Positions 1 to 27,041 of a DNA stretch of 27,041 nt are shown piece by piece. Source of the DNA: a virus; the IMG/VR virus record IMGVR_UViG_3300027365_000051, positions 1 through 27,041 of that record; one strand, written 5' to 3'. The notes beneath the pieces were generated by a model. That model was not told the origin of the DNA. It did not search any database and saw only the letters and a list, made by a program, of their open reading frames with translations. A program made the position numbers and the translations under genes. Position 1 is the stretch's first letter. Every line of letters starts with the position of its first letter.

Positions 1-106
1 AATGTGACCCACCGGATGGTATGGAATTAACGGGATTGAGCGGGATCGGGCGGGCGGCGGTGGGAAGTCAGTGTTTATGCGGGATTGAACGTGAATTGAA
101 AAGATT
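1..106. other. Candidate transposase-binding repeats near the left prophage end
   Basis: No gene is supported here. The sequence CGGGATTGA occurs at 31-39 and again at 80-88, each followed by a related RCGKGA stretch, so two imperfect direct repeats sit 49 bp apart. A second direct repeat, GTTTGGCACC, lies at about 132-141 and 175-184. Mu-type prophages carry several transposase A binding sites in the first ~180 bp outside the repressor, which fits this position. The similarity to known Mu sites is not obvious and the right end is not in the window for comparison, so this is a weak inference. Confidence 0.22.
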
Positions 107-167
107 CGGCGGGCGGGCTTGTTTTCGGGGAGTTTGGCACCTCAGCAAGCCTGCCCGCCGTTTTGTT
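107..167. terminator. Bidirectional terminator-like hairpin downstream of the lipoprotein gene
   Basis: A 15-bp stem is formed by 107-121 (CGGCGGGCGGGCTTG) and 146-160 (CAAGCCTGCCCGCCG) with one G-T wobble and a 24-nt loop. TTTTGTT follows on the plus side, and the minus side reads into AATCTTTTC. It lies just past the stop of the leftward lipoprotein gene, so its most likely job is to end the repressor-lipoprotein transcript. Confidence 0.6.
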
Positions 168-198
168 CGCATGGTTTGGCACCAAATTCGAGGCGGTC

Positions 199-720
199 TT
201 ATTGGATAGGAACAGTCTCGACTTTGAGTTTTACTGCCATTTTTTCATGGATTTCCTGACCGTCAATTGTCATGGTCAAAAACACCCCGTGCTCGCCAAA
301 TGTCATTGCTTCATGTCCCCAGCCTATATATGAAGAAACGGGACGAGTTACTAAAATATTAGGCCAGATTTTTTTCTGGAAGGAGCTTTCTGCTAAAACA
401 AAATCCGGAGTCCTTTGATTGTTTCTTTCCGAATAAATAATACCCTCATACATGAATCCACCACGTGTTTCCCCATTATAAACATACAGGGTTTTATTCC
501 AGTCGACCTGGATATCTTTTTTTGATTTATTTTCTATTTTTAAAGTAAAAGATCGACACAACCCATGCTCAATGTCTGGAGAAATATTTACAGAATACGT
601 TTCCTTTTCTGTTTTCTGAATTTCCGGCTCAGATTTTGTTACATACCTAAAACTTGGCATACAGCCGGACACGAAAAAACTCATCAGTAAAACAGCAAGC
701 ACAGCAAATCTTGTTTTCAT
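199..720 (-). CDS. Prophage-encoded outer-membrane-type lipoprotein (lysogenic conversion candidate)
   Basis: This 173-aa protein begins with a typical lipoprotein signal: basic MKTR, a hydrophobic stretch at residues 5-17, and lipobox V-S-G-C with the lipidated cysteine at C20. Met follows the Cys rather than Asp, so outer-membrane targeting is expected. The mature part has no domain I recognise and looks like a small beta-rich protein. The start has a good ribosome site (AAGGAG, 6 nt before ATG). It lies 19 nt downstream of the repressor stop on the same strand, so it should be co-transcribed with the repressor and made in the lysogen. Its sequence is clearly AT-richer than the rest of the phage, which suggests separate acquisition. 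Superinfection exclusion or surface alteration is plausible but unproven. Confidence 0.85.
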   Translation of the reverse strand: MKTRFAVLAVLLMSFFVSGCMPSFRYVTKSEPEIQKTEKETYSVNISPDIEHGLCRSFTLKIENKSKKDIQVDWNKTLYVYNGETRGGFMYEGIIYSERNNQRTPDFVLAESSFQKKIWPNILVTRPVSSYIGWGHEAMTFGEHGVFLTMTIDGQEIHEKMAVKLKVETVPIQ

Positions 721-739
721 ACAATCTCCTTTTTAGTTG

Positions 740-1438
740 TTACATCCTGCCCCCACGCCAAACAACCCGCCCAACAACATTCAACACATCCACCGTCGTC
801 TCCAGTTCCCTATATGTCTTATTATCGCTGCTCACAATCACCTGGTCACCGAAGCCGCGCTGCAGCCGCTTAACCAGCACGTCGCCATTGTTGCGCAGCA
901 CATGGATCGCACCGTCAATGATCCCCTTTTGGCTTAAGTCGACCAGGAGCACGTCGCCATCGGCCACCGTCGGCTCCATGCTGTCGCCGCGGGCGGTCAC
1001 GACAGCCAACTTGTCGACGATCAACCCCATGCGCTTGACCCACTGGCGGCGAAACGCCATAGATTCATAAGGCTTTTCGTCATTCTCCAAAAAAGAGCCG
1101 TGGCCGGCGCTCACCTCGACATCATATCGAGGCACCAGAGCATACTCACCGGATAAAACAACACCTTCCGCTAAATTCCCCCAGGTAAGGTTTTCTTCTC
1201 CAGAGTGGCTGTGTCCTCGAGGATCTGCCAACATTGCCCCCTCACCTGTTGCAAGCCAGGCCATGCTTACCCTCCCTGCCTTGGCCATTTCTTCCAGTGT
1301 ATTTAATGGTGGGAATGCTTCCCCGCGTAAATAACGACGAATGGTCCCTTCAGATAATCCGCACCTGGAGGCAAACTCCCGGTTTGATTCCCCCTTGAGT
1401 GCGATTGCAAGGCGATCTTTAAATGCGTCAGAGTTCAT
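740..1438 (-). CDS. CI/LexA-type phage repressor (HTH plus S24 peptidase)
   Basis: This 232-aa protein should bind operator DNA and maintain lysogeny. The N-terminal HTH is at about residues 18-40 (REFASRCGLSEGTIRRYLRG). The C-terminal S24 autocleavage domain has the nucleophile S153 in GDSMEPT and the base K190 in VKRLQR. An Ala-Gly bond at 111-112 is the likely cleavage site. These parts are those of SOS-inducible repressors, so RecA-stimulated self-cleavage is expected, unlike the Mu c repressor, which lacks a peptidase domain. It is divergent from the early operon and its start abuts repeated AACTCTGACC operators. A leftward promoter can be read around 1488-1520 (minus strand TATAGA), overlapped by an operator, implying autoregulation. 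Confidence 0.93.
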   Translation of the reverse strand: MNSDAFKDRLAIALKGESNREFASRCGLSEGTIRRYLRGEAFPPLNTLEEMAKAGRVSMAWLATGEGAMLADPRGHSHSGEENLTWGNLAEGVVLSGEYALVPRYDVEVSAGHGSFLENDEKPYESMAFRRQWVKRMGLIVDKLAVVTARGDSMEPTVADGDVLLVDLSQKGIIDGAIHVLRNNGDVLVKRLQRGFGDQVIVSSDNKTYRELETTVDVLNVVGRVVWRGGRM

Positions 1439-1440
1439 AG

Positions 1441-1560
1441 GTTTAAGTCTGACCGAACTCTGACCAAAGTGTTTCGGCGGTCAGAGTTCTATAAGGGTTT
1501 AATGTTGCGTTGTTATTTGTGATTTTCGCGCAGAATTTTAAAAAATAAACTCTGACCGCG
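1441..1560. promoter_or_regulatory. Repressor operator cluster
   Basis: The motif ACTCTGACC(G), or a one-base variant, occurs four times: 1445-1454 (AAGTCTGACC), 1455-1465 (GAACTCTGACC), 1479-1489 inverted (GGTCAGAGTTC), and 1548-1560 (AACTCTGACCGCG). The second and third form an inverted pair around a short spacer, as expected for a dimeric HTH repressor. The cluster separates the repressor gene from the rightward early promoter. Which protein binds is inferred from position: either the S24 repressor or the Ner/Cro-like HTH protein at 2038. Confidence 0.72.
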
Positions 1561-1570
1561 TTTTTTTTGG

Positions 1571-1599
1571 TTGACGTGCGTTTTTTGTGCATGTATCTT
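1571..1599 (+). promoter_or_regulatory. Rightward early promoter
   Basis: TTGACG at 1571-1576, a 17-nt spacer and TATCTT at 1594-1599 make a reasonable sigma-70 promoter. It lies just downstream of the 1548-1560 operator and about 60 nt before the first early gene, so it is the natural target of repression and the likely start of the early operon. Confidence 0.6.
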
Positions 1600-1661
1600 T
1601 TACCCATGGTTGCCGAATTGCGGCGGCAAAATAGGCTGAGCGGATAAAAAAAGGAGACCCG

Positions 1662-1835
1662 ATGAAAGCCCTCGATTTAGCTGTTGAGATCTGCGAACTG
1701 GTCAGTGCCAAGGTTGAAGACACCAGCAGCCTGGTCGTCTCGGACGCATTGCTGTTGGCCATGCAAATCATGCTTGGCGTCGATGCTGCCGCAAGGGTTA
1801 TTTCCGACTGCGCCCCCAAGCGCGGGAGCTATTGA
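1662..1835 (+). CDS. Small early protein of unknown function (57 aa)
   Basis: ATG at 1662 follows a strong ribosome site (AAAAAAGGAGACCCG). The product (MKALDLAVEICELVSAK...) is predicted to be largely helical and has no domain I can name. It is the first gene after the early promoter, the position Mu uses for ner, but it shows no HTH. Its last 7 nt overlap the end of the convergent gene at 1829-2011, so the two transcripts are complementary at their 3' ends. Confidence 0.7.
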   Translation: MKALDLAVEICELVSAKVEDTSSLVVSDALLLAMQIMLGVDAAARVISDCAPKRGSY

Positions 1836-2011
1836 CCCAACTGGTCAAACTGGGCCTTGACCCCGCCTAAGCAGTCGGCAAACACAGCCTTGATATCGGT
1901 GTTTATTCCGGTGGATTTGCCGGCGGTCACTCCCTGGGTTTTGTGGGCAACAACGTCGGACGTCAACTGGGCTACAATCTTCATCAACTCGATTTTGGTT
2001 TCTTCTTTCAT
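1829..2011 (-). CDS. Small protein encoded against the early operon (60 aa)
   Basis: The minus-strand ORF starts at 2011 with GGGAGGAAGATTTTC before ATG, a strong ribosome site, and encodes a soluble helical protein (MKEETKIELMKIVAQL... ending DQLGQ). The ending region resembles short conserved proteins containing AVFxDCxxxVxxxFD that I associate with Geobacter-type genomes; the function is unknown. It is the only leftward gene inside the early region. It converges with the 57-aa gene and diverges from the HTH gene at 2038, so it is probably transcribed from a promoter inside the 2038 gene and may be expressed in the lysogen. Confidence 0.68.
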   Translation of the reverse strand: MKEETKIELMKIVAQLTSDVVAHKTQGVTAGKSTGINTDIKAVFADCLGGVKAQFDQLGQ

Positions 2012-2037
2012 GAAAATCTTCCTCCCATGGTGAACGT

Positions 2038-2358
2038 ATGAATGATCTGCAAAAACTTCTGGCCCTGCGCGGCATACGCGCCGTCGAAATTGCCCGGGCC
2101 ACAGGGCTCAACTATCACAGCGTGCAGAAATGCATCCAGGGGCTGCGGCCTGCGCCGCACGTCATGGACGCCATCGCCGCTCACCTGGGGGTGCCAAGGT
2201 CGGCGATCTTCGGACGGGGCGCCAAGCGCGGGCTGACCGGGTTGATCGAAATCGAGATCGAGCAGCACACCATCCAGGAGCGCGAGCGGCTGCGGCAGCG
2301 GTTTTTGTTGGATAACGCCGATAGCATACCCAACAAACGGCGGGCCAGCAATGACTAA
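2038..2358 (+). CDS. Cro/Ner-like HTH DNA-binding protein
   Basis: This 106-aa protein has an HTH at about residues 12-48 (LRGIRAVEIARATGLNYHSVQKCIQG) followed by a helix that matches lambda-repressor-like folds (VMDAIAAHLGVP). The tail is charged. In Mu-like phages an early HTH protein (Ner) downregulates early and repressor transcription, and this gene is placed to do that. The ribosome site is weak (GGTGAACGT), so translation may depend on upstream readthrough. It overlaps the next gene by 8 nt. Confidence 0.8.
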   Translation: MNDLQKLLALRGIRAVEIARATGLNYHSVQKCIQGLRPAPHVMDAIAAHLGVPRSAIFGRGAKRGLTGLIEIEIEQHTIQERERLRQRFLLDNADSIPNKRRASND

Positions 2359-2827
2359 AAGGCCGTCAAGATTCGGCAGCGAAGACCCCAGGCAAATGAG
2401 CCTGCTCGATCTGCTGCAGCGCTCCAGCGAGCTGCGGGAAACGCCCTCCAGCGAAGGTTCTCACAACGTGCAGCCGCGCCTCTCCCACTCGATGTCCAAC
2501 GCCATCCGCGCCTGCAGCCTGGGTCGGTTCGAGATCGCCGGGCGCATGTCGCACCTGGTGGGGCAGGAAATAACCAAGGCGATGCTCGACAGTTGGACCG
2601 CCGAGAGTAAAGAGCAGCACCGCCCCCCGGCCGAGTTCCTGCCCGCCTTCTGCGTGGTGACCGGCAGCCGCGAACCACTGCAGATTCTCACCGACGCCGC
2701 CGGGCTGTTCTGTTTGCCCGGCCCCGATGCCCTGCGGGCCGAGGTGCAAAAGCTTCGCGAGGATGAGCAGCGCATCACCCGCGAGCGGCGCAAACGGGAA
2801 CTATTTCTGAAAGAGATGGAGAACTGA
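2351..2827 (+). CDS. Conserved early phage protein before transposase A (158 aa)
   Basis: The middle third (about residues 48-118) reads like a family seen just before transposase A in Mu-like elements of delta-proteobacteria: a helical segment with KAMLDSWTAESKEQHRPPAEFLPAFC followed by TGSREPLQILTDAAG. This arrangement recalls small regulators in which a predicted DNA-binding helix pair precedes a helical core, but I cannot assign a named family. The C-terminus (about 125-158) is a strongly charged probable coiled coil. It overlaps the upstream HTH gene by 8 nt and ends 41 nt before the transposase, so it is part of the early operon. Confidence 0.78.
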   Translation: MTKRPSRFGSEDPRQMSLLDLLQRSSELRETPSSEGSHNVQPRLSHSMSNAIRACSLGRFEIAGRMSHLVGQEITKAMLDSWTAESKEQHRPPAEFLPAFCVVTGSREPLQILTDAAGLFCLPGPDALRAEVQKLREDEQRITRERRKRELFLKEMEN

Positions 2828-2868
2828 ACTGCAATCAGGCGAGCCACCACCACCGAGGATGAATTGAT

Positions 2869-5043
2869 ATGGCACAGGACGGCACAAAAACGAGCGAGTG
2901 GTTTACCGCCCGAGAGCTGGCCTTGATGGGGCTGCCCGGGCTGCCAACGACCGAAAGTGGCATTATCCGACTTGCCAAGCGTGAAGGCTGGACCTCCCGC
3001 AAACGCTCTGGGAAAGGTGGTGGTGCCGAATACGCCCTCACCAGCCTTCCGGACGCCACCCGCAAAGCCCTGGCCGCCTCCGTCCCGGCAGCTCCCTATT
3101 GCCAATTGCCCGACCCCGAGGCCGCCGATCAGGCCCGCAAGCTGGCCTTGGAACTCAAAACCGCCCGGGCGCAGCAACGCTTGAGCGCCGAAGAGGCCCT
3201 GGCCGCCGCCCAAGCCCTGCCCGAGCGCGAGCAGCAGCGCAACCTCGACCGCAGCGCCATCCTGGCCGACTGGCAGGCTTACCGGCGGCTTTCCGGTGAG
3301 TCGGTCAACACCTCGTTGGTCTCCTATTGTGCCCTCTACAACGCCGGAGCCCGGCAGGGGATGGAGGCTATCCGGGTGCGCATCCCCGAGGTGTACGACT
3401 CCACCCTCTTTAAATGGCGGCGCAAACTCAAAGAGCAAGGGCATCTGGGCGCCAACTACGGCAACGCCAAGGGGCTCAATAAAATCGACACCCAGCCCGA
3501 GATCAAGCTGTTTGTCGAGGCGATGCTGACCGAATTTCCCCACTGCAAGCCGGCCCAGGTGATCCAGGGTTTGCGGGCCAGCTTCCGCAACCGCGCCGAC
3601 CTCAGCCTGCCCAGCCAGGGGCGCCTGGGGGTGTGGATGGAGGGGTGGAAGACCCAAAACGCCCAGCTTTACAGCGCCGTGAGCAACCCCGACGCCTGGA
3701 AAAACGGCTTCATGACCGCCTTCGGCAGCGCCTCCGCCGCCGTGGTGGTGCTCAATCAGCTCTGGGAGTTCGACGGCACCCCGGCCGACCTGCTATTCAC
3801 CGACGGGCGGCATTCGATCTGCGGCGTGATCGACGTCTACAGCCGCCGGCCCAAGATGCTGGTCACCCCCAGCGCCAAGGCCACCGCCGTGGCCGCCCTG
3901 CTGCGCCGAGCCCTGCTCGACTGGGGCCTGCCCGCCGAGCCCTGGCATCTGACCGCCAAAACCGACAACGGCAGCGACTACACCGCCCACCACATGCGGC
4001 GGGTGTTCGAAGCCCTGGAGATCGAGCAGAAGCTCTGCCCTCCCTTCTCCCCCTGGCACAAGCCGCATATCGAGCGGTTTTTCCGCACCTTTTCCCACGA
4101 CCTGGTGGAACTGCTGCCCGGCTTCGTCGGCCACAACGTCGCCGAGCGCAAGAGCATCGAAGCCCGCAAGGCGTTTTCCGAGCGGCTGTTCAAAAAGGAT
4201 GAGGTGATCGCCGTCAACATGACCGCAGGCGACTTCCAGGCCTTCTGTGACGAGTGGATAAACAACATCTATATGCACCGCCAGCATGAGGGGCTCGACG
4301 GCAAGACCCCTTATCAGATGGTCAGCGAGTGGCGCGAGCCCCAGCGGCGCATCCGCAACGAGCAGGCTCTCGACCTGCTGCTGGCCGAAGCACCGGGCAA
4401 CAACGGCAAGCGCACCGTATCGAAGAAGGGGATCAAGCTCGACCACGGCCACTTCATCGCCGCCGAGCTCTGGGAGCAGGTCGGCAAAGACGTGCGGGTG
4501 CTCTACGACCCCGTCGATCTGGGCCGCATCCAGGTCTATGGCGGCCTCGAGTTCAATGAATTCATCTGCGTTGCCGAGTGCCCCGAGCGCACCGGCATGG
4601 ACCGCGCCGAAGTCGCCGCCCAGGCCAAAGCCCTGCAGACCAAGACCATGCAGGCGGCCAAAGCCGCCCTCAAAGCCAACGCCAAAAAACTCAATATTGC
4701 CGAGGTGGTCAACGAGATCCGCGCGGCGGCCGCCCTCGATGCCGGCAAGCTCATCGCCCTGCCCCGCCCCTCCACCGAGTACACCAGCGCGGGCCTTCGG
4801 GCCAGCGCCGAGGCCGCCAGCGCCCTCGCCTTCGAGGATGCCAAATCAAAGGTCGCCGCCGACATTTCCACCCCCGAGGCGCAGTACGCCCGCTGGAAGC
4901 GCCTGGAGGCCCGCGAGGCCGCCGGCGAGACGCTCTACGCCGAAGACGCCATGTTTTTCAAGGGATTTTCGATGAGTGCCGACTGGCGGGCGATGCAGAA
5001 GATGGAAGAGGATTTCGGGGCCTTCTACCTGGCCCAAAAATAG
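2869..5043 (+). CDS. A: Mu-type transposase A (DDE recombinase)
   Basis: This 724-aa protein cuts and joins the phage ends to target DNA in integration and replicative transposition. Residues 1-70 are the Mu winged-helix DNA-binding domain (EWFTARELALMGLPGLP). The RNase-H-like catalytic core has D302 (EFDGTPAD), D366 (KTDNGSDY) and E402 (KPHIERFF). The last two are separated by 35 residues, the standard DDE spacing. A beta-barrel-like region and a charged Ala-rich C-terminal region for contact with B follow. It is somewhat longer than MuA (663 aa) and appears intact. The start at 2869 has GAGG about ten bases upstream. Gene B follows after a small hairpin. Confidence 0.97.
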   Translation: MAQDGTKTSEWFTARELALMGLPGLPTTESGIIRLAKREGWTSRKRSGKGGGAEYALTSLPDATRKALAASVPAAPYCQLPDPEAADQARKLALELKTARAQQRLSAEEALAAAQALPEREQQRNLDRSAILADWQAYRRLSGESVNTSLVSYCALYNAGARQGMEAIRVRIPEVYDSTLFKWRRKLKEQGHLGANYGNAKGLNKIDTQPEIKLFVEAMLTEFPHCKPAQVIQGLRASFRNRADLSLPSQGRLGVWMEGWKTQNAQLYSAVSNPDAWKNGFMTAFGSASAAVVVLNQLWEFDGTPADLLFTDGRHSICGVIDVYSRRPKMLVTPSAKATAVAALLRRALLDWGLPAEPWHLTAKTDNGSDYTAHHMRRVFEALEIEQKLCPPFSPWHKPHIERFFRTFSHDLVELLPGFVGHNVAERKSIEARKAFSERLFKKDEVIAVNMTAGDFQAFCDEWINNIYMHRQHEGLDGKTPYQMVSEWREPQRRIRNEQALDLLLAEAPGNNGKRTVSKKGIKLDHGHFIAAELWEQVGKDVRVLYDPVDLGRIQVYGGLEFNEFICVAECPERTGMDRAEVAAQAKALQTKTMQAAKAALKANAKKLNIAEVVNEIRAAAALDAGKLIALPRPSTEYTSAGLRASAEAASALAFEDAKSKVAADISTPEAQYARWKRLEAREAAGETLYAEDAMFFKGFSMSADWRAMQKMEEDFGAFYLAQK

Positions 5044-5046
5044 AAA

Positions 5047-5068
5047 AAGCCGCGTTGCAGCGCGGCTT
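5047..5068 (+). terminator. Intergenic hairpin between A and B
   Basis: AAGCCGCG (5047-5054) pairs perfectly with CGCGGCTT (5061-5068) across a 6-nt loop, immediately after the A stop codon. There is no T run, so it is more likely an mRNA processing or stabilising element, or a weak attenuator setting the A:B ratio, than a full terminator. Confidence 0.45.
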
Positions 5069-5109
5069 CCCCGCCCGATGACCCGGGCCTTATACAGGAG
5101 GAGTTCAAT

Positions 5110-5847
5110 ATGTCACAAATCGACACCGGAAGCAAGACCGTCGCGCCGCTGACCAACGTCAGCCTGTTCATGCGCCTGATCGAACGGGCCATGAACCGCG
5201 ACCCTAGGTTGCCCGGCATGGTGTGCTTTCACGGCCCCAGCGGCTGGGGCAAGAGCACCAGCGCCACCTACGCCTACCAGAAGCTCGGCGCCTACTACAT
5301 CGAATGCCGCAGCACCATGACCAAAAAGGCATTTCTGGCCGACCTGCTCAAAGAGATGGGCATCCATCCTGAGCGCACCATCGGCGCCATGTACGCCCAG
5401 GTGGTGGACGAGCTGCAAGGCAGCGGCCGCCCGCTGATCATCGACGAAATGGACTATCTGGTGCAGAAATCCGCCGTCGATATCGTGCGCGACCTCCACG
5501 ACGAAACCGGCGCCGCTATTGCCCTGATCGGCGAGGAACAACTCCCCGGCAAGCTCAAGCGCTGGGAGCGCTTCCACGGCCGCATCCTCGATTGGCAGGG
5601 CGCCCAGCCCATCAGTGCCGCCGACGTCGCCCACCTCTCGCGCCTCTACTGCCCCGGCGTCAGCGTGGGCGACGACCTGCTGCTGCGCCTGCATGGACTC
5701 AGCAAGGGCAGCGCCCGCCGCGTCTGCGTCAACCTGGCGCAGATCTTTGAAGTGGCCCGGGGCAAGGGTCTGGAGCAGATCGGACTGGGAGAATGGGGCA
5801 GCCGCCCCCTCTACACCGGCGAAGCCCCGGCGGGGAGGAAGCTGTGA
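5110..5847 (+). CDS. B: Mu B-like AAA+ target-DNA-binding ATPase
   Basis: This 245-aa protein should bind target DNA with ATP, activate transposase A and provide target immunity. Walker A is G42-P-S-G-W-G-K48-S49. Walker B is L109-I-I-D112-E113. The arginine-rich C-terminal part (RLHGLSKGSARRVCVNLAQIF) fits the helical DNA-binding end of MuB. It is shorter than Mu B (312 aa) and lacks an obvious N-terminal HTH. The ribosome site AGGAGGAGTTCAAT is strong. Its stop overlaps the GTG start of the next gene. Confidence 0.93.
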   Translation: MSQIDTGSKTVAPLTNVSLFMRLIERAMNRDPRLPGMVCFHGPSGWGKSTSATYAYQKLGAYYIECRSTMTKKAFLADLLKEMGIHPERTIGAMYAQVVDELQGSGRPLIIDEMDYLVQKSAVDIVRDLHDETGAAIALIGEEQLPGKLKRWERFHGRILDWQGAQPISAADVAHLSRLYCPGVSVGDDLLLRLHGLSKGSARRVCVNLAQIFEVARGKGLEQIGLGEWGSRPLYTGEAPAGRKL

Positions 5848-6407
5848 GCCGCAAACCCGTCGACCAATGCAACCCCCTGCAGACCCGCGAAGCCATCTGG
5901 CAGGCCATCCGCGCTCTCAAGACTTTCAGCCCCAAAGAGGTGCGGATGGAGACCCGCTGCAGCTCCGGCCAGGTCGAGGACTACCTCAAGGCCCTGCTCG
6001 CCGCCGGCCTGATCGAGCGCATCGAGGGCGAGCGCGGCCGCTATATTCTGGTCAAAGACCCCGGCGCCGTCGCACCCCGGCTGCGCCGCGACGGCTCAGA
6101 AGTCACCATGGGCCGCGGCCGCGAGCAGATGTGGCGGGCCATGCGGGTGCTGGGCCAATTCACCCTGCGCGACCTGGTGGTGCACGCCACCACCGAAGAG
6201 CACAGCGTCGCCGAAAACGAGGCCGCCAGCTACTGCCAGTTTCTGGCTCAGGCCGGCTACCTGGTGCGCAAGGGTGGCAACTACCTCTTTTTGCGTAGCC
6301 GCTACAGCGGCCCTCGCCCGCCGATGATCCAACGGGTCAAACAGGTCTTCGACCCCAACCTCGGCAAGGTGGTCTGGAGCCAAGGAGGCGACCATGACGC
6401 AGACTGA
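5844..6407 (+). CDS. Winged-helix early protein (187 aa)
   Basis: I choose GTG at 5844, preceded by GGGGAGGAAGCT and overlapping the stop of B (GTGA). An upstream in-frame start would overlap B by 50 nt. Two winged-helix-like halves are visible: residues about 15-60 (TREAIWQAIRALKTFSPKEVRMETRCSSGQVEDYL) and about 85-145 (GREQMWRAMRVLGQFTLRDLV...), each a helix-turn-helix followed by a wing containing RG or KGGNY. It is therefore probably DNA-binding, possibly pseudo-dimeric. Such proteins follow B in many Mu-like early operons; the exact role is unknown. Confidence 0.82.
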   Translation: MSRKPVDQCNPLQTREAIWQAIRALKTFSPKEVRMETRCSSGQVEDYLKALLAAGLIERIEGERGRYILVKDPGAVAPRLRRDGSEVTMGRGREQMWRAMRVLGQFTLRDLVVHATTEEHSVAENEAASYCQFLAQAGYLVRKGGNYLFLRSRYSGPRPPMIQRVKQVFDPNLGKVVWSQGGDHDAD

Positions 6408-6714
6408 CCAGATGAAACTGTTCGTGGCCATGATCGAGACCCACGGCGCCACCAAGGTCGCCAAGGCCATTGGCTACAGCCCCAGCGCCATCAGCCAGGC
6501 CAAAAACGGCAAATACCAGGGCGACCTGACCAACATGCTTACCCGCATCGAGGAGGTCTACGGCAACACCCGGTTTTTCTGCCCGGTGTTCGGCTGCGAA
6601 ATCAGCCTCGGGCGCTGCGCCGACGAGCGCCGCAAGTTGCCCCGTTTCACCAACCCCGTCGCCCGGCTGCTCACCGCAACCTGCCCGATCTGCGAGCGAG
6701 GAGGAAAAAAATGA
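6394..6714 (+). CDS. HTH plus Cys-cluster early protein (106 aa)
   Basis: The N-terminus is an HTH (residues about 18-45, GATKVAKAIGYSPSAISQAKNG), and the C-terminal half carries C63, C68, C75, C97 and C100, compatible with a zinc site. It starts after AAGGAGGCGACC and overlaps the previous gene by 14 nt and the next by 4 nt (ATGA), so it is translationally coupled. Small HTH-Cys proteins of this kind occur in early operons of Mu-like phages. A regulatory role is inferred from the HTH. Confidence 0.8.
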   Translation: MTQTDQMKLFVAMIETHGATKVAKAIGYSPSAISQAKNGKYQGDLTNMLTRIEEVYGNTRFFCPVFGCEISLGRCADERRKLPRFTNPVARLLTATCPICERGGKK

Positions 6715-7157
6715 GCATCCAATGCCCCAAATGCCGCGCCTCCCGCGCCAACCTGGAGCCCCTGGTGGAAACCCTGGAGGCCGGGGTCCAGCTGCAGACC
6801 GTGCGCTGCACCTTGTGCGGGCACCGGGTCAGTCGGCGCCTGCTGGCACCGGCGCTGCCTCGTCGCCCGCAGCCGGCCGCCGCAACCGCCAAAACCATCC
6901 CGCAGCCGCGCAAAAGTCGCCTCTACGAGTCCAACTGGACCGACTGCGCCGTCGCCGGCTGCCGCGGCCAATACGTCCCCGGCCGCTCCCGCAACGGCTG
7001 GCCGCTGTGCAAACTGCATCGCCGTTGGATGCAGGGCTGGGTCAGAACCCGCCAGCTCAGCCCCCCACCCCTGGTCGAGATCCAGCCGGGCTGGTGGGAT
7101 GTCAACCCCGCCCGCACCCGGGCCGAGCAAGCCACCCAAGGAGGCGCCCCATGTTGA
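6711..7157 (+). CDS. Double zinc-ribbon early protein (148 aa)
   Basis: The first ribbon uses C5-x2-C8 and C33-x2-C36. After a Pro/Arg-rich linker a second cluster has C79, C84, C100 and H103. Such paired ribbons usually bind nucleic acid or act as small structural adaptors. I recognise no named family. It overlaps the preceding gene by 4 nt (ATGA) and the following membrane-protein gene by 7 nt. Confidence 0.78.
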   Translation: MSIQCPKCRASRANLEPLVETLEAGVQLQTVRCTLCGHRVSRRLLAPALPRRPQPAAATAKTIPQPRKSRLYESNWTDCAVAGCRGQYVPGRSRNGWPLCKLHRRWMQGWVRTRQLSPPPLVEIQPGWWDVNPARTRAEQATQGGAPC

Positions 7158-7315
7158 AGACCATCCTCACCCACGCTCTAGCCTTCTGGCTCGGCGGATG
7201 CGCCGGCATCGGCCTGATCACCCTGATGCAGGTGCGCCGCAAACCCGCCGAACTCAAGCCCGACGCCCCCGGCCCGGTCGTCGCCACCCTGCAACGCAAG
7301 GAGGTCCAGCCATGA
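7151..7315 (+). CDS. Single-pass membrane protein (54 aa)
   Basis: ATG at 7151 follows AAGGAGGCGCCCC. The product has one transmembrane helix at about residues 6-26 (THALAFWLGGCAGIGLITLMQV), then a short basic and proline-containing cytoplasmic tail. Its stop overlaps the next start (ATGA). Small inner-membrane proteins in early operons are sometimes exclusion or host-takeover factors; nothing here identifies which. Confidence 0.66.
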   Translation: MLKTILTHALAFWLGGCAGIGLITLMQVRRKPAELKPDAPGPVVATLQRKEVQP

Positions 7316-7434
7316 AAGCCCTGAAAGCCTGGTTCGCCCACCGCAGAGAGCGCCGCATCCGCGCCGAACGCGCCGCCCAGAACGCCACCCTGATGGTCCT
7401 CGGCGGGATGCTTACCATCCCCCGCAAACGCTGA
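7312..7434 (+). CDS. Small basic protein (40 aa)
   Basis: ATG at 7312 follows AAGGAGGTCCAGCC and overlaps the preceding stop. The peptide is strongly basic (AHRRERRIRAERAAQ) with a short hydrophobic patch (ATLMVLGGMLTI) near the end, so it could be a membrane-peripheral or nucleic-acid-binding peptide. Support is the ribosome site and the coupled spacing; function unknown. Confidence 0.55.
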   Translation: MKALKAWFAHRRERRIRAERAAQNATLMVLGGMLTIPRKR

Positions 7435-7466
7435 ATTCAAACACTATTCATCAGGAGTTAAAGACC

Positions 7467-8087
7467 ATGAAAAACACCCAACAACAGACCCCCGCCGGCT
7501 ACATGACCGACGCCCAGGGCCGCCTGGTCCCGGTCGAGATGGTCAAAGAGATCGATCTGGAGCGCGACGCACTGGTGCGCGAGATCGTCGAGCGCGCCCT
7601 CGGCCTCTCCAAGCGCCTGGCCGAGTTCAAGACCCAGGCCATGGGCGACATCGGCGCTTTCGTCGAGTTGTCCGCCGAGAAATATGGCGCCCGGGTCGGC
7701 GGCAGCAAGGGCAACGTCCAGATCAGCACCTTCGACGGCGAATACAAGGTGCGCCGCGACATCGCCGAAACCCTCCAGTTCGACGAGCGGTTACAGGCCG
7801 CTAAGGCCCTGATCGACGAGTGCTTGCACGAATGGACCGAAGGCGCCGGCCCCGAGATCCGCATGCTGATCAACGACGCCTTCCAAGTCGACAAGCAGGG
7901 CAACATCAACACCAACCGGGTGCTGGGCCTGCGCCGTCTCGCCATCACCCACACCAAATGGCAGCAGGCCATGCAGGCCATTTCCGACAGCCTCCAGGTC
8001 TCCGGGTCCAAGGCATACCTACGCATCTACAAACGCCAGCACGACGGCTCCTATCGTCAGGTCAATCTCGACCTGGCCTCACTTTAG
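7467..8087 (+). CDS. DUF3164 family protein (Mu-like early region)
   Basis: This 206-aa protein matches the DUF3164 family found in the early operons of most Mu-like phages. Characteristic stretches include a YMTDAQGRLVPVEMVK-type start, the central KGNVQISTFDGEYKV and DKQGNINTNRVLGLRRL. The family's biochemical function is not established; its steady place near transposition genes suggests a role in phage DNA replication or host takeover. The start has AGGAG upstream (CAGGAGTTAAAGACC). It is not ATGA-coupled to the 40-aa gene, so it starts a new translational block. Confidence 0.9.
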   Translation: MKNTQQQTPAGYMTDAQGRLVPVEMVKEIDLERDALVREIVERALGLSKRLAEFKTQAMGDIGAFVELSAEKYGARVGGSKGNVQISTFDGEYKVRRDIAETLQFDERLQAAKALIDECLHEWTEGAGPEIRMLINDAFQVDKQGNINTNRVLGLRRLAITHTKWQQAMQAISDSLQVSGSKAYLRIYKRQHDGSYRQVNLDLASL

Positions 8088-8096
8088 GGGGCGTCC

Positions 8097-8285
8097 ATGC
8101 AACAGCCAACCATGGTCCACCAGCAACCCCTGCCACCGCGCCGCCAGCCCATGGGCGTCAGCATCGGCGCCCACGTATTCGGCAGCGTCGAAGCCGCCGC
8201 AGTCCACCTGGAGCGCGAAGCCAGAGAGCACCGCGCCCGCTGCGCGGCCCGCTACCAGCAACTTCTGGCCGGAGGTGCCGCATGA
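8097..8285 (+). CDS. Small early protein (62 aa)
   Basis: It begins 9 nt after the DUF3164 stop, with GGGGGCGTCC as ribosome site, and overlaps the next gene by ATGA. The N-terminus is Gln/Pro-rich; the rest is one helical segment (EAAAVHLEREAREHRARCAARYQQLL). I recognise no family. Coding reality is supported mainly by coupling. Confidence 0.6.
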   Translation: MQQPTMVHQQPLPPRRQPMGVSIGAHVFGSVEAAAVHLEREAREHRARCAARYQQLLAGGAA

Positions 8286-8479
8286 AACCGAAATACCTGG
8301 TCACCGCCCTGTGCGGCAACCCCCGCTGCGAAACCCGCAGCTTCACCAGCGGCCGCTCCAAGGCCACCTACATCGGCAGCGACGAGCGCGAGCACCCCCT
8401 CGCCAAACTGGTCTGCCCCCAGTGCCGCATGTGGGGCGATGTGCAGCAGATTGAGACGGTCAAGGAGGTGGCGGCATGA
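8282..8479 (+). CDS. Zinc-ribbon early protein (65 aa)
   Basis: C11 and C16 in the first half and C45-x2-C48 in the second half (VCPQCRMWGDV) form a probable zinc ribbon. ATG at 8282 overlaps the previous stop, and its own TGA overlaps the next ATG. A single-stranded-nucleic-acid or adaptor role is possible; no specific family is recognised. Confidence 0.68.
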   Translation: MKPKYLVTALCGNPRCETRSFTSGRSKATYIGSDEREHPLAKLVCPQCRMWGDVQQIETVKEVAA

Positions 8480-8628
8480 AGGCCAGTGAGATGATCGAGG
8501 CTCTGGAAAACCTTGTGTTCGCCTACGGCGATCTTGATGTCGCCGTCGATATCGGCACCGAGTTGCGGCCCGTCAAAGAGGTCGACATGGCGGCCGAAGA
8601 GGATAACTGTTTCGGCATCTGGTTTTGA
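8476..8628 (+). CDS. Small acidic early protein (50 aa)
   Basis: ATG at 8476 follows AAGGAGGTGGCGGC and overlaps the preceding stop by 4 nt. The acidic peptide (MIEALENLVFAYGDLDVAVDI) looks like a small alpha/beta fold. It resembles short phage proteins with the pattern LxxYGDxxV found in many early operons, for which I know no function. It is the last gene before a 130-nt non-coding gap with hairpins. Confidence 0.66.
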   Translation: MKASEMIEALENLVFAYGDLDVAVDIGTELRPVKEVDMAAEEDNCFGIWF

Positions 8629-8632
8629 CCAA

Positions 8633-8740
8633 GCGAAACCGGCTTCGGCCGGTCGCTCCGGGGTGGTGCCCGGGGCCTGATGAGCAGCCAATTTGCCCGC
8701 CGGGGTGCATCAACCCTCCTGGCCCCGGTGGGACTTTTTA
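8633..8740 (+). terminator. Two hairpins and T-run in the early-operon gap (attenuator candidate)
   Basis: The first hairpin is ACCGGC (8638-8643), UUCG tetraloop, GCCGGT (8648-8653), flanked by further GCGA/TCGC complementarity. The second pairs CCCGCCGGGG (8696-8705) with CCCCGGTGGG (8723-8732, one G-T pair), followed by ACTTTTTA, which has terminator character. The gap splits the early operon into two coupled blocks. A leaky terminator here would lower expression of the 8761-11355 genes, including gemA and mor. An in-frame TTG start at 8625 could extend the next gene through this region but I consider that less likely. Confidence 0.45.
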
Positions 8741-8760
8741 CCTTCAACGAGGTGACCCGA

Positions 8761-8945
8761 TGAAAGGCCTGTGCACCGCCAAATGCCGCCACCTGCGCAG
8801 TTTTCGCTACGGCTTCGACAACAGCCGCATCCAGGCGCCCTACAACGGAAAAGACAAGATCGCCGGCTGCGCCCTGCGGCCAGAGGTCACCATCCACCTG
8901 CACAGCGTCCCCACCTGCGCCGTGGGGCAAGGAGAGAGCCGATGA
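8761..8945 (+). CDS. Cys-containing early protein (61 aa)
   Basis: ATG at 8761 is preceded by ACGAGGTGACCCG. The product has C5 and C9 at the N-terminus (CTAKCRHLRSF) and further Cys residues at C37 and C53 in a basic/aromatic context, compatible with metal binding. It is the first gene of the second coupled early block and overlaps the next gene by 4 nt. No family is recognised. Confidence 0.64.
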
Positions 8946-9154
8946 ACGCCGCTACCCTGGAGAGAAGCGACCGTCTGCGCCGGGTCGCCGCCGTGCTCGC
9001 CGACGGCCGCGAGCGCAGCACCCTCGACATCATCGCCTATGCCCGCGTCTGCGCGGTCAACAGCTGCATCGCCGAACTGCGCGCCAACGGCCTCAATATC
9101 GTTTGCCGCAGGCAGGGCGATGTGTGGTTTTACCGGCTGGAGGCCTCGGCATGA
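8942..9154 (+). CDS. Small winged-helix protein (70 aa)
   Basis: Residues about 8-60 form a compact winged helix: a first helix (SDRLRRVAAVLADG), an HTH (STLDIIAYARVCAVNSCIAELRANG), then a beta wing (NIVCRRQGDVWFYRL). This is the usual short HTH protein of phage early regions. It overlaps its neighbours by ATGA on both sides, so expression is coupled. A regulatory or replication-accessory role is inferred from the fold only. Confidence 0.78.
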   Translation: MNAATLERSDRLRRVAAVLADGRERSTLDIIAYARVCAVNSCIAELRANGLNIVCRRQGDVWFYRLEASA

Positions 9155-9324
9155 GCGGCCAGCCCTGCACCGCCAAAACCGAAGTCTGGGCGCGGGTGGT
9201 CGGGTTTTTCCGGCCGCTCAAACAGTGGAACAAAGGCCAGCGCGCCCAGTACGACGCCCGCACCCCGTACCGCCCCGGCGTAGGGGCGCCGCTTGCTGCG
9301 CCCGACTCTGACCAGGAGGGTTGA
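9151..9324 (+). CDS. Small protein resembling the NrdD glycyl-radical tail (57 aa)
   Basis: Residues 10-37 (TEVWARVVGFF then PLKQWNKGQRAQYDAR) resemble the C-terminal glycyl-radical segment of anaerobic class III ribonucleotide reductases (NrdD), typically written as (R)V(V/C)GY(L/F)RPVxxWNxGKxxEFxxR. The candidate radical glycine is G18. The zinc-binding CxxC pairs that flank this region in NrdD are missing; only C6 remains. It could be a stand-alone glycyl-radical module like YfiD, a phage spare part for host NrdD, or a decoy. The last residues (PGVGAPLAAPD) are encoded by a short palindromic repeat, so the C-terminus may be altered. Confidence 0.72.
   Translation: MSGQPCTAKTEVWARVVGFFRPLKQWNKGQRAQYDARTPYRPGVGAPLAAPDSDQEG
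9280..9306. repeat. Degenerate GTAGGGGC palindromic repeat inside a coding region
   Basis: The 27 bp start GTAGGGGCGC, contain the GCTTGC centre and end GCGCCCGAC, an imperfect palindrome. This is the form of the short GTAGGGGCGxxx palindromes dispersed in many bacterial genomes, and the same core appears in perfect form at 26619-26646. Here it is translated as the C-terminal residues of the NrdD-tail-like protein. Confidence 0.5.
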
Positions 9325-9327
9325 CCT

Positions 9328-9762
9328 ATGGCCACCGCCAAGCAGATCAAACTGATCCACTGCTGCAAGAGCGCCCTCAAGCTCAGCGACGAGGACTACC
9401 GCGCCGTTCTTGCCGGCTATGGCGTGAGCAGCAGCAAAGACCTGAGCACCTGGCATGCCGCCAAACTGCAGCAGGATCTGGAAACCAAGGCCACCGCCGC
9501 CGGCGTCTGGAAGACGGGCCGCGCCCCCAGGCGCGCCGGCACTCGCCCGACTAAGGTCGACCGCAACCAGCAGCTGCAGAAAATCGAGGCCCTGCTCACC
9601 GTCGGCGGCAAACCCTGGGGCTACGCCGACGCCCTGGCCAAGCGCATCTGCAAGGTCGAGCTCATCGCCTGGGTGCCCGACGGCGAGTTGTATAAGATCA
9701 TCACCGCGCTGCGCAAACAAGCCCAGCGCGAGGGGTGGGATCTGAGCGGGGAGAAACATTGA
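9328..9762 (+). CDS. gemA: GemA-like regulatory protein (DUF1018)
   Basis: This 144-aa protein has the GemA/DUF1018 signature: KQIKLIHCCKSALKLSDEDYRAVL near the N-terminus, then a central segment ending KPWGYADALAKRIC and a C-terminal WVPDGELYKIITAL. In Mu, GemA affects host gene expression and DNA topology late in the early phase. It starts 3 nt after the preceding stop, with AGGAGGGTTGACCT, and its TGA shares a base with the next ATG. Confidence 0.92.
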   Translation: MATAKQIKLIHCCKSALKLSDEDYRAVLAGYGVSSSKDLSTWHAAKLQQDLETKATAAGVWKTGRAPRRAGTRPTKVDRNQQLQKIEALLTVGGKPWGYADALAKRICKVELIAWVPDGELYKIITALRKQAQREGWDLSGEKH

Positions 9763-10016
9763 TGAAAAAGCCTTTGAAAAAATGGGCCTGCGGCGTCTGC
9801 GACGATGTCCACGACGACGAGCGCGACGCTGAGGACTGCTGCCACCCCAGCCCGTTTGAAGTGTGGGAGTGCCCGGAGTGCGAAGACACCCACGACACCG
9901 AAAAAGAGGCCGAACTCTGCTGCGGGGCGGAAGAGGGCGAGGAGCAAGACCCCCTAAGACTGCCCCCCCAGCACGTGCTCGAGTCTGCCGGTCAGATGAG
10001 GTTATTGCCCGCATGA
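9762..10016 (+). CDS. Tandem CxxC...CC zinc-binding protein (84 aa)
   Basis: The protein contains two copies of one motif, 27 residues apart: W-x-C10-x2-C13-D-D-x-H-D...D-A-E-x-C26-C27, and W-x-C37-x2-C40-E-D-x-H-D...E-A-E-x-C53-C54. Each has four cysteines and conserved His and acidic residues, so each should bind one metal ion. The acidic character argues against direct DNA binding. It is coupled to gemA and to the next gene (ATGA). I know single-copy relatives in Mu-like phages but no function. Confidence 0.75.
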   Translation: MKKPLKKWACGVCDDVHDDERDAEDCCHPSPFEVWECPECEDTHDTEKEAELCCGAEEGEEQDPLRLPPQHVLESAGQMRLLPA

Positions 10017-10822
10017 AGCTGCGCTGCCCCGTCTGCCACTCATCCAACAGCATCGAGGCCTACACCGCCGACGAGGCCGGCCGCGAGCTGCTGCTGCTGC
10101 TCGCCGGCAGCGGCGCGCTGTTTCGGCCCCTGGTGCACTACCTCGGCTGTTTCCGCGCCGCCGGCCGCGATCTGGCCCACGACCGCGCCCTGCGGCTGGC
10201 CCGCGAAGTGTTAGATCTCGGCGCCGATCCCCGAGCCCTGGGCGCCGCCCTGGTCGAGACCGTCGAAGCGATGCGCGCCAAACGCGAGCAGGGCGATGTT
10301 CGCCCCTTGAAAAACCACAACTATCTCAAACGGGTGCTCGAGGGGATGCCCGCCCTGGCCCCGGCCCTGCAGCCATCCGGCCAGAGCGCCCTCACCAGCC
10401 CCGCCGCGCCGAGCGCCCGGACCCGCAGCAAAACCCTGATCGCCGACCAGGTGCTGGCCGACTGGGCCGGTGAGCACTGGCTGCGCGTCGAGGTCGCCCA
10501 CGGTCTGCGCGCTCTGCTGGCGCTGCCGCTCTACAAATCCCCCGAGGCCGACGCCATCGACCGCACCGCCTCTCTCTGGGAGCGCGAGCTGAGCCGCTGC
10601 GGGGTCGAGGTCGAGAACATCGACCGCGAGCGGCTGCAAAAGGGTTTCGGCGGTCTGCTCAGCGCCGTCAAGGGCAAATTCCCCGAGCCCTCGGAACTGC
10701 TGCCCTACCTGCCCCGCCGCATCGAGCGCGACAAGCTTGCCGCCCCAGGGCCGAGCGCCGAAGAGATCGAACGGGGCAAGCAGTTTATGGCCGAGGCCGT
10801 CAAACGCTTTGGAGGAGGCTGA
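10013..10822 (+). CDS. Late-early protein with N-terminal zinc knuckle (269 aa)
   Basis: C5-x2-C8 at the N-terminus (LRCPVCHSSNSIEAYTADEAGREL) probably forms a half zinc ribbon. The rest is helical, with NHNYLKRVLEG in the middle and a C-terminal region ending GGLLSAVKGKFPEPSELLPYLPRR, IERGKQFMAEAVKRF. The middle and end recall replication-initiation or helicase-loader-like phage proteins, but I cannot assign a family. It overlaps both neighbours (ATGA, TGATG) and is therefore co-translated with mor. Confidence 0.76.
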   Translation: MKLRCPVCHSSNSIEAYTADEAGRELLLLLAGSGALFRPLVHYLGCFRAAGRDLAHDRALRLAREVLDLGADPRALGAALVETVEAMRAKREQGDVRPLKNHNYLKRVLEGMPALAPALQPSGQSALTSPAAPSARTRSKTLIADQVLADWAGEHWLRVEVAHGLRALLALPLYKSPEADAIDRTASLWERELSRCGVEVENIDRERLQKGFGGLLSAVKGKFPEPSELLPYLPRRIERDKLAAPGPSAEEIERGKQFMAEAVKRFGGG

Positions 10823-11355
10823 TGGAGCACCTGGAGCACTACCCCGAGATCCTGCTCGACCTGCGCGACAAGATCGCCGAGCTGATCGGCGACCCGCAGG
10901 CCGCCTTTGCCATCACCGAGCATATTCGCGCCGAGCGCGGCGGCCGCAACCACTACCTGCGCCGGGGGCGCAAGCGCAAGCCCGCCCCCGCTGCGCCGGA
11001 TGAGCAGCAAGGGCTCTTCGGCCCCGTTGAGCAGGGGCCGGAACCGCCTCCGGAGGCGCCCGAGTGGATCGTGCGCCTTGGCCAGGCGGCCGGACAAATA
11101 CTGGCCGAGCGCGGGCTTGTATCTGAGCAGGCCGAGGCCGTTGCCGAGCTGGTGCGCGCCGAGCTCACCGGCGAGAGGGCCTATATCCCCCAGGGCCAGA
11201 GCTTCGAACTCGCCCGCCGCGATGCGGATATTTTCAAGCGATTTCGCCGCGCGAACATCGATGCGCTATGCCAGGAGCACGGGATCTCGGAGCAGCAGGT
11301 CTACGCTGTATTGCGCAAGGAGTACGGCCGGCGGCAGCGGCGGCTGTTTGATTGA
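10822..11355 (+). CDS. mor: Mor-type transcription activator, with duplicated dimerisation-like segment
   Basis: This 177-aa protein is the last gene of the early operon, where Mu-like phages carry Mor/C activators of middle and late genes. Residues about 83-170 are a complete Mor domain: a dimerisation part (GERAYIPQGQSFELARRDADIF) and a C-terminal HTH (NIDALCQEHGISEQQVYAVLRK). Residues 27-52 look like a second, truncated copy of the dimerisation part (AFAITEHIRAERGGRNHYLRRG against AEAVAELVRAELTGERAYIPQG), joined by a Pro/Ala linker. Only one Mor/C homologue is visible, so it probably activates all late units. Confidence 0.92.
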   Translation: MEHLEHYPEILLDLRDKIAELIGDPQAAFAITEHIRAERGGRNHYLRRGRKRKPAPAAPDEQQGLFGPVEQGPEPPPEAPEWIVRLGQAAGQILAERGLVSEQAEAVAELVRAELTGERAYIPQGQSFELARRDADIFKRFRRANIDALCQEHGISEQQVYAVLRKEYGRRQRRLFD

Positions 11356-11521
11356 GGTGATGAGAGTGGTGCTTGACACAAAAACCGCAATGGGCTACCG
11401 TTTCTGTGCCGCTGGCAAAATCCAGCGGTCGGGTTTAGCGGCCCGGGAAATCGACGGCGGACTCAACCGCCGCAGTTTTACGGCGGTGTTTTTGTGTCCG
11501 GTGCATGGTCGCGCTTCAGTT
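11356..11521 (+). promoter_or_regulatory. Structured leader with promoter and terminator-like hairpins upstream of C4 RNA
   Basis: TTGACA at 11373-11378 with TACCGT at 11396-11401 (17-nt spacer) gives a weak promoter just after mor. An inverted repeat, GACACAAAAACCGC (11375-11388) against GCGGTGTTTTTGTGTC (11483-11498), encloses two hairpins: CCGCTGG/CCAGCGG (11409-11428) and ACCGCCG/CGGCGGT (11466-11487), the latter followed by GTTTTTGTG and so terminator-like. The whole leader and C4 RNA also form one open frame from ATG 11360 to 11872, which would extend the 11657 gene to 170 aa. Its residues (YRFCAAGK...GGLNRRSFTAVFLC) recall translated leaders of Ash/Icd-type loci. Confidence 0.6.
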
Positions 11522-11596
11522 GGGCGCGCCATGCGGGGAGCCTTCGGGCTCGCCGGTTTCCGTCGATACCGGTCCGCTAACCCGCATGGCGCGCCC
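11522..11596 (+). ncRNA. c4: C4-type antisense RNA
   Basis: A perfect 16-bp stem (GGGCGCGCCATGCGGG at 11522-11537 with 11581-11596) encloses two hairpins: GAGCC-UUCG-GGCUC (11538-11551) and CCGGT/ACCGG (11553-11572) with a 10-nt loop. A single-stranded UCCGCUAA follows. This is the architecture and sequence style of the P1/P7 C4 antisense RNA family, in which C4 blocks translation of the downstream icd/ant genes of the same transcript. Two C4 segments are exactly complementary to the leader of the 11657 gene: 11559-11568 against 11640-11649, and 11572-11580 against 11607-11615. Confidence 0.85.
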
Positions 11597-11606
11597 TCTT
11601 TCCGTT

Positions 11607-11650
11607 TTAGCGGACGGCGAGGGGGATTTCAGCAACCCCTATCGACGGAG
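11607..11650 (+). promoter_or_regulatory. C4 target sequences overlapping the ribosome site of the next gene
   Basis: TTAGCGGAC (11607-11615) pairs with C4 bases 11572-11580, and TATCGACGGA (11640-11649) pairs with C4 bases 11559-11568. The second target contains the first three bases of the GGAG Shine-Dalgarno at 11647-11650, six nt before ATG 11657. Pairing should block ribosome access, as described for C4 on its target in P1. Confidence 0.8.
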
Positions 11651-11656
11651 AAAACC

Positions 11657-11872
11657 ATGTACACACCCCGCCCCCAGGACCGCCTCGACGAGGCTGTCCA
11701 TAAACTCAGCTTTATCCACGACGCCTTCTCCCAACCCATCGCAGTCAACGAACGCTTCTCCCTCAGCGACGACGGCCTCATCGGCCTGGGCCTGATCCTG
11801 TGGGAAATCCGCGCCCAGATCAACCAGGCCGGTGATGAGCTACTCAACCTGTTGCGCGCAAAGGAGGCATGA
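11657..11872 (+). CDS. Short C4-controlled protein in the icd position (71 aa)
   Basis: ATG at 11657 follows CGACGGAGAAAACC. The protein (RLDEAVHKLSFIHDAFSQP...GLGLILWEIRAQINQAGDELL) is helical and resembles small phage proteins with an LSDDGLxGLxxILxEI pattern, of unknown function. In P1 the equivalent position holds icd, a division inhibitor, but no homology to Icd is visible. Its ribosome site is the predicted C4 target, and its stop lies next to the start of the Rha-like gene, so translation of both is probably coupled. Confidence 0.75.
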   Translation: MYTPRPQDRLDEAVHKLSFIHDAFSQPIAVNERFSLSDDGLIGLGLILWEIRAQINQAGDELLNLLRAKEA

Positions 11873-11874
11873 CC

Positions 11875-12459
11875 ATGGTTGCTCAAGTTCTGCAGTTCCC
11901 ATCTGACGCCGTCACGCTTAAAGGCGGCCACCCTGTCACCACCAGCCTGAAAGTTGCCGAGGTGTTCAACAAACGCCATCGTGACGTCCTGCGTACCGTC
12001 CGCGAGCTGGAGTGTTCGGATGAGTTCCGAGTGCGCAATTTTGCGCACTCATCCTTCGTCAACACCCAGGGGAAAGAGCAGCCAATGTTCGAGGTCGCCA
12101 GGGATGGACTAGTCTTCCTGGTCATGGGGTTCACTGGTCCGGAGGCATCTCGGCGCAAGGAAGCCTACATTCACGCTTTCAACCAAATGGAAGCGGCCTT
12201 GCGGGAGGAGCCCCCGGTGGCCGCACAGCGCACCATCGAGATTGATGAAGTTGAATTCCTGAGAATGCGGGTCGAACTGGCCGAGCTGAAGCTGGAGAAG
12301 GTTCAAAACGAAAAGCGCAAGCGGCGCGCCTTCACCCCGGCGGAGAAAGCCATGATGTTGGCTATGCGCGCCCAGGGCAAGGGAGTTTCGGCCATCGCCG
12401 AGCGGCTTGGCCGCAGCAAGAACAGCATCGGTTCGTACCTGCGGCAACAACAGGGATGA
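11875..12459 (+). CDS. rha: Rha/Ant-like phage regulator with C-terminal HTH
   Basis: Residues about 17-110 are a pRha domain (VTTSLKVAEVFNKRHRDVLRTVREL, then FEVARDGLVFLVMGFTGPEASRRKEAYIHAFNQME). A charged helical linker leads to an HTH at about 152-190 (FTPAEKAMMLAMRAQGKGVSAIAERLGRSKNSIGSYL). Rha/Ant proteins can interfere with lysogeny or host functions, and the ant gene of P1, also C4-controlled, encodes an antirepressor. I choose ATG 11875 because AAGGAGG is 7 nt upstream; ATG 11869 would have only 1 nt of spacing. The length (194 aa) is normal. Antirepressor function is inferred from context. Confidence 0.88.
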   Translation: MVAQVLQFPSDAVTLKGGHPVTTSLKVAEVFNKRHRDVLRTVRELECSDEFRVRNFAHSSFVNTQGKEQPMFEVARDGLVFLVMGFTGPEASRRKEAYIHAFNQMEAALREEPPVAAQRTIEIDEVEFLRMRVELAELKLEKVQNEKRKRRAFTPAEKAMMLAMRAQGKGVSAIAERLGRSKNSIGSYLRQQQG

Positions 12460-12470
12460 CGCCCTAACGG

Positions 12471-12500
12471 CCAAGGGCCTGCGGGCAGGGGCTTTTGCTA
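12471..12500 (+). terminator. Weak terminator-like hairpin after the Rha gene
   Basis: CCTGC (12478-12482) pairs with GCAGG (12485-12489), extended by imperfect AAGGG/GGCTTTT pairing and followed by TTTTG. Position just after the Rha stop supports a transcript end, but bulges and the short T run make it uncertain. Confidence 0.32.
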
Positions 12501-12561
12501 CCAAATTGCTAGACCTATATCGAGGACCGGCGCGGGTAGCCTGTCCGCTGGACCGAGGGTT

Positions 12562-12963
12562 ATGAAGATTTTGCATACACTTTCAAAATCAGACATTTAT
12601 GAAAACGATCGGACTCCGGTTGATCGGCTTGCGTTCAGGGTCGTTACGCCTGGGTACCAGTACAGCCCGGAGAAAAAACACCAAGCGCCGCACTGGGAGA
12701 TCCCGCCACTCACCAGGCAACCCCCAAGAAATGCGCCAGACATGACAGGGGTCAGGTTTGGTCGATTCACCGTTGTGGGATACCTGGATAGCTCAAAACG
12801 GGTGGGAACTAAATGGCTGTGCCGGTGTGATTGTGGGCGTTTTGAGCAGAGGAGCGGCAAGGCAATACGGAACCAAAACAACACTGACGACAGGTGTCAG
12901 CAATGCCAGCATGTTGATTACCTGCAAAAAACCGACAAAAAGAGACGGGCCGGGGTTATTTGA
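12562..12963 (+). CDS. AP2/HNH-associated zinc-ribbon protein (133 aa)
   Basis: The second half holds the segment that precedes AP2 and HNH domains in phage homing-type proteins: D60-M-T-G-V-R-F-G-R-F-T-V, then KWLC87-R-C89-D-C91-G and a final C112-x2-C115 pair. No AP2 or HNH nuclease domain follows, so this is either a stand-alone zinc-ribbon protein or a remnant. The N-terminal 60 residues look non-conserved, and an alternative in-frame ATG at 12742 would give just the core. Base composition is AT-richer than the late genes, suggesting cargo. Confidence 0.66.
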   Translation: MKILHTLSKSDIYENDRTPVDRLAFRVVTPGYQYSPEKKHQAPHWEIPPLTRQPPRNAPDMTGVRFGRFTVVGYLDSSKRVGTKWLCRCDCGRFEQRSGKAIRNQNNTDDRCQQCQHVDYLQKTDKKRRAGVI

Positions 12964-13089
12964 CCCCTTTGTGATCTTCATAACGGTTTGGGACCAATGG
13001 CGGGGGATTTTGGCTAAAAAGAGGCACACACTCCGCCCGTCCAATGGGCCATGTGTTATCAAGACTTTGCTTTCGGCTGGAGAATAGAA

Positions 13090-13338
13090 ATGAAATACGA
13101 TCCCATGAAAAACAGAATTACCATAACAACAGAGGAAGCCCAATTGGCGGCGGGTTGTTTAATTTATGCCCTTCGCAGCATCAGGGAGCTGGCCGGATTG
13201 ACTCTGGATAAATATGAGAGAACCGGGCTCCTCGAACCAGCCGACCACGCGCAACGGGGAATCCTTGAAGCTGCCAAGAATCTTGGAATTGATTTGGGTG
13301 CCGAATGGGGTAATCAACTCGACCTTCGGGAGTCTTGA
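13090..13338 (+). CDS. Small cargo protein of unknown function (82 aa)
   Basis: ATG at 13090 follows GGAGAATAGAA; an in-frame ATG at 13051 lacks a ribosome site. The protein is helical (TTEEAQLAAGCLIYALRSIRELAGLTLDKYERTG...), has no recognised domain and is lower in GC than the flanking phage modules. The 126 nt before it (12964-13089) contain nothing I can support. Confidence 0.6.
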   Translation: MKYDPMKNRITITTEEAQLAAGCLIYALRSIRELAGLTLDKYERTGLLEPADHAQRGILEAAKNLGIDLGAEWGNQLDLRES

Positions 13339-13418
13339 TAACATGGGGATATATGAAATTGCTACATCTGCCAATTCTATATAATTTGTCCAGCGCCATG
13401 CTCGTAAAATGCCGCCCC

Positions 13419-13507
13419 TTGACAATCCGGCAATAAAGGTCTATTGAATAAGCCGTAAATCCGAAAGCCCTTCCCAGCCATGCGCCGGGAGGGGCTTTTC
13501 TTTTCTA
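13419..13507 (+). terminator. Strong rho-independent terminator closing the cargo island, with promoter-like TTGACA upstream
   Basis: AAGCCCTTCCC (13465-13475) pairs with GGGAGGGGCTT (13487-13497, one G-T pair) across an 11-nt loop, followed by TTCTTTTCT. A TTGACA at 13419-13424 stands 41 nt before the stem with a poor -10 (TATTGA at 13442). The same TTGACA-terminator pair occurs at 24474-24552. Confidence 0.85.
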
Positions 13508-13513
13508 TTGCCC

Positions 13514-13548
13514 TTTACAAGCAATCTTCGCCCCCGCCCCCCTATTCT
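13514..13548 (+). promoter_or_regulatory. Candidate late promoter before the lysis module
   Basis: CCCTTTACAAG starts just after the terminator. TTTACA (13514-13519) is separated by 23 nt from TATTCT (13543-13548). The same elements and the same 23-nt spacing recur at 24561-24595. The spacer is too long for a normal sigma-70 promoter, which fits the activator-dependent Mor/C promoters of Mu-like phages. Its position corresponds to Mu Plys. Confidence 0.62.
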
Positions 13549-13580
13549 GTCCCTGCCTGCATCACTCCCTTTTGCCATCG

Positions 13581-13691
13581 GGCCGGCCCCTCCTCCGGCC
13601 CATCTTTTAAACACCAGGGCCGGCGGCCCAATGTGATAGCCGGAGGAGTAGGGCCGGCACTCAAAGCCCCCGGGGTTCGCGCCCCGGGGGC
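13581..13691 (+). promoter_or_regulatory. Highly structured 5' leader of the endolysin gene
   Basis: GGCCGGCCCCTCCTCCGGCC (13581-13600) is largely complementary to the 20 nt at 13639-13658 (GCCGGAGGAGTAGGGCCGGC) with a small indel. A perfect 10-bp hairpin, GCCCCCGGGG/CCCCGGGGGC (13666-13691, 6-nt loop), sits 21 nt before the endolysin ATG. The leader from the candidate promoter is about 160 nt with no ORF, suggesting control of lysis-gene translation or mRNA stability. Confidence 0.55.
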
Positions 13692-13712
13692 ACCGAAGCG
13701 AAACGAGGCCCC

Positions 13713-14174
13713 ATGCAGCTGACCGAGCACTTCAGTTTGGCCGAACTCTCCCGCTCCAACACCGCCACCCGGCGCGGGCTCGACAACACCCCCCCAACCT
13801 GGGCGGTGGCCAATCTGCGCCTGGTGGCGCACGCCCTGGAGCATGTGCGCAGCCACTACGGCCTGCCCGTGCGGGTCTATTCCGGATACCGCAGCGAGAC
13901 GGTCAATAACGCCTGCGGCGGGTCAAAAACCTCGGCCCACAAGCTGGGTCTGGCCGCCGATTTCGTAGTACCCGGGGAGCCGGTGATCGAGGTTTGCCGC
14001 TGGGTCGAGCGCAACCTGACCGGCTTCGACCAGGTCATCTACGAGTTCGGCCCGGGCGGCTGGATCCACCTCGGCCTCGGCGATGATCGCCGCCCTATCC
14101 GCCAGCAGAGCCTGACCGCCAGCAAGCGCGGCGGCAAAACCGTCTATCAGCTCGGCATCCTGGAGGTGGTTTGA
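13713..14174 (+). CDS. M15-family peptidoglycan peptidase (endolysin)
   Basis: This 153-aa enzyme should cut cell-wall peptide crosslinks at lysis. The zinc-site motif SAHKLGLAAD gives H76 and D83, and W117-I-H119 gives the second zinc histidine, as in Peptidase_M15_3 (DD-carboxypeptidase-like endolysins). No signal peptide is visible, so release through a holin is expected. The ribosome site is ACGAGGCCCC. It is the first gene after the candidate late promoter and overlaps the next small gene by 3 nt (TGATG context). Confidence 0.92.
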   Translation: MQLTEHFSLAELSRSNTATRRGLDNTPPTWAVANLRLVAHALEHVRSHYGLPVRVYSGYRSETVNNACGGSKTSAHKLGLAADFVVPGEPVIEVCRWVERNLTGFDQVIYEFGPGGWIHLGLGDDRRPIRQQSLTASKRGGKTVYQLGILEVV

Positions 14175-14260
14175 TGTTCAGTTTTCGCCGCAAACTGCTG
14201 ATCGCTGCCCTGGCCCTGACCGGCTTGGCGATGATGATTTTGCCGATGGTGGGGCGATGA
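14174..14260 (+). CDS. Tiny membrane protein of the lysis module (28 aa)
   Basis: ATG at 14174 shares a base with the endolysin stop, and GGAGGTGGTTTG lies upstream. The peptide is a single hydrophobic helix after MFSFRRK (LLIAALALTGLAMMILPMV), so it is a possible small holin/spanin-type lysis accessory. It is too short to assign further. It overlaps the next gene by ATGA. Confidence 0.55.
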   Translation: MFSFRRKLLIAALALTGLAMMILPMVGR

Positions 14261-14424
14261 TCGCGCCGCGGGGGGTCGTGTGGTACAGCTCCGAACTCGA
14301 GGGCGACCCGACCAAGTGGGGCCAATGCCTCAACTCGCAGCGCGACGACGGCCGCTGCCGCCACCGCATCAGCAGCAGTCAGCACAACTGCATCGGCCGC
14401 AGCTGCCCGGAGGATGACGAGTGA
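14257..14424 (+). CDS. Small Cys-rich lysis-module protein (55 aa)
   Basis: ATG at 14257 overlaps the preceding TGA. The product contains C24, C34, C45 and C50 in a charged background, compatible with one metal site. The stop overlaps the GTG of the next gene. No family is recognised; coding support is the double overlap and the in-frame GC-rich third positions. Confidence 0.55.
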   Translation: MIAPRGVVWYSSELEGDPTKWGQCLNSQRDDGRCRHRISSSQHNCIGRSCPEDDE

Positions 14425-14594
14425 GCCGACGCCGACGCCGCTGCCAGGGCTGCCCGCACCTCAAGCGCTGGACCGGCAACGACAACCGCGAGCACCGGCG
14501 CTGCGCCTGGTTCCGCCAGCACTGGATCATCAACCACCTGCACGATATCAACCGCGAGGCGCCCAGTTGGTGCCCGCTGTCGGAGGCACTATGA
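14421..14594 (+). CDS. Small basic Cys-containing protein (57 aa)
   Basis: GTG at 14421 overlaps the previous stop (GTGA). The peptide begins MSRRRRRC and has C8-x2-C11, C28 and C51 (CPxLxxW...WC), resembling a small zinc-binding phage protein (CxxCxxxxxW...WC) found among lysis genes of Mu-like phages. It ends inside the ATGA of the next gene. Function unknown. Confidence 0.6.
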   Translation: MSRRRRRCQGCPHLKRWTGNDNREHRRCAWFRQHWIINHLHDINREAPSWCPLSEAL

Positions 14595-14884
14595 AAGTCT
14601 TCTTTCTCGGCAAACTGCTGGCCTGGGCTGGCCGCAAGACCGACGGTTACAAGACCAAGGTCGGCGGGGTTGGGTTGATCCTGACCGGGCTGGTCGGCCT
14701 GCTCGGCCACCTCTACCCCGATCAGGGGCTGCCTACCATGGAGATCGAAAGCGCCCTGACCACCATCAGCCTCGGCGTCACCGCCCTTGGCCTTGGCGGC
14801 AAGGCCGAGAAGATCGTGGGCGCGATCAATCGCGCCCCTACGGGGCCGGTGACCGATGCGACTGCCGAAGCTGACCGTCCGTAA
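14591..14884 (+). CDS. Holin-like membrane protein (97 aa)
   Basis: ATG at 14591 has GGAGGCACT upstream. Two membrane helices are likely, at about residues 23-41 (KVGGVGLILTGLVGLLGHL) and 50-70 (ESALTTISLGVTALGLGG), followed by a polar tail. Size, topology and position next to the endolysin fit a class II holin. I do not recognise the exact family. Confidence 0.7.
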   Translation: MKVFFLGKLLAWAGRKTDGYKTKVGGVGLILTGLVGLLGHLYPDQGLPTMEIESALTTISLGVTALGLGGKAEKIVGAINRAPTGPVTDATAEADRP

Positions 14885-14954
14885 AACCTGGGCCGTCGAC
14901 TGGGATCAGGCCCTTGCCCGTTTCTTCAACCGTTTTTTGCGGAGGCATAAATGA
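14856..14954 (+). CDS. Possible very small basic protein (32 aa)
   Basis: ATG at 14856 lies in the end of the holin-like gene in another frame, and its TGA overlaps the ATG of the next gene. The peptide (KTWAVDWDQALARFFNRFLRRH) is amphipathic and basic. The ribosome site is weak (GGTGACCG), so this may be only a coupling frame that reinitiates at 14951. Confidence 0.35.
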   Translation: MRLPKLTVRKTWAVDWDQALARFFNRFLRRHK

Positions 14955-15247
14955 CCCGTTTCAAGCTGCTTTTTTCCAGTCTCTGGGCCTTCTTGCAGCC
15001 CTTCGTCAACGTCTTTCTCTCCGATTTCGGCCCGGTGCTGGCCAAGAGCGCCCTGGCGGCGGTCAAGATCACTGCCGCCAACCTCGCCGCCGAGCCCGGC
15101 GCGGTCAAGCGGGAGAGCGCCTACGCCCTGATCGTCTCCGACCTCAAGCACCAGGGGGTCCAGATCGGCGCCGAGGTCACCACCAGCATGATCAACGCCG
15201 CCCTCGAGGCGGCGGTGCAGAAGGTCAAGTCCGACGATGGCCGATGA
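14951..15247 (+). CDS. LLH-family-like phage holin (98 aa)
   Basis: GCGGAGGCATAA precedes ATG 14951. The N-terminus is a hydrophobic helix (FKLLFSSLWAFLQPFVNVFLSDFGPVL), followed by a helical domain (ESAYALIVSDLKHQGVQIGAEVTTSMINAALEAAVQKVK) that resembles LLH-type phage holins (Phage_holin_6 group). Two membrane proteins in one lysis cassette could be a holin and antiholin pair. It overlaps the next gene by 11 nt. Confidence 0.62.
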   Translation: MTRFKLLFSSLWAFLQPFVNVFLSDFGPVLAKSALAAVKITAANLAAEPGAVKRESAYALIVSDLKHQGVQIGAEVTTSMINAALEAAVQKVKSDDGR

Positions 15248-15470
15248 TCTCGACCGCGCCCAGGGCATCAACGAAGCCCACCAGGCCGAGGCCCTGGCCG
15301 CCCACTTCCGCAGCCGGCGCACCCTGCCGGAGGCGGTGTTCGCCCCGACCGAGTGCGAGGATTGCGGCGAGCCGATCCCCGAAGCGCGGCAGCAGGCTTC
15401 ACCCGGCTGTATCCGCTGCGTGAACTGCCAGCGGGATTATGAAATGACCATCAAACGAGGGGTGAAATGA
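15237..15470 (+). CDS. TraR/DksA-type zinc-finger protein (77 aa)
   Basis: The C-terminal half has the DksA/TraR zinc finger, C40-E-D-C43-G-E-x-I, C61-V-N-C64-Q, with a third-party C58. TraR-size relatives bind the RNA-polymerase secondary channel without ppGpp and redirect transcription. The usual coiled-coil length is short here, as in phage TraR versions. The gene overlaps the holin gene, and its stop overlaps the next ATG. It may retune host transcription during late expression. Confidence 0.86.
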   Translation: MADDLDRAQGINEAHQAEALAAHFRSRRTLPEAVFAPTECEDCGEPIPEARQQASPGCIRCVNCQRDYEMTIKRGVK

Positions 15471-15883
15471 TCGATTACGACGCCTGGAGATTCTGGCGGG
15501 AGATCGTGGTGCTGGGCATCGTGGCCGCCAACTTCGTCTACACCTGGTGGGTCAACCGCGAGAAGGTCACCGCCAAGCGATTCACCGCCCTGGAGGCCCA
15601 GGTGGCCGAGCGGCTCAGCGTGATCAAACATGACGAGATCGACGCCGAGAACGCCGCCGAGTGCCGTATCCACCGCGAACGCACCGATCTGATAGGACAG
15701 GAGATGCGCCGCATCGACAGCGAACTGCGCCACCTGCCCAACCATAACGATATCGGCCGCATCCACGCCCGCATGGACGAGCTCAACGGTGCCCTGCGGG
15801 AGATGGTCGGCGGCATGAAGGCGCTCAACAACTCGGTGGCGCTGATCAACGAACACCTATTAAGCCAAGGGGGCCGTAAATGA
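15467..15883 (+). CDS. Mu gp25-like protein (DUF2730)
   Basis: An N-terminal membrane helix (residues about 10-27, EIVVLGIVAANFVYTWWV) is followed by a long coiled coil (about 35-130), the DUF2730 arrangement. The protein sits immediately before gp26 and gp27 homologues, as in Mu. It could be a lysis or packaging accessory; function is not established. ATGA overlaps occur on both sides. Confidence 0.82.
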   Translation: MIDYDAWRFWREIVVLGIVAANFVYTWWVNREKVTAKRFTALEAQVAERLSVIKHDEIDAENAAECRIHRERTDLIGQEMRRIDSELRHLPNHNDIGRIHARMDELNGALREMVGGMKALNNSVALINEHLLSQGGRK

Positions 15884-16182
15884 GCCAGCACTTCGCCGAT
15901 CTGAAAACCTCCGACCTGCGCCTGGTGGTGCTGCGGCTGCTGAGCGAAGACCCGGGCTATGCCCTTAACGACTCGATCCTGCGCGATGCTCTGAACGCCT
16001 TCGGACACACGGTGAGCCGCGACAAGGTGCGCACCGAGCTGCGCTGGCTGGAGGAGCAGGCCCTGATCGGCATCCAGGTGGTGGCTTCGGTCATGGTGGC
16101 CAAGCTCACCGCCCGCGGCGCCGACGTGGCCGCCGGCAGCGCCCGGGTCGACGGCGTCAAGCGCCCGAGCCCGAGGGACTAG
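15880..16182 (+). CDS. Mu gp26-like winged-helix protein (100 aa)
   Basis: A small winged helix (DLRLVVLRLLSEDPGYALNDSILRDAL, VSRDKVRTELRWLEEQ) ends in a beta wing and a short tail, the form of the VpaChn25_0724/gp26 family next to gp27 in Mu-like phages. The start has AAGGGGGCCGTAA. The role is unknown; DNA binding related to packaging is plausible. Confidence 0.85.
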   Translation: MSQHFADLKTSDLRLVVLRLLSEDPGYALNDSILRDALNAFGHTVSRDKVRTELRWLEEQALIGIQVVASVMVAKLTARGADVAAGSARVDGVKRPSPRD

Positions 16183-16187
16183 CCGCC

Positions 16188-16793
16188 ATGGCCAAACGCC
16201 GCCAACCCTCCACCGTCGACCTGCTCCCCCCGGGGGTGCGCAAGCGCCTCCAGGCCATGCTCGATGATCCGCGCATCACCCAGCTGCAGGCGGTGGAGCG
16301 GGTCAACGCCATCCTCGCCGAGCTACGGGCCGCCGGCGACCCGGAAGCCCTCGACCCGGCCTGCCCGCCCCAGGTGAGCAAGTCGGCCGTCAACCGCTAC
16401 GACCTGCAAATGCGCGACGTTGGCGAGCGGCTGCGCCAATCCCGCGAGGTGGCCGACCGCTGGATCAACACCCTCGGCGCCGCGCCTCAGGGCCAGGTGG
16501 GCAACCTGATCAACGAGATTTTGCGCACCTTGAGCTTTGACGTCACTCTCTATATGCAGCAGGGCGCACTCGATGCCGAAACCGCCCCGGCGGTGGTCGG
16601 CATGCTCAAGGATCTGGCTTTGACCACCCAGCGGCTGGAGCAGGCCTCCAGCCTCAACGTCAAGCGCGAGCAGGAGATCCGCAAGCAGGCCACCGAGGCC
16701 GCCGCCGGCGTGGCCGAGAAGGCCCTGGCCGGGCAGGGGCTGACCCGCGAGGCCATCGACACGCTCAAGCGTGAGATTCTGGGGATCGCATGA
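16188..16793 (+). CDS. Mu gp27-like terminase small subunit (DUF3486)
   Basis: This 201-aa protein starts KRRQPSTVDLLPPGVRKRLQAML and continues with an HTH-like section (ITQLQAVERVNAILAEL), then a long helical region, as expected for DUF3486/gp27. In Mu, gp27 acts with gp28 as the terminase small subunit that recognises the packaging end. It overlaps the large subunit by 4 nt (ATGA), consistent with stoichiometric production. Confidence 0.9.
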   Translation: MAKRRQPSTVDLLPPGVRKRLQAMLDDPRITQLQAVERVNAILAELRAAGDPEALDPACPPQVSKSAVNRYDLQMRDVGERLRQSREVADRWINTLGAAPQGQVGNLINEILRTLSFDVTLYMQQGALDAETAPAVVGMLKDLALTTQRLEQASSLNVKREQEIRKQATEAAAGVAEKALAGQGLTREAIDTLKREILGIA

Positions 16794-18301
16794 CCACCGC
16801 CCCGCCCGTCTCCGTGTTGCTGCCATATCAGAAGGCATGGGTCGCCGACGACTCGCAGCTCAAGATCGCCGAGAAGAGCCGCCGCACTGGTCTGACCTGG
16901 GCCGAGGCCTCCGACGCCGTACTCACGGCCAGCGCAGCCAAAAGCGCCGGCGGCACCAACCACTTCTATGTCGGCTCCAATAAGGAGATGGCCCTCGAGT
17001 TCGTCGACGCCTGCGCCATGTGGGCCCGGGCCTTCAACAAAGCCGCCGGGGAGATCGAGGAAGAGATTTTCGAAGATGAGGACAAAGACATCCTCACCTA
17101 TACCATCCGCTTCGCCAGCGGGTTCAAAATTCAAGCTCTCTCCTCCCGGCCCTCGAACATGCGCGGCCGCCAGGGCAACGTCACCATCGACGAGGCCGCC
17201 TTTCACGAGCAGCTGGCCGAGGTGCTCAAGGCCGCCCTGGCGCTGACCATGTGGGGCGCCAAGGTGCGATTGATCAGCACCCACAACGGCGTCGAGAACC
17301 TGTTCAACGAGATCATCCAGGACAGCCGCGCCGGCAAGAAGCGCTACAGCGTCCACCGCATCACCCTGGATGACGCCTGCGCCGACGGGCTCTACCAGCG
17401 CATCTGCCAGGTGCGCGGGGTCGAGTGGAGCCAGTCGGCTGAGGAGCAATGGAAAGAGAACCTGCTGCGCGACACCGCCACCCGCGAGGACGCGCTGGAG
17501 GAATATTACTGCGTGCCAAAGTCGGGCGGCGGCGCCTACCTCTCCCGCGCCATGATCGAAGCCCGCATGATCGAGGCCCCGGTGCTGCGCTACGAGGGGA
17601 GCGCCGAGTTCAACGCCTGGGCCGAGCAGCTGCGCGAGGCCGAAATCCGCGACTGGTGCGAGGCCAACCTGCTGCCGCTGCTCGCCCAGCTCGACCCGAC
17701 CGATCGCCACGCCTTCGGCGAAGACTTCGGCCGCTCCGGCGACCTGACCGTGCTGGCGCCGATGGCAATCAAGCGCGACCTGCGCCGGGTGGTGCCCTTC
17801 CTGGTCGAGCTGCGCAACGTCCCCTTCAAGCAGCAGGAGCAGGTGCTCAACTACATCGTCGACCGCCTGCCGCGGCTGCAGGCCGGCGCGCTCGATGCCC
17901 GCGGCAACGGCCAGTATCTGGCCGAGCAGACCGCCTACCGCTACGGCGCGGGTCGCATCGAGTGCGTCATGCTCAGCCAGGCCTGGTATCTGGTGAACAT
18001 GCCAAAATTCAAGGCCGCCTTTGAGGATGATCTGATCAGTATCCCCCGCGACCGCGAGGTGCTCGACGATCTGCGGGCGCTGCAGGTGGTCAAGGGGATT
18101 CCGCGGCTGCCCGAGGGTAAAACCGGCGACAACAAAAACCGCCACGGCGACGCCGCCATCGCCATCGCCATGGCCTACTACGCCAGCCTGATGGACGCCG
18201 TCGAATACGCCTACGAAGCCGTACCCCGCGGCGCCGACGCCGCCGGCGAGCGGCCGGTCAAAATCACCGCCGGACTCGGCGCAGGGAAAGGACTCTGGTA
18301 G
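16790..18301 (+). CDS. Terminase large subunit (Mu gp28-like)
   Basis: This 503-aa ATPase-nuclease packages phage DNA into heads and cuts host-flanked DNA in Mu-type headful packaging. The ATPase has a variant Walker A (S30-R-R-T-G-L-T36-W) and Walker B V-T-I-D134-E135-A. The RNase-H-like nuclease begins around residue 308 (GEDFGRSGDLTVLAP), with D312 and D318 as candidate metal ligands, and ends with NRHGDAAIAIAMA. Length and order next to the portal match Mu-like phages. Confidence 0.95.
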   Translation: MTTAPPVSVLLPYQKAWVADDSQLKIAEKSRRTGLTWAEASDAVLTASAAKSAGGTNHFYVGSNKEMALEFVDACAMWARAFNKAAGEIEEEIFEDEDKDILTYTIRFASGFKIQALSSRPSNMRGRQGNVTIDEAAFHEQLAEVLKAALALTMWGAKVRLISTHNGVENLFNEIIQDSRAGKKRYSVHRITLDDACADGLYQRICQVRGVEWSQSAEEQWKENLLRDTATREDALEEYYCVPKSGGGAYLSRAMIEARMIEAPVLRYEGSAEFNAWAEQLREAEIRDWCEANLLPLLAQLDPTDRHAFGEDFGRSGDLTVLAPMAIKRDLRRVVPFLVELRNVPFKQQEQVLNYIVDRLPRLQAGALDARGNGQYLAEQTAYRYGAGRIECVMLSQAWYLVNMPKFKAAFEDDLISIPRDREVLDDLRALQVVKGIPRLPEGKTGDNKNRHGDAAIAIAMAYYASLMDAVEYAYEAVPRGADAAGERPVKITAGLGAGKGLW

Positions 18302-19855
18302 ATGCTCTACGACGCCTACAACCGACCGGTCCGCACCCAGGAGCTCACCCGCGAGCACGCCGCCCCCAGCCTCACCGGGGTGCGCACCCTCTGGAACGAC
18401 ACCGTCGCCTCCGGCCTCACCCCGGCCCGCCTGGCGCTGCTGCTGCGCGAGGCGGCCGAGGGTGAGCACAATGCCTACCTGACCCTGGCCGAGGAGATGG
18501 AGGAGCGCGAGTTGCACTACGCCTGCGAGCTCGGCAAGCGCAAGCTCGCCGTCTCCCGGCTGCCGGTGACCGTCGAAGCAGTCAGCGACAGCCCCCGCGA
18601 CATCGAGCTGGCCGACGCCGTGCGCGCCCTGGTCAAGCAGGCGGGCTTTCGCTGGTTGGTCAAGGATCTGCTCGACGGCCTCGGCAAGGGCTTCGCCGTC
18701 TGTGAAATCGCCTGGGACCGCTCCGGATCCCGCTGGACGCCGCGGAGTTACACCTGGCGCGACCCCCGCTTCTTCCAGTTCGACCAGCTCACGCGCTCCA
18801 AGATCCGGCTGCGCGACGAGGCCGACCTGGCCGAGGGGATCGAGCTGGCCCCTTTCTGCTTCATCACTCACACTCCCAGGCTCAAGAGCGGCATCCCCAT
18901 CCGTTCGGGCCTGGCCCGGCTGGCGGCCTGGGCCTTCATGTGCAAAAGCTACTCGGTCAAGGACTGGCTGGCCTTCGCCGAGGTCTACGGCATGCCGCTG
19001 CGCCTGGGCAAGTACGACTCCGGCGCCACCCCCGAGGATAAAGCCGTGCTGCGCATGGCGGTGGCCAACCTCGGCAGCGACGCCGCGGCCATCTTCCCCA
19101 AGGGGATGGAGATCGAACTGGTCGAGGCTGGCAAAGGCGCCGGCACCGACTTCTTCGAGCGCCTGGCCAACTACTTCGACGCCCAGCTCAGCAAGGGGAT
19201 TCTCGGCCAGACCGCCAGCGCCTCCGGCACCCCCGGCAAGCTGGGGGATGAGAAGCTGCAGGCCGAAGTGCGCGACGACATCCGCGACGACGACGCCGAG
19301 CAGCTCGAGGAGACCCTGCAGCGCGACCTGGTCAAGGCCTTCATCGACCTGAATTACGGCCCACAAGAGAACTACCCCCAGCTGCAGCTTCGGGCGGTGG
19401 AGAAGGAAGACACCGCCGCCCTGGTTTTGGCCCTCAAAGAGCTGGTGCCGCTGGGGCTGCGGGTCGAGCAGAGCGTAGTGCGCGACAAAATCGGCCTGCC
19501 CGACCCCGACAAAAACGCCAAGCCCGAGGATCTTCTCGGCGCCCCAGCGACTGCGGTGCCCGCGCCGCCGGTGGCCAAGGCGGCCAACCGCGAGCAGCCC
19601 GGCGAGTTCACCCCCGAGCAGCAGGCCCTCGAAGAGCTGGCCGACCGCGGCACGGCGGCCGCAACCCAGGCGCTGCGGGGTATTGAGGAGCGCCTGGTGG
19701 CCGTGGTGCGCGAATCCGCGAGCTATGAAGAGGCGATGGAGAAGGTGCTGGCGCTATGGCCGGAGATGCACCTGGACGATCTGGCCGCGCTGCTCGAGGC
19801 CTGCCTGATCGGCGCCCAGGGCGCCGGGGTGCGGGATGCCGGAGGCGGTGACTGA
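18302..19855 (+). CDS. Portal protein (Mu gp29-like, DUF935)
   Basis: This 517-aa protein has the DUF935 portal signature: an N-terminal helical region with ARLALLLREAAEG, a core containing FRWLVKDLLDGLGKGFAVCEIAWDR and WTPRSYTWRDPRFFQF, and a C-terminal wing. It starts directly after the terminase stop (TAG ATG) and its stop overlaps the F-like gene by one base. It forms the dodecameric ring through which DNA enters and leaves the head. Confidence 0.95.
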   Translation: MLYDAYNRPVRTQELTREHAAPSLTGVRTLWNDTVASGLTPARLALLLREAAEGEHNAYLTLAEEMEERELHYACELGKRKLAVSRLPVTVEAVSDSPRDIELADAVRALVKQAGFRWLVKDLLDGLGKGFAVCEIAWDRSGSRWTPRSYTWRDPRFFQFDQLTRSKIRLRDEADLAEGIELAPFCFITHTPRLKSGIPIRSGLARLAAWAFMCKSYSVKDWLAFAEVYGMPLRLGKYDSGATPEDKAVLRMAVANLGSDAAAIFPKGMEIELVEAGKGAGTDFFERLANYFDAQLSKGILGQTASASGTPGKLGDEKLQAEVRDDIRDDDAEQLEETLQRDLVKAFIDLNYGPQENYPQLQLRAVEKEDTAALVLALKELVPLGLRVEQSVVRDKIGLPDPDKNAKPEDLLGAPATAVPAPPVAKAANREQPGEFTPEQQALEELADRGTAAATQALRGIEERLVAVVRESASYEEAMEKVLALWPEMHLDDLAALLEACLIGAQGAGVRDAGGGD

Positions 19856-21120
19856 TGCAGCTCGCCTTCGACCTCAAACCCGAAGCAGCCCTGGAGTTCT
19901 GGCGCGGCAAGGTACAACTCTCGCCCTCCCAGTTCCGCGCCCTCTCCCGCGAGCCCAAGATCCGCGCCTTCGCGGTGTCAGGCATCGCCAAGGGCGACGA
20001 GCTGGCCACGGTCTACCAGGCGCTGACCAAGTCTCTGGAGGCAGGCACCCCCTTCGCCGAGTTTCAGCGCGACTGCGCCGAGATCTTTGAAAACCGAGGC
20101 TGGACCGGCCGCAAAGCCTGGCGCATCGACAACATCTTTCGCACCAACATCCAGACCGCCTACAACGTCGGCCGCTACCAAGAGCTGCAACGCATCAAGG
20201 CCAAGCGCCCCTTCTGGCGCTACAGCGCGGTCAACGACCGCCGCACCCGCCCGGCCCACCGTGCCATGCACGGCAAGATTTTTCCGGCCGATCATCCCTT
20301 CTGGGATACCTGGTTTCCGCCCAATGGTTTCCGGTGCAGATGCAGCGTCGATTCGGTCGGCCCGGACGAGATCGAGGCCAACGGCTGGCAGGTCGAAACC
20401 AAAGACCCCACCGGCAAGCTCTACGAGCCGACCGATCCGGTCACCGGGGTGCGGCTGCCGGCGCGGCTGGCCATGCCCGACCCGGGCTGGGATTTTCACG
20501 TGGGCAAGGCGGGCTGGGAGGGCTTGACTCCCGGGCCGGGCGATGCCGGGCCGATTGTGCCGCTGCTGCCGCGCTCCCTGGGTGCCGCCGCGGGCAAGCC
20601 TGCTCTGGCCACGATCGACCCGCGCCACATCAAACCCTATGTTGCGGATGACCTGATGCCTAAAGGGCTGGCGCCGGAGGCCTATGTCGGGGCGTTTCTG
20701 CGAGAGTTCGGCATCGAGACTCTGGGTGGGGAGACTCTGATCAGCATCCCGGGAGCCGACAGGCTGCTTCCGGTTAATAAGGGGTTGTTCATCGACAAGG
20801 CAACCCGCGAATGGAAGGTCATCACCACCGACGGGCGGGAGCAATACCTCAGGCTGCTGGCCCGGACCATCCGCGCACCGTTCGAGGTCTGGCTGGTCCC
20901 GGCCGAGGTGAGTGGCCGCAAGTATGCAGTGATCAACCTGCTCCGGCTGTTCGCTGGAGAGAGGGGAAAGGTCGGCGGGTTTGTGGTCTGGAGTCTGGTG
21001 GGGGATCGCTGGATGAGCTCGACGGCCTTCGCGCCCAAGCTCGCCCAGGGAGAAAAGAAGCTGTTGCAGTATCTGGAGCAACAGCGGCAGGGGCGGCTGC
21101 TGTTTCGCGAGACGCTGTAA
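19855..21120 (+). CDS. F: F-like minor head protein fused to a PBECR-type nuclease domain
   Basis: Residues about 45-175 are the Mu F/SPP1 gp7 head-morphogenesis domain (FRTNIQTAYNVGRYQEL, RRTRPAHRAMHGKIFPADHPFWDTWFPPNGFRCRC). The C-terminal part (about 260-421) follows a linker and resembles the phage barnase-EndoU-colicin-RelE-like (PBECR) nuclease domains often fused to F proteins: GLFIDKATREWKVITTDG, EVWLVPAE, FVVWSLVGDRW, SSTAFAP and GRLLFRE. It may be carried in the virion and injected, or be inactive structural cargo. Codon choice is a little less GC-biased in the C-terminal part than in the F domain, as for an acquired module. Confidence 0.92.
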   Translation: MQLAFDLKPEAALEFWRGKVQLSPSQFRALSREPKIRAFAVSGIAKGDELATVYQALTKSLEAGTPFAEFQRDCAEIFENRGWTGRKAWRIDNIFRTNIQTAYNVGRYQELQRIKAKRPFWRYSAVNDRRTRPAHRAMHGKIFPADHPFWDTWFPPNGFRCRCSVDSVGPDEIEANGWQVETKDPTGKLYEPTDPVTGVRLPARLAMPDPGWDFHVGKAGWEGLTPGPGDAGPIVPLLPRSLGAAAGKPALATIDPRHIKPYVADDLMPKGLAPEAYVGAFLREFGIETLGGETLISIPGADRLLPVNKGLFIDKATREWKVITTDGREQYLRLLARTIRAPFEVWLVPAEVSGRKYAVINLLRLFAGERGKVGGFVVWSLVGDRWMSSTAFAPKLAQGEKKLLQYLEQQRQGRLLFRETL

Positions 21121-21225
21121 GCCGCACCGGAGCTTACAGCCATGGACGCCACTTATTTTACCCATGCCGGGCCACGGTTCATGGCGTCGTAGGCATAGGT
21201 TAGCACTGGATAACGAGGATTGCAA

Positions 21226-21681
21226 ATGATCCGCATCGACGCCGACGACCACGAAATCCGCCAGATCTTAACCGAGCTAAAGGCCAAGCTGGGCAACACC
21301 AGCGAGGCGATGGACGAGATCGGCGAGCTGGTCAAGCTCAGCGTCAAGCGCAACTTCGAAGCCGAGGGCCGCCCCAAGCGCTGGCCGAAGTCGGCCCGGG
21401 CCAAGGCCGAGGGCGGGCAGACCCTCTCCGACACCGGCCGGCTGCGCAACAGCTTCAGCCATCGCGTCGGGCCGTTTTCCGTGGAGATCGGCACCAACGT
21501 GCAGTATGCCGCCATCCATCACTTCGGCGGCACGATCCGGCCTAGAGGCGGCAAGGCCCTGCGGACCCCCTTCGGCCCACGGGCCAGCGTGCGCATGCCG
21601 GCCCGCCCCTTCCTGCTGATCCAGGAGCAGGACAAGGCGCTGATGTTGAAGATCCTCGGCCGCTACCTGGCCGAGGGCTGA
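21226..21681 (+). CDS. G: Virion morphogenesis protein G (Mu gp31-like)
   Basis: This 151-aa protein matches the phage virion morphogenesis family (tail completion): RNFEAEGRPKRWPKSARAK, LSDTGRLRNSFSH, VQYAAIHHFGGTI and MPARPFLLI. ATG 21226 has ACGAGGATTGCAA upstream; TTG 21220 would add two residues without a better site. It is preceded by 105 nt containing only a short GACGCCA/TGGCGTC inverted repeat and followed by a terminator-like structure. Confidence 0.92.
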   Translation: MIRIDADDHEIRQILTELKAKLGNTSEAMDEIGELVKLSVKRNFEAEGRPKRWPKSARAKAEGGQTLSDTGRLRNSFSHRVGPFSVEIGTNVQYAAIHHFGGTIRPRGGKALRTPFGPRASVRMPARPFLLIQEQDKALMLKILGRYLAEG

Positions 21682-21738
21682 AAAAACGCCCTCTAGCCTG
21701 TGGATAGCCACCAAGGGCTACCAAGGTACGTTTTTTTT
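21681..21738 (+). terminator. Terminator-like structure between G and I
   Basis: AAAAAACG (21681-21688) pairs with CGTTTTTT (21729-21736), with inner CTAGCC/GGCTA pairing, and T8 follows. A further ~90 nt to the I gene (21739-21828) are AT-rich with TTTAAACA repeats. In Mu, a late promoter PI lies here, so a promoter before gene I is likely, but I see no copy of the CCCTTTACAAG element. Confidence 0.5.
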
Positions 21739-21828
21739 CTGATCGTCGAATACAGGGATTTTTAAACAGGGTTTAAACATGGTTCTGGATTGCGGCACAG
21801 GTTGCCATTGCGCCCGAAGGAGTCACCG

Positions 21829-22857
21829 ATGAAAATTTTACTGCTCGACCCCGCACTCAGCCTCGGCCTCAACGTCGCCGGCCTGCCCGAAGGCTGCGAG
21901 GTGCTGGCGCTGAATTTTGAACTGCCGAGCGACGGCAGCGCCCCCGAATGGATCGAGCTGATCCAGGCCGGCGCTCAACTCATCGGCCGTGACGGTCGCA
22001 GCTGGGTCAACGACGACCCGCAAGGGGTGGTCGCCGCCCTCAATGCCCGCGGCGCCGACCTGGTGGTCGACTTTGAACACTCGACCGAGCTGCGCGCCCC
22101 CAACGGCCAGCAGGCCCCGGCCGCCGGCTGGGTGGGCGGCTTCGAGTTGCGCGACGGCGGCGCGATCTGGGGCCGGGTCGCCTGGACTCCCAAGGGCCAG
22201 GCCGCCGTAGCCAACCGCGAATATCGCTACTTAAGCCCGGTGTTGATCTACGAGAAGGCCAGCGGCCGCGTCAAGTCCCTCTCCAGCATCGGCCTGGTCA
22301 ACAAGCCGAACCTGTTCAACCAAGCGCTCAATCACGAGCAACCACGAAAGGAGCCACAGATGGACTGGAAAAAACTGCTGCTCAAACTCGGTCTGGCCGA
22401 GGATGCCACCCTGGAGCAGGCCCTCAACGCACTGGGCAAGCTCCAGGGCGACCTGGCCACCGCCCTCAACCGGGCCGACACCCCCAGCCTCGACAAGTTC
22501 GTCCCCCGCGCCGACTACGACAGCGCCCTGGCCCGGGCGACCAACGCCGAGCAGACCCTGACCGCTCAGAAAAAGGCCGAGCTGGAGACCGCCATCAACA
22601 GCGAAGTCGAAGCCGCGGTCAAGGCCGGCAAGGTCACCCCGGCCACCGCCGACTACCACAAGGCCAGCTGCCGCCAGGAGGGCGGGCTGGAGCGCTTCCG
22701 CGAGTTCGTCAAGGCCGCCCCGGTGATCGGCGACCCCTCCAACCTCGACGGCAAAGACCCCGACAAGGGCGCCAAGGCCCTCAACGCCGAAGAGTCCGCC
22801 CTGGCCGCACTGTTCGGCAACAGCGCCGAAGACCTGAAAAAATACGGCGCGGCTTAA
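21829..22857 (+). CDS. I: Phage head maturation protease I with C-terminal scaffold
   Basis: This 342-aa protein is the Mu I-like protease/scaffold. The N-terminal protease has V-V-D81-F-E-H84-S and Y-L-S136-P, and SLSSIGLVNKPNLFNQAL at the end of the domain, as in the family. The C-terminal half is a charged coiled-coil scaffold (AEQTLTAQKKAELETAINSEVE). ATG 21829 follows GAAGGAGTCACCG. It should process the head scaffold before DNA packaging; the catalytic assignment is from family pattern. Confidence 0.92.
   Translation: MKILLLDPALSLGLNVAGLPEGCEVLALNFELPSDGSAPEWIELIQAGAQLIGRDGRSWVNDDPQGVVAALNARGADLVVDFEHSTELRAPNGQQAPAAGWVGGFELRDGGAIWGRVAWTPKGQAAVANREYRYLSPVLIYEKASGRVKSLSSIGLVNKPNLFNQALNHEQPRKEPQMDWKKLLLKLGLAEDATLEQALNALGKLQGDLATALNRADTPSLDKFVPRADYDSALARATNAEQTLTAQKKAELETAINSEVEAAVKAGKVTPATADYHKASCRQEGGLERFREFVKAAPVIGDPSNLDGKDPDKGAKALNAEESALAALFGNSAEDLKKYGAA
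22360..22857 (+). CDS. Internal-start scaffold protein within gene I (Mu Z equivalent)
   Basis: An in-frame ATG at 22360 (M178 of the I protein) is preceded by AAAGGAGCCACAG, a strong ribosome site inside the gene. The 165-aa product (MDWKKLLLKLGLAEDATLEQ...) is the free scaffold domain. Mu makes its scaffold Z in the same way, from an internal start in gene I, so separate synthesis is likely. Confidence 0.8.
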   Translation: MDWKKLLLKLGLAEDATLEQALNALGKLQGDLATALNRADTPSLDKFVPRADYDSALARATNAEQTLTAQKKAELETAINSEVEAAVKAGKVTPATADYHKASCRQEGGLERFREFVKAAPVIGDPSNLDGKDPDKGAKALNAEESALAALFGNSAEDLKKYGAA

Positions 22858-22890
22858 CCCTGCGCCCCACCCACACGAGGAGGTAACACC

Positions 22891-23292
22891 ATGGCACTGA
22901 CCGCAGACAGCAACACCCCGATGAAGGATGGCGAGCTGATCTCCGTCCCCGTCGCCGCCGCGAAGAAGATCTTCGCCGGCGCCCTGGTGGCCGCCAATGC
23001 CACCGGCTTCGCCACTCCCGGCGCTATCGCCACCACCCTGACCTACCTCGGCCGGGCCGAGGAGTACGTCGACAACAGCGGCGGCGCCGACGGCGCCAAA
23101 ACCGTCCTGGTGCGCATCGGCAAGGCCTTCAAGTTCAAAAATCTCGGCGCCGACCTCGTTACCCAGGCCGAACTCGGCAAGACCTGCTACATCACCGACG
23201 ACGAGACCGTCAGCAAGACCAACGCCACCAACACCAAGTCGGCGGCCGGCAAAGTGCTCGGCGTCGAATCTGACGGCGTCTGGGTTCTGTAA
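22891..23292 (+). CDS. Capsid cement/decoration-like protein (133 aa)
   Basis: The protein lies between I and T, where Mu-like siphoviruses have a cement protein. It has the small beta-rich DUF2190-like character: VPVAAAKKIFAGALVAANATGFATPG, LTYLGRAEEYVDNSGGADGAKTVLVRIGKAFKFKN, CYITDDETV, and VLGVESDGVWVL at the C-terminus. ATG follows ACACGAGGAGGTAACACC. It probably trimerises on the outside of the head. Confidence 0.86.
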   Translation: MALTADSNTPMKDGELISVPVAAAKKIFAGALVAANATGFATPGAIATTLTYLGRAEEYVDNSGGADGAKTVLVRIGKAFKFKNLGADLVTQAELGKTCYITDDETVSKTNATNTKSAAGKVLGVESDGVWVL

Positions 23293-23329
23293 CCAGCTAT
23301 CAACCACCCTTTGAACGGAGGATAAAACC

Positions 23330-24235
23330 ATGATCGTCAACGCGGCCGCCCTCGGCCAGATCTTCACCAATCTGAAAACCACCTTCCACAAGGCCTTCGA
23401 CGCTGCCCCGGGCGTGTGGCAGAAAATCGGCATGTTGGTGCCGAGCAACTCCAAGCAGGTCGATTACGCCTGGCTGGAGAACTTCCCCAAGATGCAGCGC
23501 TGGGTCGGCGACAAGGTGCTCAAGGCGATCAAGGCCGGCAAGTACGTGCTGGTCAATGAGGACTTCGAGGCCACCGTCAGCGTCAAGCGCAACGACATCG
23601 AGGACGACACCCTCGGCATCTATGCCCCCCAGGCCCAGAGCGCCGGATTCTCGGCCAAGCAGTGGCCCGATGAGCTGATCATGGAGAAGGTCAACGGCGC
23701 CTTCGCCACCGAATGCTTCGACGGCCAGTACTTCTGCGACACCGACCACCCGGTGGCCGGCGCCAGCGTCAGCAATAAGGGGACCGCCGTTTTGTCGGTC
23801 GCCACCCAGGCCTTGGCCATCGCCAGCTACGGCGCCGCCCGTACCGCCATGCGCAAGTTCAAGGATGACGAGGGCCGCCCCCTCAACATCACCCCCAACG
23901 TGCTGCTGGTGCCGCCGGCCCTCGAGTACATCGCCCTGGCCCTGGTCAACAACGACCGCCTCGACGACGGCAAGGCCAACCCCTTCAAAGGCACCGCCGA
24001 AGTGGTGGTCGATGCCCGCTTGACCTCGGACACCGCCTGGTTCCTGCTCGACACCACCAAGCCGATCAAGCCCTTCATCTTCCAGCAGCGCAAGGCCCCG
24101 GTCTTCGTCAGCCAGACCGACATGAACGCCGACGGCGTCTTCATGCGCGGGGAGTACAACTTCGGTGCCGAGGCCAGGGGCGCCGCCGGCTACGGCTTCT
24201 GGCAACTCTGCTACGGCTCCACCGGCCTCGGCTAA
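23330..24235 (+). CDS. T: Major head protein T (Mu gpT-like)
   Basis: This 301-aa protein matches the Mu gpT major capsid family: GQIFTNLKTTFHKAFDAAPG near the N-terminus, MLVPSNSKQVDYAWLENFPKMQRWVGDKV, and FCDTDHPVAG with NVLLVPPALEYIALALVNNDR further on. It should assemble the icosahedral head on the scaffold. GGAGGATAAAACC gives a strong ribosome site. A very stable hairpin follows its stop. Confidence 0.95.
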   Translation: MIVNAAALGQIFTNLKTTFHKAFDAAPGVWQKIGMLVPSNSKQVDYAWLENFPKMQRWVGDKVLKAIKAGKYVLVNEDFEATVSVKRNDIEDDTLGIYAPQAQSAGFSAKQWPDELIMEKVNGAFATECFDGQYFCDTDHPVAGASVSNKGTAVLSVATQALAIASYGAARTAMRKFKDDEGRPLNITPNVLLVPPALEYIALALVNNDRLDDGKANPFKGTAEVVVDARLTSDTAWFLLDTTKPIKPFIFQQRKAPVFVSQTDMNADGVFMRGEYNFGAEARGAAGYGFWQLCYGSTGLG

Positions 24236-24260
24236 GCCCTGGCGCTTCGTTAACTCTGCA

Positions 24261-24283
24261 GGGGCGGGCCGCTGGCCCGCCCC
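24261..24283 (+). other. Very stable hairpin downstream of T
   Basis: GGGGCGGGCC (24261-24270) and GGCCCGCCCC (24274-24283) form a perfect 10-bp stem with a 3-nt loop, without a T run. It probably protects the T messenger from 3' decay or reduces reading into gp35. A structured RNA downstream of Mu-like gpT genes (Mu-gpT-DE) has been described; whether this belongs to it I cannot tell. Confidence 0.5.
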
Positions 24284-24300
24284 GCCTTTGGAGGCCTGCC

Positions 24301-24477
24301 ATGATCCGCATTACCGCCAAGACCGACGGCTTCCGCCGCTGCGGCATCGCCCACAGCAAAGAGCCGACCGAGTACCCCGACGACCATTTCAACAAAAAAG
24401 AGCTGGAGCTGCTGAAGGAAGAACCGATGTTGAGTGTCGAGGAGGTCAAACCCAAGGGCAAGGCAAGTAGCCCTTGA
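24301..24477 (+). CDS. Mu gp35/HI1506-like protein (58 aa)
   Basis: ATG at 24301 follows TTTGGAGGCCTGCC. The product has the HI1506-like pattern: IRITAKTDGFRRCGIAHSKEPTEYPDDHF, then ELELLKEEPMLSVEEV. The family is of unknown function and usually lies between T and gp36, as here. Its stop is inside a TTGACA element that precedes a strong terminator. Confidence 0.8.
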   Translation: MIRITAKTDGFRRCGIAHSKEPTEYPDDHFNKKELELLKEEPMLSVEEVKPKGKASSP

Positions 24478-24516
24478 CAACCGCCCCGCCACGGGTGTAA
24501 ATAGCATCGCAAGATC

Positions 24517-24552
24517 AAGCCCCTCCCCTTGCCGGGAGGGGCTTTTTGTTTT
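24517..24552 (+). terminator. Strong rho-independent terminator after the head genes
   Basis: AAGCCCCTCCC (24517-24527) pairs perfectly with GGGAGGGGCTT (24534-24544) over a 6-nt loop, followed by TTTGTTTTT. TTGACA at 24474-24479 with TAAATA after 18 nt stands upstream. The whole arrangement matches 13419-13507. Confidence 0.9.
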
Positions 24553-24560
24553 TAAAGCCC

Positions 24561-24595
24561 TTTACAAGATTTCCGCCCACACCATCCCCTATCAT
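24561..24595 (+). promoter_or_regulatory. Candidate late promoter before the tail genes
   Basis: GCCCTTTACAAG and a -10-like TATCAT (24590-24595) are 23 nt apart, as at 13514-13548. TTTCCGCCC also recurs in the spacer (TTCGCCC in the other copy). The first tail gene begins about 60 nt downstream. Mor-type activation is the simplest reading. Confidence 0.62.
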
Positions 24596-24655
24596 CGGCC
24601 CATGCAACCCGCGCCGGGCAACCCGCCCGGCCGCCGTCAGCGCATGAGGCCGCCT

Positions 24656-25084
24656 ATGCCCTACAGCACCCTAGCCGATCTGATTGAGAGACTGCCCGAG
24701 CAGGCCCTGGTCCAACTCACCGACGATGCCGGAGTTGGTCTGGTCGATTCCGCCAAGGTCGCCGCCGCCATCGCCCGGGCTGATCAGGAGATCGACGCCT
24801 GGTGCGGTGGCCGCTACAGCGTCCCCTTCGCCTCGCCCCCGGCTGTGGTGCGCGGGCTCTCGGCCGACCTGGCCATCTACTATCTGCACGGCCGCACCCA
24901 GGACGAAATCCCCGAGACCCGCAAAGACAGCCACAAAAACGCCCTGCGGCTGCTGGAAAAGATCGCCGAAGGCAAGATCAGCCTCGGCCTCGACCCGGCC
25001 CCGGCCGCCCCGGCGGCTTCCGGCGCGGCCATCGTCTCCGGCCCCGGGCGGCTGTTTAGCCGCAACTCCCTCGACGGGATGTAG
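24656..25084 (+). CDS. Mu gp36-like protein (DUF1320)
   Basis: This 142-aa protein is the DUF1320/gp36 head-tail completion protein: YSTLADLIERLPEQALVQLTDD, ARADQEIDAWCGGRY, LSADLAIYYLHGRTQ and KDSHKNALRLLEKI. ATG 24656 has GAGG 7 nt upstream; ATG at 24644 or 24602 are possible but less well placed. It begins the second late transcript. Confidence 0.9.
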   Translation: MPYSTLADLIERLPEQALVQLTDDAGVGLVDSAKVAAAIARADQEIDAWCGGRYSVPFASPPAVVRGLSADLAIYYLHGRTQDEIPETRKDSHKNALRLLEKIAEGKISLGLDPAPAAPAASGAAIVSGPGRLFSRNSLDGM

Positions 25085-25087
25085 CCC

Positions 25088-25507
25088 ATGGACGATCTGA
25101 CCGCCACCGAAGCCGCGCTGATGACCGCCATCGAGGCCCTGGGCCTGTTCAAAGGCGTCCACGGCAGCGGCCGCGACGGCGAGTTCAAACCCCTGGCCCA
25201 CCCGGCCGCCGCGGTGGTGTTCCTGGGCGACGCCGACAGCGGCAGCCGCCCCCGGGCCGTGTGGGACGAAACCTACGCCGTGCTGATCCGCGACAAGAAC
25301 CTCGCCGGCGAGCAGGCCGCCGCCCGTGGCGTCTACGGCCTGCTGCAGGCGGTGCGCGACGCCATCCACGGCAAAACCCTGGGCCTGCCCAACATCGCCC
25401 CCTTCGCCTGCATCCGGCGTGAGCTGCTCGACTACGACAAGGGGACCATCGACTACCAGCTCACCTTCACCTGCCGGCGCTTCGGCGCCATCGCCACCGA
25501 CCTGTAA
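25088..25507 (+). CDS. Mu gp37-like protein (DUF1834)
   Basis: This 139-aa protein matches the gp37/DUF1834 family placed after gp36 (LFKGVHGSGRDGEF, PAAAVVFLGDADSG, LLQAVRDAIHGKTLGL, FACIRRELLDYDKGTIDYQLTF). It is probably a tail-terminator or tail-completion protein. It starts 3 nt after the gp36 stop. Confidence 0.88.
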   Translation: MDDLTATEAALMTAIEALGLFKGVHGSGRDGEFKPLAHPAAAVVFLGDADSGSRPRAVWDETYAVLIRDKNLAGEQAAARGVYGLLQAVRDAIHGKTLGLPNIAPFACIRRELLDYDKGTIDYQLTFTCRRFGAIATDL

Positions 25508-25524
25508 CGGGAGATAAAACGGCC

Positions 25525-25671
25525 ATGAAACCCACCTTTACCGAAACCGTCAACGACGCCTCGCAGACGCGCATCGTCAACGCCGACGCGCAGCCCGAGG
25601 CCCCCGAACCCAAACGCCGCCCCCGCGCGGCCGCAACCCCCGAGGAGGTAAGCGATGCTGACCCGACGTAG
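25525..25671 (+). CDS. Short disordered-like protein (48 aa)
   Basis: ATG at 25525 has ACGGGAGATAAAACGGCC upstream. The 48-aa product is rich in Pro, Ala, Asp and Arg (PEAPEPKRRPRAAATPEEV) and probably unstructured. It overlaps the next gene by 17 nt, and its final part holds the ribosome site of that gene. Position is that of Mu gp38, but no homology is clear. Confidence 0.6.
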   Translation: MKPTFTETVNDASQTRIVNADAQPEAPEPKRRPRAAATPEEVSDADPT

Positions 25672-26602
25672 AATCGTCGTCGCCAAGATCGAGTCCGTCG
25701 AAGGCACCGGTGAAGCGCTGGTGGTCGGCGACGCCGGAATTCTGGCCATCGACCCCAAGTTCGATGCCGATTTCAAGATGCACGAGCGCAACAGCCAGTT
25801 CACGTCACTCTCCCCCCAGGTGCCGATCCCCGGGGCGCGCGGCGCCAAGATCAGCTTCCGAGCCGAGCTCAAGGGTGCCGGGGCCGCCTACTCGGCCACC
25901 GTCAAGCCGGCCCTCTCCCCCTATCTGCGGGCCTGCGGCCTGGCCGAGACCATCGACACCACACTCGGCAGCGAAAAGGCCACCTACCTGCCGGCCTCCA
26001 GCGGCGTCCCCTCGCTGACCATCTGGGTCTACGAGGACGGCGTGATCAAAAAGGCCCGGGGCTGCCGGGGCAGCGTCAAGTTCAGCGGCAAGCTGGGCGA
26101 GCCGGTGTTCGCCGAGTTCTCGTTTGAGGGGGTTTACACCGAGGTGATCGACGGCGCCATGATCGCGCCGACCTTCGAGGCCACCGTGCCGCCGGTGGTG
26201 CTCGGCAACACCCTGACCCTCGACGCCTTTTCCCCGGTGGCCGAGTCCCTCAGCATCGACCTGAGCAACACCCTGACCCTGCGCAGCTCCATCGGCGCGA
26301 CCGACGGCTACCATTCGGCGCTGATCACCGACCGCAAGCCCACCGGCCAGATGGACCCGGAAATGACCACCGTGGCCGCCCACGATTTCTTCGGCAAGTG
26401 GAAAAGCGGCGCCACCGCCGCCCTGACCTTCGGCCCCATCGGCCCGGTGGACGGCTACAACAAATTCACCCTCAGTGCGCCCAAGGTGGTCTACACCAGC
26501 GTCGGCGAAGGCGACCGCGTCGGCAACCTCACCGCCGATCTCGGCTTCATGCTCTGCCGCAATACCGGCGACGACGAGTTCAAACTGGAATTCGTCAAAT
26601 AA
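25655..26602 (+). CDS. Tail tube-like protein (siphovirus type, 315 aa)
   Basis: After gp37, Mu would have the contractile-sheath gene L (~495 aa). Here the gene is a 315-aa beta-rich protein: RRIVVAKIESVEGTGEALV near the start, a PIPGARGAKISFRAELKG core, CRGSVKFSGKLGEPVFAEFSFEG, and LSAPKVVYTSVGEGDRVGNLTADLGFMLCRN near the end. This is the layout of long-flexible-tail tube proteins in Mu-headed siphoviruses. GAGGAGGTAAGCG is a strong ribosome site. Tail type is an inference; the sheath and tube genes beyond the window would settle it. Confidence 0.8.
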   Translation: MLTRRRIVVAKIESVEGTGEALVVGDAGILAIDPKFDADFKMHERNSQFTSLSPQVPIPGARGAKISFRAELKGAGAAYSATVKPALSPYLRACGLAETIDTTLGSEKATYLPASSGVPSLTIWVYEDGVIKKARGCRGSVKFSGKLGEPVFAEFSFEGVYTEVIDGAMIAPTFEATVPPVVLGNTLTLDAFSPVAESLSIDLSNTLTLRSSIGATDGYHSALITDRKPTGQMDPEMTTVAAHDFFGKWKSGATAALTFGPIGPVDGYNKFTLSAPKVVYTSVGEGDRVGNLTADLGFMLCRNTGDDEFKLEFVK

Positions 26603-26618
26603 CCCGACCACCCAAATC

Positions 26619-26646
26619 GTAGGGGCACGGCATGCCGTGCCCCTAC
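26619..26646. repeat. Perfect 28-bp palindromic repeat between tail genes
   Basis: GTAGGGGCACGGCA is followed directly by its exact complement TGCCGTGCCCCTAC, so both arms are 14 bp with no loop. It is of the dispersed GTAGGGGC palindrome type seen in many bacterial chromosomes, and a degenerate relative lies at 9280-9306. It lies 16 nt after the tail-tube stop and 23 nt before the next ATG. Confidence 0.75.
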
Positions 26647-26669
26647 CTGCCCACCAGGAGGAACCACCC

Positions 26670-27041
26670 ATGCTCGACCTGACCCAGCTCGACACCAGCA
26701 AGACCGCCGAAACCGGCGTCGCCGTGGCCCTGCGCCACCCCGTCACCCATGTGCCCCTGGGGGTGCGGATCCAGGTGGCCGGCGTCGATTCCGACACCTA
26801 CCGCAGCCACATCCGCCGCCAGCAGAACCGGCGCATGGAGCAGGCCAAGCGCAGCCGTGGCCAGATCAGCATCAGCGCCGAAGAGCTCGAAAACGACGCC
26901 CTCGACCTGCTGGTGGCCTGCACCAAGGGATGGGAGTCGGACATCGAGGAACATGGTGAAAAAAAGACCGTTTCCGCCATCCCCTGCGGCGAGCAGGGGC
27001 TTTTGCCCTGCACCCCCGAGAATGTGCGCAAGGTCTACGCA
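26670..27041 (+). CDS. Tail assembly chaperone-like protein (partial, N-terminal 124 aa)
   Basis: ATG 26670 follows CAGGAGGAACCACCC. The visible 124 codons have no stop and run off the window. The fragment (SDTYRSHIRRQQNRRMEQAKR..., SISAEELENDALDLLVACTKGWES) resembles small tail-assembly proteins that follow the tube gene and precede the tape measure, which often use a frameshift in siphoviruses. Assignment is tentative, and any frameshift site lies outside the window. Confidence 0.6.
   Translation, partial: MLDLTQLDTSKTAETGVAVALRHPVTHVPLGVRIQVAGVDSDTYRSHIRRQQNRRMEQAKRSRGQISISAEELENDALDLLVACTKGWESDIEEHGEKKTVSAIPCGEQGLLPCTPENVRKVYA

Follow-up and report, generated by a model that had tools for sequence, protein, structure and literature searches.

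The 27,041-nt stretch of viral DNA considered here (the window; IMG/VR record IMGVR_UViG_3300027365_000051) very probably holds a complete C4 immunity module of the P1 immI type, carried by a transposable phage and working by the mechanism described below. The parts are all present and in the order seen in P1; the RNA has the C4 structure, it pairs exactly with four target sites, and this pairing covaries across C4 loci. The target sites were named after P1: the C4 linker (a') pairs with a1 and a2, which lie farther from the start codon, and the C4 loop (b') pairs with b1 and b2, the last of these covering the Shine-Dalgarno sequence. The features of the module and its surroundings are as follows:

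740-1438, minus strand: S24/CI-like repressor, identified by protein family searches
10822-11355, plus strand: Mor transcription activator (PF08765), immediately 5' of the module
11373-11401, plus strand: predicted promoter, TTGACA and TACCGT separated by 17 nt, 9 of 12 consensus positions, identified by comparison across C4 loci
11408-11493, plus strand: IsrK-like leader RNA with a1 and b1, ending in a terminator (Rfam isrK, RF01394)
11435-11441, plus strand: target site a1 (TTAGCGG), 7 bp, exact complement of the C4 a' linker
11450-11457, plus strand: target site b1 (ATCGACGG), 8 bp, exact complement of the C4 b' loop
11466-11487, plus strand: stem of the intrinsic terminator of the leader, followed by GTTTTTGTGT
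11516-11602, plus strand: C4 antisense RNA, from the Rfam C4 match and the fold
11559-11568: b' loop of C4
11572-11580: a' linker of C4
11607-11615, plus strand: target site a2 (TTAGCGGAC), 9-bp exact complement of the a' linker at 11572-11580
11640-11649, plus strand: target site b2 (TATCGACGGA), 10-bp exact complement of the b' loop at 11559-11568
11657-11872, plus strand: 71-aa ORF (ORF71), the first ORF after C4, in the icd slot
11869-12459, plus strand: Rha-family protein with a C-terminal HTH, 196 aa, in the ant slot (Pfam PF09669, E = 2e-28)
13713-14174: endolysin

A C4 architecture had been proposed for an RNA of about 75 nt at 11522 in a previous, sequence-only reading of this DNA, and is borne out by both a covariance-model search and the predicted fold. 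The Rfam C4 model (RF01695; curated cut-off 45 bits) gave a full-length match at 11516-11602 on the plus strand, with a score of 69.1 bits (E = 9.6e-12). Folded alone, the segment 11520-11598 adopts the C4 shape, with a long outer stem, a UUCG hairpin and a target-binding hairpin (-58.1 kcal/mol, z = -7.1). The mature RNA probably corresponds to ≈11521-11597. The location assigned to the RNA in that reading was essentially right, and the full system reaches upstream to 11373 and downstream to 12459.

Both of the downstream pairings that had been predicted, 10 bp including part of the GGAG of the gene at 11657 (b2) and 9 bp further up (a2), are exact. The b2 site overlaps the Shine-Dalgarno sequence of ORF71: it extends into the GGAG and stops 7 nt short of the ATG at 11657. 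Because short runs of 6-7 nt occur often in GC-rich DNA, the complementarity might be due to chance in a leader of this composition. When the leader was shuffled with its dinucleotides preserved (n = 5000), however, a run as long as a2 was reached in 0.3% of the shuffles and one as long as b2 in 0.12%, and no shuffle (0/5000) reached both. Only one of the window's 647 ATGs, counted on both strands, is preceded within 22 nt by a 10-nt match to the loop. Together, the absence of joint a2 and b2 runs from the shuffles, the E-value of the Rfam match (9.6e-12) and the covariation across loci refute chance pairing, to which we assign practically no probability.

The C4 RNA was detected in 62 of 398 genomes sampled from a single phylum, the one to which G009 (a proteobacterium) belongs, and is therefore widespread. 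From these genomes and from viral contigs, 40 distinct C4 loci could be cleanly located, carrying 36 different loops and 25 different linkers. The loop matched its own downstream leader with a mean exact run of 8.28 nt, compared to 4.84 nt for the leaders of other loci; the corresponding values for the linker were 7.05 and 4.69 nt. The same advantage of own over other targets was present for the upstream leader (permutation p < 0.0002 in each case, uncorrected for relatedness). Since hardly any two loci share a loop sequence, the matching is poorly explained by common descent. Both downstream sites were found in order in 38 of the 40 loci, and all four sites in 31. Covariation had been put forward as a check on the pairing, and the signal is strong, with both loop and linker fitting their own targets best.

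The upstream half of the module, consisting of the promoter, the leader with a1 and b1 and the terminator, is an addition to the sequence-only reading. The match of the leader to Rfam isrK (11408-11493) passes narrowly, at 51.4 bits against a cut-off of 50, and the c4-a1b1 model (RF03163) matched at 11395-11449 with 43.4 bits, slightly below its cut-off of 46.7. Measured on the sequence alone, the promoter lies 33 nt ahead of a1, and a matching promoter is found 31-33 nt ahead of a1 in most of the 39 C4 loci compared. A stricter, generic promoter scan called no promoter, and that at 11373-11401 was recognised only by the cross-locus comparison, the generic scan having missed it because of the weak -10 hexamer (TACCGT).

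Downstream of C4, ORF71 is a probable leader gene that would be translationally coupled to the ant-slot gene, with which it shares a 4-nt overlap (11869-11872). Among 55 ORFs compared with phmmer, ORF71 was weakly similar to the first ORFs after C4 in two other loci, L010 and L003 (E = 3.6e-7 and 5e-5, respectively). The protein in the ant slot also matches the PHROGs Rha and Ant families and TIGR02681, and is predicted to be an antirepressor. Protein searches of viral contigs found no close relatives of Mor or ORF71, and searching phage records with the region as DNA gave only a short match, in rha. The antirepressor gene is followed by a 133-aa ORF (12562-12963) similar to phage HNH endonucleases (phrog_374) and to phrog_18493.

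In P1, C4 represses the synthesis of Ant, which antagonises the C1 repressor (PMC8546580, PMC8201110). By analogy to P1 and Gifsy-1, the module in the window would provide a second, RNA-based immunity beside the S24 repressor, which is presumably the ultimate target of the Rha-type antirepressor. We infer that C4 is expressed and processed, that translation of ORF71 and rha is coupled, that the Rha-type antirepressor acts on the S24 repressor, and that transcription reads through from mor. In the lysogen, the promoter at 11373 would produce a short IsrK-like leader, and read-through of the terminator would yield a longer RNA, from which C4 would be processed. On the same mRNA or on a sister molecule, the b' loop would then base-pair with b2 and the a' linker with a2, masking the ribosome site of ORF71. 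Translation of ORF71 would thereby be blocked and, through the coupling via the 4-nt overlap, so would synthesis of the antirepressor, leaving the S24 repressor active. The upstream a1 and b1 sites would let the leader RNA compete for C4, and on induction, read-through of the lytic operon via mor would overrun C4.

We considered the possibility that the module is a genuine C4 switch whose output is not an antirepressor of S24, with Rha acting instead on genes of the host or of superinfecting phages and the switch guarding an accessory gene. The genes downstream of C4 loci do vary widely, including Rha, other Ant types and unknown ORFs, and the presumed repressor box was not found at the C4 promoter. 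Conversely, the Rha protein matches PHROGs anti-repressor families, and both P1 and Gifsy-1 have antirepressor or antirepressor-like proteins in the ant slot (PMC4825925). An accessory output is unlikely, if still the most serious competitor to an antirepressor that acts on S24. The boxes in question (ACTCTGACC) are candidate repressor operators: three exact copies and one with a mismatch lie around the start of the S24 repressor (1446-1557), and there is another exact copy at 9305-9313. No copy was found near the module promoter (11340-11410), where the true operator may differ, and a search for an operator common to the repressor region and the C4 promoter gave nothing convincing.

The phage in the window is identified as transposable by its MuA, MuB, Mor, Mu Gp27, Mu portal, Mu F, protease and gpT proteins, and the module was correctly placed between mor and the lysis genes of a Mu-like phage by the sequence-only reading. 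(The Mu F-like protein, at 19855-21120, has a C-terminal PBECR2 nuclease-like domain.) When ≈95 MuA-related virus records were searched for C4, two further records, L079 and L084, were found to have one beside a Mu-type core. The module was not seen in the ≈93 others, although these absences are weak because many of the records are fragments. The C4 match scored 51.2 bits in L079 and 42.4 bits in L084; the latter is under the cut-off of 45, but its four target sites all pair exactly. Both records have GemA and Mor ahead of the module (the Mor match in L079 is slightly below the Pfam cut-off), and the order GemA, Mor, promoter, a1 and b1, C4, a2 and b2, antirepressor is the same as in the window. 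Unlike in the window, there is no ORF in the icd slot, and the antirepressor gene follows C4 directly. In L079, this gene encodes a Rha protein 29% identical to that in the window; in L084, the contig ends inside an apparent Rha-like ORF. The MuA proteins of L079 and L084 are 38-39% identical to that of the window and 53% identical to each other. The nearest MuA relative, in L012 (71% identical), is without C4. The module is thus mosaic, being present in L079 and L084 and absent from L012, yet it recurs at one place, after mor, in three divergent phages.

The weak -10 hexamer and the lack of the module in L012 could also indicate that the module, once acquired by recombination, has since decayed or fallen silent and is no longer expressed. 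Decay should erode exact pairing at four sites, however, and here all four sites are exact for a loop unlike those of other loci, both ORFs are open and the spacings are like those in P1. We therefore regard decay as very unlikely and retain the functional immunity module as the best explanation.

Four host genomes contained both C4 and MuA relatives, with C4 lying outside the MuA loci examined. Another candidate, G527, was rejected as a further case: its record (L185) has two sub-threshold C4-like matches in tandem at 38518-38865 (43.6 and 33.8 bits), ≈36 kb from MuA and in a different arrangement. A type II hammerhead ribozyme was found in the window at 8631-8693 (63.7 bits), and L003 and L008 likewise have a hammerhead ribozyme near their C4. 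Ribozymes near Mu-like phage genes have been reported previously (PMC10085705).

Lysogeny control in transposable phages is usually described in terms of protein repressors. The results described here extend the P1-type antisense immunity switch to this group. C4 is known from Proteobacteria and phages (Weinberg et al. 2010, PMC2864571), and the switch type itself is not new. We found no report of C4 in transposable phages in the open-access papers searched; within that literature, the Mu-like setting with a Rha-type output appears to be unreported.

The window shares its structure and target arrangement with the Rfam C4 (RF01695) and c4-a1b1 (RF03163) families, and the closest comparison is with immI of P1. 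In the search that gave 69.1 bits for the window, the annotated c4 of P1, which is 77 nt long, scored 68.8 bits, and the pairing test run on P1 recovered its annotated a1, b1, a2 and b2 sites. Both modules have the order promoter, a1, b1, C4, a2, b2, small ORF, antirepressor, with spacings that agree: the annotated promoter P1c4 is 31 nt ahead of a1, compared to 33 nt in the window. In both, b2 is at the ribosome site and the small ORF and ant overlap by 4 nt. The P1/P7 immI layout claimed for this region therefore holds for the order, the targets and the overlap, but not for the proteins. ORF71 (71 aa) showed no significant similarity to P1 Icd (73 aa), and thus no detectable kinship, and the ant slot holds a Rha and HTH protein of 196 aa, where P1 has Ant1, of the ANT/KilAC type and 347 aa long. 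P1 has the C1 operator Oc4 at its c4 promoter, whereas no ACTCTGACC box was found near the promoter in the window, and a second, repressor-controlled promoter as in P1 was not found in the window. Finally, the carrier here is a transposable phage.

Gifsy-1 (L199-L201, NC_010392) provides a second comparison. Rfam isrK and C4 matched there on the minus strand at 34240-34316 and 34131-34214, respectively, so that C4 corresponds to nt 103-186 when isrK is taken to begin at nt 1. With its start at nt 107, the 45-codon orf45 therefore runs through C4. As in the window, an IsrK leader with a terminator is followed by C4 and then by an antirepressor-like gene, but Gifsy-1 lacks a counterpart of the 71-aa ORF that the window has after C4, and no separate ORF intervenes before the antirepressor gene. 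The Gifsy-1 a1 site (TTGGCGT, nt 26-32) pairs with the a' of C4 (ACGCCAA, nt 158-164), and a2 (nt 192-198) and b2 (nt 222-228) precede anrP. The compensatory mutant pairs published for this locus, G28A/C162U and G31A/C159U (PMC4825925), fall precisely on the base pairs 28-162 and 31-159 between a1 and a'. The paper describing IsrK, orf45 and AnrP does not mention "C4 RNA" (PMC4825925); its authors proposed that a single transcript takes up alternative structures, and judging from their AUG and stop-codon mutants, translation of orf45 matters as well (PMC4825925). In our reinterpretation, the compensatory mutants are experimental support for the a1-a' pairing, with the leader acting as a decoy in trans. 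This suggests that IsrK is a C4 decoy, in which case the small RNA would activate the antirepressor because it titrates C4. By a slight balance of probability, we favour a broader picture in which a widespread family of phage switches carries its own decoy for C4, an anti-antisense RNA in the form of the IsrK-type leader. In this picture, the IsrK-orf45 system of Gifsy-1 is a C4 switch with orf45 on the C4 RNA, and the three layers of leader, C4 and antirepressor have likewise been taken up by transposable phages beside mor, where the lytic operon can overrun the switch. The comparison with IsrK offers a unifying reading of the Gifsy-1 system, and may matter more than the module in the window itself.
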